From: Pyramidobacter porci
GTDB taxonomy: Bacteria > Synergistota > Synergistia > Synergistales > Dethiosulfovibrionaceae
Assembly: GCF_009695745.1 (NCBI RefSeq)
Contig: NZ_VUNH01000003.1
Coordinates: 1 to 64,000, forward strand
Direction: 5' to 3'
DNA length: 64,000 bases
Under the pieces are notes generated by a model that made no database searches, was not told the origin of the DNA, and saw nothing but the letters and a program-made list of their open reading frames with translations. Below, piece by piece: positions 1 to 64,000 of this stretch. A program made the position numbers and the translations under genes. Numbering within the stretch: the stretch's first letter is position 1; every line of letters starts with the position of its first letter.

Positions 1-113
1 CTGGTGATAAAAGCGGAGGGGGTCCACCCGGTCCCATGCCGAACCCGGCAGTTAAGCCCTCACGCGCCGATGGTACTGCGATTCGCTTCGCGGGAGAGTA
101 GGTCGTCGCCCGT
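1..113 (+). rRNA. rrf: 5S ribosomal RNA
   Basis: The stretch contains the conserved 5S core (CGGTCCCATGCCGAACCCGG, then AGTTAAGCCCT and GGGAGAGTAGG). The first bases (CTGGTGA) can pair with TCGCCCG near position 113, forming helix I with one mismatch, so the gene is complete or lacks only a few 5' bases. The rest of the rRNA operon would lie to the left of the window. Confidence 0.93.
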
Positions 114-199
114 GTCTCTGTTTTTTTTTCTTCCTTTCTTCTCTTTTTCTCTCCCTTTCTTCTCCTTTCTTCGCTCAAAAATCTTCGCTCGAAAAATCA

Positions 200-243
200 C
201 CGGCCTGCAGCGGAATTTTCTTCCCCCCTGGCCGGATTTTTTT
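200..243 (+). terminator. Probable terminator of the rRNA operon
   Basis: CCGGCC at 200-205 pairs with GGCCGG at 230-235 and is followed by a run of seven T. The loop is long (24 nt), so this is weaker than the other hairpins in the window. Its position behind the 5S gene supports the call. A pyrimidine-rich tract (117-175) precedes it. Confidence 0.5.
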
Positions 244-650
244 GTTCCTTGGCATAAATTCGCTAAGCCCACTCGGTCTTCAGGGCTTCACAAATGAAAA
301 TTTTCTGGTACAAACCTTCTCTTGATAAAACCAAATCTGAACGGTTGAAGAGGGAGAAAACAATAGTTCTTTATTAAGAAGTTATTGATAAATATGAAAA
401 ACAATGCTATCCTTTATTTAATGAAAGTCTCCGATTGAAAAAGGAGTTTGAAATGAACGGTTTTGAGAAATTGGTTGCACTTTTTTTAACTCTTTTAAAG
501 CCGCCTTTTGATTTTGGTGTTACGGAGCTTTCTCAGGTGATGTGGAGAGGGTGTAACGTATTATTGTTTCCATTGGAACGAGGCAATTGGCGCTCCCTTA
601 AAATTATGGTGGGGTTAAGGTGAAAAGCGCTAAAAGAAACTAGATTTCTC
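244..650. other. AT-rich intergenic region with no convincing gene
   Basis: This stretch is visibly more AT-rich than its surroundings. The only open frame of any size is a 62-codon one at 435-623; it has a plausible purine-rich stretch upstream but no recognisable product. I see no RNA gene here. It may be a decayed gene. Confidence 0.5.
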
Positions 651-673
651 ATCTATTCTTTTGGCGGAGCAGT

Positions 674-682
674 TGCTATAAT
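674..682 (+). promoter_or_regulatory. Extended -10 promoter for the ABC importer operon
   Basis: TGCTATAAT at 674-682 is an extended -10 element (TGn plus a perfect TATAAT). No good -35 box lies 16-18 bp upstream, as is usual for extended -10 promoters. It is about 54 bp before the start of the lipoprotein gene. Confidence 0.5.
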
Positions 683-735
683 ATGTCTATCGGCAGCTCT
701 AAGGTTTCTAAGCTTTGATGGGAGGAAAAAGTGCG

Positions 736-2079
736 ATGAAAAAGTCTTTATGTCTGGTTTTATCGGCAGTGATGATTCTTTCCGCGGCCGCTTGCGGCGG
801 CGCCAAGACTTCGGGGAAGAGTTCGGCCGTGCAGAGTATCGTTAAGCAGGCCGAGGGAATGTCCATGGAGGAACTGGCCAAGAAAGCCATTGAGGAGTCA
901 AATGGCAAGATGTTCTACGGCGTCGGCAACTCTAGCCGCGGCAAGAGCGCGTTGCCTCTGTTCATCAAGTATCTCCAGTCCGTCAATCCCGAGTACAAAT
1001 TGGATTTTGAGTGGCAGCAGCCCAAGAACAACAAGATTTTCGATCAGCTGACGGCCGATTCTCTGAAGAGCAGCGGTACCTTTGCCATGACGCTGATTCA
1101 GGATGGCAATCAGATCGAGAGCAAGATGGTGCGGACGGGAATCCTCGACACCTTTATTCCCAAGGAATGGGCGGAAGCCAACGGTCTTGCAGCCGACGCG
1201 TATCCTGCCTACCTGCCTCTGCAGACGCTGAACAAGGTCTTTATGTACAACTGCGTTGACAAAAACAAGGTCTACGATAATTGCTGGGACTTCGTCGCCA
1301 AGGATGAGCATGGTCTCTACATGGATATCGACTCCGAGATCGTGGGCAAGAACTTCCTGTACATGCTGACCCGCGAGGACTATGCCACGATTTTGAAGGA
1401 TGCCTTCGAAGCGCTGAGCGCCGACGAGCGGGCGTACTTCATGCCCACCGTCAACGCGATGGCTTCCGAAGCTGCCGATCTGGGGCTGGGTGAGAATGGT
1501 AAATACGCTCTGGCATGGATCAAACTCTGGGTGGAAAGCTACAACGCCCAAACCGACGACGGTCCCATCTGCAATATCCTGGTGGATTCGTCCGCGGTGA
1601 ATAAGTTCGGCCTGCTGGTGTACTCCAAGATTCGTTCCGTCAAGGAGTCCGATGCCGTATCGAAGAACAACATCAAGATCGCGGCGTATCAGGACGGCTA
1701 CGCCGGCATGGGCGGCTACGGTTACTGCCATTACCTGTTTGTCACCGACAACAGCCCGCTGCCTTGGACGGCCTGCGCCTTCATCGCGTACATGACCTGC
1801 ACGACCGACGGATTCTCCGCATGGGGCAAGGATATGGGCGGTTATTCCGCAAATCCCGTGGTCCTGGCCAAGAATGAGGCCATCTACAACCATAAAAACG
1901 GCGGCGCCGCTACCAAGGATGATCCCACGGAGTATCCGGCGAAGAACGACCGCGGCTACGAGTGGTGGACCAATGACGGCAAGCTGGTCATCGAAGATCC
2001 CGAGTACTGCGCGAGCGTCGCTTTCACCGTGGGCAGTTGGATTGAAACGCTGACCAAATACTCTTCCGGCGCAAAATAA
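736..2079 (+). CDS. ABC importer substrate-binding lipoprotein
   Basis: 447 aa extracytoplasmic solute-binding protein, first gene of an importer operon with the permease (2187) and ATPase (4016). It starts MKKSLCLVLSAVMILSAAAC, a lipoprotein signal peptide with Cys20 as the likely lipidated residue. The ATG at 736 is chosen over upstream TTG/ATG codons because GGGAGGA lies at 720-726. The general fold is that of the iron/polyamine/phosphonate-type binding proteins that go with single-chain double permeases. The substrate cannot be read from sequence. The co-directional beta-phosphoglucomutase gene hints at a sugar, but this is only context. Confidence 0.82.
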   Translation: MKKSLCLVLSAVMILSAAACGGAKTSGKSSAVQSIVKQAEGMSMEELAKKAIEESNGKMFYGVGNSSRGKSALPLFIKYLQSVNPEYKLDFEWQQPKNNKIFDQLTADSLKSSGTFAMTLIQDGNQIESKMVRTGILDTFIPKEWAEANGLAADAYPAYLPLQTLNKVFMYNCVDKNKVYDNCWDFVAKDEHGLYMDIDSEIVGKNFLYMLTREDYATILKDAFEALSADERAYFMPTVNAMASEAADLGLGENGKYALAWIKLWVESYNAQTDDGPICNILVDSSAVNKFGLLVYSKIRSVKESDAVSKNNIKIAAYQDGYAGMGGYGYCHYLFVTDNSPLPWTACAFIAYMTCTTDGFSAWGKDMGGYSANPVVLAKNEAIYNHKNGGAATKDDPTEYPAKNDRGYEWWTNDGKLVIEDPEYCASVAFTVGSWIETLTKYSSGAK

Positions 2080-2186
2080 GATGAGTTCCGGCAGTTCAGG
2101 CCGGCGCGCATAAGCGACGTTCCAAATGCGTCCCCCGAGTGATTCGATGCGCTCCGGGGACGCTGTTTTTTAGGGAGGAGTCCGCC

Positions 2187-4010
2187 ATGAGCAGTTCCTT
2201 TGGCATCTCAAGAAAGACGGTTCTGCGAAACAATCTCAAAACCTTTTTTTCGAAGCCCTACAATGTCATTCTGGTACTCTTGGGTATCGTGCTGACGTTT
2301 TCTACCGTGGCGCCGATCGTTGCCATCGTGGAGGACACCTTTAAGATTCATCCCGGCACCATAGACGCCTACCTGAGCAAACAGGCGAGCGGCTACAGCG
2401 CTGTCAACTACATCGATCTGTTTACCAGCCGACTGGCGAAGAACAATCTTTGGATTCCGCTTCTTAACACGGTCAAGCTGGCCGTTGGCACTTGTTTTGT
2501 GTCCATCTTCTACGGCGGAGTTTTTGCTTTCCTGCTGACGCGGACCGATTTGGCCTGGAAAAAATATCTCAGCTCTGTCTTTATCTTCCCTTACATCATG
2601 CCTCAGTGGACGTTGGCCGTGGTGTGGCAGAATTTATTCAATTCCAACGCCGTCACCGGCACGTCGAACGGGCTTCTCGCCTCGCTGTTCGGTATCCGGA
2701 TGCCGATCTGGTGGTGTCAGGGGCTTTTCCCGAGCGTCATGGTGCTGGGGCTGCACTATGCGGCGTTCGCCTGTATCCTGATTGGCGCCATTTTCCGCAA
2801 CATGGACGCGAATCTGGAGGAGGCTGCCACGATCCTTGACACTCCGCGCTGCAAGACAATGCTGCGCATTACGCTGCCGATGGTGAAGCCGGCGATTCTG
2901 TCCACCGTTTTGCTGGTATTCGGAAGCGCGATGGGTTCCTATCCCGTGCCTCATTATTTGAAATTTACCACCCTGTCTACCAAGTATGTCTCGATGAACT
3001 CCAAATATACCGGCGAGGCAAGCATTCTTGCCATCATTATGATGGTGTTCGGCGTGGCGATCATGCTGCTCAACGAGGTATCTCTGCGCAGCCGCAAGAG
3101 TTACACCACAGTCACCGGAAAATCCGGTCAGATTTCCAAGCTCAGCCTTGGCCGCGGGGGCAAGTATGCCATTGCTCTGTTTCTGGTCGTCCTGACGTTT
3201 TTCACCAGCGTGTTCCCGATCATTTCCTTCGCCTTTGAGACGTTTCTGCCCAACCCCGGCGATTATTCCTTCCTCTACACCGGCAATATCGCCAATCTGA
3301 CCACGAAGTGGTGGACGATCAGCGAAAATGTCACCGAAAGCGGCATGTACGGCCAAAAGGGCATGCTCTACAACGCGACTATTTGGCGCGCCTTTGGCGG
3401 CACTCTGTGGGTTTCCGTGTGCTGCGCGCTGATTGCCGGAACTGTCGGCACCATGATCGGCTATGCCGTCTCCAAAAACCGCAGGAACCGTTTCGCCAAT
3501 TATGTCAATTCCGTGGCGTTCCTGCCGTATCTTATGCCGTCCATTGCCGTGGGAGTGGCCTATTTCGTTCTGTTCTCCACGGACCGGATCAATCTGTTCA
3601 ATACCTACACGGTGCTTATTGTCGTGGGCACGGTCAAGTACATTCCTTTTGCCAGCCGTTCCGCTCTGAATTCGATGCTGCAGCTTTCCGGCGAGATCGA
3701 GGAGGCCGCCGTCATTCAGAACGTTCCCTGGCTCAAGCGCATGACGAAGATCATCATCCCCATTCAAAAGTCGTCCATCATCAGCGGCTATCTGCTGCCG
3801 TTCATGACCTGCCTGCGCGAGCTGTCGCTGTTCATGCTGCTGTGCACACAGGGATTCATCCTCTCGACCACGCTGGATTACTTTGACGAGATGGGGCTGT
3901 ACGCTTTTTCCAGCGGCATCAATCTCATTCTGATCATCACCATCCTGGTCTGCAACACGCTTGTCAACAAGATCACGGGAGCGAGCCTGGATAAAGGAAT
4001 CGGAGGATAA
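2187..4010 (+). CDS. ABC importer permease, two fused membrane domains
   Basis: 607 aa inner-membrane permease with two MetI-type (BPD_transp_1) domains in one chain, as in FbpB/ThiP-like transporters. EAA loops that contact the ATPase are visible in each half: EEAATILDTPRCKTM about residues 210-225 and EEAAVIQNVPWLKRM near 510-525. About 12 hydrophobic segments are present. The start is the ATG at 2187 behind GGGAGGA (2173-2179); an upstream in-frame GTG at 2139 has no ribosome site. The gene lies 107 bp after the binding protein and 5 bp before the ATPase, so it is clearly co-transcribed. Confidence 0.9.
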   Translation: MSSSFGISRKTVLRNNLKTFFSKPYNVILVLLGIVLTFSTVAPIVAIVEDTFKIHPGTIDAYLSKQASGYSAVNYIDLFTSRLAKNNLWIPLLNTVKLAVGTCFVSIFYGGVFAFLLTRTDLAWKKYLSSVFIFPYIMPQWTLAVVWQNLFNSNAVTGTSNGLLASLFGIRMPIWWCQGLFPSVMVLGLHYAAFACILIGAIFRNMDANLEEAATILDTPRCKTMLRITLPMVKPAILSTVLLVFGSAMGSYPVPHYLKFTTLSTKYVSMNSKYTGEASILAIIMMVFGVAIMLLNEVSLRSRKSYTTVTGKSGQISKLSLGRGGKYAIALFLVVLTFFTSVFPIISFAFETFLPNPGDYSFLYTGNIANLTTKWWTISENVTESGMYGQKGMLYNATIWRAFGGTLWVSVCCALIAGTVGTMIGYAVSKNRRNRFANYVNSVAFLPYLMPSIAVGVAYFVLFSTDRINLFNTYTVLIVVGTVKYIPFASRSALNSMLQLSGEIEEAAVIQNVPWLKRMTKIIIPIQKSSIISGYLLPFMTCLRELSLFMLLCTQGFILSTTLDYFDEMGLYAFSSGINLILIITILVCNTLVNKITGASLDKGIGG

Positions 4011-4015
4011 AAGCC

Positions 4016-5650
4016 ATGCCTGAAATCAAATTGGAACATATCACAAAGCGCTGGGGCAAATTCTATGCGGTGGAAGATCTGAGCTTTACCATTCAAGACA
4101 ACGCCTTCGTGACCATGCTCGGCCCTTCCGGCTGCGGCAAAACCACCGTCTTGCGCATGATCGCGGGCTTGGAAACGCCGACCGTCGGACGGATCACCAT
4201 CGGCGATCGGGTCGTTTTTGATTCCTCGCTGGGCATCAACGTGCCCCCCAACAAGCGCAAAGTCGGTTTCCTGTTTCAGAACTACGCGCTCTGGCCCAAC
4301 ATGACGGTGTATCAGAATATCTCCTTCGGTCTGACGAACATCAAAGAGACTTTGCCGGAAATCGATTTCGAGGCGAAAAATGCCGCCCGTCTGGCCGAGC
4401 TGCTGGAGAATGCCGAAGATGTGCGCAAGGTCTTGGGCGAATGTGTCACGAAAGAGGGGGGGCTGGATGAAAAGAGGGCCACGCTCAAGCTCATCGACGC
4501 CTATACGATTTCGCAGTACACTGCCAAGAAGCTTTTCAGCTATCATTTGGAAAAAGAAGCTGATATGGGAGCAGAAGTTGCCTCGCTGCGCCGCAAAGTC
4601 GAGAATGCCAAACATTCCGCACAGGCTGCCGGCGCGGAGCTGGACGCCGAATTCCGCGTTGTCAGAGACGGCGCCGTGACGAAAAGAGTGCGTCGGCTGA
4701 CTCAGGAGGAAATTGACCTGACCGTGCGACGCGTCAGCCGCATTGTCAAAATCGGCATGTTCATGGACCGTTACCCCGCCGAGCTGTCCGGCGGCCAGCA
4801 GCAGCGCGTGGCCATTGCCCGCACCCTTGCGCCGGAGCCGGATGTGCTGTTGATGGATGAGCCGCTGTCGAATCTGGACGCCAAATTGCGTCTGGAGATG
4901 CGTTACGAGCTGCAGCGCCTGCATCTGGAGACCGGATCTACCTTTGTTTACGTTACTCACGACCAGATGGAGGCCATGACGCTGGCCACGCAGATCTGCC
5001 TGATGTCCAACGGCGTCCTGCAGCAGTACGATGCGCCGCTGACAGTCTATCATCATCCGAAAAATCTCTTTGTCGCGGACTTTGTGGGCAATCCGCCCAT
5101 TAACTTTGTCGAAGCTAAGGCCAAGCAGCAGCCTGACGGCTCCGTCGCCCTGACCGCACTCGGAGGCCGCCGCGCCGAGTTTGTGCCGATGAGTCCTGTG
5201 GATCTGGCCGCGTGGGCGGCTCAGCGCGATCGCCGCGCCGCCGAAGCCGCCGAGGAACGCAGCCAGAGGGCGCGGGAGAGCGGCGCTGTGGAAAAGTCGA
5301 ACAAAGACGAGAGATTTCTCTATCATATTGACCGCGCCAGCGGTGAAGACGATTCTCCGACCGATCTGTCCGCGCTGACCGACGAGGACGTGATTATTGC
5401 TGTCCGGCCCGAGTTTCTGGAATTGGCGGAAAGCGGAGCGCTGGAGGGCCGCATTTACGGAGTCATGCCCACCGGCATGGAGTCCACCATTAAGGTGCGC
5501 GTCGACGACTTCCTGCTGACCGGCGTGATCTTCGGCAGCGGCGTGATCTCGATCGGCGCACGCACTTCGGTTCGCTTCAAGGGCAGCAATATTCTGCTTT
5601 TTGACCGTCAATCCGGCGAGTACATCTGCGAAGGCAGCCTGCACTTTTAA
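4016..5650 (+). CDS. ABC importer ATPase with large insertion in the helical domain
   Basis: 544 aa ATP-binding subunit of the importer. Walker [10 protein letters not shown] is at 36-44, Q-loop Gln88, signature [13 protein letters not shown] at 257-269, Walker B VLLMDEP at 277-283, switch His315. In ordinary MalK/PotA-type ATPases Q-loop and signature are about 50 residues apart; here they are 169 apart, because a charged helical segment of about 115 residues (110-235) is inserted. The C-terminal TOBE-like region is also split by a charged stretch (395-455). All catalytic motifs are intact, so the protein should be active. The ribosome site GGAGG is at 4002-4006. Confidence 0.9.
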
Positions 5651-5698
5651 TCTGCGGCGTGTGTTGGACCCGGACAGTCTGGAAGATGGAGGAGACAT

Positions 5699-6409
5699 TT
5701 GCTGCAAGCGGTTATTTTTGATTTGGACGGCGTGCTCTGTTCCACGGACGAATATCACTTCAGGGCGTGGTCGCGGCTGGCGTATGAGCTGCATCTGCCC
5801 TTTGACCGTGAGAAAAACCGCCGTCTGCGGGGCATCGGCCGCATGGACGCGCTGGATATCCTTCTGGAAGACAGCGGCGTCGCCTATACGGCGGAGCAAA
5901 AATCAGTCCTTGCCAGGCGCAAGAACGACTATTACGTGGAACAGCTGCACCGGCTCACGCCGGACGATGTCTTTCCCGGCGTGACGGAAACGCTGCAGGC
6001 GCTCAGAGAGCAAAGCGTAAAAATTGCCGTCGGGTCTTCCTCGAAGAACGCCAAAATCGTTTTGGACCGCTTGCAGCTCACGCCGTTTTTTGACGCGGTT
6101 GCTGACGGAGCGGATAACGTTCGTTCCAAGCCGATGCCGGACGTCTTTTTATGCGCGGCGCGAAAGCTCGGCGTCACCCCTGCGCTCTGTGCCGTGCTGG
6201 AAGATGCCGCAGCCGGCATCGAAGCCGCCAATCGCGCCGGAATGTTTGCCGTTGCCTACGGCCCCGATGCCGCAGCGCACCCCATGGCCAACGCGGCCGT
6301 CACAGAACATCGGCAGATCGTGGACCTGATTGAGACGTGGGGAGAGCTGCCGGAAGGGAAGAAGTCACAGAGAGATGAAGCTACTGCTCGTGCGGTACGG
6401 AGACTCTGA
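5699..6409 (+). CDS. pgmB: Beta-phosphoglucomutase (HAD superfamily)
   Basis: 236 aa. It interconverts beta-glucose-1-phosphate and glucose-6-phosphate, the step after phosphorolysis of maltose- or trehalose-type sugars. The nucleophile motif FDLDGVL is at 7-13 (Asp9 nucleophile, Asp11 acid/base), followed by the family-specific RLRGIGRMDAL; SSSKN and the acidic LEDAAAGIEAA motif complete the HAD core. The start is TTG, supported by GGAGGA at 5689-5694. The last 15 or so residues go past the usual end of the family and run up to a degraded gene, so the original stop may have been lost. No sugar phosphorylase is present in the window. Confidence 0.88.
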   Translation: MLQAVIFDLDGVLCSTDEYHFRAWSRLAYELHLPFDREKNRRLRGIGRMDALDILLEDSGVAYTAEQKSVLARRKNDYYVEQLHRLTPDDVFPGVTETLQALREQSVKIAVGSSSKNAKIVLDRLQLTPFFDAVADGADNVRSKPMPDVFLCAARKLGVTPALCAVLEDAAAGIEAANRAGMFAVAYGPDAAAHPMANAAVTEHRQIVDLIETWGELPEGKKSQRDEATARAVRRL

Positions 6410-6652
6410 TTATTCTGCCGATTCGCTGATGCCGCAGGGCTGGTAAGAGGCAGAGCTTTTAGGCCAGCGGCTGCGCAAGCTGACCGGAAAAAATTTTTGA
6501 TAAACGGGCAGGCAGGCCGAAGCGAAGTTTCTCGCTTCTTCGGAAAGCGGGAAAGGGATCCGAGAAAGCAGCGAAACATTCTGGTGCGCCAGTTTTTGTT
6601 CCCATTGGCGGCCGATACTGTAATGCGTTCCCGAGAATATTTCATGGTTCAT
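6410..6652 (-). pseudogene. Remnant of a C45-type autoproteolytic acyltransferase/hydrolase
   Basis: About 80 codons read MNHEIFSGTHYSIGRQW and then FASACLPVYQKFFP. This resembles the N-terminus of peptidase C45/acyl-CoA:6-APA acyltransferase-like proteins, which are normally over 300 aa with a catalytic Cys after about residue 100. That Cys region is missing: similarity fades after the FFP motif and the frame stops at the end of pgmB. The ribosome site AAGGAG and a promoter (6707-6735) are still intact, so the loss appears recent. The family call is from memory of the motif pattern. Confidence 0.45.
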
Positions 6653-6706
6653 GAGATTGCGCTCCTTATTTTCGTAATAAGGGGCTGCCGGCAACTCCTG
6701 AACAGA

Positions 6707-6735
6707 AGGATAGTGGAATAAAAATTTTATGTCAA
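6707..6735 (-). promoter_or_regulatory. Promoter of the truncated C45-like gene
   Basis: On the minus strand TTGACA (6730-6735) is separated by 17 bp from TATCCT (6707-6712). The -35 is perfect, the -10 matches 4 of 6. It points into the pseudogene. Confidence 0.5.
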
Positions 6736-6870
6736 TGCCTCTGCGGTTTTATAATTTGCACGCCGCACAAGCGATTCAGGAAACCGAACGAAATTGTTTG
6801 CGCGGCACTTGAGATTCTGCCGGCGGTATTGAATGCTTTACCCGAATCGGTTCTCCGCGGGACGCCGATT

Positions 6871-6996
6871 CTGGAGATGGCGGTGGCGGACGACGGGGAG
6901 CCGTATGTGGTGCCGCTGAACTACGACAATCATCTTCTGTATGCTCTTAGGGTGAAAGTTCAATGTGCTCAAGATGACGGACAAGACAAGGGCTAA
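6871..6996 (+). pseudogene. Remnant of a pyridoxamine-5'-phosphate-oxidase-fold protein
   Basis: One open stretch reads MAVADDGEPYVVPLNYDNHLLYAL and ends at TAA 6994. The segment DGEPYVVPLNY is typical of the flavin-binding split-barrel (PNPOx/nitroimidazole-resistance-like) family, normally about 150 aa. Only about 40 codons are recognisable, with no credible start, so it is read as a decayed fragment. The rest of 6997-7060 shows nothing I recognise. Confidence 0.35.
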
Positions 6997-7063
6997 CCCA
7001 ACCTGGACAATCCGAATGCGCCGCTGTGGAACGCGGGGTAATCCAGGGGATAAGCGCGAATAC

Positions 7064-7112
7064 AAAAAGAGTTCTTTCTGACGGCGTAAAACCGCCCGAA
7101 AGAACTCTTTTT
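7064..7112 (-). terminator. Terminator of the ylxM-rplS operon
   Basis: A 15-bp perfect stem AAAAAGAGTTCTTTC / GAAAGAACTCTTTTT (7064-7078 with 7098-7112) encloses a 19-nt loop. The A/T ends give a U-tract in either direction. It lies 33 bp after the rplS stop. Confidence 0.88.
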
Positions 7113-7145
7113 CCGTTGTTAAGCTCAATGCCGCTGCGAAGATGA

Positions 7146-7499
7146 TTAAGCGCGGCGCTCTTTGATGCGGGCGCTCTTGCCGCTGAGCTTGCGCAGATAG
7201 TACAGCTTGGCGCGGCGGACGCGGCCGAGGCGCTTGACTTCGATCTGGGCGACGCTGGGGCAGTGAAGGGGGAAAATCCTCTCCACGCCGACGCCGTTGC
7301 TGATCTTGCGGACGGTGAAGCTTTCGCCGATGCCGCCGTGCTTGCGGGCGATGACGATGCCTTCGAAGGCCTGAAGACGCTCGCGGGCGCCTTCCTTGAC
7401 CTTGACGGAAACGCGCACGGTATCGCCGGCGCGGAAGGCGGGGATCTCGCCCTCCGGCTTCATGTGTTTCTGCTCGACGAGTTTTACTCTGGGATCCAT
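7146..7499 (-). CDS. rplS: 50S ribosomal protein L19
   Basis: 117 aa, full family length. It contains the diagnostic segments [26 protein letters not shown] and IFPLHCPSV, plus the basic KLYYLR tail. L19 sits at the 30S-50S interface. It is the last gene of the operon, 30 bp after trmD, and is followed by the terminator at 7064-7112. The order rpsP-khpA-rimM-trmD-rplS is the classical bacterial one. Confidence 0.98.
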
Positions 7500-7529
7500 A
7501 CTGCATTACCTCCCTGTTTGTCAGGTGTT

Positions 7530-8672
7530 TTATCTGGAACCGAAAAATCGGTCCAGCGTAGCGGAGATCAGAGCGGTGCGAGGCAGTTCTCCACCGGGAG
7601 TCTCCTGGGGCCGCATGGCGATGACGCGGCCCTGCGCCGGCACGGCGCCGAAAAGGATCAGCGCGGGACCGGACGCTTCGACCATTTGCCGTTTGGCTTC
7701 CATCCAGGGCAGGCCTGAAGGGGTTTCCGCGGCGATGACGAGAAGCGGGCCGTGTTTTTTTCTCGCGGCCCACTCCGCCATGCGGCTGACGGAGGGGACG
7801 CATTTGATTTCGGGAACTTCGGACAGTTGGCCGCGGAGAACGTCGAAGTCTTCGCGGTTTAGCGGCGCGGCGATCACTCGCGCGAGGCCGTAGGCTTTTG
7901 CGGTCTGGGCGATCTGCGCAAGTTCGGCGGCGAGTCCCGACGCGTTGGGATCGACTGAAAGGCCAAGGTACGCTTCGTCTTCCAGATAGTCCATCACGTT
8001 GGCGCGTCCGAGCAGGTCGGGACGACGCGAGAGCGTGCGGCTGGCCGCGGCGCGCCGGCGCCATTTTTCGATCTGGGCGTCGTCGCCCGACGTGAGTTCG
8101 GCGGGTACTTCCATGCCCTGCCAGACGGCGGGGCGGGTGAAGTGGGGCGTGTCGAGCATGCCGTTGTAGAACGAGTCGTCGGCGACGGAGAGCTCTTTGC
8201 CGACGACGCCGGGAACGAGGCGCGAGAGCGCGTCGATCAGCGTCATGGCGGGGATCTCGCCGCCGGTGAGAACGTAATCGCCGATGGAGTATTCCAGATC
8301 GACGTACTTCTCGACGAAGCGCTCGTCCAGCCCTTCGTAATGGCCGCAGAAGATGGCCAGATGCTCCTCGCGCGCAAGGGCCTCGACGAGGTCCTGTGTC
8401 AGCACGGCGCCGACGGGCGTAGGGAAGAGGACTTTCGTCCCTTCGCCGCGGACGAAATGCAGCGCCCGCTCCAGCACTTCGGGCATGAGGGTCATGCCGC
8501 CTTTGCCGCCGAAGCTGTAATCGTCGATCTGGCGGTAATTGCCCTGCGCAAAGTCGCGCAGGTTCACGACCTCCACGTCGATCAGCCCTTTTTCCACGGC
8601 GCGGCCGACGATGCTGGTGCGCGCGAAGCTGTCGAGAAAGTCGGGAAACGCGGTGACGACGGTGACTTTCAC
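7530..8672 (-). CDS. trmD: tRNA (guanine-37-N1)-methyltransferase fused to a second RNA-methyltransferase-like domain
   Basis: 380 aa, against 230-250 aa for ordinary TrmD. Residues 1 to about 225 are a complete TrmD with FPDF, HYEGLDERF, the knot motif SIGDYVLTGGE and LDTPHFTRP; it methylates N1 of G37 using SAM. From about residue 228 a second domain begins (LGLSVDPNASGL ... ALILFGAVPAQG). It resembles the SAM-dependent RNA methyltransferase domain (Pfam Methyltrn_RNA_4) that some bacteria encode next to trmD. The start is the GTG at 8672, which overlaps the rimM stop (GTGA); the GTG at 8681 has no separate support. Confidence 0.93.
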   Translation of the reverse strand: MKVTVVTAFPDFLDSFARTSIVGRAVEKGLIDVEVVNLRDFAQGNYRQIDDYSFGGKGGMTLMPEVLERALHFVRGEGTKVLFPTPVGAVLTQDLVEALAREEHLAIFCGHYEGLDERFVEKYVDLEYSIGDYVLTGGEIPAMTLIDALSRLVPGVVGKELSVADDSFYNGMLDTPHFTRPAVWQGMEVPAELTSGDDAQIEKWRRRAAASRTLSRRPDLLGRANVMDYLEDEAYLGLSVDPNASGLAAELAQIAQTAKAYGLARVIAAPLNREDFDVLRGQLSEVPEIKCVPSVSRMAEWAARKKHGPLLVIAAETPSGLPWMEAKRQMVEASGPALILFGAVPAQGRVIAMRPQETPGGELPRTALISATLDRFFGSR

Positions 8673-9196
8673 AGCTCCCACAATCCTTCGATCAGACGCA
8701 ACGTGACGCGGCGCGCGTCCAGATCGGCGTCGCGGAGGAACTCCGGCGCGGCGGGGATCAGGTGGTCCTTGCCGCCTTCGTCCCTGACGACGACGAGCTG
8801 AGAAGCGCCGCTGTCGACGATGTCTTTGACGACGCCGAGCTTACGCCCCCGGTCGTCGTACGCGTCAAGGCCGATCAGGTCGCTGATCCAGAACTCGCCT
8901 GGCGCCAGCGGCACGCGCTCGTCCGGGGCGATCTCCACGGAGCAGCCGCGCAGAAGTTCGGCCTGCTCGATGGTTTCGACGCCTTCCAGCGCGGCCAGAA
9001 AGCAGCCGCGCGTCAGCGCGTCGCGCATGCCTGTCACGCGATAGCTTCCCGCGTGCTTTCCGTCGCGGTAGAAGCTGAGACTCTCCATTTCGAAAAAACG
9101 TTCGGGAAAATCGGTGAGCGGGTGGATCTTGATCTCGCCGCGAAGGCCGTGAGTGCCCTGGACCTGACCGACGACGATTCTGACGGCGCCGGGCAT
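8669..9196 (-). CDS. rimM: 16S rRNA processing protein RimM
   Basis: 175 aa, normal length. N-terminal beta-barrel motif VVGQVQGTHGLRGEIK and C-terminal PRC-barrel segment (WISDLIGLDAYD ... LIPAAPEFL) are both present. It assists maturation of the 30S head, binding S19. It lies 2 bp after khpA and overlaps trmD by 4 bp, so the genes are probably translationally coupled. Confidence 0.96.
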   Translation of the reverse strand: MPGAVRIVVGQVQGTHGLRGEIKIHPLTDFPERFFEMESLSFYRDGKHAGSYRVTGMRDALTRGCFLAALEGVETIEQAELLRGCSVEIAPDERVPLAPGEFWISDLIGLDAYDDRGRKLGVVKDIVDSGASQLVVVRDEGGKDHLIPAAPEFLRDADLDARRVTLRLIEGLWEL

Positions 9197-9198
9197 CG

Positions 9199-9471
9199 TT
9201 ATTCGGCGTCGGCGTTCCTGTCGCCGGTCTCGGCGACGTCGACTTCGACGCTGTCTCCGCCCTTGACGGAGGAGACGCGGACGATCTGACGGATGGCGTT
9301 GATGGTGGCGCCGCGGCGGCCGATGACGCGGCCGGTGTCTTCCTCGGCGACGTGGATCAGCACGCGGAGAACGCCTTCGGCATCCTTTTCGGAAGTGACT
9401 TCAACCGCTTCGGGCTTGGTCACGAGCGAGACGGCGATGGTTTTGACGAGAGCCTGGTAATCCATCGGCAT
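9199..9471 (-). CDS. khpA: KH-domain RNA-binding protein KhpA
   Basis: 90 aa. It contains a single KH domain with the loop RVIGRRGATINAIRQIV, followed by a short acidic tail. KhpA (YlqC) binds RNA with KhpB and is almost always encoded between rpsP and rimM, as here. The ATG at 9471 overlaps the rpsP stop (ATGA). A second in-frame ATG at 9465 would remove two residues. Confidence 0.94.
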   Translation of the reverse strand: MPMDYQALVKTIAVSLVTKPEAVEVTSEKDAEGVLRVLIHVAEEDTGRVIGRRGATINAIRQIVRVSSVKGGDSVEVDVAETGDRNADAE

Positions 9472-9737
9472 CACTCGGCTTTCTCGGAGAACTTGGCCCA
9501 GACGCCGGCTTTCTTGAGAAGCGCGCGGGCCGTGTCGGACGGAAGAGCGCCGTTGCGGAGCCACTTCACGGCGGACTCCTCGTTGATCTTGATCTCGGCG
9601 GGATCCTTCATGGGATCGTACGTGCCGAGCTCCTCGATGAAGCGGCCGTCGCGGGGGCTGTGGGAGTCGGCCACCACGAGACGATAGAAGGGGACCTTTT
9701 TGCGGCCGTGACGTGAAAGACGAATTCTTACTGCCAT
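9471..9737 (-). CDS. rpsP: 30S ribosomal protein S16
   Basis: 88 aa, full length. It begins [25 protein letters not shown], typical for S16, and contains [10 protein letters not shown]. The ATG at 9737 is preceded by AGGAGGT (9747-9753), which decides the start over longer in-frame readings. Confidence 0.97.
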
Positions 9738-9768
9738 TTCTGCAACACCTCCTGAAACAAATTGTCGT

Positions 9769-9794
9769 TTATAAAAAATCCCCGTGGGGATTTT
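9769..9794 (-). terminator. Hairpin with U-tract between ffh and rpsP
   Basis: On the minus strand AAAATCCCC and GGGGATTTT pair (9775-9794) with a 2-nt loop and run into TTTTTTAT. This is a compact terminator-like structure 10 bp after the ffh stop. As rpsP and the rest follow in the same direction without an obvious new promoter, it may act as a partial terminator that tunes ffh versus ribosomal gene expression. Confidence 0.5.
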
Positions 9795-9804
9795 CTGCGG
9801 TTTT

Positions 9805-11154
9805 TCAGCGGCGGAACATGCCGCCCAGGCCTCCAAGGAGGCTTCTTTTTTTGCCCATCTTGCCGAAGCGCTTCCACAGCTCGCTCATCTGCTCGAACTG
9901 CTTCAGCAGCTGGTTGACCATCTGCACCGTGGTGCCCGATCCTTCGGCGATGCGGCGCCGGCGGCTGCCCTTGATGATCGCGGGATCGCGGCGCTCGGCC
10001 TTCGTCATCGACTGGATGATGGCTTTCATGCGCAGCAAGCGCTTGTCGTCGAGCGCTTCCGGCGGCAAGTCCTTCATCTTGCTGGCGACCGCGCCGGGCA
10101 GCATCTCCATCACCTTGTCGAGCGGGCCCATCTTTTCGACCTGGGCGAACTGCGCGAGCAGGTCGTCCATCGTGAAGCGCTGCTTTTTGAAGCTCTGCGC
10201 CATCTGCCGGATGTCGGTTTCGGTCGCGGTTTCCTTGATCTTTTCGACCAGACCGGCCATGTCGCCCATGCCCATGATGCGCTCGGCCATGCGGCGGGGG
10301 TCGAACTGCTCGATGGCGTCGAGCCCTTCGCCGACGCCGGCGAACTTGACCGGCACGCCGGTGGCGGCCAGCACGGCCAGGGCCGCTCCGCCGCGGGCGT
10401 CGCCGTCGAGCTTGCTGAGCACGACGCCAGTGACGCCGAGGCGGTTGTTGAACGCTTCGGCCACGTTCAGGGCTTCCTGTCCCGACATGGCGTCGACGAC
10501 CAGAAGGATCTCGTGAGGATCGAGCGCCGCTTTCATGCGGTCGAGCTCGGCCATCATCTCCTCGTCGACGGCGAGGCGTCCGGCCGTGTCGAAGACGAGC
10601 ACGTCGATCAGATGCGAAGCGGCGTAGGCGAGAGCGCGTTGGGAGAGCGCGACGACGTCGGTCTCGCTGGCTTCGGGGCCGAAGAAGGCGACGCCGGCCT
10701 GACCGGCCAGCACGCGCAGCTGATCCACCGCGGCGGGGCGGCGCAGGTCGCAGGCAACGAGCATGGGCTTGTGGCTCTTGCTCAGCTTTTTGGCGAGCTT
10801 GGCGCTGCTCGTCGTTTTGCCGCCGCCCTGCAGGCCGACCATCATCACCAGCGTCGGCGGCTGGGGCGAGATGTCGATGCCGCGGCTGCCTTCGCCCATG
10901 ATGCGGGCGATCTCTTCGTAGACGACGGCGGAGACTTGCCGGGCGGGCATGATCGACTCGAGCACGTCGGCGCCGACGGCGCGGACGCGGATCTTTTCGA
11001 CCAGGTCCTTGACGACTTTGTAGTTGACGTCGGCTTCGAGAAGGGCGCGGCGAATTTCGCGCAGGGCCTGCTGAACGTCTTCTTCCGTCAGCTTGCCGCG
11101 GCCGCGCAGGCCGCTGAAAATGCTTTCCAGTCTCTCTTTGAGCGAGTCAAACAT
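9805..11154 (-). CDS. ffh: Signal recognition particle GTPase Ffh
   Basis: 449 aa, normal length. N domain (1-90), G domain with [28 protein letters not shown] and [13 protein letters not shown], and a methionine-rich M domain (about 295-440) ending in basic residues that binds 4.5S RNA and signal sequences. It directs nascent inner-membrane proteins to FtsY. Its start overlaps the end of ylxM by 8 bp, as in many genomes. Confidence 0.97.
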
Positions 11155-11494
11155 GATTCATTGTCCTTCCGGCGCACGCTTCGACGATGGCCGCGGCGTG
11201 CTGTTGAGGGTTTTCGCCGTCGCGGATGGCGCGGGCTTCGGCTTCGATGCGGCGAAAGCTTTCGGCGTGGCCGAGCAGCGTTTCGATCTCGTCGAGGCGG
11301 TCGCGCGCCCGCTGCAGCTGGTCGGAAACGCCCTGACGGCTGATCCCCAGCTCGTCGGCGATCTCCGAGAGCGAGAGATCGTCGAGCTCGTGCATTTCGT
11401 AGACGCGGCGCTGCCGTTCCGTGAGGAGCGGCCCGTAGAGATCGTACAGCCGCGAAAGCTGAATGCGCCGTTCCAGCACTTCGTTTTCGCTCAC
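11147..11494 (-). CDS. ylxM: YlxM-family helix-turn-helix protein
   Basis: 115 aa. It has a sigma-70 region-4-like helix-turn-helix (LTERQRRVYEM ... LSLSEIADELGISRQGVSDQL, about 25-62) as in YlxM/p13 proteins encoded just before ffh. It is thought to modulate the SRP pathway. The start is GTG at 11494 with AAGGAG at 11505-11510. It is the first gene of the operon. Confidence 0.92.
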   Translation of the reverse strand: MSENEVLERRIQLSRLYDLYGPLLTERQRRVYEMHELDDLSLSEIADELGISRQGVSDQLQRARDRLDEIETLLGHAESFRRIEAEARAIRDGENPQQHAAAIVEACAGRTMNHV

Positions 11495-11523
11495 TGCGTT
11501 CCCACTCCTTTCGCGACGCGAGC

Positions 11524-11552
11524 ATTATAAGCGATCGTAACGAGGGTGTCAA
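11524..11552 (-). promoter_or_regulatory. Perfect consensus sigma-70 promoter of the ylxM-ffh-rpsP-rplS operon
   Basis: On the minus strand TTGACA (11547-11552), a 17-bp spacer and TATAAT (11524-11529) are all exact consensus. Initiation is expected near 11517, about 20 bp before the ylxM start. This fits strong constitutive expression of translation genes. Confidence 0.9.
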
Positions 11553-11692
11553 GATGTTTTGCTTGACCCATGACGCCTCCGAAAAAAGATGCGTTCGCTC
11601 TTCCCGTTTCCTTCATAATGCGGCTTTGTCTGAGATGATTTTGACGGTTGCCGGGAGGCGAGATTCGATTTTTGCATTCCGGCGGGCAAGAA

Positions 11693-11721
11693 TTCTCTTT
11701 TTCTGCGGGGACTCATATGAT
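11693..11721 (+). promoter_or_regulatory. Possible promoter of the LUD/asparaginase-like pair
   Basis: TTCTCT (11693-11698), 17 bp, TATGAT (11716-11721). The -35 is poor and the -10 matches 5 of 6. The leader would be about 120 nt. The rest of the 11553-11846 gap holds nothing I recognise. Confidence 0.3.
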
Positions 11722-11846
11722 AAAATAAGCGTAGTTTCTGTTTTTAATCTTTTTTTGTTTCGTGTCTTGATGTGGGAAAATAGACGCATCTGTGCTCTGG
11801 GCCGGGACGGAATCATTGTTCCGTTGAGCCCGAATTGGAGGAGAAA

Positions 11847-12488
11847 ATGAAAACTGAAACGGCGATGAGCAAGGCTGCTCAAGACAACTATCGCAACCTT
11901 GCGGCGAGTATGGCGAAACATTTGAGCCGGCGGGGGCACGTGCCTTTTTATGCGGCGACCGCGGCGGAAGCTCTGGAAAAAGTCCTTGAGCTGATCCCCG
12001 CCGGTGCCAGCGTAGGGATTCCCGGTTCCGTGACGATCCGCGAGATCGGCGCCGTCGAAGCGTTGCAGGAACGTGGGCACAAGGTGGTGCAGCATTGGGA
12101 TCCCAAGGCGACGGCGGCGGAAAAGCTGGAGGCGCGTTTTGAAGAAGCGCAGTGCGACGTGTTCCTCGTCAGTTCCAACGCCATCACCAAAGACGGCGTG
12201 CTCGTCAATATCGACGGTTCGGGCAACCGCGTGGCGGCCATGTGCTGGAGCCGCGGCGACCGGATCTACGTCGTCGGCATGAACAAGGTCTGTCCCGACG
12301 TGGAAAGCGCTCTCGCGCGCGTGCGCGACCGCGTAGCGCCGCCCAACGCGCAAAGACTTTCAAGCTCCGGCCGCAGCGTTGCTCCCGACAGTATCTGCCG
12401 GGCTGTGCTGATCATGGAGCAGGCGCCGACCATGCCAGACGGCAAGAAGTCCTACGTGGTTCTCGTAGGCGAAGAATTGGGGTATTGA
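11847..12488 (+). CDS. LUD-domain protein
   Basis: 213 aa single LUD domain (LutB/LutC superfamily): alternating alpha/beta with ASVGIPGSVTIREIGAVEAL near 50-70, DVFLVSSNAITKDGVLVNIDGSGNRV near 105-130 and YVVGMNKVC. Stand-alone LUD proteins of this kind occur in many anaerobes without the iron-sulfur partners of lactate oxidation, and their reaction is unclear. The ATG at 11847 is chosen because GGAGGAG (11837-11843) precedes it. It lies 2 bp before the asparaginase-like gene, so the two are co-expressed. Confidence 0.87.
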   Translation: MKTETAMSKAAQDNYRNLAASMAKHLSRRGHVPFYAATAAEALEKVLELIPAGASVGIPGSVTIREIGAVEALQERGHKVVQHWDPKATAAEKLEARFEEAQCDVFLVSSNAITKDGVLVNIDGSGNRVAAMCWSRGDRIYVVGMNKVCPDVESALARVRDRVAPPNAQRLSSSGRSVAPDSICRAVLIMEQAPTMPDGKKSYVVLVGEELGY

Positions 12489-12490
12489 GA

Positions 12491-13480
12491 ATGGCAGATC
12501 AGAATGTTTCACTTGTCATCGCCGGCGGCGAAATCTCCATGGGATTGGCCGACGGCATCGTCACCTCGCAGCAGTCGGTTTCGGCGGAGACGATCCAGTC
12601 GTGGATTTCGCCCGAGCTGGCGGGATCGGTGCGCCTGGTGGACTGGAGCCATCAGCCCAGCAGCCATTATTCGGTGCGCATGACGGCCGACCTCGTCGAA
12701 CTGTTGAGCCAGCAGGTCGAAGCGGGTGCTCACGCCGTCGTCGTTTTCTGCGGCTCCGATGCCGTGGAGGAGATGGCCTACCTGGCCGATCTGCTCTGGG
12801 TGTATCCGCAGCCGCTGATATTTGCCGCGACTCATGCGCCGGCGGGCGTTCCGGGCAGCGACGCGCTGACCGTGCTGAACGAGGCGCTGCTCACCGCCCT
12901 TTCGCGCGAAGCGTGGGGACAGGGCGTGCTGGTCTGCGCCGGCGGGCAGCTTTTTGCGGCCTCTGATATCGTTGAATATGCCGATTACGGTCGTCTTGGT
13001 TTCGCGGGCAATTTCCGCGGCGCCATCGGCGCCATCGTTGCCGGCAAAGTCCATCTTTGGCAGGCCCCTAAGCGCAGCAAAATTTTTGACGCGCCGTTTA
13101 CGCCGGCCCGCAACGTGGAGCTGCTCTACGCCTCGCTGGGCGCGGGGGAACGCTTTCTGCAGCTGCTCACCGGCGACGAGGGCAATCCACTCGACGGCCT
13201 TGTCATCGCCGGCTTCGGCGGCGGTCATGTCTATCCCGCCTGGGTCCCTTACCTGAAGGCCCTTGTGCGCGACGGCGTTCCCGTGGTGGTCGTGTCGCGC
13301 TGCCTGCGGGGCTGCGTGATGGAGGATTCTTCCTTTGAGGGGGCCTTCCTGAAGCTGAAGGAATTCGGCGTCATGAACGGTGGATTCCTTTCGCCCTTGC
13401 AAGCGCGCCTCAAGTTGGCCGTCGGCATTGGCGCAAATCTGAAGGGCGAAGAGCTGCAGAAATATCTGTTGGATCAGTAA
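12491..13480 (+). CDS. Asparaginase/glutaminase-fold protein with altered active site
   Basis: 329 aa, normal length for a type I/II L-asparaginase. The two catalytic motifs are recognisable but changed. The N-terminal ATGGTIA element, whose second Thr is the nucleophile, reads VIAGGEISMG (Glu in place of Thr). The HGTDTMEETA element reads FCGSDAVEEMA (Ser for the first Thr, Ala for the second, Asp kept). The C-terminal GLVIAGFGGGHVYP block matches the family. It probably does not hydrolyse asparagine by the known mechanism. The start is the ATG at 12491, directly after the LUD gene. Confidence 0.8.
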   Translation: MADQNVSLVIAGGEISMGLADGIVTSQQSVSAETIQSWISPELAGSVRLVDWSHQPSSHYSVRMTADLVELLSQQVEAGAHAVVVFCGSDAVEEMAYLADLLWVYPQPLIFAATHAPAGVPGSDALTVLNEALLTALSREAWGQGVLVCAGGQLFAASDIVEYADYGRLGFAGNFRGAIGAIVAGKVHLWQAPKRSKIFDAPFTPARNVELLYASLGAGERFLQLLTGDEGNPLDGLVIAGFGGGHVYPAWVPYLKALVRDGVPVVVVSRCLRGCVMEDSSFEGAFLKLKEFGVMNGGFLSPLQARLKLAVGIGANLKGEELQKYLLDQ

Positions 13481-13496
13481 AAAATATTTGTATCTT

Positions 13497-13538
13497 TAAT
13501 ACTAATTCTTGATAAAAAGTATTAATTAAAAATAGTAT
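13497..13538 (+). repeat. Solo-end remnant of the miniature element
   Basis: AATACTAATTCTTGAT at 13498-13513 equals the left terminus of the element at 21068, followed by AAAAGTATTAA and, 14 bp on, AAAAATAGTAT, which resembles its right terminus. The roughly 115-bp interior is missing. It may be an internally deleted copy. Confidence 0.6.
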
Positions 13539-13551
13539 GAGACACTACAAA

Positions 13552-13592
13552 TTCAAGGCCGGACGAATGCGAAGCATTCGTCCGGCCTTGAA
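13552..13592. terminator. 19-bp perfect inverted repeat after the asparaginase-like gene
   Basis: The arms 13552-13570 and 13574-13592 (centre AATGC-GAA-GCATT) form a perfect 19-bp stem with a GAA loop. No T-run follows on either strand, so it is not a textbook intrinsic terminator. It stands between convergent genes and most likely ends or protects transcripts. Confidence 0.55.
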
Positions 13593-13617
13593 CGTTCTGA
13601 CTGTCGGTGGTATGGTT

Positions 13618-13767
13618 TATACTATTTCTTAAAAGGCCGCACGCAAGGGTGCTGCGGGGGAGATTCATAAAGCGAGCTGCGCAGCAGTCGAGGTAGTCCT
13701 GAGCGACTGAACTCCCCTGCAGCCCCCGAAAACTATGCTCGTACTTCCTATCAAGAATCAGTATTAA
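13618..13767 (-). mobile_element. Miniature inverted-repeat element, copy A
   Basis: Read on the minus strand it starts TTAATACTGATTCTTGATAG and ends TTAAGAAATAGTATAA. It aligns over its whole length with the element at 21068-21230 (shared GAGTTCAGTCGCTCAGGACT, GCGCAGCTCGCTTT and the termini). The termini are imperfect inverted repeats (AATACTGATTCTT / ATACTATTTCTT). A second, internal pair (13651-13662 with 13712-13723) would fold it into a long hairpin. It encodes nothing. Its edge overlaps the stop codon of the carrier gene that ends at 13764. Confidence 0.72.
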
Positions 13768-15062
13768 ATGATCTGCAGCAGCATGCTGGCGAGGATCAGC
13801 ATGAAGGCGCCGCCGATACGGGAGGAGATTTGCGCGAAGGGCATCAGTTCCATGCGGTGAGCTGCGGAAAGAACGGCTACGTCGCCCGTGCCGCCCATGT
13901 TGGCCATGCAGAGTCCGGCGGTGATGGCCGACTCGATGGGATAAAAGCCGACGAGGCGCCCGACGATGCCTGAACCGATGATGGCGCCGAACACCGTCAC
14001 GCCGACAAGCAGCAAATACTGGCCGGAGAAGGCGGAAACGATCTGGCCGAGATCGGTGTAGGCCACGCCGATGCCGACAAGGAGCGTGGCGGTCAGATTC
14101 TTCATGATGAACTGGAACCACTGGTAGCAGCAGATCTCGTAGTACTGGGGAAGAATCCCCAGCGCCTTGACGACGGCGACGGAGATGATCATCCAGGCGT
14201 AGCTGTGGATCTTGGGAATGAAGAAGGCGATAATGCGTCCCCAGGCGAAGAATGCCGTCGCCAGCAGCAGGCCGACGCCCATGACTGTCAGGCTGATGGC
14301 ATCGCGTTTTTTGAGGAATTCTTCGTCGGTTTGAATGGCGTCATCGGCACCCTTGGTGATGAGCAGATCGCCGTTGCCGGTGAAGCGGGGGAACGACTTG
14401 CCGAGCTTGCTGAGCAGCCCGCCGGCGACGATCGCCATGGCGTTGCCGAGGGCGACCGCCGGGATCATGATGTTGATGATGTCCTCGGGTTTCTGCGCCA
14501 GCGTTTCGCCGAAGATCTTCGACAGCGGCACGGCACCGGCGCCCATGCCGCCGCCCATGATGGGCACGGCGATGTAAAGGATGGCCTGCTTGGCGCCGTA
14601 ACCGGTGAGCTCGCCGACGAGGCCGGCAAGAGCAAGCGCCACGACGACGCCGCCGATGATGGCGGGCAGATAGCGGATTGCGGCGCGGATCAGCAGGTCG
14701 CGGTTCATGCCGAGGATCGAGCCGCAGATCAGCGCGGCGATGTAGAAGTCGAGGAAGCCCTCGCCCTTCATGAAGTTCGTGACGATTTTGACGGTTGCGT
14801 CGGGAATGAGATGATAGTAACAAAGTAGCGCCATGCCGAAAATGATGACGATGGCTCCGCCGCCGAGATAGGTGTTGACGATCGGACAGCGGTTGCCGAT
14901 CTCGTTGAGAACGGCGCCGGCGACGATCATGAACGGAAAGGCGCCGATCATGCCTTTGGGCAGAACTCCCATGTAGGTCGCCGTAAGAACGATGGCCGCA
15001 AAAACGGCGAAGATCTGCCATGGCATGTTGAACAGCCTGAGGCTTTTGTTTTCTTCAGACAT
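13764..15062 (-). CDS. 2-hydroxycarboxylate (citrate/malate) sodium symporter
   Basis: 432 aa membrane protein of the 2HCT family (CitS, CitN, MleP), which imports citrate or malate with Na+ or H+ or exchanges them for products. Two re-entrant-loop GGxG motifs are visible, PIMGGGMGAG (about 187-196) and NMGGTGDVA (about 397-405). The conserved Arg near the C-terminus lies in SSRIGGAFML. About 11-12 hydrophobic segments are present. It follows malic enzyme by 99 bp on the same strand and diverges from citDEF, so it probably feeds these enzymes. Confidence 0.9.
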   Translation of the reverse strand: MSEENKSLRLFNMPWQIFAVFAAIVLTATYMGVLPKGMIGAFPFMIVAGAVLNEIGNRCPIVNTYLGGGAIVIIFGMALLCYYHLIPDATVKIVTNFMKGEGFLDFYIAALICGSILGMNRDLLIRAAIRYLPAIIGGVVVALALAGLVGELTGYGAKQAILYIAVPIMGGGMGAGAVPLSKIFGETLAQKPEDIINIMIPAVALGNAMAIVAGGLLSKLGKSFPRFTGNGDLLITKGADDAIQTDEEFLKKRDAISLTVMGVGLLLATAFFAWGRIIAFFIPKIHSYAWMIISVAVVKALGILPQYYEICCYQWFQFIMKNLTATLLVGIGVAYTDLGQIVSAFSGQYLLLVGVTVFGAIIGSGIVGRLVGFYPIESAITAGLCMANMGGTGDVAVLSAAHRMELMPFAQISSRIGGAFMLILASMLLQII

Positions 15063-15161
15063 TTGTGGAATTCCTCCTCGAACGGAAAATTTTTTGCGGC
15101 GCGGCGTCCGCTCGGCTTGAACGACGCCGCGCCGGTACAGCCATAGGGGATGGAAAAGTTT

Positions 15162-16340
<1,179 letters not shown>

Positions 16341-16404
16341 TGATAACTCCTCCTTTTGAATGTGGAGCATATACTGTTGTAAACAAAACGTTGCAATTTT
16401 TTCT

Positions 16405-16410
16405 ATTATA
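16405..16410 (-). promoter_or_regulatory. -10 element for malic enzyme and carrier
   Basis: A perfect TATAAT on the minus strand lies about 65 bp before the malic enzyme start; the -35 at 17 bp (CGGCAT) is poor. This suggests that an activator may be needed. Confidence 0.4.
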
Positions 16411-16468
16411 CACGAAACTCTTCGGAAATGCCGTATTTTTATTTCTCAAATGCTGACGAAAAACATCG

Positions 16469-16496
16469 TTTACAGACGGAACGCCCGTGCTAGAAT
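16469..16496 (+). promoter_or_regulatory. Promoter of the citDEF operon
   Basis: TTTACA (16469-16474), 16-bp spacer, TAGAAT (16491-16496), with TGC before the -10. It is 72 bp upstream of citD and diverges from the malic-enzyme promoter, so one regulator could serve both sides. Confidence 0.62.
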
Positions 16497-16567
16497 AAAA
16501 ATGATCTGGATGATCTATCGGCGCTGAAGAAGGGCGATTTCTTTTTTTTGACAGGGAGGGATGCCGT

Positions 16568-16840
16568 TTGGAGATCAGGAGAAAATCCGTCGCCGGCACG
16601 CTGGAGTCGAGCGACGTTCTCGTGGAAATCGAACCGGGGCGCGGCGTGACCGTCGAGCTGGAGTCGGTCGTGACGGCGCAGTTCGGCGCTTTGATCGAGA
16701 AGACCGTGCGCGAGGTGCTGAAGGGATTTGCGGTGGAAAACGCGTCGCTGCGCGTCGTCGACCGCGGCGCGCTGGACTGTACGATCCGCGCCCGAGTGGA
16801 GACCGCGATCAAACGCGCGGCGGCAGAGGAGGAAAAGTAA
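16568..16840 (+). CDS. citD: Citrate (or citramalate) lyase acyl carrier subunit gamma
   Basis: 90 aa. AGTLESSDV at 9-17 places Ser14 where the phosphoribosyl-dephospho-CoA prosthetic group is attached in CitD; DRGALDCTIRARVE near 66-80 is the other conserved block. As acyl carrier it holds the acetyl/citryl thioester of the lyase complex. The start is TTG at 16568 with GGGAGGG at 16553-16559. It directly abuts citE. Confidence 0.93.
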   Translation: MEIRRKSVAGTLESSDVLVEIEPGRGVTVELESVVTAQFGALIEKTVREVLKGFAVENASLRVVDRGALDCTIRARVETAIKRAAAEEEK

Positions 16841-17719
16841 ATGCGCCGTTCCATGCTGTTCCTGCCGGGCAACACGCCCAACATTATCGTCAACGGCGAC
16901 GCGCTCGGCGCCGACAACGTCATCCTCGACCTCGAGGATGCGGTCGCGCCGGATCAGAAGGACGCCGCCCGCATCCTCGTGCGCAACGCCGTCAAGGCGC
17001 TCGGCTTCGAGAGCGTCGAACTGACCGTGCGCATCAACTCGCTCGACACGCCGTATTGGCAGGCGGACCTCGACGAGATCGTGCCGCTGCGCCCCGATTT
17101 GATCATGCCTGCCAAGGTCGGCGGCGCGGAAGACGTGGCGACGCTCGACGCCTACATGGCCGAAGTGGAGAAAAAACACGGCCTTCCTGCCGGGACCGTG
17201 AAGCTGATCCCGCTGATCGAGACGGCGCGCGGGCTGGAAAACGCCTACGCCGTCGCTTCGGCTTCGCCGCGCGTGGCGGCGATCTTCCTCGGCGCCGAAG
17301 ACCTGACCGCCGACCTGCGCTGTCCCCGCACCAAGGAAGGCGCGGAGATCTTCTACGCGCGCAGCCGCATGGTTTCGGCCGCCCGCGCCGCCGGGATCGA
17401 CGTCTACGACACGCCGTTCACCGACGTCAACGACGACGAAGGGATCGTTAAGGACGCGCGGTTCGCGCGCAGCCTGGGATTCAGCGGCAAAGCCGTGATC
17501 TCGCCGCGCCACGTGCGCGCCGTCAACGAGGCGTTCAGCCCGACGCAGAAGGAGATCGACTACGCCCGCGAGGTGCTGGCGGCGATCCGCCAAGCCAAGG
17601 AACAGGGGCGCGGCGCGATCTCGCTGTACGGCAAGATGATCGACAGGCCGATCGTCGCGCGCGCCGAACAGACCATCGCCATGGCCGAGGCCATCGCCGG
17701 AGGAGGACGCGAAAAATGA
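16841..17719 (+). CDS. citE: Citrate (or citramalate) lyase beta subunit
   Basis: 292 aa, normal length. It begins RRSMLFLPGNTPN and contains VILDLEDAVAPDQK, LIPLIETARGLENAYA and LGAEDLTADL, the Mg- and substrate-binding motifs of the CitE/HpcH family. It cleaves the citryl (or citramalyl) thioester to oxaloacetate (or pyruvate) and the acetyl thioester. Its stop overlaps the citF start by 4 bp. Confidence 0.93.
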   Translation: MRRSMLFLPGNTPNIIVNGDALGADNVILDLEDAVAPDQKDAARILVRNAVKALGFESVELTVRINSLDTPYWQADLDEIVPLRPDLIMPAKVGGAEDVATLDAYMAEVEKKHGLPAGTVKLIPLIETARGLENAYAVASASPRVAAIFLGAEDLTADLRCPRTKEGAEIFYARSRMVSAARAAGIDVYDTPFTDVNDDEGIVKDARFARSLGFSGKAVISPRHVRAVNEAFSPTQKEIDYAREVLAAIRQAKEQGRGAISLYGKMIDRPIVARAEQTIAMAEAIAGGGREK

Positions 17720-19125
17720 AAGACGGCAAAGTCATCGCCACGCTGAAAGACGCCATTCTCCGTTCCGGGCTGAAAAACGGCATGAGGATCTCGTTCCACC
17801 ATCACCTGCGCAACGGTGACGGCGTGATGAACATGGTACTGGCCGAGCTGGCCGCCATGGGCTACCGCGATCTGACGCTCAACAGCAGCTCTGTGTTCGA
17901 CGTGCAGAGCCCCATTATCGATCACGTCAAAAGCGGTCTCGTCGGCCGCATCGAAACCAATTACATGGGCGCGAAGGTCGGTCGCTTCATCTCCGAGGGC
18001 GGCATGAAGGAGCCGGTCGTCTTCCGATCGCACGGCGGCCGCCCGAGCGCCATCGAAAACGGCGTCACGCCGATCGACGTGGCGTTCGTGGCCGCGCCCG
18101 CGGCCGATCCCATGGGCAACGCCACGGGCAAACGTGGCAAAAGCGCCTGCGGCTCCCTCGGCTACGCCGAAGCCGACGCGCGCTGCGCCCGGCATACGAT
18201 CGTCGTCACCGACAACCTTGTCCCGTACCCGCTCGAGGACGCGCTGATCCAGGAACAGTGGGTCGACGGCGTCGTCTCCGTGGACAGCATCGGCGATCCG
18301 CAGGGCATCGTTTCCGGCACCACGCGCCTCACCCGCGACCCCGTCGCTCTCGCCATGGCGCGCACTACCGTCGACGTGATCCGCGCTTCCGGCCTGCTCA
18401 AAGACGGCTTCTCGTTCCAGACCGGCGCGGGCGGCGCGTCGTTGGCCGCGGCCACGTTCCTCAAGGACGTCATGCTGGCCGAAAAGATCCAGGGCAGTTT
18501 CGCCCTCGGCGGCGTTACCGGCGCCATCGTCGACATGCTGAACGCCGGCTGCTTCCGCTCCATCATGGACGTACAGTGTTTCGACCTCGGCGCGGTGGCC
18601 TCGATCCGCGACAACCCGCGTCACGTGGAGATCTCGGCGACGCGCTACGCCTCGCCGACGTCCAAGTCCTGCTGCGTCGACAGCCTCGACGCGGCCATCC
18701 TCGGCGCGACGGAGATCGATACCGACTTCAACGTCAACGTGCACACCGATTCCAACGGCTCCATCATGGGCGGCAGCGGCGGACACAGCGACGTCGCCGC
18801 CGGGGCGAAACTGTGCATCGTCGTCGCGCCGCTGATCCGCGCCCGGTTGCCCATCGTCACCGACCGCGTCACCACGATCTCCACTCCCGGCCGCACGGTC
18901 GACGTGCTCGTCACGCAGAAAGGCGCGGCCGTCAACCCGGGCCGCGCGGACTTGCGCGATCGTCTGGCCGAAGCGGGCGTCAAAATCGCGGACATTCACG
19001 ACCTCAAAGCCGCAGCCGAGAAACTGACCGGCGCGCCCTGCCGCCCCGCGCGCGGGACCCGCGAGGTGGCGAAGGTCATGTACCGCGACGAGACTCAGAT
19101 CGACAGCATCAAAAGCGTGAAATAA
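17716..19125 (+). CDS. citF: Citrate (or citramalate) lyase alpha subunit, acyl transferase
   Basis: 469 aa; well-studied CitF proteins have about 500-520, and the difference is at the N-terminus, which starts directly at the conserved core (MRISFHHHLRNGDGVMN). CoA-transferase-like motifs are present: GGRPSAIENG, SFQTGAGGASLA and DSNGSIMGGSGGHSD. It swaps acetate for citrate (or citramalate) on the acyl carrier. No accessory genes citC, citX or citG lie in the window, although the CitD serine implies they exist elsewhere. Confidence 0.92.
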   Translation: MKDGKVIATLKDAILRSGLKNGMRISFHHHLRNGDGVMNMVLAELAAMGYRDLTLNSSSVFDVQSPIIDHVKSGLVGRIETNYMGAKVGRFISEGGMKEPVVFRSHGGRPSAIENGVTPIDVAFVAAPAADPMGNATGKRGKSACGSLGYAEADARCARHTIVVTDNLVPYPLEDALIQEQWVDGVVSVDSIGDPQGIVSGTTRLTRDPVALAMARTTVDVIRASGLLKDGFSFQTGAGGASLAAATFLKDVMLAEKIQGSFALGGVTGAIVDMLNAGCFRSIMDVQCFDLGAVASIRDNPRHVEISATRYASPTSKSCCVDSLDAAILGATEIDTDFNVNVHTDSNGSIMGGSGGHSDVAAGAKLCIVVAPLIRARLPIVTDRVTTISTPGRTVDVLVTQKGAAVNPGRADLRDRLAEAGVKIADIHDLKAAAEKLTGAPCRPARGTREVAKVMYRDETQIDSIKSVK

Positions 19126-19201
19126 TTTTGCGCGGGGCGATCCTTTTGACGGGAACGACCCTGCGTTGGCGGAAACATCGATCGAAGGGGGAGATGGCAA
19201 G

Positions 19202-20452
19202 ATGCATGCTACGGAAAAAATCCTCGCCGCCCACGCCGGACGCGCGTCCGTTTCGGCGGGCGAGATCGTCAACTGCGCCGTTGACGTAGCCGGGATCAAC
19301 GACCTGTACCTGCAGACCGTGCGCTCGTTTTTCGAGATCGGCGGCGTCACAGTCCATTCGCCGCAGAACGTGGTGATGTTCCTCGATCATTACGCGCCGG
19401 CCTCGTCGATCCAGCAGGCCGACAATCAGAAACAGTTCCGCGAGTTCTGCGAGGCGCAGAACATCGCCAATCTCATGGACGTGAACGAGGGCGTCTGCCA
19501 CCAGATCTGCGTGGACAAAGGCTTTTCGCGCCCCGGCCGCCTGATGGTGATCACCGACTCGCACACCACCACTCACGGCGCGCTGGGGGCGTTCGGCACC
19601 GGCGTCGGCGCCACCGACATGGCCGCGATCCTGATCTCCGGACAGCTGTGGTTCCGCGTGCCCGAAGTCGTAAAGATTATTCTCGACGGTTCGCCGCGTC
19701 CCGGCGTGTTCGCCAAAGACGCGATCCTGCGCGTCATCGGCGCGCTGGGAGCGGATTACGGCGTCTATAAGGTGATCGAGTTCTGCGGCGAAGCGGTCGC
19801 GAACATGCCGCTGTCGGAACGGCTGACGCTGTGCAACATGACCACCGAGATCGGCGCCAAGACGGCGTGGATTCAGCCGGACGAAGTCACCTTCGCGCAC
19901 ATGAGGCGGCTCGGCATCGACGACTACACGGTGTACGAGACCGATCCCGATTACCGTTATTCCGCCGCGCACCGTTTTGACGTCGGCGCGCTCGAACCGC
20001 AGATCGCCGAGCCGGACAGCGTCGACAACGTGCATCCTGTTTCGCACTGCGCCGGCGTGAAGATCCAGCAGGCTTTTCTCGGCACCTGCACGGGCGGGCG
20101 CTTCGAAGACCTGCAGATCGCCGCGCGCATCGTCGAGGGGCGGAAAGTGCCGCGCGGCACGCGCTTCGTCGTCGTGCCGGCCAGCCGCCAGGTGCTGCTT
20201 GAAGCCGTCAGGAGCGGCGTCATGGAGACGCTCGTCGAAGCGGGCGCCACCTTCGTCACGCCCGGCTGCGCCGCCTGCCTCGGCACGCACGAGGGCATGC
20301 TCGCGGGCGGCGAAAACTGTATCAGCTCTTCCAGTCGCAACTTTCCCGGCCGCATGGGCAGCGCCGAGGCGCGCATCTACCTCGGCTCTCCCGCCGCCGT
20401 AGCGGCTGCGGCGGTCGCCGGCGAGATCGTCGATCCCGCCGAATTCCTGTGA
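19202..20452 (+). CDS. Aconitase/LeuC-family hydro-lyase, large subunit
   Basis: 416 aa [4Fe-4S] dehydratase of the isopropylmalate isomerase/homoaconitase/mesaconase group. Cluster ligands are evident: FLGTCTGGR (first Cys) and TPGCAACLG (CxxC). TDSHTTTHGALGAFGTGVGATD is the family signature. It pairs with the small subunit at 20467. It lies 76 bp after citF in the same direction, without a leucine gene nearby, so LeuC is unlikely. Isomerising citrate, or hydrating mesaconate to citramalate for the lyase, are the main options. The start is the ATG at 19202. Confidence 0.88.
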   Translation: MHATEKILAAHAGRASVSAGEIVNCAVDVAGINDLYLQTVRSFFEIGGVTVHSPQNVVMFLDHYAPASSIQQADNQKQFREFCEAQNIANLMDVNEGVCHQICVDKGFSRPGRLMVITDSHTTTHGALGAFGTGVGATDMAAILISGQLWFRVPEVVKIILDGSPRPGVFAKDAILRVIGALGADYGVYKVIEFCGEAVANMPLSERLTLCNMTTEIGAKTAWIQPDEVTFAHMRRLGIDDYTVYETDPDYRYSAAHRFDVGALEPQIAEPDSVDNVHPVSHCAGVKIQQAFLGTCTGGRFEDLQIAARIVEGRKVPRGTRFVVVPASRQVLLEAVRSGVMETLVEAGATFVTPGCAACLGTHEGMLAGGENCISSSSRNFPGRMGSAEARIYLGSPAAVAAAAVAGEIVDPAEFL

Positions 20453-20466
20453 TCAGGAGGCATCCC

Positions 20467-20970
20467 ATGGACAAAATCATTTCCGGCCGCGCCCGCGTCT
20501 TCGGCAGCAACATCGACACCGATCAGATCTATCCCGGGCGCTTCCTTTCGGAAACCAATCCCGACGACGTGAAGCGCCACGCCATGGCCGGCGTCGATCC
20601 CGATTTTGCGGCCAGCTTCCGGCCCGGCGGCCTGATCGTTGCCGGCACGAACTTCGGCTGCGGCTCCTCGCGCGAGCATGCCGCCGTCACCCTCAAGGCC
20701 GTGGGCGTCGGCGCCGTCGTTGCCGAGTCCTTCGCGCGCATCTTCTTCCGCAACGGCGTCAACCTCGGCATCCCGCTCGTGGCCTGCCCCGGAGTTTCGA
20801 AAAAAGTCAGGGACGGCGACCTGCTTGCGCTCGACCTGTCCCGCGCGCTCCTGAAAAACGAGAGCAGCGGCGAAGAGCTGCCCTGCGAGCCCGTCGGCGA
20901 TTACGCTTTGACGATCCTCGAAGCCGGCGGCATCAAGCCGCTGCTGAAAGCCCGGTACGGCCGACATTGA
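20467..20970 (+). CDS. Aconitase/LeuD-family hydro-lyase, small subunit
   Basis: 167 aa swivelling-domain subunit. It shows GSNIDTDQIYPGRFL near the N-terminus and the substrate-binding FGCGSSREHA at about 65-74, as in LeuD and mesaconase small subunits. Its partner is the large subunit at 19202. The start is the ATG at 20467 behind AGGAGG (20455-20460). It is the last gene of the cit operon. Confidence 0.9.
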   Translation: MDKIISGRARVFGSNIDTDQIYPGRFLSETNPDDVKRHAMAGVDPDFAASFRPGGLIVAGTNFGCGSSREHAAVTLKAVGVGAVVAESFARIFFRNGVNLGIPLVACPGVSKKVRDGDLLALDLSRALLKNESSGEELPCEPVGDYALTILEAGGIKPLLKARYGRH

Positions 20971-21067
20971 AGCGGGGATGAGCGGACACAAAAGAAGCTG
21001 TCTCAAAATTACAGCACTGCCTTTGAAAGATAAATGGCATCACTTCGCTCCACTCATACGCAGTGCT

Positions 21068-21230
21068 TTATACTAATTCTTGATAGAAAGTATTAACATA
21101 ATTTCCCGGGGGCTGCGGAGGAGTTCAGTCGCTCAGGACTCCCTCGATCGCTGCGCGGTCTGCGCAGCTCGCTTTGTGAATCTCCTCCGCAGCGCCTCTG
21201 CATTCGGCATTTTAATTGAGAAATAGTATT
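21068..21230 (+). mobile_element. Miniature inverted-repeat element, copy B
   Basis: It begins TTATACTAATTCTTGATAG and ends TTGAGAAATAGTATT. The 6-bp AGTGCT flanks it on both sides (21062-21067 and 21231-21236), a likely target-site duplication. Outer ends are imperfect inverted repeats. The internal arms GCTGCGGAGGAG (21112-21123) and CTCCTCCGCAGC (21182-21193) are a perfect 12-bp pair. It has no coding capacity. It separates the cit operon from its apparent terminator at 21264. Confidence 0.75.
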
Positions 21231-21263
21231 AGTGCTGGATAGAGTCCATCGAGGAATAGCAAA

Positions 21264-21305
21264 GAGACCGCCTCAATTGGCTTTTGAGACGGTCTCCTGT
21301 TTTGG
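21264..21305 (+). terminator. Probable terminator of the cit operon
   Basis: GAGACCG-C-CTCAA pairs with TTGAG-A-CGGTCTC (21264-21276 with 21284-21296), with one internal mismatch and a short loop; CTGTTTT follows. It is almost 300 bp behind the last gene because the miniature element lies in between. Confidence 0.7.
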
Positions 21306-21760
21306 GGGCAATTATTTTTTTTCTGTGCGATCGCCAGTTATCAGTTGCAGCGACATACGGCACCTTTCAGCTGAATAGTTAAGGATATTTCCTATGTTTA
21401 AGTATCATCCTGCCGGATGCCATATCACGCGCATAAGGAGATCCTTGCTATGCAGCATAGACGCTCCAAGGTTGACAGACACCTCATTTCAGAGGGAACA
21501 GCCGGTTTTCTGAAAAATACTTGCTGTCTGTATGGCTTTCATAACACAGCAGCTACTGTGCATAACGCCGTCTCTGGTAAAACCGTATTTTGCTGTCACG
21601 GTGCGCTTGATATCTCTCCTGAAGAGCCTGTCCGCCCAGAATGCGGGGCGACGATGCGCGTCAAAACATCTACGGCCGCGGTCAGCTGCCACGAAAGACC
21701 CGGTGACCGTCAGCATATCAGACCTTCGGCCGCTTTACAGAAGACGGTTAGGCCCGCGTT
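21306..21760. other. Intergenic region with one doubtful short ORF
   Basis: An open frame at 21451-21785 (plus) has a good ribosome site (AAGGAG) but overlaps the end of the PDZ gene on the other strand. Its product (with VRPECGATMRVKT) has no family I can name. It could be a degraded transposase or regulator. The base composition is more AT-rich than in neighbouring operons. Confidence 0.3.
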
Positions 21761-24031
21761 CTATTTGGACTTCCAGGCATCGTAGAGCGCCTGAATGTCA
21801 GCAGCATAAGCGGCCCCCTGGTCACGTGAGTAGAACGTAGACGAGGAACCGGTACGGTACTTGAACCCCTTATCGCCTGCCGGCATTGGATCAAGCCTGA
21901 TGATCTTTCCTTTTGCTTCGCCCTTTTCGCCCGGTTCGGGGCGGTAAACGATCATGACAGTGTCCGGCTTGTCACGCATAGATTCGTTCCATGCCTTGAC
22001 TTTTTTCTGAGGTTCCGCGCCGGACAGTTTTGCGTACCCGAGCGCGGTCACCGGCTCACCCTCGTACCCGATCAGAAAATCATCCCGACGCAGTCCGGCC
22101 GCGTAGGCGGTGCCTTCCTTGTCGATATTCCAGATCACAGTCAGAGAAGCAGAGCCCTTCGGACGGGACTTAGGGACTTCATTTCGTACTGCCGGGCCGC
22201 CGTTGTTTTCCGCGAGCCATTTTTCATAGAGCGCCTGGATCTGCTGAGCATAGACAGCCCCCTGACTGTGAGCGTAGAACGTGCACTCGGAAACGGTCGC
22301 GTATTTAACCCCCTTATCGCCTGCCGACATCGGATCGAGCCTGATGATCTTTCCGCGGGCCTCGCCCGTCTCATCAGAGGCAGGACGATACACGATCATT
22401 ACCGCGTCGGGTTTGCTGCTCATGGATTCGATCAGAGCCCTGACTTTTTTCCTGCTGTCCGAGCTTGAACTCAGTTTTGCATATTCGATCGCCGTCGCTG
22501 CTTCCCCCATGTATCCGATCAGAAAGTCGTCCTCGCGAAGTCCGGCGGCATAGGCCGCGCTGTTCTTAGGGACATACGTGAACCGCGTCAGAGCCGCCGG
22601 TCCGTGCACGAAGACGTTGTTGCCCTCCGCGACCCATTTTTCATAGAGCGCCTGGATCTGCGCGACGTAAACGGACGACTCCTCACGGCTATAGAACTGA
22701 CACTCATCGCTGACATCAAAGTAAAACCCTTTTCTGCCCTTCTTCATCGGTGAAAGCTTCAGGATCTGCCCCTTCGCGGTATTTTTCTCGCCGCTGGCGG
22801 GACGGTAGACAACAAGGGGAGCGTTCGTGTCATTTTCGTTCACGTCAAGTTCATGCGCTACGCTCGTATAAGTGCTTCCGGAAAAAATCCCCGCATGTTC
22901 GAAGAATGACTTTTTCTCTCCGAGCAGACCGATCAGGAAGTCGCCGACCTGCATGCCAGCGGCCAGAGCCTGCCCCTCCGGAGCAACATCCGTAACGCGA
23001 GGCAGACATGAGGGAACGCGGACCGCCGGTCCTGAGTTGCCCGAGGCAAGCCATTCACTGTAGATCTTCACGATCTGCGTATAATACAAGTACGTCCCCT
23101 TATTGGAGAGCATGCTGCCATCAGCAGTTTTTTTCGGCGTCCAGCTGAAGCCCTTCTTCCCCTCGGGCATCGGCGCGCTCGCGAAGATCATCCCATGAGC
23201 CGATTCTTTCTCAAGAAAGGCGTCATCCGTTTGGGCTATCTTATGGGCTGCCCTAGTTTCCCTCAGTTTCTCACGCAGTTGGGCGATCTCATTTTCACTC
23301 ATTCCCTCACGCAGACCGGGGCGGTAGACGATCATGACAAGATCTCCGCGTTCTGAGGCCCCGTCTATGATCGGGGTAACACGGCTGGCTGACTCCCCGG
23401 GATCATAGCCCATGAAGCTGAACGTGGTCCACTTGTCGCCCTGATAACCGATGATGATGTCATATTTCTGCAGTCCGGCGGTACGCGCCGCCCCTTCCTC
23501 CGCGACTTCCGTGATCACCGGAAGGCAGATATCCGAATCTCTCGAGGCCGTGACCCCGGCCCCGGCGAGGACGATCACCTCGACGGGGATCGCGCGGATG
23601 TGCGGGTCACTTTCCCCGGCCTGGCCGATCTCTCTGCCCCCTGCGTCGGTAAAGACGAATCTTCCGTCACGCCTATAGGCTTGGCCGATCTCCTTGCCGC
23701 CGGAATAGTACACATCCTTTGTTTCCTGCCGGACGAGCTTCGCAAGTTCCTTTCCAGCGGCATCGCAGAAGACGATCGTTCCGTCCACGGTCCGGGCCTC
23801 TCCCAGAGGCCTTTTGTCCGGATCGCGGTAAACGGTGACGCCGTTTTCAGTCGCAGATTCAGCGACCTGCACGGCATGGGCCCAGTACGTCGTGCGGCCT
23901 TCCTCCTCCGCTCTCGCATAGTATCGGAATGTGCCGCGAGGCCCTTGGACCGAGAGCTGCAGCTCGGCGTACGCGCATGTCCCGAACAGCACCGCCAGTA
24001 ATACAGCACTTATGAATCTCAGTTTTTTCAT
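21761..24031 (-). CDS. Secreted protein with about four tandem PDZ-like repeats
   Basis: 756 aa with a signal peptide (MKKLRFISAVLLAVLFGTCAYA, cleavage near 22). After an N-terminal part with short repeats like GKEIGQAYRRDGRFVF, about four units of some 150 aa follow (starting near 145, 320, 470 and 615). Each has a PDZ core (G-AYAAGLRRDDFLIGYEGE), a VMIVYRP strand with an acidic GEKGEAKGKIIRLDPM segment, GDKGFKY, and a helix YA..IQALYEKWLAE. PDZ grooves usually bind extended peptide ends, but no protease or other catalytic domain is visible. The ribosome site GGGAGG precedes the ATG. Function unknown; probably periplasmic or exported. Confidence 0.75.
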   Translation of the reverse strand: MKKLRFISAVLLAVLFGTCAYAELQLSVQGPRGTFRYYARAEEEGRTTYWAHAVQVAESATENGVTVYRDPDKRPLGEARTVDGTIVFCDAAGKELAKLVRQETKDVYYSGGKEIGQAYRRDGRFVFTDAGGREIGQAGESDPHIRAIPVEVIVLAGAGVTASRDSDICLPVITEVAEEGAARTAGLQKYDIIIGYQGDKWTTFSFMGYDPGESASRVTPIIDGASERGDLVMIVYRPGLREGMSENEIAQLREKLRETRAAHKIAQTDDAFLEKESAHGMIFASAPMPEGKKGFSWTPKKTADGSMLSNKGTYLYYTQIVKIYSEWLASGNSGPAVRVPSCLPRVTDVAPEGQALAAGMQVGDFLIGLLGEKKSFFEHAGIFSGSTYTSVAHELDVNENDTNAPLVVYRPASGEKNTAKGQILKLSPMKKGRKGFYFDVSDECQFYSREESSVYVAQIQALYEKWVAEGNNVFVHGPAALTRFTYVPKNSAAYAAGLREDDFLIGYMGEAATAIEYAKLSSSSDSRKKVRALIESMSSKPDAVMIVYRPASDETGEARGKIIRLDPMSAGDKGVKYATVSECTFYAHSQGAVYAQQIQALYEKWLAENNGGPAVRNEVPKSRPKGSASLTVIWNIDKEGTAYAAGLRRDDFLIGYEGEPVTALGYAKLSGAEPQKKVKAWNESMRDKPDTVMIVYRPEPGEKGEAKGKIIRLDPMPAGDKGFKYRTGSSSTFYSRDQGAAYAADIQALYDAWKSK

Positions 24032-24388
24032 AATAAAAACGCCTCCCTCGTGTTCGGAAAACTCCGGATACAGCGCGGCAAGGCGTTGTTCCCCATTCGA
24101 CCTCGCCGCTTACCCACTCGGGCATCAGAACAGGCCATGCGAACTGGTCGGCCTGATACTCGAAACCGTTCATGTTTGCCTGCGTCTGCGACCGGAAGCA
24201 GCAGCCGCGGCTGCTCTTCAGCGCCCAGCCAACTATGTTAAACAAGATCAAAACGCCCAGGCGGCAGGGAAGGGGTGGCTGTTCGGATGCTGAATGCCCC
24301 GTTCCGAAAGATTTTCGACATCAGCAAAAAAACTGGAACGCAATTCTGCATCACACAGAATTTGTGATTGAGCTATTTTTTGAAAAAA
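24032..24388. other. Intergenic region without a recognisable gene
   Basis: Short open frames exist on both strands (for example a minus-strand stretch reading FEYQADQFAWPVLMPEW) but none has a ribosome site and a recognisable product. A weak hairpin AATTCTG/CAGAATT at about 24341-24361 may end the PH-domain gene. I see no RNA gene. Confidence 0.4.
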
Positions 24389-24802
24389 CTACTCGCCTTT
24401 GGCCAGAGCGATGTTTTTGGACACGGTGGAGATCATGCGGGCGATGTCGGTCTTGCGCACCCAGGAGATCACCACGTCGTCGCCGGAGACGCCGGCGGTG
24501 CTGATGCGGAGTTTGCCGAAGAAAATGCCGCGCTCGCCGCGGATGGAGTTGATCTTGCCGTAGGGGAAAATGCGGTCGTCGCTGCCGTAGACGATGCCCG
24601 AGTCGAGCACCATGAAGCGGCGGTTGGTCGCCACGACGAGCACGGTATTCTTTTTGCCGTCGTAGCCGCTGGTCAGGAATTCGATCACTTCGCCTTCGTC
24701 GATGATCTTGGGCAGGGCGCGCCGCTCTTTTCCGGTAAACCACTTGTGATAGGGACCGATTTTGCGAAGCTGCTCCCGGACGACTTCTTTCGATACTGGC
24801 AT
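24389..24802 (-). CDS. Small bacterial PH-domain protein
   Basis: 137 aa soluble protein. The pattern NTVLVVATNRRFMVLDSG ... DRIFPYGKINSIRGERGIFFGKLRIST is typical of bacterial PH-like domains (Pfam bPH family). The N-terminal 35 residues are helical and polar. Such proteins are common but their ligands are mostly unknown. It appears to be monocistronic; a TATAAT at 24889-24894 (minus strand) may be its promoter. The ribosome site AGGAGG lies at 24812-24817. Confidence 0.75.
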   Translation of the reverse strand: MPVSKEVVREQLRKIGPYHKWFTGKERRALPKIIDEGEVIEFLTSGYDGKKNTVLVVATNRRFMVLDSGIVYGSDDRIFPYGKINSIRGERGIFFGKLRISTAGVSGDDVVISWVRKTDIARMISTVSKNIALAKGE

Positions 24803-25065
24803 TGAGAAATCCCTCCTGAAAAGTAATGTTGGGTTGGATAGCTAAGGAAGATTCATTTTTTGTTCAGAGCATGAAAACCCTTCGCAAGATTATACCCTCG
24901 ATTTTGAAATTTGAGAACAGGGCCCGCGTTCGTGCGTCGCAGCGGAAATTTCGGCGAGGTCTTTGAATAAGAAAACGAAGCGCTTCGCCCTTGAGAAGGT
25001 GAAGCGCTTCGTTTTTATCTCGTGGCGGCGTCTCGAAAAGAAGCGCGAAATTCCGAATAAAAAAA

Positions 25066-25141
25066 TGGCACTCTCTAGGGGATTCGAACCCCTGTTACCG
25101 GGCTGAGAACCCGATGTCCTGGGCCACTGGACGAAGAGAGC
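25066..25141 (-). tRNA. tRNA-Glu (anticodon CTC)
   Basis: The minus strand folds into a 76-nt cloverleaf beginning GCTCTCTTCGTCCAGTGG and ending in encoded CCA. The anticodon loop TTCTCAG gives CTC (codon GAG). The T-arm GGGGTTCGAATCCCC is perfect. The first acceptor pair is G-U. Confidence 0.93.
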
Positions 25142-25150
25142 GCATAAAAA

Positions 25151-25224
25151 TGGCTGGGATACAGGGATTCGAACCCCAATTCTCTGATCCAGAGTCAGAT
25201 GTCCTGCCGTTGGACGATATCCCA
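25151..25224 (-). tRNA. tRNA-Gln (anticodon CTG)
   Basis: The minus strand folds into 74 nt with acceptor TGGGATA/TATCCCA, anticodon loop CTCTGGA (anticodon CTG, codon CAG) and encoded CCA. The U1-A72 pair is typical of bacterial tRNA-Gln. It is 9 bp upstream of tRNA-Glu, and both are transcribed together. Confidence 0.94.
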
Positions 25225-25270
25225 AAGCCGCATGTCGAATTGTGCTCGGCGTCTTTCGCAAAGCAAGGGA

Positions 25271-25299
25271 ATAATAGCATGCCTCAAAAAAAATTGCAA
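25271..25299 (-). promoter_or_regulatory. Promoter of the tRNA-Gln/tRNA-Glu unit
   Basis: On the minus strand TTGCAA (25294-25299), 17 bp, TATTAT (25271-25276), with TGC just before the -10. It lies 47 bp before the tRNA-Gln. Confidence 0.68.
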
Positions 25300-25382
25300 G
25301 ACCCCGATCGATGAAATCCCGAAAACGTCCTTGAAGCGGTTGTGTTTCGTCCGGAAATAACGCTCTAAAAGCGCCGCGGCGT

Positions 25383-25411
25383 TTGAACTTATGGCGTTCA
25401 GAGTCTATAAT
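25383..25411 (+). promoter_or_regulatory. Promoter of the aldolase-lptA-lptB operon
   Basis: TTGAAC (25383-25388), exactly 17 bp, perfect TATAAT (25406-25411). The start of the aldolase gene is 75 bp downstream, so a leader of about 68 nt is expected. Confidence 0.78.
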
Positions 25412-25485
25412 TGAGCTGAAAGTTTTTGCGGAAACGACAAATTTCTCCTCAAAAATCCTATTTTAGAAAAGGAGTATGAACGATC

Positions 25486-26748
25486 ATGAACGTCAACGAC
25501 AAACTTTACCGCAAAGCGCTCGACCGTCGCCCCTTGAACGTGAGGAACCGCTGGGAAGGCGAAGACGTGGGGCTGTTCAGCGGCCGCGATATTTTCGCCG
25601 CCATGAAGGAGAACGAGGCGATCGTGCTGGCGGCGAACGCCCGTCATCCGCTCACGGCCAAGGGCGTGCTGCGCGCCGCCAAGAAACACAGCGCCGCCGT
25701 GCTGATCGAGATCGCCAAGTCGGAGACCAATTACTGCGGCGCCAATTTCGGCAATCTCGTCGACTTTACCGTACAGTATTCCCAGGAGCTGGGGCACGGC
25801 GCGGTCTTCGCCATGCACGTCGATCATTACGGCATCAAGGGCAAAGAGGACGTGATGAGGGCGGTCGCGCAGATGGGCGAGATCGTCGCCAAGGGCTGGA
25901 CGTCGGTGGCGATCGACGCCTCGCATCTCGACGACTGGAACAATCTCTGCGCCACGCGCGACGTGGCCATGCACGTGCCGCCGTACTTCGGGCTCGAGGC
26001 CGAGGTGGGCGAGATCAAGGGACCGGGCGAATTCTCCACGGTGGAAGAAGCTTTGTATTTCATCGGCGGGCTCAACTCGTGGGGCATCTTCCCCGACCTG
26101 ATCGCCATCTCCAACGGCAGCAAGCACGGCACCTACGACAAGACGATGGGGCAGGACGAAGGCATCAACCTCGAGCGCACGCAGGAGATCGCCGCGGCGC
26201 TGCGGCCTTACGGCGTCAGTATCGCTCAGCACGGCATCTCCGGCACCGACATCGAAAAGTGCGCCCGCTTCCGCAAATACGGCATCGTCAAGGGCAACGT
26301 GGCGACGCTGTTCCAGAACGTGATCTTCGGCATCAAGATGGAGCCGGACACAGGCAACGCGGTGATCGAGGGCGATTCCTACGTCAAGGAAGCGGACCGC
26401 GGCATCCCCGCCGACCTGTGGAACGAGATCGTCGCGTACTGCGACGGCAAGGGCATGAGCCGCAAGTCGGGCGATTACAAGAAAGCGAATCTGCCCTTCT
26501 GCGACAAGATCCTCGCTCTGCCCGACAAATATCTGGACCGCATCCTCGACGAGACGGAATACTGGGCGGAACGTTTCATCAAGGCGTTCAACGCCGAGGG
26601 CACGGCCGACAAGGTGATCGAGATCGTCAACCGCCGCGGCACGTGGAATCCGCTGCCCGAGCGCAAGATCATCGCCGACCGCGGCGATTTCCGCGCCGAC
26701 AACGCGCCCACGAAGGGCGGCAACGACGGCGGCGATTATTCCGAATAA
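25486..26748 (+). CDS. Class II fructose-bisphosphate aldolase-family protein
   Basis: 420 aa, longer than the 280-360 aa of usual class II aldolases. Zinc ligand motifs are present: HVDHYG (about 108-113), LEAEVGEIKGPGE for the Glu/His region, and the phosphate-binding SIAQHGISGTD near 245-255. The C-terminal 90 residues (from about 330) lie outside the common core. It may be fructose-bisphosphate aldolase or a relative acting on another ketose phosphate. AAAGGAG precedes the ATG at 25486. Three bases separate it from the lptA-like gene, so it shares that operon. Confidence 0.82.
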   Translation: MNVNDKLYRKALDRRPLNVRNRWEGEDVGLFSGRDIFAAMKENEAIVLAANARHPLTAKGVLRAAKKHSAAVLIEIAKSETNYCGANFGNLVDFTVQYSQELGHGAVFAMHVDHYGIKGKEDVMRAVAQMGEIVAKGWTSVAIDASHLDDWNNLCATRDVAMHVPPYFGLEAEVGEIKGPGEFSTVEEALYFIGGLNSWGIFPDLIAISNGSKHGTYDKTMGQDEGINLERTQEIAAALRPYGVSIAQHGISGTDIEKCARFRKYGIVKGNVATLFQNVIFGIKMEPDTGNAVIEGDSYVKEADRGIPADLWNEIVAYCDGKGMSRKSGDYKKANLPFCDKILALPDKYLDRILDETEYWAERFIKAFNAEGTADKVIEIVNRRGTWNPLPERKIIADRGDFRADNAPTKGGNDGGDYSE

Positions 26749-26751
26749 GCG

Positions 26752-27672
26752 ATGAGAAACTTTTCCGCGAAAATTCTTTTGAGCGTTCTGCTGCTGGCGG
26801 CGGGAGGCGCTGCGCTGCCGGCGGCTCCCGTCGCCACTCAGCTGACCGCCGACGCCATGGACTACGATATGGAAAGCGGCGAGTTCAAGGCGCAGGGGCA
26901 CGTGACGCTGAAGCGCGAAGACGTGACGCTGACCTCCGCTTACGGCGAGGCCAGCACAAAAACGCAGAAGGCGCGCCTGTGGCGGAGCGTGCGCGTTTTC
27001 GGCACGTATCGCGGCGAAAAGATCGACGCCGTGTGTGCCGAGCTGACGGCCGACTTTTCCGTTTCCGGCGGCAGCTATGTGATGAAGGGGAGCGTGGACG
27101 CCGCCTTCGGCAGCCGCGTGCTGCGCGCGGCCACGGCGCGGCTGAGCGGGCAGACTTTCGGCGCCGAGGACGTGACGCATTTCGAGGACAAAGACCGCAA
27201 CATGGTCATGACCTGCGCCGCGCTGAGCGGCGATTACGATGCCCAAGGGCTTCGCGCGGCCGAAGGAAAGGGGAACGTCACGGTCGTGCAGCAGGATGAA
27301 GAGAAGGTTTCGCGCCTCTGGTGCGACGCGCTGTCCTATTCCCGCGCGGCCGATACGCTGACGGGAACCGGCAGCGCCAAGATTCACGTGCAGTCCAAAA
27401 GCGGCAAGACCCAGGAGACGACGATCGAATGCGAAAAGCTTGACTACTCCGTGGGCGGCAATGTCGTGACGGCGACGGGCGACGCCCGAGCCGTACAGGA
27501 CGGCCGCCGCATCAGCGCCCAGACGCTGATTTACCATCCCGACACCGGGCGGCTCGAGGCCAAGGGAACGCCGCGCATCTCCGTGGACTTGACGAATCTG
27601 AAACCGTCACCGCGGACGCCCGCGAAAAACGACGCTCCCGTCGCGGAAAGCAAAAAAGGCGGCAGGAAATGA
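26752..27672 (+). CDS. LptA/OstA-like periplasmic protein
   Basis: 306 aa with a signal peptide (MRNFSAKILLSVLLLAAGGAALPA). Two OstA-type repeats are seen: LTADAMDYDMESGEFKAQGHVTLKRED near 30-55 and a similar CEKLDYSVGGNVVTATGDARAVQD near 235-260. It probably forms part of the periplasmic LPS bridge fed by LptB. It is almost twice as long as E. coli LptA, possibly carrying two domains. Its stop overlaps the lptB start by 4 bp. Confidence 0.84.
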   Translation: MRNFSAKILLSVLLLAAGGAALPAAPVATQLTADAMDYDMESGEFKAQGHVTLKREDVTLTSAYGEASTKTQKARLWRSVRVFGTYRGEKIDAVCAELTADFSVSGGSYVMKGSVDAAFGSRVLRAATARLSGQTFGAEDVTHFEDKDRNMVMTCAALSGDYDAQGLRAAEGKGNVTVVQQDEEKVSRLWCDALSYSRAADTLTGTGSAKIHVQSKSGKTQETTIECEKLDYSVGGNVVTATGDARAVQDGRRISAQTLIYHPDTGRLEAKGTPRISVDLTNLKPSPRTPAKNDAPVAESKKGGRK

Positions 27673-28403
27673 GCGCCGTCAAAACGCTGAGCGCGACGGG
27701 GCTGAACAAGAGCTTCAAAAAACGCCACGTCGTCAACGACGTCAGCCTCGAGTTCAGCACCGGCGAAGTGGTGGGGCTGCTCGGCCCCAACGGCGCCGGC
27801 AAGACGACGAGCTTTTACATGATCGTCGGCCTGATCGAGGCCGATTCGGGCGTCGTCAGAATCGACGACCGCGACATCACGGGACTGCACGTGTACCAGC
27901 GCGCCCGCTGCGGCATCGGCTATCTGCCGCAGGAAGCCTCGGTGTTCCGCAGCCTGTCCGTGCGCGACAACATCGATCTGGTGCTGCAGGAGCGCGGCAT
28001 CGAGACGAAGAAGCGCCGGCAGGTCATCGACGGGCTGGTGGAGGAATTCGGCCTGACGGCGCTCGTCGACGTGATGGGCTATTCCCTTTCCGGCGGCGAG
28101 CGCCGCCGGCTGGAAGTGGCCCGCACGCTGGCGCTCGATCCCGATTTCATCCTGCTCGACGAGCCGTTCGCCGGCATCGACCCGATCGCGGTCGGCGATA
28201 TTCAGCAGATCGTCAAAACCCTGAAGGACAAGGGCTACGGCATCATGATCACCGACCACAACGTGCGCGACACGTTGGCCATCACCGATCGCGCCTACAT
28301 CATCTATCAGGGCGAAATCAAGGTGAAGGGAACGTCCGCGGAAATTGCCGACGATCCCTTTGCGAGAAAATATTACCTGGGCGATTCGTTTCGGCTCAAT
28401 TAA
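27669..28403 (+). CDS. lptB: LPS export ABC transporter ATPase LptB
   Basis: 244 aa. Walker A GPNGAGKTT (about 38-46), Q-loop at YLPQEASVFRSLSV (a LptB-specific segment), signature LSGGERRRLEVAR, Walker B FILLDEPFAGIDP and switch His in MITDHNVRDTL. It powers extraction of LPS from the inner membrane with LptFG. The overlap with the LptA-like gene supports the assignment and shows that the cell has an outer membrane. Confidence 0.96.
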   Translation: MSAVKTLSATGLNKSFKKRHVVNDVSLEFSTGEVVGLLGPNGAGKTTSFYMIVGLIEADSGVVRIDDRDITGLHVYQRARCGIGYLPQEASVFRSLSVRDNIDLVLQERGIETKKRRQVIDGLVEEFGLTALVDVMGYSLSGGERRRLEVARTLALDPDFILLDEPFAGIDPIAVGDIQQIVKTLKDKGYGIMITDHNVRDTLAITDRAYIIYQGEIKVKGTSAEIADDPFARKYYLGDSFRLN

Positions 28404-28879
28404 ACGGACGATTCCCCACTCTTTTCAAGCGCGTCGATTTGGTCGCTTTGCCCTGCGGCGATCAGTTTGGCGCACGCCTGCGCCGCTTTTGCCGCGACGG
28501 ACGTAAGGCCGATGCCCAAAGCGGCGCTTTGCGGCTGAATGGCGATGACCCAGGCTTCGCAGTCAGGCGGCAGCACGCCGGCTAAAAGCTGCGGCAGCGG
28601 CAGATCGTGGCTGGTGAAGGACGGATCGTCGACGCGTGCCAGCGGGAAACGGCGCAGGCTTCCGGGCGGCAGCCCCATGTCGGAGGCGTCGATCAGCAGA
28701 AAACGGCGCGGACATTCCTTTTTCAGCGTGGCGAGGTAATTGGCGGGCGCCAGCTCGCAGAGGCGCAGCGAAAAGTTCGGCAGTTTCCTCTTGCCGAGCA
28801 GACGCACCACCTCGAGCCCGACGGCGTCGTCACGCAGCAGGGGATTGCCGACGCCCCAGACGGTGGTATGGATTCTCAT
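28400..28879 (-). CDS. Hydrogenase-maturation-protease-family protein
   Basis: 159 aa HyaD/HycI-like endopeptidase. It begins VWGVGNPLLRDDAVGLEVVRLL, where the first Asp region binds nickel of the hydrogenase precursor, and has FLLIDASDMGLPPG with the second metal ligand region. Such enzymes clip the large-subunit C-terminus of [NiFe] hydrogenases after nickel insertion. No hydrogenase subunit is in the window. The ATG at 28879 has AAGGAG upstream. It converges with lptB, overlapping by 4 bp. Confidence 0.85.
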   Translation of the reverse strand: MRIHTTVWGVGNPLLRDDAVGLEVVRLLGKRKLPNFSLRLCELAPANYLATLKKECPRRFLLIDASDMGLPPGSLRRFPLARVDDPSFTSHDLPLPQLLAGVLPPDCEAWVIAIQPQSAALGIGLTSVAAKAAQACAKLIAAGQSDQIDALEKSGESSV

Positions 28880-28921
28880 ATTTTCTTGCGGCTCCTTTCG
28901 ATTGGCCACCCCGAACGGAAA

Positions 28922-28937
28922 TGTTCCGTGTGGAACA
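28922..28937. other. parS-like site 1
   Basis: TGTTCCGTGTGGAACA differs at two central bases from the palindrome TGTTCCACGTGGAACA, a ParB-binding parS form. It sits in a larger 14-bp perfect inverted repeat (28914-28927 with 28932-28945) in the intergenic region between the protease gene and murJ. Confidence 0.6.
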
Positions 28938-29009
28938 TTTCCGTTTCAGCGGGGCGGGTCTCTTTTATGGAAAATCCGCGAAAACTCGCGTGAGAGCGGG
29001 AGAAACTTC

Positions 29010-30578
29010 ATGGCAAGTGAAAAATCGGGAAACATGATCCGCAACGCCCTGACGATGATGATCGGCACGTTTTCAAGTCGCGTTCTCGGGCTGCTGCGCG
29101 AGGTGATCACCGCGGCGTATTTCGGCGCCGGACGTTCGCTGGACGCCTTTTTCGTGGCCTACACCGTCGCCAATCTCGGCCGCCAGCTGCTGGCCGAGGG
29201 CGCGCTGTCGGCTTCCTTTGTGCCGGTGTTCTCGCAGGTTCTGGAGCGGGACGGGCCTCGCCGCGCCGAGCGTCTGGCCCGTCAGGCGCTGACGGTGATC
29301 CTCGGCGCCGGCGCGCTGGCGGTGGCCGTCGGCATCGTGTTCAGCCCGCAGTTGATCGCCCTGATCGCGCCGGGCTTCGCGGGCGAAAAGAAAGCGCTGG
29401 TGGTGGCGATGACGCGGCAGCTTTTCCCGTTTCTGCTGCTGATCTCGGTGGCTGCGCTGGCGATGGGCGCGCTCAACAGCCTGAACTGCTTTTTCGTGCC
29501 GGCGCTGGCGCCGGCGCTCAGCAACGCCGTCTATATTATGACCGTCCTGTTCTGCGCGTCAAGATTCGGCGTGGAGAGCCTGGTCGGCGCGGTGCTTTTG
29601 GGCGGCGCAGCGCAGCTGGCGTTTCAGTGGTGGTGGACGGTTTGCCGCAAGGATATGCTGCTGGTGCCCGCCCGTCCGGATTGGCAGGATCCCGATCTGC
29701 GGCGCATGTTGGCACTGTTTTTGCCCTACGCGGCCGGGCTGTCGCTGAACCAGGTCAATCCCGTGCTGGGGCGGTTGTTCGGTTCGTTCCTATCCGACGG
29801 TTCCATCTCCATGCTGAACTATTCAAACCGCGTCATCCAGCTGCCGCTCGGCCTGGTGGTGATCGCCATCTCGCAGGCGGTGCTGCCGGAACTGGCGCGC
29901 TGCGTGCGGCAGGGCGACGAGGTCTTTGCGGGCACGCTGCGCGACGCGCTGCGCTTCGCGCTGTTCGTGATCCTGCCGGTGACGTTGGGAACGCTGCTCG
30001 TGTCCAGCGAAGCGGTGAATTTTCTGTTCTTCCGCGGCGCTTTTGACGCGGAAGCGTGGCGCGGCACGGCCTCGACGCTTTTTTACGCGGCGCTGGGACT
30101 GCCGGGCATGGCCTGTGCGACGGTGCTGATGCGCGCGCTTTTCGCCCGTTCGCTGCCGCGCGCGGCGATGACGATGACGGCCGCCAGCGTGGCGGGCACG
30201 CTGCTGTTCTCGGCGGCGCTGGTGTCGCCGATGAAGATGAACGGCATTGCGCTGGCCAGTTCGCTGGCGTTCACGTTTTCCAGCGGCGTCGGCGTTGCGT
30301 TGCTGCGTCGTGCCATGACGGCGCCGCTGCGGTTGTTTTCGGCCGGCTGGCTGGCGAAGATCGCCGTCTCCTGCGCGCTGACGCTTGCGGCGGGACTGGC
30401 GTGGCGAACGCTGTGGCGTTATCCGGCCGACGCTTCGCTGCTGCGGCGCGGGCTCTGGATCGTCGGAATCGCCGCGGCGTGCGCGGCCGTTTATGGTATA
30501 ACGACTTTGAAACTGAAGTGCGAAGAGTGGAGCCTGATCTTTCAGGCCGTCCGTCGGAAAACGCCGCGGGAGAAATGA
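29010..30578 (+). CDS. murJ: Lipid II flippase MurJ
   Basis: 522 aa polytopic membrane protein of the MOP superfamily. N-terminal TFSSRVLGLLREVITAAYFGAGRSLDAFFVA and EGALSASFVPVF are characteristic of MurJ/MviN. It has about 14 membrane segments. It flips lipid II across the inner membrane for peptidoglycan synthesis. The start is the ATG at 29010; an in-frame extension to 28740 would run through the parS site and the divergent gene. It is the first gene of a five-gene unit ending at 32984. Confidence 0.93.
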   Translation: MASEKSGNMIRNALTMMIGTFSSRVLGLLREVITAAYFGAGRSLDAFFVAYTVANLGRQLLAEGALSASFVPVFSQVLERDGPRRAERLARQALTVILGAGALAVAVGIVFSPQLIALIAPGFAGEKKALVVAMTRQLFPFLLLISVAALAMGALNSLNCFFVPALAPALSNAVYIMTVLFCASRFGVESLVGAVLLGGAAQLAFQWWWTVCRKDMLLVPARPDWQDPDLRRMLALFLPYAAGLSLNQVNPVLGRLFGSFLSDGSISMLNYSNRVIQLPLGLVVIAISQAVLPELARCVRQGDEVFAGTLRDALRFALFVILPVTLGTLLVSSEAVNFLFFRGAFDAEAWRGTASTLFYAALGLPGMACATVLMRALFARSLPRAAMTMTAASVAGTLLFSAALVSPMKMNGIALASSLAFTFSSGVGVALLRRAMTAPLRLFSAGWLAKIAVSCALTLAAGLAWRTLWRYPADASLLRRGLWIVGIAAACAAVYGITTLKLKCEEWSLIFQAVRRKTPREK

Positions 30579-30618
30579 CGCCGGCTGTCCGCGGGTGCAG
30601 AAAAACAGAGGTGAGTTT

Positions 30619-31167
30619 GTGAGAATGAAGAAAATGATAAAACTTCTTGGGACGGCGATGCTTCTGACGATGGGGGCAGTTTCGGTCTTTGCCGCTTCGG
30701 CGAACAAGGACGAAGAATTGATGAGAGCCCGCTCGGTGCTGCTGTGGATCGGCGGCACGCGCGTCGGCGACCTGATGGTCGGTGCCGACGCCAAACTGCA
30801 GTTCCAGTTCGTGGACCGGACGCTGTCGGCACGGATCTACGCCGAGCCTGGCAACTTTCCCGACGACATCGTATGGAACGCGTCGTATATCGACAAGGCG
30901 GCCCGCGCCAAGTGCAACCTGGTGATCCTCGGCTACCGGGCCATGAACCGCTGGAACTTCGATCCCGGCAAGCTGACAGTCAACGGCGAGCCGCTGCCGC
31001 CCGGGCGCATTTACACGAGTCTGCTTTCCAAGGAGACGGGCAATCTGGCCCCCGATACGCAGGACGCGATCGCTTTCGGCGTGCCGCGTTCGCAGTCGCG
31101 CGGCGGCAGCGAGGTCGTTTTCGGCTACGACGGATATTCCGTGAAATTGACGATTCCCGAGAGGTGA
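30619..31167 (+). CDS. Exported protein of unknown function
   Basis: About 182 aa with a clear signal peptide (MKKMIKLLGTAMLLTMGAVSVFA, cleavage before ASANKDE). The mature part is mostly beta-prone with segments like SVLLWIGGTRVGDLMV and DPGKLTVNGEPLPPGRIY. I recognise no family. The GTG at 30619 (6 bp after AGAGG) is preferred; the ATG at 30625 is the alternative. It lies between murJ and a zinc-ribbon gene, so an envelope role is likely but not shown. Confidence 0.62.
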   Translation: MRMKKMIKLLGTAMLLTMGAVSVFAASANKDEELMRARSVLLWIGGTRVGDLMVGADAKLQFQFVDRTLSARIYAEPGNFPDDIVWNASYIDKAARAKCNLVILGYRAMNRWNFDPGKLTVNGEPLPPGRIYTSLLSKETGNLAPDTQDAIAFGVPRSQSRGGSEVVFGYDGYSVKLTIPER

Positions 31168-31173
31168 GTGACA

Positions 31174-31350
31174 ATGGCTGGGCATGTGTTCAAGTGCGCG
31201 CTCTGCGGCGAGCGGATCAGCTCCGACGCCCGCCCGTCGCGCTGTCCGAAATGCGGGGGCAAGGCGTTCGTCCATGAAGAGGGCGAACCGTTGCGGAGAA
31301 AGGCGTGCTGCTCGGGATCGTGCAGCGGATGCAGCGGATGCTGCCACTAG
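31174..31350 (+). CDS. Small zinc-ribbon protein with cysteine-rich tail
   Basis: 58 aa. CALCGERIS and CPKCGGKAF form a four-cysteine zinc ribbon (two CxxC knuckles); the C-terminus CCSGSCSGCSGCCH adds six more cysteines and a histidine, enough for a second metal or cluster. GAGGTGAG precedes the ATG at 31174. Its last codons overlap the likely start of tsaD. Confidence 0.65.
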   Translation: MAGHVFKCALCGERISSDARPSRCPKCGGKAFVHEEGEPLRRKACCSGSCSGCSGCCH

Positions 31351-32381
31351 ACGGGCGTTTTCTGACGCTGGGGATCGAGAGCAGCTGCGACGACACGTCG
31401 GTGGCGCTGCTCGAAGGACCGCGGCGCGTCCTGAGCTGGAAGATCTCCAGCCAGATCGAACGGCACGCGGCGTTCGGCGGCGTCGTGCCCGAGTACGCTT
31501 CGCGCATGCATCTGGAGGCGATCCTGCCGCTGACGCGGGCCGTTCTCGACGAGGGCGGCGTCGCCGATCCCGCAAAGCAGATCGGCCTCGTGGCGGTGAC
31601 GTGCGGCCCGGGGTTGATGGGGTCGCTGTTGGTCGGCGTGATGACGGCCAAGGCGTACGCGCAGGCGTGGAAGGTTCCCATTCTCGGCGTCAATCATCTG
31701 GAAGGGCACATTTACGCCAACATGATCGATCATGAAGACCTGAAGTTCCCTTTTCTGTGCATGGTCGTCTCCGGCGGGCACACCGAGATCGTGCTCGTCA
31801 GGGGCTGCGGCGAATATCAGATGCTGGGGGCCACGCAGGACGACGCGGCCGGCGAGGCGTTCGACAAGGTGGCGAAAGCGCTCGGCCTGCCTTATCCCGG
31901 CGGCCCGGTGATCGACCGCCTGTCCGCCGCGGGCGACGCGGGCGCTTTCGAGTTTCCCGACGTGCTGCACAATCTGGAAGGGCTGGACTTCAGCTTCAGC
32001 GGTTTGAAAACGGCGGCGATCAATCAGGTGAACCGTCTGCGTCAGAAGGGCGAAGAAATTCCGCTGGAAGACTTTTGCGCTTCGTTCCAGAACACGGTGG
32101 TGAAGACGCTGATCGCCCGTCTCGAACAGGCCGTGAGGCTGACGGGCGTGAAGTCAGTGGCGATTTCCGGCGGCGTGGCGGCCAACAGCGCTTTTCGCCG
32201 CGCGGTGGCGGAACACGAGGGCTGGAAGAGCTTTCTGCCCTCGAAGATGTTCTGCACCGACAACGCGGTGATGGTGGCCGCCGCCGGCTGCGCGGCCTGG
32301 CAGAGCGGCCGCCGCGGCGGTCTTGACCTGGCGCCCGATCCGGCGCTTGATTTCGGCGAAGACGAGGTGGTCGGAGAATGA
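31338..32381 (+). CDS. tsaD: tRNA threonylcarbamoyladenosine synthase subunit TsaD
   Basis: About 347 aa. It contains LGIESSCDDTSVALL at the N-terminus, the metal motif HLEGH (about 120), VSGGHTEIVL and SFSGLKTA, all diagnostic for TsaD/Kae1. It transfers the threonylcarbamoyl group to A37 of ANN-decoding tRNAs with TsaB/E. The ATG at 31338 gives the closest match to family length; GTG 31305 and ATG 31329 are alternatives, as the region also codes the zinc-ribbon tail in another frame. Its stop overlaps the prepilin start by 4 bp. Confidence 0.94.
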   Translation: MLPLDGRFLTLGIESSCDDTSVALLEGPRRVLSWKISSQIERHAAFGGVVPEYASRMHLEAILPLTRAVLDEGGVADPAKQIGLVAVTCGPGLMGSLLVGVMTAKAYAQAWKVPILGVNHLEGHIYANMIDHEDLKFPFLCMVVSGGHTEIVLVRGCGEYQMLGATQDDAAGEAFDKVAKALGLPYPGGPVIDRLSAAGDAGAFEFPDVLHNLEGLDFSFSGLKTAAINQVNRLRQKGEEIPLEDFCASFQNTVVKTLIARLEQAVRLTGVKSVAISGGVAANSAFRRAVAEHEGWKSFLPSKMFCTDNAVMVAAAGCAAWQSGRRGGLDLAPDPALDFGEDEVVGE

Positions 32382-32833
32382 GGAAGGTGCGAAGGAGCAA
32401 GGGGTTTACGCTGATCGAACTGCTGATCGTGGTCACGGTGATCGGCATTCTTTCCGGCAGCATGATGCTGACGATGGGATCGAGCGCCGACAAGGCCGAA
32501 GCGACGCGGATCGTCGCCGATCTGCACAGCCTCAAGCTGGCGGCCGGGCTGTATTACGCCGATAACGTCGGCGGCGCGCTGTCGCCCGACATCGCCAAAC
32601 TGAAAACCTACGTGACCGCGCCGGAGAAGCTGAGCGGCGATCGGTACGAATTTATCGCTGGAGCCGACGCGGGACAGTGGTTCGTCGGCTACAAGGTGGC
32701 GGGGGCCGAGGCAGGCGTGCGCGAAAACCTGAAGAAAATGGCGGCCGCCAACGGTTTGCGCGTCGGCACGACCTCGGCGGACACCGACGTGTACGACGGC
32801 GGCACGGCGGGCGTTTACGTGCGCGTCAAGTAA
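32378..32833 (+). CDS. Type IV prepilin-like protein
   Basis: 151 aa. RRSKGFTLIELLIVVTVIG is a type IV prepilin leader; prepilin peptidase should cut after the Gly and methylate Phe, leaving the usual Glu5. The hydrophobic helix leads into a small globular domain without obvious disulfide cysteines. No other pilus gene is in the window, so it is either a pseudopilin of a system encoded elsewhere or an orphan. It starts inside the tsaD stop (ATGA). Confidence 0.85.
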   Translation: MRKVRRSKGFTLIELLIVVTVIGILSGSMMLTMGSSADKAEATRIVADLHSLKLAAGLYYADNVGGALSPDIAKLKTYVTAPEKLSGDRYEFIAGADAGQWFVGYKVAGAEAGVRENLKKMAAANGLRVGTTSADTDVYDGGTAGVYVRVK

Positions 32834-32944
32834 CCCTGGCTCTCGAAAGCGCGAGGAAAGCTCTGAGAAAAGCCGCCGCTTTTTGCGGCACGACCGCCAA
32901 CTGGAAAGGGAAAAAAGCGGGAGTATCGTTCCCCCCGGCATTAT

Positions 32945-32984
32945 GAAAATGGCGCTGAGAGACGTGTCTCTCAGCGCCATTTTC
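32945..32984. terminator. Bidirectional terminator after the murJ-prepilin unit
   Basis: An 18-bp perfect stem (32945-32962 with 32967-32984) with a 4-nt loop and A/T-rich base gives U-runs on either strand. Confidence 0.88.
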
Positions 32985-33028
32985 TGTCAGCGCGTACGCA
33001 TGGGACTCTTTATTGATTCTCGACTCAT

Positions 33029-33065
33029 ACCGATTCCTGGGAAAGTATTAACGTAGTTTGCCGGG
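33029..33065. repeat. Degraded end of the miniature element
   Basis: The bases ACCGATTCCTGGGAAAGTATTAACGTAGTTT-type stretch aligns with the left part of copy B (about 21072-21105, ACTAATTCTTGATAGAAAG then TATTAACATAATTT). Nothing similar follows, so only one end is left. Confidence 0.45.
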
Positions 33066-33107
33066 CGCGGCCTGCTTGCCGTTGAACCGTTCCGTTAAAA
33101 ATTGGCG

Positions 33108-33518
33108 TCAAAAGTCGATGGCGGACTGGCCGACGCGGTAGTAGGTTGTGCCGTTGTCCTCGTATTTCTCATAAACGCCTTCCACGGTGATGGGGGCTTC
33201 GAGATCGGGGAAATCTTCGGGGTAGTACAGCTCGCCGGCGACGCCAAACTCGAGGCTGTTCTGCGCCAGCGGGATGACGCAGTTGTAGAAAATCTTGTCG
33301 GGATCGGGCTGTCCCTGAGCGTCGATGCCCTGAATGATGGCGAACTGGCCGGTCATTTTGATGCGGCGGCCGAGGTAGTTTTCGGGATTGTTTTTGATGT
33401 CGTAGACGACGGCGAACAGCATGGTGCGCCCCATGGCGGTGAGATCGATGTCCGCAGCGGCCGGCGCGGGGATGCCCAGCGCCGCGAGAAGGAACAGCGC
33501 GGCGGCGAGGCGTTTCAT
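33108..33518 (-). CDS. Periplasmic protein linked to the zinc importer
   Basis: 136 aa with a signal peptide (MKRLAAALFLLAALGIPAPAAA). The mature part has YDIKNNPENYLGRRIKMTGQ, KIFYNCVIP and a late APITVEGVYEKYEDNGTTYYRV, which looks like an OB-fold beta-barrel. Similar small proteins occur beside zinc ABC importers in other anaerobes (from memory). The start is the ATG at 33518, overlapping znuB by 4 bp, so it is the last gene of the znuACB unit. It could be a zinc-dependent periplasmic accessory; no metal motif is obvious. Confidence 0.68.
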   Translation of the reverse strand: MKRLAAALFLLAALGIPAPAAADIDLTAMGRTMLFAVVYDIKNNPENYLGRRIKMTGQFAIIQGIDAQGQPDPDKIFYNCVIPLAQNSLEFGVAGELYYPEDFPDLEAPITVEGVYEKYEDNGTTYYRVGQSAIDF

Positions 33519-34369
33519 CGTGCGGTTCCTTTCAGGCGGCCGAGCGCCGCGCAGAGCAAAAAGACGAGGATGTTGCCGGCGACGATGGTGGATCCGACAG
33601 GCGTCCCCGCCAGCACGGAGACGACGATGCCGGCGGCGGCGCACAGCACGGAGACGGCGGCGGAACAGAGCGTGACCGAGAGGAACGACGTGAACAGCCG
33701 CATGGCGCTCAACGCCGGAAAAATGATCAGCGCCGAAATCAGCAGCGAACCGACGAGATTCATGGCCAGCACGATGATCACGGCGATGACCACGGCGATG
33801 ACCAGATTGTACAGCCCGGCGCGCGTGCCGGTGGCGGCGGCGAATTCTTCGTCGAACGTGACGGCGAAAATCTTGTGGTAGAACAGCACGAACACGGCGA
33901 TGACGATGAAGGACAGGAGAGCGCAGAGCTTGACCTCGAACGGATCCAGCGTCAGGATCGAGAAGGAACCGAAGAGGATGCTGCACACGTCGCCGGACAG
34001 ATTGGCCGAGCGCGAAAACACGTTCATGAGCAGATAGCCCATGGCGAGGGCGCTGACGGAGAGCATGGCGACGGCGGCGTCGCCCTTGATGCGGCGAGTC
34101 CTTCCGCCTTGGAGCAGCAGCACGGCGCAGGCCACGGTGACGGGGAGCGTCAGCGCCGTGGTGCTGCTCATCTTCAGCACGGCGGCCACGGCCATGGCGC
34201 CGAAGGCCACATGCGACAGACCGTCGCCGATCAGCGAGAAGCGTTTCAGCACCAGCGTCACGCCGAGCAGCGATGAGCACAGCGCCACGAGCACGCCGAC
34301 GATGAACGCGTAGCGCACGAAAGGATACTGAAAATATGCGGCGAGTTGGGTGAACGTGGCGGACATCAC
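33515..34369 (-). CDS. znuB: Zinc/manganese ABC importer permease
   Basis: 284 aa, ABC-3 family, with about eight membrane segments. Characteristic parts are LVLKRFSLIGDGLSHVAFGA near 40-60 and VGSLLISALIIFPALSAMRL near 205-225. It forms the membrane channel of the importer with znuC (overlapping by 4 bp upstream). Confidence 0.93.
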   Translation of the reverse strand: MMSATFTQLAAYFQYPFVRYAFIVGVLVALCSSLLGVTLVLKRFSLIGDGLSHVAFGAMAVAAVLKMSSTTALTLPVTVACAVLLLQGGRTRRIKGDAAVAMLSVSALAMGYLLMNVFSRSANLSGDVCSILFGSFSILTLDPFEVKLCALLSFIVIAVFVLFYHKIFAVTFDEEFAAATGTRAGLYNLVIAVVIAVIIVLAMNLVGSLLISALIIFPALSAMRLFTSFLSVTLCSAAVSVLCAAAGIVVSVLAGTPVGSTIVAGNILVFLLCAALGRLKGTAR

Positions 34370-35079
34370 TGCTTTCCCCCTTCGCGGTGCGTGAAGATCC
34401 GGCCGGCGGCGCTGCTGAGGTATTCCACACGGGAGCCGAAGAAGTATTTCCCTCCGCCGAGGTGGAGGATATGCGTGGCGTAGCGCACGGCGGCGGCAAT
34501 GTCATGAGAGATCATGACGACCGTGAGCCCTTCGTCGCGGTTCAGCGCCGCCACAAGCTCGTACATTTCCGTCGTGACTTTGGGGTCGAGACCGGTCACG
34601 GGCTCGTCGAGCATGATCAGTTTGCGCGTGGCGCAGAGCGCGCGGGCGAGAAGCACGCGCTGCTGCTGTCCTCCCGAAAGTTCGCGGTAGCAATGACTGG
34701 CCAGGGGCGTCACGCCGAGACGGGCCATGTTCCGCGCCGCCAGTTCCTTTTCCCGGCGCGTGTAGAACGGCCGCAGTCCCATGCGGTTCAGGCAGCCCGA
34801 CAGCACGATCTCCCTGACGCTGGCGGGAAAATCTTTCTGCACGACCGTCTGCTGAGGGAGGTAGCCGATCTCGGTCCGCTTCAGCCCTTCGCCGGTGACG
34901 ACGTGTCCCATCCTCGGCCTGATCAGGCCGAGGATAGTCTTCATCAGCGTACTTTTGCCGGAGCCGTTCTCGCCGACGATGTAGAGATAGTCGCCGCGCT
35001 CGACGGTGAAGTCCAGCCCTTCGATCACCGGCGCGCCCTCGTAGCCGGCGGCGACATTTTCGCAGGTAAGCAGAGCCAT
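34366..35079 (-). CDS. znuC: Zinc/manganese ABC importer ATPase
   Basis: 237 aa. Walker A GENGSGKST (about 36-44), IGYLPQQ Q-loop, signature [15 protein letters not shown], Walker B LIMLDEPVTGLDP and switch His in MISHDIAAAV. Gene order (A-C-B) and overlap with the permease support zinc uptake. It is 15 bp after znuA. Confidence 0.93.
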   Translation of the reverse strand: MALLTCENVAAGYEGAPVIEGLDFTVERGDYLYIVGENGSGKSTLMKTILGLIRPRMGHVVTGEGLKRTEIGYLPQQTVVQKDFPASVREIVLSGCLNRMGLRPFYTRREKELAARNMARLGVTPLASHCYRELSGGQQQRVLLARALCATRKLIMLDEPVTGLDPKVTTEMYELVAALNRDEGLTVVMISHDIAAAVRYATHILHLGGGKYFFGSRVEYLSSAAGRIFTHREGGKQ

Positions 35080-35094
35080 GGCAATCTTCCCGTT

Positions 35095-36054
35095 TCAGTT
35101 GAGCGCTTCGCGCAGCGCGGCAAGGTTGTCCCGCATGAGCGAAAGGTAAGTCGTGCCGCGTTCCAGATCCCGGGCGGTGCAGGACTGCATGGAGTTCATG
35201 ACGACGATCTTCCGCTCCCGGCCGCCGGCCGTGCGCAGCACCGTTGCGGCGATCTTGCGGTCCGAGTTTTCCAGCACCAGCACGGCGGGCAAATCAAGTT
35301 CCTTGACCTTGCCGGCCAAAACGGCCAGGGTTTTGAAACTGGCTTCGCTCTCGGCCGAACAGCCTCTGAAAGCGGCGTAGTGCTCCAGTCCGTAGTCTTC
35401 GGTCATGTAGATGAAGGGAAAGCGGTCGGCGAAGACGACGGTGCGGCGCTTGGCCGAGGCGATCATGGCCGCGTATTCGCCGTCGAGCGCCTGCAGTTGG
35501 GCGGCGTAGGCCGCGGCGTTGGCGCGGTAGAGCGGCGCGCCTTCGGGATCGAGCGCCGCCAGCTTTTCGGCGATGAGACGGCAGAAGCGCTGGGCATGGC
35601 GCAGCGACAGCCACACGTGTTCGTCCAGCTCCGGCTCTTCGTGCTCGTGATCATGATGGTGATGCTCTGGCGTTTCGCCGGCGGCGGGGACTTCCTCCCG
35701 GGCACGTTCGCCAAGCGAGGCGAGCAGATCGATCACGGCCGTCCTCTGGTTGACCGCGCCGGAGAGCGCGCCGGACAGGCCGTTGTCGGACGCGCCGCCC
35801 ACGCCGACGAAGAGGTCGCACGACGAAACCAGGATCATGTCGTTGACGGTCGGCTGATAACTGTGCAGGTCCACGCCATTGTCGAAAAGCAGTTTCAGGC
35901 GAACCTGGCCGGCTCGTTCGCCGAGAATGACGCGCGTCCAGTCATAGGCCGGAAAAACAGTGGCGACCACGGTCAGCTTCCCGTCCGCCGCCGAAGCGGC
36001 GGGGGCGTGAAGGGCCAGCGTCAGCGCGGTCAGCAACAGGAAAAATCTTCTCAT
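35095..36054 (-). CDS. znuA: Zinc-binding periplasmic protein of the ABC importer
   Basis: 319 aa cluster A-I binding protein with a signal peptide. Metal ligands expected from the family are seen: His in DLHSYQPT (about 64), His in DEHVWLSLRHAQ (two, about 142-149) and an Asp late in the chain. The loop HHHHDHEHEEPELDEH (about 130-145) is the mobile histidine-rich segment typical of zinc rather than manganese binding. It is the first gene of the unit. No convincing Zur operator was identified by eye. Confidence 0.94.
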   Translation of the reverse strand: MRRFFLLLTALTLALHAPAASAADGKLTVVATVFPAYDWTRVILGERAGQVRLKLLFDNGVDLHSYQPTVNDMILVSSCDLFVGVGGASDNGLSGALSGAVNQRTAVIDLLASLGERAREEVPAAGETPEHHHHDHEHEEPELDEHVWLSLRHAQRFCRLIAEKLAALDPEGAPLYRANAAAYAAQLQALDGEYAAMIASAKRRTVVFADRFPFIYMTEDYGLEHYAAFRGCSAESEASFKTLAVLAGKVKELDLPAVLVLENSDRKIAATVLRTAGGRERKIVVMNSMQSCTARDLERGTTYLSLMRDNLAALREALN

Positions 36055-36098
36055 TCTGAAATCCTCCGTTGCAGAAAATTTAAAATTGTCCGCGCCTC

Positions 36099-36109
36099 TG
36101 TGCTATAAT
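36099..36109 (+). promoter_or_regulatory. Extended -10 promoter of the first cysteine-rich paralog
   Basis: TGTGCTATAAT at 36099-36109 combines TGn with a perfect TATAAT; no good -35. The same CTGTGCTATAA sequence recurs before the second paralog. Confidence 0.5.
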
Positions 36110-36233
36110 CGCAAAAGGGCGGACTTTTGACGCCATTGGCAGAAATATATTTCAAAAGCTAGCACGCGGCATCGCCGTTGTCAAATGAAAAGAATGCATA
36201 AGTTCGGTCGCCGTAACGCTGAGGAGATATTTC

Positions 36234-36866
36234 ATGATGAGGAGAAATTTTTGTGTGGCCGTCCTTTTCTGTGCGCTCTTCCTCCGGACGGAAAACGCCG
36301 CGGCCGCCAACCCGCCGCTGCCCCGCGTCGAAACGCCCGTGCTGATCACTGGCTTCGGGCAAAGTCAGGACACCAATTCGGTCAACATCCTGTGCCGGCG
36401 GCTGCGGATCGACTATGACTACAAGCTCGACATTCCCGCCGGGGAGGTGGACTGGAACCGCTACAAGACCATCTTCGCCGTATTGGGGTGCAGCAGCAGC
36501 GTGTACTGCTGCTCGTTCGACGCCGATTCGACGGCCATCGTCATCACGCGCGACGGCAAACCCAGCCCGACGGTGTCGGGGCTGAGCATCCTTGACGAAG
36601 CGGCCCGCTGTTCCGAGATTCTGGCCGAGGCGAAGAAACACAACGTGAAAGTCATCGCCATGCACGTGGGCGGCGAACCGCGCCGTCTCAAGAACTCCGA
36701 ACCGTTTCTGCCCTTCGCCGGCGCCGCCGACTTCATGATCGTCCGTTCGGACGGCAATCTCGACGGCTATTTTACCACGCTCTGCGCCGAAAAAAACGTG
36801 CCGCTCTTCACGATCGAGAAGACGGCCGACCTGAAGCGGCTCATCCCCGCCATGTTGCGTCCGTGA
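36234..36866 (+). CDS. Secreted cysteine-rich protein, paralog 1
   Basis: 210 aa with a signal peptide (MMRRNFCVAVLFCALFLRTENAAA). The mature domain is alpha/beta: PVLITGFGQSQDTNSVNIL, TIFAVLGCSSSVYCCSFDAD, VKVIAMHVGGEPRR and ADFMIVRSDGNLDGYFT. This pattern resembles a family common in Synergistota and annotated as DUF6305 (from memory). The GC-V-CC cluster could bind metal or form disulfides. The tandem copy at 37050 is clearly homologous. GAGGAGAT precedes the ATG. Function unknown. Confidence 0.72.
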   Translation: MMRRNFCVAVLFCALFLRTENAAAANPPLPRVETPVLITGFGQSQDTNSVNILCRRLRIDYDYKLDIPAGEVDWNRYKTIFAVLGCSSSVYCCSFDADSTAIVITRDGKPSPTVSGLSILDEAARCSEILAEAKKHNVKVIAMHVGGEPRRLKNSEPFLPFAGAADFMIVRSDGNLDGYFTTLCAEKNVPLFTIEKTADLKRLIPAMLRP

Positions 36867-36922
36867 TGCGAACGGGAGCCCGTTATGAGCTCTCGCCGGT
36901 CCGAGAGAACCGTGCGTGCTCC

Positions 36923-36933
36923 TGTGCTATAAG
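36923..36933 (+). promoter_or_regulatory. Extended -10-like element before the second paralog
   Basis: TGTGCTATAAG mirrors the element at 36099-36109, indicating that the promoter was duplicated with the gene. Confidence 0.4.
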
Positions 36934-37049
36934 CGCTGGGAAATGGGGCGACTTATGCGATCGGCGATAATACACGGGGAGTTGGCGCTGCCGTTCCCCC
37001 GGAGCGATGCGCAAGCTCAGCTCCCATAAAGCGAGGAGGCGTTTTGCCA

Positions 37050-37679
37050 ATGAGAAAACTTTTCCGCTGGGGCCCGCTTCTTTGCGCGGCCCTCCTGCAG
37101 TCGGGCGTTGCGGCGGCCGAGAACCCTCCGATCCCGAAACTCGGGGCACCGGTGCTGATCACGGGCTTTGGGCAGTGCATCGACGCCAATTTGGCAAAGA
37201 TATTTGCTCATCGCCTCAAGATCGAATATGAATACGGCCTTGACATCAAACCCGAAGACGTGGACTGGAATTCATGCCGTACGCTTTTTGCCGTTCTGGG
37301 ATGCAGCAACAGCGTGTGCTGCTGTTCGCTTGGCTCCGATGCGACGGGCGCCGTTGTCACTCGCGACGGACGGATCGGCCACGTCGTTGCCGGAATGAGC
37401 ATACTCGACGAGTGCGAACGGTGCCGCCGCATCGTGGAAGAGGCGAAGAAACACAACGTCAGTGTGGTCGCCATGCACCTTGGAGGCATGGCCCGGCGCT
37501 ATAAAAATTCCGAGCCGTTTTTGCCGTTCGCCGGCGACGCCGACTACGTGATCGTGCGCGCCGACGGCAATGCCGACGGTTATTTCACTGCGTTGTGCGC
37601 TCCAAAGGACGTGCCCCTTTACACGATGCAAAAGGGGACTGAGTTAAAACAGATCATCCAGACAATGATTCAGCCGTAG
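37050..37679 (+). CDS. Secreted cysteine-rich protein, paralog 2
   Basis: 209 aa, homologous over its whole length to the protein at 36234: PVLITGFGQCIDANLAKIF, TLFAVLGCSNSVCCCSLGSD, VSVVAMHLGGMARR, ADYVIVRADGNADGYFT. The cluster has one more cysteine than in copy 1 (VCCC against VYCC) and another Cys replaces Ser in the first motif. Signal peptide present. GAGGAGG (37033-37039) favours the ATG at 37050 over the TTG at 37044. A tandem duplication followed by divergence is evident. Confidence 0.72.
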   Translation: MRKLFRWGPLLCAALLQSGVAAAENPPIPKLGAPVLITGFGQCIDANLAKIFAHRLKIEYEYGLDIKPEDVDWNSCRTLFAVLGCSNSVCCCSLGSDATGAVVTRDGRIGHVVAGMSILDECERCRRIVEEAKKHNVSVVAMHLGGMARRYKNSEPFLPFAGDADYVIVRADGNADGYFTALCAPKDVPLYTMQKGTELKQIIQTMIQP

Positions 37680-37890
37680 CCAACGGGAAAGCGGCTCCCC
37701 GCTTCCTTGGCGGCGGCTGTTTTTCGCCGCATAGCCGCCGGCTCATAACCTTATGCGTTTTCATGACTTGGACAAAGAGCGGGGCTTGTGATAGGAATGA
37801 ATCGCCAGTCCCACTTTCGAGGCTGCGCGCGCCCGCGCGGAATCACTTTGAAAGAGCGTTATTTTTTTATAATAAAAGAAGAGGAAGTGC

Positions 37891-39165
37891 ATGTTCATGT
37901 CGTTCATCGATGAAGCGTTGGATCTCATTCGGATCCCCCGGTTCGTGAAAGTCCGCCAGAACTTTCCTCGCCCTTGCGTGCAGGATCCCGCCGGCGAGCT
38001 GATCGCCGGTCTGGAAACGGGGCGTTATCTCGACTCCGTCACGCCCGGTATGAGCGTTGCCATCACCGCCGGCAGCCGCGGCATCACCAACTATCCGTTG
38101 ATCATCAGGACGCTGGTCGAAGCGGTGAAAAGGCGCGGCGGCGAGCCTTTTATCTTCCCCGCCATGGGCAGCCACGGCGGCGCCACCGCCGAAGGGCAAA
38201 AAAACATGCTGGCCGGCCTTGGCATCACCGAAGAAACCATGGGCGCGCCGGTTCGCTCCACGATGGAAACGGTACGGCTCGGCACGGCTGCCAACGGCCG
38301 CCCCGTCTACCTCGACCGGTACGCCGACGCGGCCGACGCCATCGTCATCGTCAACCGCGTCAAGCCGCACACGGGATTTCGCGGCGTGGTGGAGAGCGGC
38401 ATCTGCAAGATGTGCGCCATCGGCATGGGCAAGCAGAAAGGCGCGGACTTCTGCCACGCCGAAGGCTTCGGGCACATGGCCGAGAACATTCCCGCCATCG
38501 CCGCCGTAACGTTGGCCAAAAAGAACGTGCTCTGCTGCGTGGCCCTGCTGGAAAACGCCTATCACGAGACGGCGCAGATCGAGCTGATGCGCAAGGACGA
38601 AGTGCTCGAGCGCGAACCGGCGCTGCTCGAACGCGCCTGGGAGCTGCTGGCCAAGATCCAGCTCGACGAGTTCGACGTGCTGATCATGGACGAGATCGGC
38701 AAGAACATCGCCGGCACGGGATTCGACACCAACGTGGTGGGACGCTACAACACGCCCTACGCCTCCGGCGGCCCGAAAATCACCCGCGTCGCCGCGCTCG
38801 ACATCACCGACGTCTCGCACGGCAACGGCAACGGCCTGGGCATGCTCGACCTGACCACCATGCGCGCCTACAAAAAGTTCAGCATGGAGCAGAGCTATCC
38901 GAACGCCATCACTTCCACCGTGCCGCTGACGGTGAAGATCCCCATGGTGCTGAAGAGCGACCGCCAGGCCATCCAGGGCTGCATTAAGACCTGCAATGTG
39001 CTTGACCCGTCGAAATTGCGCCTCGTGCGCATCAAGAACACCATCGCCCTCGACGAGATCGAAGTCTCCGAAGCTTTACTGCCGACGGTCGCCGCTCATC
39101 CGCACATGGAGGTCGTCGGCGCGCCGTACGAACTGAAATTCGACGCGGACGGCAATCTGTTCTAA
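37891..39165 (+). CDS. LarA-like (DUF2088) protein
   Basis: 424 aa cytoplasmic protein related to the lactate-racemase N-terminal domain. It contains AMGSHGGATAEGQ near 90-102 (His in the position of a LarA catalytic histidine), DAIVIVNRVKPHTGFRGVVESG near 150-170 and KNIAGTGFDTNVVG. LarA itself uses a nickel pincer cofactor, but the cofactor lysine and other ligands cannot be assigned safely by eye. It may act on another 2-hydroxyacid. It is monocistronic, followed by a strong terminator. Confidence 0.72.
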   Translation: MFMSFIDEALDLIRIPRFVKVRQNFPRPCVQDPAGELIAGLETGRYLDSVTPGMSVAITAGSRGITNYPLIIRTLVEAVKRRGGEPFIFPAMGSHGGATAEGQKNMLAGLGITEETMGAPVRSTMETVRLGTAANGRPVYLDRYADAADAIVIVNRVKPHTGFRGVVESGICKMCAIGMGKQKGADFCHAEGFGHMAENIPAIAAVTLAKKNVLCCVALLENAYHETAQIELMRKDEVLEREPALLERAWELLAKIQLDEFDVLIMDEIGKNIAGTGFDTNVVGRYNTPYASGGPKITRVAALDITDVSHGNGNGLGMLDLTTMRAYKKFSMEQSYPNAITSTVPLTVKIPMVLKSDRQAIQGCIKTCNVLDPSKLRLVRIKNTIALDEIEVSEALLPTVAAHPHMEVVGAPYELKFDADGNLF

Positions 39166-39195
39166 TCGGTCCACAGAGAATGAGTATGAGACAAA

Positions 39196-39237
39196 AAACG
39201 CCGCGGCTCGGTCAGCGCTGACCGAGCCGCGGCGTTT
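39196..39237. terminator. Bidirectional terminator, 21-bp perfect palindrome
   Basis: The arms 39196-39216 and 39217-39237 are perfect complements without spacer (centre GTCAGCGCTGAC), flanked by A and T runs. It serves the LarA-like gene and, on the other strand, the C69 peptidase gene. Confidence 0.85.
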
Positions 39238-39297
39238 CCTTTACCGTGGATTTTTCATGTTGAAGAAATTGCGTGACTGGCTGTATTCGGCGCAAAA

Positions 39298-39313
39298 TGT
39301 TCCGCGTGGAACA
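39298..39313. other. parS-like site 2
   Basis: TGTTCCGCGTGGAACA has one mismatch to the palindrome TGTTCCACGTGGAACA. It lies in the short gap between the terminator and the end of the C69 peptidase gene. Confidence 0.65.
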
Positions 39314-39317
39314 TTCC

Positions 39318-41114
39318 CTATACCGTCCGCTCCGTGAACGTGAAGAAGCCGCCGCCGCCGAAGGAGCGCCCCCATTGATCGCGCCCGCCGAGCCAGTAGT
39401 CGAAAGTTCCGGGCACGCCGGCTTTCTGCAGATCGGCGGCTTTGACGCGGACGGTCCAGCGGCCGCCGTCGGGCCGCAGCGAGCCGGCGACGGGGCGGAT
39501 GCCCATCAGGCGGGCGTTGGTGCCGCCCAGCGTGAGCAGCAGCGACCCCTCGGCGGGAATTCTCCCGTCCGTGAGCGCGAAGCCGAATTCAATCTCTTCG
39601 GCGCTGTTCATCGTTGCGGCGGCGGGAGAGACGCTGACGGAGACGGGGCGCAAGTTTTTCTGCTGCTCGCCGATGGCGGCCAGCGCTTCGGCGGCGACGG
39701 CTGCGTCGCTCTCGCGCAGTAGCGCGACGCAGCGTTCTCTGTCGCCGAGCGCCGCAACGCGCGCCTGCAGTTCGCTTTCGCGCCGCGCAAGGCCGTTTTC
39801 GTAGCTCCACAGCCAGCGTTCGTGCTCGTCGTGATGCTGCTGGAAGACCAGCTCGAAGAGGCTTTGGAAGTCGCGCATTTTCTGCCAGCCGTTGTCGCGC
39901 CATGTCGCGATCTCGGCGTCGGGGCGGCAGTGCGCGGCCAAAAGCGCCGGCGCTTCGTCTCCCATCGTGTCCAGCGCGGCGGGCACGCCGCAGAAAGGAT
40001 GGACGGGCAGATAGGGCAGCTCGCTGGGGCGCCCTGCGCACAGCCACATCGTCGTGGTCTCGGGACGATCCCGCTCGCCGAAGACGGTGACGGACGATTC
40101 CATGGTCGTGCCCGTGCAGATGCGGCGGATCTCCGTGTCGTGCGGCGCGCCGCCGGGGAACTGCATGCGCGCCCAGGCGGGGTCGAGGAACGAGCCTTCG
40201 TAATAGCAGCGCAGGATTTCCATGACCTGTTCCACGGCGACGGGGCGCTTCGGCACGACGGCGAAGGGGTAGCGGTCTTCGCGCCAGAAGGGGCTGCGCG
40301 TCAGGATCGAATAACCGGCGGCGCTGCGGTAAACGTTGCCGGGGCCCATCCAGTCCTTTTCGGCCTGATAGGCGCGCGCGAAGTCGAACGCGCCCTGCGA
40401 AGGATCGTACCAGCCCTTTTTCCGCGCGTACTCGACCAGATCGGGCGAGACGATGAAGTTGTCGCGGTCGTCGAAGTCGATCTCGTGGATCGTGTAGTAG
40501 TTGGGGATGAACGCCGCCTCGCGGTCGCCGACGCGGCGCGCGGCGTAACGGCGGCCGCTGACGACCTGAAGCATCCAGGCTTCGTCGGCGTCGGCGCAGG
40601 TGTAGGTGCGCCCGGAGGAAACGTAGCCGTAGCGTTCGAGCATTTCGACGCCGATCTCCACGGCATGGCGGGCGGAATTGGCGCGCTCGGCCATGACGCG
40701 GCGGAGGTTGAAGCCGATGCCGCCCTCGCTGAGGCGCGAGGCGTCTTCGAGGTCTTCCTTGGAATCGACGCAGCTGTTGCTGACGATCAGCACGCCCCGG
40801 TCGTTGTAAAAGGAATCGGCCGTCGACATGCCGCCGTTGGCGCCCTTCATCTCGCTCCAGTAGAAGCCGTGCGTGCGCGCCGCCTGCGGGATGAGCGCGT
40901 GCCCTTCTTCGGCGGGCAGCGTCTCGCCGGGCGCGTGGTCGGCGGCGGGAACGTAGCCGTGACGGTTGACGAGACGGCCGCCGTCGTCTTCGTTGTGGCC
41001 GACGATCACATGCCCCGTCGGCGAAGCTTCGCGCCCGACGACGACGGTGGTGCAGGCGCGCGCCGCCGCGGGCAGCGCGATCAAAAGCGCCAGAGCCAGA
41101 ATGACAAGATCCAT
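39318..41114 (-). CDS. Secreted C69-family dipeptidase
   Basis: 598 aa. The signal peptide (MDLVILALALLIALPAAARA) ends directly before Cys21 in CTTVVVG; in family C69 the N-terminal nucleophile is exactly this Cys, so signal cleavage would expose the active site. Further blocks: IVGHNEDDGG, GMSTADSFYNDRGVLIVSNSC, and GGIGFNLRRVMAERA. The conserved peptidase part ends near 490. The last 110 residues form a beta-rich extra domain. It may release dipeptides for the Dpp importer encoded 125 bp upstream. The start is the ATG at 41114. Confidence 0.88.
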   Translation of the reverse strand: MDLVILALALLIALPAAARACTTVVVGREASPTGHVIVGHNEDDGGRLVNRHGYVPAADHAPGETLPAEEGHALIPQAARTHGFYWSEMKGANGGMSTADSFYNDRGVLIVSNSCVDSKEDLEDASRLSEGGIGFNLRRVMAERANSARHAVEIGVEMLERYGYVSSGRTYTCADADEAWMLQVVSGRRYAARRVGDREAAFIPNYYTIHEIDFDDRDNFIVSPDLVEYARKKGWYDPSQGAFDFARAYQAEKDWMGPGNVYRSAAGYSILTRSPFWREDRYPFAVVPKRPVAVEQVMEILRCYYEGSFLDPAWARMQFPGGAPHDTEIRRICTGTTMESSVTVFGERDRPETTTMWLCAGRPSELPYLPVHPFCGVPAALDTMGDEAPALLAAHCRPDAEIATWRDNGWQKMRDFQSLFELVFQQHHDEHERWLWSYENGLARRESELQARVAALGDRERCVALLRESDAAVAAEALAAIGEQQKNLRPVSVSVSPAAATMNSAEEIEFGFALTDGRIPAEGSLLLTLGGTNARLMGIRPVAGSLRPDGGRWTVRVKAADLQKAGVPGTFDYWLGGRDQWGRSFGGGGFFTFTERTV

Positions 41115-41239
41115 GGAAAACACCCTTTCCTGAAAAAGATGATGGGATCGAAACGGCCGCTGCAAAAAAAGAGAGGAAAAGTTTTTCCTCTCCTTTCCGC
41201 CGTCGATTATAGAAAAACTTCGAGCGCGCGTCAAAATTT

Positions 41240-42241
<1,002 letters not shown>

Positions 42242-42242
42242 G

Positions 42243-43226
42243 TTACTTCACCTCCCCGCAGAGCGGAAAATGGCAGGCGGCACAGTGCCCCGGCGCGACC
42301 TCGCGCAGCTGCGGCGCTTCGCGGCGGCAGCGTTCCTGAGCGCAGGAACAGCGCGGACTGAAGTAGCATCCCGAAGGCAGGTCGAACATGTTGGGGACGA
42401 TGCCGGGGATCGTGTCAAGGCGCTCTTTTTCCGTGCTCAGGTCGGGGATCGAGTTGATCAGCCCGTGCGTGTAGGGGTGCGCGCTGCGGTCGATCACGTC
42501 GCGCGCGGCGCCGCTCTCGACGATCTTGCCGCAGTACATTACGTTGATGCGGTCGGCGACCTCCGAAACCACGGCGAGGTCGTGGGTGATCAGCATCAGC
42601 GAACAGCCTTCGGCGCGGATCAGGTCGGTCATGAGCTTGAGAATCTGCGCCTGGATCGTCACGTCCAGCGCCGTCGTCGGCTCGTCGGCGATGATCAGTC
42701 GCGGACGGGCCGCCAGCGCGATGGCGATGACCACGCGCTGCCTCATGCCGCCGGAGAATTGATGCGGATAGTTCTTGAGCCGGCTTTCCGGATTGGAAAT
42801 GCCCACGGCCCTGAGCAGGTCGACGCTGGCCCGGCGGCGCTGGGCCATATTCATTGACGTGTGCAGCCGCAGCGTTTCGTCGAGCTGCTGCCCGATCGTG
42901 TAAACGGGATTGAGAGAGGTCATCGGATCCTGGAAGATCATGGAGATGTCCTTGCCGCGCAGCTTGTTCATCTCGTGTTCGGAAAGTTTCATGACGTCGC
43001 GCCCGCCGAACAGGATCTCGCCCGATTCGATGGAGCCCGGCTCTTCGATCAGCCGGATCAGCGAGAAGCCCGTCACCGACTTGCCGCCGCCGGACTCTCC
43101 GACCACGGCCAGCACCTCGCCCTGCCTGATGTCGAACGACACGTCGTCCACGGCCTTGACCGTGCCCTTGAACGTCTTGAACCACGTGCGCAGGTGCTTC
43201 ACCTGCAAAAGAAGTTTGTCGTCCAT
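42243..43226 (-). CDS. dppD: Peptide-type ABC importer ATPase (DppD/OppD)
   Basis: 327 aa. Walker A GESGGGKSV (last residue Val instead of Thr/Ser after KS), MIFQDPMTSLNPVYTIGQQ, signature FSGGMRQRVVIAIALA, Walker B LIIADEPTTALDVT, and the C-terminal cysteine motif CYFSPRCSCAQERC. It forms the heterodimer with DppF. Confidence 0.93.
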   Translation of the reverse strand: MDDKLLLQVKHLRTWFKTFKGTVKAVDDVSFDIRQGEVLAVVGESGGGKSVTGFSLIRLIEEPGSIESGEILFGGRDVMKLSEHEMNKLRGKDISMIFQDPMTSLNPVYTIGQQLDETLRLHTSMNMAQRRRASVDLLRAVGISNPESRLKNYPHQFSGGMRQRVVIAIALAARPRLIIADEPTTALDVTIQAQILKLMTDLIRAEGCSLMLITHDLAVVSEVADRINVMYCGKIVESGAARDVIDRSAHPYTHGLINSIPDLSTEKERLDTIPGIVPNMFDLPSGCYFSPRCSCAQERCRREAPQLREVAPGHCAACHFPLCGEVK

Positions 43227-43236
43227 GGGCGGCGCC

Positions 43237-44136
43237 TCATTTCAGCTTGGGATTCATCTCGTCGCGCAGGAAATCGCCGAGAAGGTTGATGCCGAAGACG
43301 ATGATCATGATGTACAGCCCCGGCAGGATCGAGACCCACCACAAGCCGCTGTAGAGCACCGTGAAGCCGTCGTTGCAGAGCATGCCCAGCGACGGGCGCG
43401 AGATCGGCACGCCCAGCCCGAGAAAGCTCAGCGTCGCTTCGGTGAGGATGAAGCCGCCCACCTGGATCGTGGAGAGCACGACGATGGAAGCGAAGACGTT
43501 GGGGAGCACGTGCTTGTAAAGAATGCGCCAGTCCGGCAGGCCGATCACGTGCGTAGCCTCGATGTATTCGCATTTTTTGACGCGCAGCGTTTCGCCCCGC
43601 ACCGTGCGCGCGTAGCGCACCCAGCCGACCAGCATCAGCGACAGCAGAATGTTGGCGATGCTGCGCCCCAGCATGGACATCAGAAACAGCGCGATCAGCA
43701 TCGACGGGAACGACAGCTGCACGTCGGCAAAGCGCATGATGAGCGCGTCCACCTTGCCGCCGAAATAGCCCGAGGCCAGCCCCAGCACGATGCCGATGCC
43801 GCTGGCCATGAGCGTGCCCAGCAGGCCGATGACCAGCGAGACGCGGCTGCCGTAGACCATGGCGCTGACCATGTCGCGTCCCTGCTGGTCGGTCCCCAGC
43901 AGGAACCTGGGGTCGCCGCCCTCCATCCAGAACGGCGGCTTGTAGGCGTCGCCCAGATTCAGCTCGGCCATGTTGTAGGGATTCTGCACCGTGAACTGCG
44001 GCCCCACGAGCGCGATCAGGACCACGAGCAGGACGATCGCCGCTCCGGCGATCGCCGTAGGGGAGTGACGGAAATTGTAAAAAAGTTCCGAGTCCAGAAA
44101 AGCGCGCCAGCGGCTTTTTTCTTGTGCGTCAGACAT
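43237..44136 (-). CDS. dppC: Peptide-type ABC importer permease (DppC)
   Basis: 299 aa. N-terminal OppC leader segment (RWRAFLDSELFYNFRHSPTA), then a periplasmic loop with FLLGTDQQGRDMVSAMVYGSR and the EAA-type loop EYIEATHVIGLPDWRILYKHVLPN. About six membrane segments. The ATG at 44136 follows AGGAGGAGG (44145-44153). Confidence 0.92.
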   Translation of the reverse strand: MSDAQEKSRWRAFLDSELFYNFRHSPTAIAGAAIVLLVVLIALVGPQFTVQNPYNMAELNLGDAYKPPFWMEGGDPRFLLGTDQQGRDMVSAMVYGSRVSLVIGLLGTLMASGIGIVLGLASGYFGGKVDALIMRFADVQLSFPSMLIALFLMSMLGRSIANILLSLMLVGWVRYARTVRGETLRVKKCEYIEATHVIGLPDWRILYKHVLPNVFASIVVLSTIQVGGFILTEATLSFLGLGVPISRPSLGMLCNDGFTVLYSGLWWVSILPGLYIMIIVFGINLLGDFLRDEMNPKLK

Positions 44137-44150
44137 TTTTCGTCCTCCTC

Positions 44151-45128
44151 CTACTGCAAGTCGATGCGCGGATCGATGAAGACGTAGAGCAAATCCACGA
44201 CGAAATTGATGAACACGAACATCACCGCCACGAACAGAATGTAAGCGGCGATGATCGGCCGGTCGGCGCTGGTGACCGCGTCGATGAGCAGCTTGCCGAT
44301 GCCCGGCCAGGCATAGATCGTTTCGGTGATCGTAGTGAACGCGATCAGGTTGCCCAGCTGCAAGCCGAAAACCGTCACCACCGGGATCAGCGTGTTCTTG
44401 AGCGCGTGGCCGAACAGCACCTTGCGGTTGGGCACGCCCTTGGCGCGCGCGAACTTGACGTAATCCTGGCGCATGTTCTCCTGCATCCCCGCGCGGGTGA
44501 GGCGGATGATCGTCGCCACGTTGCCCAGCGCCAGCGTGACGGCGGGCAGGATAATGTGCGCCCAGCCGTCGGCGGTGGCGAGGCTGGTCGTGATGCCGAA
44601 GATCACGCCCGTTTCGCCGCGCCCCGAGACGGGCAGGACACCGAGATACAAACCGAAGAAATAGATCATCACCATGCCGATCCAGAACGACGGCATGGAG
44701 ATCCCGGCGATGGACATGGCCATGACGCTTTTGCTGAAACGGCTCTTCGGGTATGCGCCGGACCATACGCCCAGCGGGATGCCGAGAAAAATCGAGAGCG
44801 CCATGGCGACGGCGACGATGTCCAGCGTGGCGGGAAGCCGCTCGGTGATCAGCGCCAGCGCCGGCAGGTGATACATGTACGACTGGCCGAAATTGCCGTC
44901 CAGCACGTTTTTGACGAAGATCCAGTACTGCACGTACAGCGGTTTGTCCAGCCCGAGATAAGCCGAAACGGCCGCGATTTCCTCAGGCGTCGCGTTTTCT
45001 CTCACCATCAGATAGACGGGATTGCCCAGCACGCTCGTGAGCACGAACACGATCAGCGAGACCACGAGCACGACCAGCACGAGCTGAGTCAGCCTTTTGA
45101 CGAGAAACTGAAGCACCTTAAAGGTCAC
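44151..45128 (-). CDS. dppB: Peptide-type ABC importer permease (DppB)
   Basis: 325 aa. LVKRLTQLVLVVLVVSLIVFVLTSVLGNPV at the N-terminus and the EAA-type loop YVKFARAKGVPNRKVLFGHALKNTL near 225-250 are typical of DppB/NikB. About six membrane segments. It is 14 bp upstream of dppC. Confidence 0.93.
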   Translation of the reverse strand: MTFKVLQFLVKRLTQLVLVVLVVSLIVFVLTSVLGNPVYLMVRENATPEEIAAVSAYLGLDKPLYVQYWIFVKNVLDGNFGQSYMYHLPALALITERLPATLDIVAVAMALSIFLGIPLGVWSGAYPKSRFSKSVMAMSIAGISMPSFWIGMVMIYFFGLYLGVLPVSGRGETGVIFGITTSLATADGWAHIILPAVTLALGNVATIIRLTRAGMQENMRQDYVKFARAKGVPNRKVLFGHALKNTLIPVVTVFGLQLGNLIAFTTITETIYAWPGIGKLLIDAVTSADRPIIAAYILFVAVMFVFINFVVDLLYVFIDPRIDLQ

Positions 45129-45186
45129 CTCCGCGGAAGAAGCCCATTCCGGATCGAAAAAGACGGAAAAAGACTTTCATCAAAGA

Positions 45187-45220
45187 CAGACGGTTCTTTT
45201 CGCGTGAAAAGAACCGTCTG
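45187..45220. terminator. Hairpin between the binding-protein gene and dppB
   Basis: A 15-bp perfect stem (45187-45201 with 45206-45220) with a 4-nt loop lies in the 122-bp gap. Such hairpins after binding-protein genes often cause partial termination or protect the upstream mRNA, so that the binding protein is made in excess over the membrane parts. Confidence 0.75.
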
Positions 45221-45250
45221 CGTTATGGTTGTTTTTCGGGAACCGGAAAA

Positions 45251-46861
45251 TTATTTCTTGAACGTGACGTCCCACGCGTACACGTATTTGTTGTAGCGCG
45301 GCGCATAATTGATGCGCGGCCCGACGGCGTACACGTCCATCTGGAAGTGCAGCGGGATGTAAGCCACGTCGTCGGCGGCCAGCTTCCACGCCTGACGGAC
45401 GATCTGGTCGCGTTTGGCGGCGTCGACGGTCGCCATCGCTTCCTCGACCAGCTTGTCTACTTCGGGATTGCTGTAGTAACCGCGGTTGACGCCGCCCCAG
45501 CCCTGTTTGACGTACTCGCCGGGCTTCATCGAGTAGATCATGTCGAGGGCGATCAGCGCACCCTCGCCGCCGGAATCGGCCCAGCCGGTCTGGCACAGAT
45601 GGGTGTTGTCTCCCGACCTATTGGTCGCGCCGATGTAGGAGAAGAAGATGTTGCGCGACATCAGATTGGGGACGACCTTGATGCCGACCTTTTCGAGGTA
45701 TGAGGCGCAGGCCGTGGCGATGGCGCCGTCGTTGATGTAGCGGTCGTTGGATGCGTCGAGCGTCACCTGGAAGCGCGTGCCGTCGGCCTGGCGGGGATAG
45801 CCCGCTTCATCAAGCAGCTTTTCGGCCAGAGCCGGATTGTAGGCGAGGCGCTCGATCTCGGGATTGTAGCCGTTGTAGCCCTCGGGGCAGTAGGTCGCGG
45901 CGGGAAGGGCGAAGCCGTTCATGACCTTCGCCACGATCTCGTCCTCGTTGATGGCGTGGTACATGGCGGCGCGGACGCGCTTGTCGGCCATCGGGTTCTT
46001 GCCCGTGGGGGAGACCAGCGGGAACTTGGAATCCTTGCTGGGATTCTCCACGCAGGACGGGTTGAGGTAAATGACGCGCAGGCTGGGCATCTTGACGATG
46101 CTGATGTTTTTGTTGCGTTCGATCATGGCGACGTCGCGCACGGGCACGTCGACGATCATGTCGACGGCGCCGGACATCATGTTGGCGGTGCGGGTGCCGG
46201 GGTTGGTGATCGGCTTGTAGACGACGTTCTCGGCCTCGGGCTTGTCGCCCCAATAAGTTTCGTTGCGCTTGAAGACGATGCGGTCGCCGCGCACGTGCTC
46301 GGCCAGCGCGTACTTGCCGGTGCCGATAGGATGGTTGGCGTTGTAATCGTCGTCGTGGGCTTCGTAGGTCTCCTTGTCGAGGATCACCACGTCCTTGACG
46401 TGGGCCAACAGCAGCACGTTGGGCGCCTTGCAGGTGATTTTGACGGTGTAATCGTCGATCTTCTCGCTCTTGTCGATGGTGGCGAACGCGTAAATGAAGG
46501 CCGACTTGCCGGCCGTGTTGGCGCGCTCGAACGAGAACAGGACGTCGTCGGCGTTGAAGGCACTGCCGTTGTGGAACGTGACGCCTTTGCGCAGATGGAA
46601 CGTCCAAACCGAAGCGTCTTCGTTGGTCTCCCAGCTCTCGGCCAGAAGCGGCTGCGGCTTGATCTCCCTGTCCAGGGTCACGAGCGGCTCGAAGACATGT
46701 TCCATAATGGCGTTGTTGAGGTCTTCGTTCAGCGAATAGGGATAAAACGAATAAGCGTCGCCCGTCAGGCCGATCGTCACGTCCCGCGGCCCCGCCGCGC
46801 AGGCCGTCGAAGCGGCCAGCGCCAGAGCGGCCAACGCATACCACAAAGTACTTTTCTTCAC
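45251..46861 (-). CDS. Peptide-type ABC importer substrate-binding protein
   Basis: 536 aa, family 5 solute-binding protein with signal peptide ([22 protein letters not shown]). Typical blocks: [28 protein letters not shown] near 75-100, NPIGTGKY-like [12 protein letters not shown], and [16 protein letters not shown]. The start is GTG at 46861, 10 bp after AGGAGG, rather than the upstream frame to 46942. It delivers the substrate to DppBC. The closest relatives bind dipeptides, glutathione or nickel chelates; which one applies here is open. Confidence 0.9.
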
Positions 46862-47067
46862 GGCATTTTCCTCCTGTTTAAAGATTGAGTTTTTAAGGAC
46901 CATCTGAATCATAATTTTTATGGATACAAAATTCAACAACAAAACATAGTGATCGATATGATAATAACAGCTGCTTTTACATTAAAATGTTTGTTGCAGA
47001 ACTGTCACGCAGATAAGTACTTTTTTCTGACTTCATTTGCCGACAATTTTGCGAAAAGAAGCGCGCC

Positions 47068-47133
47068 GCGGCAGTCACAGAACATGGGCGGCGGATTCAT
47101 TTGAATCCGCCGCCCATGTTCTGTGACTGCCGC
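47068..47133. terminator. Very long perfect inverted repeat
   Basis: Arms of 32 bp (47068-47099 and 47102-47133) are perfectly complementary with a 2-bp centre. It lies 25 bp behind the AsmA-like gene and most likely ends its transcription; a TTTT stretch follows on the plus strand. The length and perfection are unusual. Confidence 0.75.
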
Positions 47134-47158
47134 CTTTTGTTCCGCGGGTGTCCGTCTC

Positions 47159-49930
47159 TTATTTACCGAAAAGGCTGTTCAACCCTTTTTCGAGCTCTTT
47201 GTTGAGCGCATCGTTGAGCTGATCTCTGACGCTGTTTTTGCTGGACCCGCTTTCGGCGCCGCTCTTGCCGGTGAGTTTTTCGGTGAGCTTGTTCACGGCG
47301 TCTTCTTTGGCCTTTTCAACGGCGTTCTTGGCCTGGTCCTTGACGTCGGTGACTTTGGCGTTTTCCTGCTGGGCTTCCTTGGCGTCCCAGGTCTTGCCGT
47401 TGACTTTGAAACTGCCGATCTTGGGATCGTCGACGGTACCGCCGATGTGGAAGGTCAGGTTGCGGAAGTCGTTGACGCCCCAGCTCTTGCTGGCGCCGGC
47501 GATACCGCCGCCGATCAGTCCGGCGATGCCGCCGGCTCCCCCGGTCAGCAGGGCCGCCGCGCCGCCGGCCGCCATCGCGCCGCTCAAGGTCGAAGCTGCC
47601 GTGTTCACGAGCATGGCGTTGATGGAGCCGTCGACGTTGATGTTCAGATTGCCGGCGTAGGCAAAGGTCCCGTTGGCCTTGATGTATTGGTAGATGCCGT
47701 CGCCCTTTTCGGCGTTGATGACAGTGCCGTCCCTGAGCGTCAGCTTTTCGATGTCGTTGGCGAAGGGGATCTTGGCGTTGGCGTAGGCGATGCCCTTGTT
47801 GCCGTGCAGCGCGGCGATGGTATTGATGATAGACTGGTATTCCTTGAACCCGTACATCCTGCCGCCCGCCGAGGAGACGGAACCTTCGCCGTCGAGCGTG
47901 AAGGGGCTGAGCTTGCCGGAAGCCTTGTACTCGCCGGTCAGTGTGCCGGTCAGTCCGCCGCCGAGCGCGGGCGCCATCTGATCGATGATGGTTTTGAGCT
48001 GGCTGCCCTTCAGGCTGGCGCCGATCGCGTAGGTCATCTTGTTGATGTCCATGCTCGCATTGCCGTCGATCGTTCCGCCGGCGAATTTGGAGGAGAAATC
48101 GGGCAGCGAAGCCACCATTTTGGAAAGCTTGACGGAAGACTTGATTTGCTCGAACTTCAATCCCGTGAGCGAGAAAACGGGGATGGAAAGCGAACCGTCG
48201 CCGGTGATGTCCGTGTCGGAAAGCTCGCCTTTGAGGCCGCCGCTGAGTTTGCCGGAAGCGCCCAGCGAGGCGGCGCCGAACGTGTTCATCACGCTGCCGA
48301 GGTCGATGCCGTTCAGTTTCAGGTCGTAGGTGCCGTTCAGATTTTTGCCGAACTTGAGCACCGAGTCCATTTTGATCGTTCCGTTGGCGACGGCCGCGGA
48401 CATTTCCTTGAAAGCCAGATTGTCGCTGCCCATGGTGATGGAGCCGTTGACTTTGGTGACGGGCAGTTCCATGAAGACCAGCGAGGCGTTCTTGAACGTC
48501 ACCGTGCTGCCTTGGAAGGCGACGGGCACGTTGACCTTGTCGATGTTCATGTCGTTCAGCGAGACGCGCTGCGAGTCGATCTTGCCGCCGGCGGCGATGG
48601 CGCTCCCCTTGCCCTTGACGGTGAAGGCGGCGTTCACTTTGCCCTTGATGTTTGCCGGCGCCGAAGGCACGATTTTGGGCAGCATGGCGAGGTCGAAATC
48701 CTTGACGCTGAAAGCCACGTCGGCCGCCACGTCCTTGCCGCCGGCGTTGACCGTTCCTTTAAGGGTGGCGGGATTGCCGGCGATATTGGAGCCTCCGGAA
48801 ACGGTGATCAGCCCTTGGCTGTTGAACGCGGCCTTGAAAAGCGTGTCGGTGACGCTGGCGCCGCCGAGCGTGAGCTTGTCGGCCTTGACTTGGGCGTTGC
48901 CCTTGAGGGCGTTCACCGGCCCTTCGAGCGCGACGGTGACGGCGTCGACCTGTCCGCTCAGTTCGGCGGGCAGCGAGGGCAGATTCTTGCGCAGAGTTTC
49001 GGCGGTGACAGGGCCGTCGGTGTTCATGTTCACTTTGATGGAAGGCGTTTTGCCGCCAAGGTCGGCGAACACCTCGCCTTTGGTGGGAATGCCGATGGCA
49101 TTGACGGCCAGAGGCACGAGATTGATTTTCATGTCTTTCATCGCGACCGTGGCGCTGGCCGAGACGGGGAAGGCCATGACGGAACCGTCGTCGAAGCTGA
49201 CGGTGCCCGCTACGGCGGGATTGTCCGGCTCGCCTGTGACGGTCATGTCGGCGGTGACCCGGCCTTTGACGAGGAAGCTTTCCAGCTGGGGAACGAGGGC
49301 TGCCAGATCGCCGATCTGCACCTTGTCGACGGCGGCCTTGAGATTCAACGCCGGCGCTACGCCGCCGCTGACGCTGATCGTGCCGTCGGCGGTTTGGACG
49401 CTGCCTTTGTCGATTGTCAGTCCGGAAGCGAGGCTGAGCTTGAAGCTGCCCTTCATGGGCAGGCCGTTGAGGGCGATGTCGAAGGCCGCCTCGGCCTCGT
49501 CGCCGTCCAGAGTGCCGCCGACTGAATGGAGCTGGAGGTCGTTGAGCGGAACGGCGCTGGGCAGCGTGACTTTCCGGCCCGTGAAGATTTCGGCCAGCTG
49601 GAGCAGGTGGGGAATGGTGCTCTTGATGTCGCCCAGTTCTACCCAGTCGAGCGCCACGTTGCCGGTGATCAGCTTGAGCAGCGCCGGATCGACGAAAATT
49701 TTGCCGGCCTTGATCAGCGACGTGCCGTCGCGCGTCAGTTCGATGTCGTTGAAGGTGTAGCCTTTGACGGGATTGCCTTGGGCGCCGCCGATGGACACGC
49801 CGAGATTATAGGTGTTGGCCACGTATTCGGCGCCTTTCTGAGCGATCCAGCCTGTGCCGACGTCCAACGTGCAGACGGCGACGATGGCCGCCGCGAGCAG
49901 GACCGCAATGCCTATGAAAAACTTTTTCAT
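47159..49930 (-). CDS. AsmA/TamB-like envelope protein
   Basis: 923 aa, with an N-terminal membrane anchor (FFIGIAVLLAAAIVAVCTLDVG) followed by a long series of beta-strand repeats rich in G, K, D and T (for example LPSLPAELSGQVDAVTVALEGPVN, and SGKLSGGLKGELSDTDITGDGSL). A glycine/alanine-rich patch (about 785-815) and a C-terminal charged helix (from about 845) close the chain. AsmA-like proteins are thought to bridge inner and outer membrane and carry phospholipids. This fits the presence of LPS export genes. It is monocistronic. Confidence 0.78.
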   Translation of the reverse strand: MKKFFIGIAVLLAAAIVAVCTLDVGTGWIAQKGAEYVANTYNLGVSIGGAQGNPVKGYTFNDIELTRDGTSLIKAGKIFVDPALLKLITGNVALDWVELGDIKSTIPHLLQLAEIFTGRKVTLPSAVPLNDLQLHSVGGTLDGDEAEAAFDIALNGLPMKGSFKLSLASGLTIDKGSVQTADGTISVSGGVAPALNLKAAVDKVQIGDLAALVPQLESFLVKGRVTADMTVTGEPDNPAVAGTVSFDDGSVMAFPVSASATVAMKDMKINLVPLAVNAIGIPTKGEVFADLGGKTPSIKVNMNTDGPVTAETLRKNLPSLPAELSGQVDAVTVALEGPVNALKGNAQVKADKLTLGGASVTDTLFKAAFNSQGLITVSGGSNIAGNPATLKGTVNAGGKDVAADVAFSVKDFDLAMLPKIVPSAPANIKGKVNAAFTVKGKGSAIAAGGKIDSQRVSLNDMNIDKVNVPVAFQGSTVTFKNASLVFMELPVTKVNGSITMGSDNLAFKEMSAAVANGTIKMDSVLKFGKNLNGTYDLKLNGIDLGSVMNTFGAASLGASGKLSGGLKGELSDTDITGDGSLSIPVFSLTGLKFEQIKSSVKLSKMVASLPDFSSKFAGGTIDGNASMDINKMTYAIGASLKGSQLKTIIDQMAPALGGGLTGTLTGEYKASGKLSPFTLDGEGSVSSAGGRMYGFKEYQSIINTIAALHGNKGIAYANAKIPFANDIEKLTLRDGTVINAEKGDGIYQYIKANGTFAYAGNLNINVDGSINAMLVNTAASTLSGAMAAGGAAALLTGGAGGIAGLIGGGIAGASKSWGVNDFRNLTFHIGGTVDDPKIGSFKVNGKTWDAKEAQQENAKVTDVKDQAKNAVEKAKEDAVNKLTEKLTGKSGAESGSSKNSVRDQLNDALNKELEKGLNSLFGK

Positions 49931-50019
49931 CGGGATTTAACCTCCTCTATTCTGTCGTTTTCGCAACGGCAATGATGGTACGCTTCGCGATTTTGTGCCG
50001 GCATTCTTATGCCGGACTC

Positions 50020-50030
50020 ATTATAGCACA
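50020..50030 (-). promoter_or_regulatory. Extended -10 promoter of the AsmA-like gene
   Basis: On the minus strand TGTGCTATAAT is identical to the element at 36099-36109. The -35 region is weak. It lies 90 bp before the gene. Confidence 0.45.
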
Positions 50031-50154
50031 GGCTTAGGAAAGAGACGTTTCCGAGCGGAAAATGAACAAGGGACTTCCCGCTTGCATCGTGTAGTGTTTA
50101 TAAAACAATCGTGTTATCATGAAACAACACATTTGCGAAAGGTGCAGGAAATCA

Positions 50155-51504
50155 ATGGAAAATCGTCGCGAAATGCTGGCGCAGGCACCGCTGCTGCCTT
50201 TGCTCGTGAAAATGTCTTTGCCGGCCATGATCGGCATGTTCGTCATGGCCTCTTACAACGTGGTCGACACGATTTTCATCGGCTGGGGCGTCGGCCCGCT
50301 GGGCATCGCCGCCACGTCGGTGGCGTTTCCGCTGCAGCTGTTCGTCGGGGCCCTGTCCATGTGGGTAGCGATGGGCACGGCTTCGTTGTCGTCGCGCAAA
50401 CTGGGCGCGGGGCTTGACGACGACGCCGAGCGGGCGCTGGGCAACGGCTTCGTGATGTCGGTCGCGCTGGGCTTCGCGACGCTGGCTGCCGGAATCGCGT
50501 GCCTCGATCCGCTGATCGCCATGATGGGCGCCGACGCGCGGGTGGCGGGTCACGCGCGGCACTATCTCGGCATCGTTTTCCTCGGCAATCCGCTGGTGAT
50601 CGTGGGCATGCTCTTCAACAACACGATCCGTTCCGAGGGCAACACGCGTTACGCCATGTACTCGATGGTGCTGCCGGCGGTGTTGAACGTTTTTCTCGAC
50701 CCGCTGTTCATTTTCGGCTTCAAAATGGGCATGGCGGGAGCGGCCTGGGCGACGGTGATCGGCCAGCTGGTGACGCTGCTGTGGAATTTGCGCTACTATC
50801 TGACGGGGCGCCGCAGCCTGATCGCCCTGCGCGTCAGCCGCATGCCGCTGCGCTGGGTCATCGACGCCGAGATCCTCGGCGTCGGCGTTTCCGAGTTCGC
50901 GCGCCAGGGCGCGCTGACGGTGGCCAACACGATCCTGATGAATCAGATCTCGCGCTACGGTTCGGCGCTGTACATCGCCGCTTACGCGATCATGATGAAG
51001 GTCTCGTCGATCGCCGTGATGCCGATCTTCGGCATCGGCCAGGGCATGCAGCCGATCGTGGGCTATTGCTACGGCGCGGGGCTGTACGGGCGCGCCCGCA
51101 AGGCCATCGAGATCGCGCTGCTTTCGGCCACGGTCATCACCGTGACGGGCGAAATCATCCTGCTCGGTTTCCCGCACGTTTTCGTGCGCGCGTTCACCGA
51201 CGACGCCGAGGTGATCCGCCTCACCGTCTGGGGCGTGCGCATCCTTCAGTCTACGTTCGCGATTATCGGCTTTCAGATCGTCGGCACGGTGACGTTTCAG
51301 GCGCTGGGGTTCGCCGGGCCGGCGCTGTTTCTGTCGCTGAGCCGGCAGGTGATCTTCTTCATCCCCTCGCTGCTGGTCCTGCCGCGCTTTTTCGGCGTCG
51401 CCGGCGTGTTCTTGAGCTATCCCGTGGCGGACGTGTGCGCCTGCTTCGTGACGCTGGCGCTGCTGATCTTCTACCGCGGGCGCTTCAAAAGGCTTGAACG
51501 CTGA
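50155..51504 (+). CDS. MATE-family efflux transporter, first copy
   Basis: 449 aa with 12 hydrophobic segments in two homologous halves (LPLLVKMSLPAMIGMFVMASYNVVDTIFIG and EFARQGALTVANTILMNQISRYGSALYIAAYAI). It belongs to the Na+- or H+-driven multidrug/toxin exporters. The ATG at 50155 follows GCAGGAA; the ATG at 50119 would add 12 residues and has no ribosome site. The substrate is unknown. Confidence 0.88.
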   Translation: MENRREMLAQAPLLPLLVKMSLPAMIGMFVMASYNVVDTIFIGWGVGPLGIAATSVAFPLQLFVGALSMWVAMGTASLSSRKLGAGLDDDAERALGNGFVMSVALGFATLAAGIACLDPLIAMMGADARVAGHARHYLGIVFLGNPLVIVGMLFNNTIRSEGNTRYAMYSMVLPAVLNVFLDPLFIFGFKMGMAGAAWATVIGQLVTLLWNLRYYLTGRRSLIALRVSRMPLRWVIDAEILGVGVSEFARQGALTVANTILMNQISRYGSALYIAAYAIMMKVSSIAVMPIFGIGQGMQPIVGYCYGAGLYGRARKAIEIALLSATVITVTGEIILLGFPHVFVRAFTDDAEVIRLTVWGVRILQSTFAIIGFQIVGTVTFQALGFAGPALFLSLSRQVIFFIPSLLVLPRFFGVAGVFLSYPVADVCACFVTLALLIFYRGRFKRLER

Positions 51505-51639
51505 CGGCGCGCCGCCGCTTCACGTATCGCGGCGAAATGAAGATAATGGTTTTCACGATCCCATGGATAAGGCAGATGAGTTAAAATAAATTATAGCGAA
51601 CATAATGAGAAAATTCAGTCCGGCACGTCCGCGGAGGCC

Positions 51640-52713
51640 ATGATCGTGTATCGGATGCTGTTCGCGCGGACGTTCGACCCGATCGCGCTGTACCGCGTGG
51701 AGGAAGGATCGCGCCGCAGCATCACGGCCGACAGGGTGTTTTTCGTCGACGTCAATCCGTCCTACGAGCGCGTCATGAAGGTTCGCCGCCGCGACGTGAT
51801 CGGCCGCAGCTTTCTTGACGTGTGGCCGATTTCCGAACCGCGCTGGTCGCAGATCATCGTCGATTGTCTGCGTCTGGGCCATTCGGTGCACTGCGAGGGC
51901 AACAGCAAGGAGGCCGGCAGCTTTCTCGAGGCGATCGCTTTTCCGTTGCCGCCGGGCATGGCCGCCGTGATTTTTCTCGACAAGACGAAATTGAAGGATG
52001 CCGACGAGGCGCTGGACCGCAAAAAAAACGAACTGCGCAACCTGGCCACGCAGCTGACGCTCACGGAGGAAAGCACGCGCCGTGCCATCGCCGCGGATCT
52101 GCACGACCGTATCGGCTACGATCTGGTGGCGCAGCTTCACAAGATCCGTGCGCTGCGCGAAAAAGTGCGGCCGGCGCTGGAAGCGGAGATGGCGGCCCTG
52201 GAAGCCAACACGGAGAAGTTGATCAGCGAAAGCCGTTCGCTGATCTTCGAGCTCAGCCCCCCCATTCTCAAGGAAGTGGGCATCAATCCAGCCCTGGAGT
52301 CGTTGGCCGACAATCTGCTGACGCCGCACGGCATCAAGTGGGAGCTGCGCGCGAAGGGAACGATGGCCGATTTCTGGGCGGACGACGCCGTTTGCGTGAT
52401 CCTTTACCGCATGGCCCGCGAGCTGCTGATCAACGTGATCAAACACTCCGGAGCGACGCGCGTTACCATCATCGTCAACCGCGGCCCGGGAAAGATCATG
52501 GTCGCGGTGGAAGACAACGGCCGAGGATTTCCCGAGAACTTCGACCTCGATCATAACGAGGCGCGCAAAGAAACAAAGAGTTTCGGACTTTTCAGCATCA
52601 GGGAACGCCTTGAACCCATCGGTGGGACTCTGAAAATCATTTCCATTCCCGGGAAAGGCGCGACCGTTGCCATGGCCTGTCCGTTGAAGTTGAAGGAAGG
52701 GGAGTTCAAATGA
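51640..52713 (+). CDS. Soluble PAS-domain histidine kinase, NarL-system type
   Basis: 357 aa without membrane segments. A PAS domain (about 30-115, with FFVDVNPSYERVMKVRRRDVIG) is followed by a HisKA_3 dimerisation helix RRAIAADLHDRIGYDL, where His155 is the phosphorylated residue, and a HATPase domain (RELLINVIKHSGA, VEDNGRGF, GLFSIRERLEPIGG). A cytoplasmic cue is likely. Its stop overlaps the response-regulator start (ATGA). Confidence 0.91.
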   Translation: MIVYRMLFARTFDPIALYRVEEGSRRSITADRVFFVDVNPSYERVMKVRRRDVIGRSFLDVWPISEPRWSQIIVDCLRLGHSVHCEGNSKEAGSFLEAIAFPLPPGMAAVIFLDKTKLKDADEALDRKKNELRNLATQLTLTEESTRRAIAADLHDRIGYDLVAQLHKIRALREKVRPALEAEMAALEANTEKLISESRSLIFELSPPILKEVGINPALESLADNLLTPHGIKWELRAKGTMADFWADDAVCVILYRMARELLINVIKHSGATRVTIIVNRGPGKIMVAVEDNGRGFPENFDLDHNEARKETKSFGLFSIRERLEPIGGTLKIISIPGKGATVAMACPLKLKEGEFK

Positions 52714-53360
52714 GTATTCGCGTACTTCTGGCCGACGATCACGAAATGTTTCTTGAAGGCCTGCAGGAACTGCTCGGCAAAGCGGATGACATCGAGCTGG
52801 CGGGGTTGGCCCGCGACGGCGCGGAGGTCGTCGCGGCGGCGGAGCGCCTGCAGCCCGACGTGGTGCTCATGGACATGACGATGCCGCGGCTGAACGGCAT
52901 CCAGGCGACGCAGAAGATTGCCGCCGGCTCGTCCGGCACGAAGGTGCTGGTGCTGTCCATGCACGGCGACAAGAATCTGATCGTCGAGAGCCTGAAGGCC
53001 GGGGCCCGCGGCTACGTACTGAAAGAGTGTTCGTCGCAGGAGCTGTGCCTGGCCATCCAAACCGTCGCGAACGGGCAGTATTACCTGACGCCGACGATCC
53101 TTTCGACGCTCATCGGAGATTATCTGCGCCTGACCGAGAGCGAGGCCCAGTCCTCGAACTGCCCGCTGTCGGACCGAGAGCTGGACGTGCTGAAGCTGCT
53201 CGTCAACGGCTGCAATGCCAAACAGATCGCCGAACAGCTCAGCATCAGCAAAAACACGGTGGACACTCACCGCCGCCACATCCTCGACAAGCTTGGCTGC
53301 AACAGCATGGCCGAGCTGACGCGCTACGCCATCCGCGAAGGCTATCTCGACCTCAGCTGA
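52710..53360 (+). CDS. NarL/LuxR-family response regulator
   Basis: 216 aa. Receiver domain with acidic pair Asp9/Asp10 and phosphoacceptor Asp55 (VVLMDMTMP); a C-terminal LuxR helix-turn-helix (LSDRELDVLKLLVNGCNAKQIAEQL ... KNTVDTHRRHILDKL). It is the partner of the kinase at 51640. Its targets are unknown; the betaine operon starts 440 bp downstream and is a possible one. Confidence 0.94.
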   Translation: MSIRVLLADDHEMFLEGLQELLGKADDIELAGLARDGAEVVAAAERLQPDVVLMDMTMPRLNGIQATQKIAAGSSGTKVLVLSMHGDKNLIVESLKAGARGYVLKECSSQELCLAIQTVANGQYYLTPTILSTLIGDYLRLTESEAQSSNCPLSDRELDVLKLLVNGCNAKQIAEQLSISKNTVDTHRRHILDKLGCNSMAELTRYAIREGYLDLS

Positions 53361-53491
53361 AACGCCGTCTCCGCTCGCAAAGAAAAAGAGGGACACGGCC
53401 GTCACGGCGGAACGCAAGGAGAAAATCGGAAACAGCGTCGCCTGTGCGGCAGACAACGAACCATCATGAGAATTTCGTCAGGAAACAACGG

Positions 53492-53528
53492 CAAAGAGCC
53501 GCCTCGCATCGATCGAGGCGGCTCTTTG
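53492..53528 (+). terminator. Terminator of the two-component operon
   Basis: A 15-bp perfect stem (53492-53506 with 53514-53528) with a 7-nt loop; it is 130 bp after the response-regulator stop. The base of the stem is AAAG/CTTT. Confidence 0.8.
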
Positions 53529-53532
53529 TGCA

Positions 53533-53548
53533 TGTTCCACGTGGAACA
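53533..53548. other. parS site 3, perfect palindrome
   Basis: TGTTCCACGTGGAACA is a perfect 16-bp palindrome with the GTTnCACGTGnAAC core of bacterial parS sites bound by ParB/Spo0J. It lies in an intergenic region, 5 bp after the terminator stem. Confidence 0.78.
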
Positions 53549-53675
53549 TTTTGACCGGGAACGGGGGATAAAACACGTTGAGCGACGCCGTCGAATTATC
53601 GCGAGCGACGCGTCATAATTTTTACTACGGACATTTTCACATTTTTCATTATGGAAGTCATTCATTCTTTTTCAT

Positions 53676-53802
53676 TATAATCCAATCGTGAAAAGCAACG
53701 CAGAGGGAATGGAGTGACCGGGCTGAGATCGTTCGGTCATCTCGAAGGGGCATCGGAGGGGATTTGATTCCCGCGAATCTTGAAGAAGGAGTGATTTCAG
53801 TT
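53676..53802 (+). promoter_or_regulatory. Promoter and structured leader of the betaine operon
   Basis: A perfect TATAAT (53676-53681) without a good -35 is followed by a leader of about 115 nt. It contains an imperfect hairpin (GAGTGACCG near 53712 with CGGTCATCTC near 53735). A CTGAGAT in the loop recalls the TPP box, but the rest of a TPP riboswitch is absent. It may be a regulatory leader of unknown type. Confidence 0.4.
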
Positions 53803-55110
53803 ATGAGACTTGAAATCGGAGCCTTTCATGTGACCGACATCAAGTTCGGCGACCATACGGGCTACAGCAAGGGCATTCTCACCGTCAACAAGGAAGAACT
53901 GCTCAAGGTCGTCAAGGAAGACGAGCACATCACCACCGCCGATCTGAAGATCGTACATCCCGGCGACGAAGTGGTGCTCTGCCCCGTCAAGGAAGCGCTG
54001 GAAATGCGCTGTAAAGTATCCGGCGGCCACGGGATCTTCCCCGGCGTGCTGTCCGAGATGGAGATCGCCGGTTCCGGCCGCACGCATTGTCTGCAGGACT
54101 GCTCGCTGCTCGTCGTCGGCGAACATTGGGGGGGATTCCAGGACGGTCTGATCGCCATGGGCGGCAAGTATCAACATCACACCATCTTCGGCGATATGCC
54201 CAATCTGGTGCTGGTGGCCGACACCGACGAAGAGTTCGAAAAGCGTGAGCAGCAGAAGAAAAACCACGCCCTGCGCTGGGCCGGCATGCGCCTTGCCGAA
54301 TACGTTGGCCAGTGCGTGAAAGATCTCGAACCCGAGAACATCGAAGTCTACGACCTGCCCGCCCTGAACGAACGCGGCCCCGAAGTGGACAAGCTGCCCC
54401 GCGTGGTTTATCTGCTCCAGCCGCAGACCCAGATGGAGACGATGGGCTACAACACGCTGATCTACGGCTGGGACGGCAACCACATCCTGCCCACCTTCAT
54501 GCATCCCAACGAGCTGCTCGACGGCTGCATGGTGTCGGGTTCCTTCATGCCCACGTCCTCGAAAATCTCGACCTACGAGTTCGCCGTCAATCCGATGATC
54601 AAGAAGCTCTACGAGCAGCACGGCAAGACCATCAATTTCCTCGGCGTCGTCATGTCCACGCTGAACGTGAAAATGGACGAAAAGGTCCGCTGCGCCAAGA
54701 TGGCCGGTCAGATCTGTTCCTCGCTCGGCGTCGACGCCGCGGTCGTCGTCGAAGAAGGGTACGGCAACCCCGACGTCGATTACACCGCCATGCTGGTCGA
54801 GCTCGAGCGCCTCGGCATCAAGACCATCGGCCTGTCGGACGAGTGCACCGGCCGCGACGGCGCGTCTCAGCCCCTCGTCTCCATGAATCCCGCCACCGAC
54901 GCGCTGGTGACCACCGGCAACGTCTCGCAAATGTACGAGTTCCCGAAGATGGAAGTGATCGGCGAGCTCGAAGCGCTGGCCCGCGACGGAAACTCCGGCG
55001 GCTGGGAAGGCTGCATCCATCCCGACGGCTCCTTCGTGATGGAAAACAACGGCATGTTCTGCGCCAACCACATCAGCGGCTACTCCAAGAGAACCTGCGC
55101 TGATTTTTAA
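53803..55110 (+). CDS. grdI: Betaine reductase component B, proprotein subunit
   Basis: 435 aa, the GrdE/GrdG/GrdI group. The N-terminus MRLEIGAFHVTDIKFGD and SGRTHCLQDC are family-like. In GrdE the proprotein is cut at a Cys that becomes a pyruvoyl group; here Cys242 in ELLDGCMVSG is at the same position as the cysteine I recall for C. sticklandii GrdE. The pyruvoyl group forms a Schiff base with the substrate amine so that component A can take over the carboxymethyl group. The BCCT transporter downstream makes betaine the likeliest substrate; sarcosine or glycine are alternatives. GAAGGAG precedes the ATG. Confidence 0.87.
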   Translation: MRLEIGAFHVTDIKFGDHTGYSKGILTVNKEELLKVVKEDEHITTADLKIVHPGDEVVLCPVKEALEMRCKVSGGHGIFPGVLSEMEIAGSGRTHCLQDCSLLVVGEHWGGFQDGLIAMGGKYQHHTIFGDMPNLVLVADTDEEFEKREQQKKNHALRWAGMRLAEYVGQCVKDLEPENIEVYDLPALNERGPEVDKLPRVVYLLQPQTQMETMGYNTLIYGWDGNHILPTFMHPNELLDGCMVSGSFMPTSSKISTYEFAVNPMIKKLYEQHGKTINFLGVVMSTLNVKMDEKVRCAKMAGQICSSLGVDAAVVVEEGYGNPDVDYTAMLVELERLGIKTIGLSDECTGRDGASQPLVSMNPATDALVTTGNVSQMYEFPKMEVIGELEALARDGNSGGWEGCIHPDGSFVMENNGMFCANHISGYSKRTCADF

Positions 55111-55130
55111 ATCGGGGAGGCAAAAATAAA

Positions 55131-56447
55131 ATGCTGAAAGCGATTCACTACATCAACCAGTTCTTCGGCCAAGTCGGCGGCGAAGACGCGGCTGACGCCA
55201 AGCCCATTTTCCACGACAATCTCGTCGGCTGCTCGATGATGCTGAACCAGATGGTGAAGCCCGACATCGAAGTCACCAACACCATCGTCTGCGGCGACAA
55301 CTACATCACCAACCACACCGACGAGGCCCTGAAAGAGATCTTCGCCTGGCTCGACACGAAGAAATTCGACATCTTCTTCGCCGGTCCCGCCTTCATGGCC
55401 GGACGTTACGGCGTCGGCTGCGGCATCATGTGCAAGGCGGTGGCCGAGCGCTATCACGTGCCCGTGATCACCTCCATGAACGAGGAGAACCCCGGCGTCG
55501 AAGAGTACAAATCCGTGTGCTACATCTTCAAGGGCGGCCGCAAGGCGACTTTCATGAAGGACGACGTGACCGCCATGGCCGCGTTCGCCAAGAAGATCGC
55601 CAAGGGCGAAGAGCTTCTGCCCGCCGCTCAGGAAGGCTATTTCCCCCGCGGCATCCGCGCCGAGATCCCTCAGCCCGACGGGCGCATCGCCGCCGATCGC
55701 GTCATCGACATGCTGCTCAAGAAGCTCAAGGGCGAGCCGTTCCAGACCGAGCTGATCATTCCCAAGATGGAGAAGATCCCCCCCGCCCCCGCGCTCAAGG
55801 ATCTGTCTCACGCCACCGTCGCGCTCGTTTCCTCCTCCGGCGTCGTGCCCGTGGACAATCCCGACCGCATCCAGAGCGCTTCCGCCCAGAAGTGGGGCAA
55901 GTACGACATCTCCAAGCTCGACAACCTGCCCGAGGGCGTGTTCAAGACGATCCACGCCGGCTTCGACCCCGCCGCCATGTGCCACATTCCCGATCGCGGC
56001 ATCCCTGTGGATGCTATGCGCTACTTCGAGAAGCAGGGCAAGATCGGCAAACTCTATGATTATTACTATGTGACTGTTGGCACCGGCACGACCCAGGCTT
56101 TTGCTGCCAAGTTCGGCAAAGAGATCGCCGCCGAGCTTCACGCCGCCAAAGTCGACGCCGTCGTGCTTACCGCCACCTGAGGCACGTGCACTCGTTGCGG
56201 GGCAACGATGGGCAAAGAAATCGAAAAAAGCGGTATTCCCGTGGTCGTGATGTGCAATTTGATTGACGTGGCCAAGACCGTCGGCGCCAACCGCATGGTC
56301 CAGACCGTGTCCGTTCCCTATCCGCTGGGCGATCCCGAACTGAGCGCCGAAGCCGAGTGGCAGCTGCGCACCAGCCGCGTCGAGGCGGCTCTGAACGCTC
56401 TGGCGACGGATATTACCGAACCGACGGTGTTCCCCTCCAAGTTCTGA
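55131..56447 (+). CDS. grdH: Betaine reductase component B, selenoprotein subunit
   Basis: 438 aa including selenocysteine. The frame is interrupted by TGA at 56178-56180 (codon 350) and continues in frame to the TGA at 56445. Reading the first TGA as Sec gives LTAT-U-GTCTRCGATMGKEIE, the UxxCxxC redox motif of GrdB/GrdF/GrdH. A hairpin follows directly (see SECIS entry). Without recoding one would see a truncated 349 aa protein plus a 79 aa orphan. With GrdI it binds the substrate; components A and C (GrdA, GrdCD) are not in the window. It starts 20 bp after grdI with GGGGAGG. Confidence 0.95.
56178..56210 (+). promoter_or_regulatory. Selenocysteine codon and bacterial SECIS hairpin
   Basis: TGA at 56178-56180 is followed by a hairpin CGTTGC-GGG-GCAACG (56193-56207): six perfect pairs and a GGG loop whose apex lies about 19 nt after the TGA, within the range for SelB-binding bacterial SECIS elements. 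The hairpin is translated as part of the gene. Confidence 0.85.
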
Positions 56448-56502
56448 TCTGACGGAACGGCGGAGCGAGATTCTCTCGACAAGAGACAAGGCAGTAGGTT
56501 CG

Positions 56503-56548
56503 AGGGGCTGAAAGGACGTTTTTCAAACGCGAATTTCAGCCCCTTGTT
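56503..56548 (+). terminator. Terminator after grdH
   Basis: AGGGGCTGAAA (56503-56513) pairs with TTTCAGCCCCT (56534-56544), an inner CGTTT/AAACG stem extends it, and TGTTTT follows. The transporter gene behind it thus may have its own promoter or depend on read-through. Confidence 0.85.
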
Positions 56549-56585
56549 TTAAATGTTCCTTCCCATTGTGAAAGGAGTCACTTGA

Positions 56586-58148
56586 ATGTCGGACAAAGTT
56601 TCACGGAATCCTCTCGACCACGGCCGGCTTGACTGGTCAGGCTGCGTTGATACCAAGAGCAACGCGGTTTATTACGTTTCGATATTGATCACTTTTGCGG
56701 CAGTCCTCTGGGGGCTGCTGTCGCCCGATTCCTTCGGCACTTTCGCCAAGTCGCTGTTCAACGGCCTGACGACTTATTTCGGCGCCGGATACATGTTCTT
56801 CATGAACGTTTTCGTCATCTTCTGCCTCTTCATCGCTGCCGGCCGTTTCGGCAAAGTCCGCCTGGGCAAGGCGGAGGACCGCCCCGAGTACAGCAATCTT
56901 GCCTGGTTCGCCATGCTGTTCTCGGCCGGCATGGGGGTGGGGCTGGTGTTTTACGGCGCCGCCGAGCCGCTGATTTATTTCACCAATCCGCCCTTTGGCG
57001 CAGCGCCCGAGTCCGTTCAGGCCGCCCGCGACGCGCTGCAGATCTCCTTCTTCCACTGGGGGCTGCACCCCTGGGCAGGTTACGCCGTTATCGCCATGCC
57101 GCTGGCCTACTATCAGTTCCGCTACAACGCGCCCGGTCTGATCAGTTCGATCTTCATCCCGCTGGCCGGAGAGAAGGCCGTCAAGGGGACGTTCGGCAAA
57201 ATCGTCGACATTCTCGCCACGTTCGCCACGCTGGGCGGCATCACCACGTCTCTGGGCCTTGGCACGCTGCAGTTGAACTCGGGCGCCAACACCGTCTTCG
57301 GACTGCCCAAGACCACGTTCGTTCAGGTCGTCATCATCGCGATTCTTGCCGTGCTTTACACCGGTTCGGCCGTGCTCGGCATCAAAAAGGGCATTTCCAA
57401 GGTGGCCGATTTCAACATCCGCGTGTGCTTCATCCTCATGGCCCTGATGTTTATCGTCGGCCCTTCGCTGCCGATCGTCGAGTCTTTCATGACGGGTATC
57501 GGCGATTTCCTCAGCGGCTTGGTCGAAGAGAGCTTCATGATGGATCCCTACGGCGCCGGGTACCAGAAGCATCTCGCCAACTGGACGCTGTATTACTGGG
57601 CCTGGTGGATCGCCTGGGCGCCTTTCGTCGGCGCTTTCGTGGCCCGCATTTCCCGCGGCCGCACTATCAGCGAGTTCATCGCCGGCGTTCTGATCGTTCC
57701 CGCGCTCGGCAGCGCGGTCTGGTTCGCCATCTTCGGCACTTCGGCGCTGCATCTGGAGCTGGTCCAGCACGTCAAGATCGCGGCGGAGGTCATCAAGGAC
57801 GTTTCCGTCGGCGCCTTCGAGCTGTACAAGCACTATCCTCTCGGCACCGCCATGTCTTACGGCATGATCGTGCTGATCACGACGTTCTTCGTCACTTCGG
57901 CCAATTCGGCCACGTTCGTTCTGGCCGCGTACTGCCAGCACGGCACCAGCGATCCGTCCAAGGCCAAGATGGCCATCTGGGGCGTCCTCATGGGCGCTCT
58001 GGCCGTCGTGCTTTTGACCACCGGCGGCCTGATCAACATTCAGACCATCTCGTTGTGCACGGCGCCTCCGTTCGCGTTCATCATGTTCTTCTCCTGCTGG
58101 GGCTTTTGGAAAGCCCTCAACGCCGACGAGCGGAACGGGCGTCTGTAA
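56586..58148 (+). CDS. BCCT-family glycine betaine/carnitine transporter
   Basis: 520 aa, 12 membrane segments. The family signature NWTLYYWAWW is exact, the glycine-rich substrate helix reads SAGMGVGLVFYGAAEP, and WWIAWAPFVGAFVARISRGR follows. It imports betaine, choline or carnitine. Placed after grdI/grdH it most likely supplies betaine for reduction rather than for osmoprotection: the C-terminal tail is short, without a long osmosensing extension. AAAGGAG precedes the ATG. Confidence 0.92.
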   Translation: MSDKVSRNPLDHGRLDWSGCVDTKSNAVYYVSILITFAAVLWGLLSPDSFGTFAKSLFNGLTTYFGAGYMFFMNVFVIFCLFIAAGRFGKVRLGKAEDRPEYSNLAWFAMLFSAGMGVGLVFYGAAEPLIYFTNPPFGAAPESVQAARDALQISFFHWGLHPWAGYAVIAMPLAYYQFRYNAPGLISSIFIPLAGEKAVKGTFGKIVDILATFATLGGITTSLGLGTLQLNSGANTVFGLPKTTFVQVVIIAILAVLYTGSAVLGIKKGISKVADFNIRVCFILMALMFIVGPSLPIVESFMTGIGDFLSGLVEESFMMDPYGAGYQKHLANWTLYYWAWWIAWAPFVGAFVARISRGRTISEFIAGVLIVPALGSAVWFAIFGTSALHLELVQHVKIAAEVIKDVSVGAFELYKHYPLGTAMSYGMIVLITTFFVTSANSATFVLAAYCQHGTSDPSKAKMAIWGVLMGALAVVLLTTGGLINIQTISLCTAPPFAFIMFFSCWGFWKALNADERNGRL

Positions 58149-58170
58149 ATCTCTTCAATTCAAGCGTGAA

Positions 58171-58210
58171 AAAACGGGCGCCTTTTTGCGAAAAAAGGCG
58201 CCCGTTTTGT
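58171..58210. terminator. Terminator of the BCCT gene
   Basis: A 17-bp perfect stem (58171-58187 with 58192-58208) with a short loop, base AAAAC/GTTTT, 22 bp after the stop codon. Confidence 0.88.
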
Positions 58211-58258
58211 AAAATTGTCATGGGAAAATTATTTCTCCTAAACGGAGGAGGAACGATC

Positions 58259-59272
58259 ATGGAATCTTCGATCCTTTTGTTTTCTCCCGAATTTCCCTGC
58301 TGGGACGAGGAGACGGTGCGGCTGGCCGGCGACGACCCCTCGTCGCTGGCCGGGATGCTTGAAAACGGCGAGCTGGCGCGCCGTGGCGGCGGCTATGTGC
58401 TGACGCCCAAGGGCGAGGCGGCGCGGCGCGAGCTGGCGCGGTCGACCGGCGTTCCGGCCGCGGACATGGACGCGCCGACGGACGACGAGGCGCGGGCGCG
58501 CCGGGCACTGGAACACAACCGCATGTGCCAGCTGCTCGATCGTGCGTTCCGTCAGCAGTGGGGCGTCAAGGAAGTCACTCATCGCGAAACGTTCCCCGTC
58601 GTGCCGTGTCTGCCTGACGATCGGTATTTTGCCTTCGAGGGCGAGCGCGTCAGGGCGATCTGGCCGCAGCATCCGCTCGTCGAATCGTTTACGGAGGCCT
58701 TTCCGAATTGGGGCGTGGGGGCGCGCGGCCTGCCCGCTCCCGGCCAGGCGGGGCTTGATGCCTGGGCGAAAGAAAACGCTGCGCCCGCGGGAACGCTGAC
58801 GATCGACTTCGTGCTGCGCAGCCGTTACGATTTCAACCATTACAAGGGTTTTGAGCCTATGGCGTCGGATCGCTTCGGGTTTTATAACGTCGATCTGCTG
58901 TTCGCCGTGAAATGCGGCGACGATCCCCGGAAGCTGCTGCCGCTGATCGGGCGGCTGCACGTCTTTTTGATGGAGCAGCGGCGCGTGTACGTCCCCGGCT
59001 GGTACGATCTCGACGCCGAGGAGCAGGAGGACTGGACGCTGCTGGCTCTTGTCACCGACGCCGAAGCGCAGCTGGCGGAGCTGACGGCGACGCTGCGGCG
59101 TTGGGGGCGCGATCTGATCGAGCCCTGCCGCCCGTTTTACATCCTCGGTACGAGCATCGAACGCCTGCGCGCGCAGAAAGAACCGAAAGACACCCTTTAC
59201 GACTGGTTCCAGGAGGAGACCGTGCGGATCCTGCGCCCCGACGTGGACGATCAGGAGGATCTGTTGGGCTGA
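58259..59272 (+). CDS. Protein of unknown function
   Basis: 337 aa, acidic, without signal peptide or membrane segment. The first 70 residues (DPSSLAGMLENGELARRGGGYVLTPKGEAARREL) look like a winged-helix domain. The rest is rich in aromatic residues: HNRMCQLLDRAFRQQWGVKEV, DFVLRSRYDFNHYKGFEPM, QRRVYVPGWYDLD, and ends in acidic residues. I recognise no family. GGAGGAGG (58243-58250) fixes the ATG at 58259. It is monocistronic between two terminators. Confidence 0.62.
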   Translation: MESSILLFSPEFPCWDEETVRLAGDDPSSLAGMLENGELARRGGGYVLTPKGEAARRELARSTGVPAADMDAPTDDEARARRALEHNRMCQLLDRAFRQQWGVKEVTHRETFPVVPCLPDDRYFAFEGERVRAIWPQHPLVESFTEAFPNWGVGARGLPAPGQAGLDAWAKENAAPAGTLTIDFVLRSRYDFNHYKGFEPMASDRFGFYNVDLLFAVKCGDDPRKLLPLIGRLHVFLMEQRRVYVPGWYDLDAEEQEDWTLLALVTDAEAQLAELTATLRRWGRDLIEPCRPFYILGTSIERLRAQKEPKDTLYDWFQEETVRILRPDVDDQEDLLG

Positions 59273-59284
59273 CAGCAGAACAAA

Positions 59285-59323
59285 TGAAGCGAGTGCGACG
59301 ACATTGCCGTCGCACTCGCTTCA
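59285..59323. terminator. Terminator after the unknown protein
   Basis: A 16-bp perfect stem (59285-59300 with 59308-59323) and 7-nt loop, 12 bp after the stop. It may also stop antisense readers from 59483. Confidence 0.8.
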
Positions 59324-59482
59324 TCATTAAATCATGTATGAACAGTGTTTTTTTCGAAAAATCCCTTCCGACAGTTCTGAAAAAAAGTGACGCTGACAAA
59401 CGGTCGGAAGGGGGAAGAAAGCTGCGTTATCGTGAACGACGCGGTTTTATCGGCGTTTTTGACAGCGGCGAAAAGCGATATT

Positions 59483-60874
59483 TCATGGATTTGGAGTGTG
59501 CGCGGCGGAGGCTTTTATCCCGACGCCGCAGTTTTTCGTTCGATGCAGGTTCCGCGCTTCGCGGCGCAGCAGCAGCGCGGCGGCGAGACCGCCGACAAGG
59601 TCGATGGCTGGGAAGGTGATCCAGACGCCGTCGACGCCGAGGAATCTCGGCAGGATGACGATCAGCGCGATGCCGACGAGCTGGCGGATCAGGTTGAAAC
59701 AGAAAGACGCCCGCGCCCGCCCGAGCGCCTCGAGCGTATAGCCGATGATGATCGCGGCACCGCTGAAGGGAAGGGCGGCGTAGCCGATGCGCATGCAGCG
59801 GGCCGTGAGGGCAATCAGCTCGGGATTGTCGTCGGTGAAGAGGGAGGCCAGTTTCTCGGCCCAGAGCATCGCCGCCGCTTCGGACAAAATATAGTAGCCG
59901 ATCGAGAGCAGCAGGGCGATCTTCACGGTCTCGCGCAGGCGCGCGAAGTTGCGCGCGCCGTAATTGTAGCCGATGATCGGCATGGCGCCTTCGCCGATGC
60001 CGGTGACGGGCATGAAAAGCAGGCTGTCGAGGCCGAAGAAGATGCCCATGGCGGATATGGCCATCTCGCCGCCGTATTTGCCCAGCAGCAGGTTGAAGGC
60101 CGTCAGCATAACCGAGAAGAAAACGTTGATCAGGAAGGGGGACAGCCCCACGGCGCACATTTCCGCTATCACGGCGTGGCGGGGACGGAAACGGTCGAGC
60201 GTCAGCCGCAGCGCGCCGCAGCGCCGCGCGTAGAAGGCCAGCAACCAGAGGAGGGCGAAGAGCTGGGCTCCCGCCGTCCCCCATGCGGCGCCGGCCACGC
60301 CCATGCCGAGCCCGGCGATGAACCACCAATCCAGGACGACGTTGAGCAGCGAGCCGAGCACCATCGACCACATGACGTGGCGCGGATGCCCTTCGGCTCG
60401 CATGGCGGCGGCCAGAACCATGCCGAAAAACTGGAAGGGAATGGCGGGGCCGGTGATCTTCAGATAAGTTTCCGTCAGCGGCATGATGCGCTCCGTCGCA
60501 CCGCACAGGCGCACGACTTCGGGCAGCCATATCAGCAGCGGCGGCACCGTCAGCGCCAGAAAAAAAGCGGTGGCCGTGAGGCCGTTGCCGAAAGCGATTT
60601 CGGCCCGCTCCAGATCCTGCGCGCCGAGATTGCGCGAAATCTGCGACGCCGTGCCCACGCCGATCAGGGCGCTGAAGGCGACGACCAGCAGGATGATGGG
60701 AAAGACGACGGAAATAGCCGCCAGCCCTTCGGCGCCGACGTAATGGCCGATGAAGACGCGGTCGACGATGTTGTAAAGGGCGTTGGCCAACACCCCGACC
60801 GTAGCCGGCAGGGCGAAGCGGAGGATCAGGCGGGGAATGGGCGCGCTGCCCATCGGGTTGAGGGCGTTTTGCAT
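59483..60874 (-). CDS. MATE-family efflux transporter, second copy
   Basis: 463 aa, 12 hydrophobic segments. N-terminal PIPRLILRFALPATVGVLANALYNIVDRVFIGHYVG is typical of the DinF/NorM-like group. It differs from the copy at 50155, so the two are not a recent duplication. The start is the ATG at 60874, which lies 1 bp after the nikR stop, so nikR and this gene are co-transcribed. Confidence 0.9.
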   Translation of the reverse strand: MQNALNPMGSAPIPRLILRFALPATVGVLANALYNIVDRVFIGHYVGAEGLAAISVVFPIILLVVAFSALIGVGTASQISRNLGAQDLERAEIAFGNGLTATAFFLALTVPPLLIWLPEVVRLCGATERIMPLTETYLKITGPAIPFQFFGMVLAAAMRAEGHPRHVMWSMVLGSLLNVVLDWWFIAGLGMGVAGAAWGTAGAQLFALLWLLAFYARRCGALRLTLDRFRPRHAVIAEMCAVGLSPFLINVFFSVMLTAFNLLLGKYGGEMAISAMGIFFGLDSLLFMPVTGIGEGAMPIIGYNYGARNFARLRETVKIALLLSIGYYILSEAAAMLWAEKLASLFTDDNPELIALTARCMRIGYAALPFSGAAIIIGYTLEALGRARASFCFNLIRQLVGIALIVILPRFLGVDGVWITFPAIDLVGGLAAALLLRREARNLHRTKNCGVGIKASAAHTPNP

Positions 60875-60875
60875 C

Positions 60876-61295
60876 TCAGACGAGGACGGCGATCACCGGA
60901 GTGACGGAGCTGACGGCTTTGAGCGCGCGCAGCGAAGCGATAAATCTCTTTACGCTTTCCACGTCGCCGCGGACGATGACGGTCTCGAGGCAGTGATCGT
61001 GATCGGCGTGGACATGGGTGGTGCACACGATGATGTCGCCGAAATCGTGCTGAAGAGCGGTGAGGCGCGCCGTCACGTCGTTGCTGTGGTGATTGTAGGT
61101 GAGCGTGATCGTGCCGTAGACTTGCCCCGACCCTTTCTGCCAGGTGTCGCGGCTGACGTACTCGCGGATCAGCTGGCGCAGTGCCTCCGAGCGGTTGGGG
61201 AGGCCGGCGCTTTCGAGGCGCTTGTCGAAACTCTGCAGAAGATTTTCCGGCACGGCGACGCCGAAACGAATCAGCGGTTCTTTTTCACGGTACAT
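60876..61295 (-). CDS. nikR: Nickel-responsive regulator NikR
   Basis: 139 aa. N-terminal ribbon-helix-helix (LIRFGVAVPENLLQSFDKRL, NRSEALRQLIREY) and C-terminal ACT-like metal domain. Nickel ligands are His83, His94, His96 and Cys102 (LQHDF ... HVHADHDHCLE), exactly seven residues beyond His76/87/89/Cys95 of E. coli NikR. It represses nickel-uptake genes when nickel is replete. No nickel importer is adjacent; the gene stands between a C39-like peptidase (25-bp overlap) and a MATE exporter. The start is the ATG at 61295 with AGGAGG. Confidence 0.94.
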   Translation of the reverse strand: MYREKEPLIRFGVAVPENLLQSFDKRLESAGLPNRSEALRQLIREYVSRDTWQKGSGQVYGTITLTYNHHSNDVTARLTALQHDFGDIIVCTTHVHADHDHCLETVIVRGDVESVKRFIASLRALKAVSSVTPVIAVLV

Positions 61296-62149
61296 GGCCA
61301 AAGGCCTCCTTCCTTTCGGGGCGGACAGGCGACGACCCAGGGCTGGGTGCACTCGTCCCGTTCCATGACGAAAATATCGTACCAGGTGCTGTAAAACTTG
61401 TCGATGTGTTCCACCACGTAGCCGTCCTGGCAATGGTCGGCCGTGTCGTGCGGGTCGGCGAGGATCAGCACGCCGTGGGCGGGATTGCCCGTGCCCATGT
61501 CGTCGTAGCCGATGATGACCCGCCAATGCGCGCCCCAGTCGATGTTCTCGACCATAATCGGAGCGCCTTCGCGCAGCGTTCGGCGGCAAAAACGCGCGAA
61601 GCTGTCCAGCGTCGGGAAGCTTTTGGCCTCGGCGCAACGCCACGGATTATAGGGCGCGGCGTCTTGCGGCGCTTTGGCGGCGAAGGGCAGGTTTGACTGC
61701 ACGTCCCAGCCGATCGCCTCGAAGAAATGAACCAGATCTTTGACCGGGATCGGGCGGCGCGACTCCGTGGGCAAGCCGTGAAAGGCCGCCATCTTGTCGG
61801 CGATTTCCAGCTCCCGCCAGTCGTAATAACCGAAGTGATACATGACCATCAGCGCTACGGCCGAGGCGCAGCTGTAATCGCGCGTCTGCTGGTAGGTGCG
61901 AAAACAGGGCAGGATCGTGCGCGAGCCTTGGCTGTACATGTGGTAAAAATCCAGCTCCGGAAAATAAGGCGAGTTGGGGCAGTCGGCCGCCTTGAAAAAG
62001 GCCGACGCGTCCGATTCGAGGTTGTAGCCTTCGGGCACATGAATGATCGGATCGGCGTTCCACCGCGTCGCGACAATGGCCGCCTCGTGCCTGGTCAGTT
62101 CCCACAGCGGCGGGAGCGGCAGTTTCTCTTTTTCTGCATATGTTGCCAT
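61271..62149 (-). CDS. C39-like cysteine peptidase-fold protein
   Basis: 292 aa, cytoplasmic by sequence (no signal peptide). A papain-type triad is visible: Cys in QQTRDYSCASAVALMVMYH (about 102), His in HWRVIIGYDD (about 215) and Asp in LILADPHDTAD. Unlike bacteriocin-exporting C39 peptidases it is not fused to an ABC transporter. The first 85 residues (ELTRHEAAIVATRWNADP) are specific. The start is the ATG at 62149 (GAGGAGG upstream). It overlaps nikR by 25 bp, so both are co-translated. Confidence 0.78.
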   Translation of the reverse strand: MATYAEKEKLPLPPLWELTRHEAAIVATRWNADPIIHVPEGYNLESDASAFFKAADCPNSPYFPELDFYHMYSQGSRTILPCFRTYQQTRDYSCASAVALMVMYHFGYYDWRELEIADKMAAFHGLPTESRRPIPVKDLVHFFEAIGWDVQSNLPFAAKAPQDAAPYNPWRCAEAKSFPTLDSFARFCRRTLREGAPIMVENIDWGAHWRVIIGYDDMGTGNPAHGVLILADPHDTADHCQDGYVVEHIDKFYSTWYDIFVMERDECTQPWVVACPPRKEGGLWPCTVKKNR

Positions 62150-62331
62150 CGACGCATTCCTCCTCTGGCAAATAAGAGCGTACGGCATAATTTCTTATTT
62201 TAACGCAAAGAACGCCGTTCGTGGCGGATGATTTGAGCGGAAAACAAAAATCGTTCTGCGCCGGCGCGGCCGTTTCGTGGTACACTTTGCGCAGAGAATC
62301 TTTTCTTAAGATGGAAAGGAGCGAATTATCC

Positions 62332-63747
<1,416 letters not shown>

Positions 63748-63754
63748 CCGCCCG

Positions 63755-64000
63755 ATGAGAATTTTTATCAGCGCCGACATGGAAGGCGCTACGGGCGTCA
63801 CGTCCATCGCGCAGTGCGACAGCCGCCGCCCGGAATACGCCTTCGGCTGCAAGATGCAGCAGCGCGACGTGCTCGCGGCGGTGCGCGGCGCCCTGGACGG
63901 CGGCGCCGACGAGGTGATCGTCAACGACGCTCACAGTCACATGACCAATCTGGACATCGGCGAGTGGCCGAAGGGGGCGCGGCTGACCAGCGGTTCGCCC
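63755..64000 (+). CDS. M55-family D-aminopeptidase, 5' part
   Basis: The first 82 codons, cut by the window end. MRIFISADMEGATGVTS with the metal-binding Asp-x-Glu, VRGALDGGADEVIVNDAHSHMTNL with a second metal ligand set, are typical of DppA-type zinc D-aminopeptidases (about 270 aa). They trim D-amino-acid peptides. It follows fumC by 7 bp, with AAAAGGAG at 63737-63744. Confidence 0.9.
   Translation, partial: MRIFISADMEGATGVTSIAQCDSRRPEYAFGCKMQQRDVLAAVRGALDGGADEVIVNDAHSHMTNLDIGEWPKGARLTSGSP

What the first reader, a model, noticed from the sequence alone, without database searches (positions are those of the whole stretch)
55131..56447. Selenoprotein betaine reductase hidden behind an in-frame UGA
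The open frame that ends at TGA 56178 continues in frame for 88 codons with perfect GrdB-type sequence, and the TGA falls in a UxxCxxC motif. A compact hairpin (56193-56207) has the position of a bacterial SECIS. Standard gene callers would produce a truncated protein and a spurious small ORF. The organism must therefore have selA, selB, selC and selD.
Basis: partly seen in the sequence, partly recalled or inferred. Interest (0 to 1): 0.72.

Follow-up and report, generated by a model that had tools for sequence, protein, structure and literature searches.

The report
Selenocysteine betaine reductase gene, known family

Summary
Confirmed, and ordinary. The frame 55131-56447 is one gene with a single in-frame TGA at 56178-56180 (codon 350, in UGTCTRC = UxxCxxC). 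Rfam SECIS_4 matches 56181-56218 above its gathering score. TGA and hairpin recur in all 113 motif-bearing copies checked. The outer five stem pairs form in 98 of 108 distinct sequences, against about 2 expected if synonymous codons were drawn from each gene's own usage. The genome has tRNA-Sec, SelA, SelB, SelD, the selenoprotein GrdA, both component C subunits, and three other GrdB paralogues with the same TGA.

Substrate: the protein falls in a 64-row betaine (GrdH-type) clade. Its alpha subunit lacks the pyruvoyl-forming cysteines (SGSFMPTSSK instead of SGNCVSACDK), and a BCCT transporter follows. The alpha motif separates this clade from the glycine clade without exception; the transporter is found only in this clade. 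The score against NCBI's strict GrdH model is below cut-off (673 vs 775 bits), as for some other members.

UGA-containing grdB genes, SECIS and a betaine set are already published for Synergistota (PMC10838667). No expression or enzyme data were available. A side lead, another component B with UxxGxxC and a TRAP transporter, is less well explained.

The parts
55131..56447 (+). grdH/grdB-type gene: betaine reductase component B beta subunit, selenoprotein of 438 residues (349 + Sec + 88); stop TGA 56445-56447
56178..56180 (+). in-frame TGA read as selenocysteine (codon 350, UxxCxxC)
56181..56218 (+). SECIS element (Rfam RF01990 SECIS_4); core hairpin 56193-56207 CGTTGC-GGG-GCAACG
   Evidence: conservation and compensatory changes
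53803..55110 (+). grdI-type gene: component B alpha subunit (PF09338) without the cysteines that yield a pyruvoyl group (SGSFMPTSSK, from residue 246); GTG 53800 or TTG 53764 are alternative starts
56501..56551 (+). probable intrinsic terminator: long hairpin then TTGTTTT, between the beta gene and the transporter
   Evidence: -25.3 kcal/mol, z -3.65; the simple terminator scan missed it because its loop limit is 8
56586..58148 (+). BCCT-family transporter, probably glycine betaine uptake
   Evidence: NF047988 588 bits, below cut-off 650; PF02028 579 bits; linkage
51640..52713 (+). sensor histidine kinase (HisKA_3/HATPase), likely regulator
   Evidence: a similar pair lies upstream in L038, L039 and L048
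52710..53360 (+). NarL/LuxR-type response regulator, likely partner of the kinase

Best explanation
The gene encodes the beta subunit (GrdH-type) of component B of a betaine reductase. Its UGA at codon 350 is translated as selenocysteine by SelB carrying Sec-tRNA-Sec, directed by the SECIS hairpin 12 bases downstream. The Sec attacks the methylene carbon of glycine betaine brought in by the neighbouring BCCT transporter. Trimethylamine leaves and a carboxymethyl-selenoether passes to selenoprotein GrdA. Component C then makes acetyl phosphate, which yields ATP; thioredoxin re-reduces the system. The alpha subunit needs no pyruvoyl group because a quaternary amine cannot form a Schiff base. Shown here: gene anatomy, SECIS, machinery, relatives, linkage. 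Inferred from the known family chemistry: Sec insertion in vivo, substrate, product and energy yield. Confidence is for Sec decoding (about 0.98) together with betaine as main substrate (about 0.9).
For: Rfam SECIS_4 over gathering score in the right place. TGA in all 113 copies and in three paralogues of the same genome; phylum-wide search gives one internal TGA for essentially every full-length homologue in 135 of 188 genomes. Stem kept far beyond codon usage: 98 of 108 with the outer five pairs, null mean 2.2, maximum 10 of 2000 draws. Compensatory stems CGA/TCG, AGA/TCT, CGC/GCG. SelA, SelB, SelD, tRNA-Sec, YedF. GrdA and both component C subunits over NCBIfam cut-offs. Betaine: best model NF040795 GrdH, betaine clade of 64 rows with SH-aLRT 100, alpha motif SGSFMPTSSK and BCCT neighbour.
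Against: No protein, Se-labelling or enzyme data. NF040795 score is below its strict cut-off (673 vs 775), though clade members L038, L054 and L072 also miss it. BCCT model score is also below its strict cut-off. The hairpin fold alone is not significant. Related sequences are not independent, so 98 of 108 overstates the number of events. Its loop is GGG where most relatives have GGT.
Confidence: 0.92

Rival explanations
1. Same selenoprotein, but the substrate is another quaternary ammonium compound carried by BCCT proteins (for example carnitine- or choline-derived) rather than glycine betaine.
For: BCCT transporters differ in substrate; the GrdH and betaine-BCCT models are both missed at their strict cut-offs.
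Against: Clade includes members over the GrdH cut-off (L037, L041, L045, L064), and the best BCCT model is the betaine one by over 100 bits. The reductase chemistry needs an acetate-type carbon bearing the amine (family knowledge).
Confidence: 0.06
2. The TGA is a disabling mutation or a sequencing error in a broken or Cys-type gene.
For: None beyond the stop itself.
Against: Same TGA in paralogues, in three same-genus genomes at 98-99% identity and across phyla; 88 downstream codons conserved; SECIS match.
Confidence: 0.01
3. TGA is reassigned genome-wide (for example to tryptophan), so no SECIS is needed.
For: None.
Against: The same gene ends in TGA (56445-56447), which is not followed by a SECIS_4 match; tRNA-Sec with anticodon TCA and SelB are present.
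Confidence: 0.005

Closest known systems
Betaine reductase component B, GrdH/GrdI (Peptoclostridium acidaminophilum and other Clostridia; NCBIfam NF040795, TIGR01918, Pfam PF07355)
   Same: Full-length homology, UxxCxxC with Sec, SECIS, non-pyruvoyl alpha subunit, BCCT linkage in most members
   Different: Belongs to a Synergistota branch that scores below the strict GrdH cut-off; here grdA and component C lie on other contigs
grdB genes of Cloacibacillus porcorum MFA1, Synergistota (PMC10838667)
   Same: Multiple UGA-containing grdB genes with SECIS, complete Sec machinery, betaine set next to a betaine transporter (opuD), GrdI without processing cysteines
   Different: Different family of the phylum; four copies here against eight there
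SECIS_4, Rfam RF01990
   Same: 38-nt element directly after the UGA, same stem and 3-base loop
   Different: Loop GGG instead of the consensus GGU; lower score than the C13 copy (47 vs 60 bits)
Glycine reductase GrdB/GrdE (TIGR01917)
   Same: Same fold family, same Sec site, shares GrdA and component C
   Different: 46% identity to the in-genome C13 copy; glycine alpha subunits carry SGNCVSACDK; C13 copy has a glycine riboswitch upstream

Membership tests
GrdB/GrdH selenoprotein B family (TIGR01918, PF07355) | Full-length profile match over curated cut-off | tested here: met
   606 bits vs 65.45; PF07355 508 vs 22
GrdB/GrdH selenoprotein B family (TIGR01918, PF07355) | Sec encoded by UGA in UxxCxxC | tested here: met
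   TGA 56178 in UGTCTRC, kept in 113 of 113 copies
Bacterial selenoprotein genes | SECIS hairpin just downstream of the UGA | tested here: met
   RF01990, 47.1 bits vs 38; stem conservation
Bacterial selenoprotein genes | selA, selB, selC, selD in the genome | tested here: met
   SelA 557 bits, SelB 369, SelD 342, tRNA-Sec 66 bits, all over cut-off
Betaine reductase GrdH (NF040795) | Strict NCBI exception-level cut-off | tested here: not met
   673 vs 775 bits; it is still the best model, and clade members L038, L054 and L072 also fall short
Betaine reductase GrdH/GrdI | Groups with betaine-type sequences in a tree | tested here: met
   64-row clade, SH-aLRT 100, quick tree; alone it does not prove substrate
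Betaine reductase GrdH/GrdI | Alpha subunit without pyruvoyl-forming cysteines | tested here: met
   SGSFMPTSSK vs SGNCVSACDK; lack of cysteines in GrdI stated in PMC10838667
Betaine reductase GrdH/GrdI | Shares GrdA and component C | tested here: met
   GrdA 258 bits, C alpha 561, C beta 654, over cut-offs
Betaine reductase GrdH/GrdI | Reduces glycine betaine to trimethylamine and acetyl phosphate | not testable with these tools
   needs enzyme assay

The most novel reading that the evidence does not exclude
The Synergistota branch, which misses the strict GrdH model, reduces a different quaternary ammonium compound, making this a component B of new specificity.
Probability: 0.06. Interest if true: 0.4.

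Novelty: already known. Interest (0 to 1): 0.12.

Why it matters
It marks the organism as a probable producer of trimethylamine from betaine by a selenium-dependent route, relevant to gut and rumen trimethylamine budgets, where surveys of grdH report mostly Firmicutes and some Brachyspira (PMC6964529). It is also a clean example of a gene that callers without Sec rules would truncate. It does not change what is known of the mechanism.

Tried and rejected
Single-sequence folding does not make the hairpin significant. Simple promoter and terminator scans found nothing useful near the genes and missed the long terminator. No solved structure matched by sequence, and no structure prediction was run because the family is clear. 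Copies listed with 2 TGA in other genomes (G032, G104) were checked and are only a terminal TGA counted with the Sec TGA. Reassignment of TGA and pseudogene readings were rejected (see rivals). Papers naming Pyramidobacter with betaine and trimethylamine gave nothing on this gene.

Full report
Observation. The frame described is exact. ATG 55131 opens 349 codons that end at TGA 56178-56180; the same frame then runs 88 more sense codons to TGA 56445-56447. Codon 350 sits in TATUGTCTRCGAT. Read through, the protein matches the selenoprotein B family over its full length (TIGR01918 606 bits, cut-off 65; PF07355 508 bits, cut-off 22), and its best model is betaine reductase GrdH, NF040795, at 673 bits.

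SECIS. Rfam SECIS_4 (RF01990) matches 56181-56218 at 47.1 bits against a gathering score of 38. A search of the whole genome finds two such elements: this one and one directly after the TGA of a paralogue on C13 (60.3 bits). The other two paralogues (C12, C8) have the same type of hairpin but fall below the threshold. Taken alone the fold is not exceptional (z -0.99), so I tested it on relatives. In 108 distinct copies the five outer pairs form in 98. If each gene drew the five codons (Arg Cys Gly Ala/Ser Thr, or its variant) from its own synonymous usage, the mean would be 2.2 and the maximum in 2000 draws was 10. Arg355 is CGT in 104 of 108, although CGT is 17% of Arg codons in these genes and AGA is 42%. 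Changes occur in pairs: CGA with TCG (in-genome C12), AGA with TCT (Peptoclostridium L097), CGC with GCG (L078, L081). Relatedness inflates the counts but not the direction.

Conservation of the TGA. In the phylum sample 135 of 188 genomes have a homologue, and essentially every full-length one has one internal TGA. Three same-genus genomes hold orthologues at 98-99% identity. A chance stop, an error or a Cys form is excluded in practice.

Machinery. The window's own genome (2.5 Mb, 22 contigs, 98.4% complete) has tRNA-Sec with anticodon TCA (C3:251093, 66.3 bits, cut-off 47). It has adjacent selA and selB (C9:46196-49482) with the selenium protein YedF beside them on the other strand. selD (C5:135979) is itself interrupted by one in-frame TGA. 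GrdA (C10:7468) has TGA in CFVUTAAGAMD. Component C alpha and beta lie together on C1. The thioredoxin candidate by the C13 set fell just below the cut-off of its model. The pathway to acetyl phosphate can be complete.

Substrate. Four component B sets exist: C3 (this window), C13, C12 and C8. The window's alpha subunit reads SGSFMPTSSK where the C12 and C13 subunits read SGNCVSACDK. In related loci the alpha motif separates two groups without exception: loci of the betaine clade have SGSFMPxSSK or a near variant (SYMCCSSK), and glycine-type loci have SGNCV(S/A)xCDK. A BCCT gene was found within the fetched flank in most betaine-clade loci and in no glycine-type locus. A quick maximum-likelihood tree puts the window protein in the 64-row betaine clade (SH-aLRT 100, stem 0.6 changes per column). 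Betaine is a quaternary amine and cannot form the Schiff base that the pyruvoyl group serves, which fits the lost cysteines; PMC10838667 notes the same for GrdI. Two strict NCBI cut-offs are missed (GrdH 673 vs 775; betaine BCCT 588 vs 650), so the name GrdH rests on clade and context, not on that cut-off.

Arrangement. A histidine kinase and a NarL-type regulator lie upstream, and a similar pair lies near the betaine genes in L038, L039 and L048. A strong terminator-like hairpin at about 56501-56546 separates the beta gene from the transporter, so the transporter may have its own transcript or depend on read-through.

Known or new. Leong et al. (PMC10838667) describe several UGA-containing grdB genes with SECIS elements, full Sec machinery and a betaine set beside a betaine transporter in the Synergistota member Cloacibacillus porcorum. 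The family, the SECIS type and the phylum are all known. The organism here is in Synergistota by kinship of the searched genomes; its small size and family suggest Pyramidobacter, but I could not name it, so that is inference. I file this as already known.

Side lead. The C8 set is a coherent subgroup with UGTGTRC (the first Cys of UxxCxxC replaced by Gly), an alpha motif SGNCAAPCHK, a GrdX gene and a TRAP transporter in most of the loci. Nine further copies from other families share both motifs, and neighbours recur in eight fetched regions. It keeps the pyruvoyl cysteine, so it probably acts on a primary or secondary amine; which one is unknown.

Noticed in passing
L024 (G000:C8:40000-58000), GrdB-like 7510-8820, alpha 6214-7494, GrdX 8826-9245, TRAP DctQ/M/P about 3164-6083: Fourth component B set with UGTGTRC (UxxGxxC) and alpha motif SGNCAAPCHK, a TRAP transporter and GrdX. 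Nine further copies in other Synergistota families share both motifs, with similar neighbours; not found in same-genus genomes. Substrate unknown; possibly a new specificity.
   Followed up: partly
window 56199-56204 and L115, L116, L117 and others: SECIS loop coupling: Ser358 (TCA) always comes with Gly357 GGG (11 of 11), Ala358 with GGG in only 4 of 97 (Fisher p 4e-12, not corrected for relatedness, but in several separate lineages). The window copy (GGG GCA) is the step between GGT GCA and the GGG TCA of its three same-genus orthologues.
   Followed up: partly
L028 (G000:C5:135979-136911): SelD of this genome is itself a probable selenoprotein: one in-frame TGA near the N-terminus in SHSSGUAAKIGPEDL.
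   Followed up: no
L023 11293-11407, minus strand: Glycine riboswitch aptamer (RF00504, 56 bits) upstream of the C13 component B genes, supporting C13 as the glycine reductase.
   Followed up: no
L022 (G000:C12), GrdB 8417-9727 minus strand: C12 component B beta reads UGSCTRC, best model sarcosine GrdF below cut-off (628 vs 800 bits); a long spurious ORF runs through the upstream alpha gene in the same frame.
   Followed up: no
window 53360-53803: About 440-base gap between the response regulator and the alpha gene, with a 15-bp hairpin on the minus strand at 53528-53492; no Rfam family over threshold.
   Followed up: no
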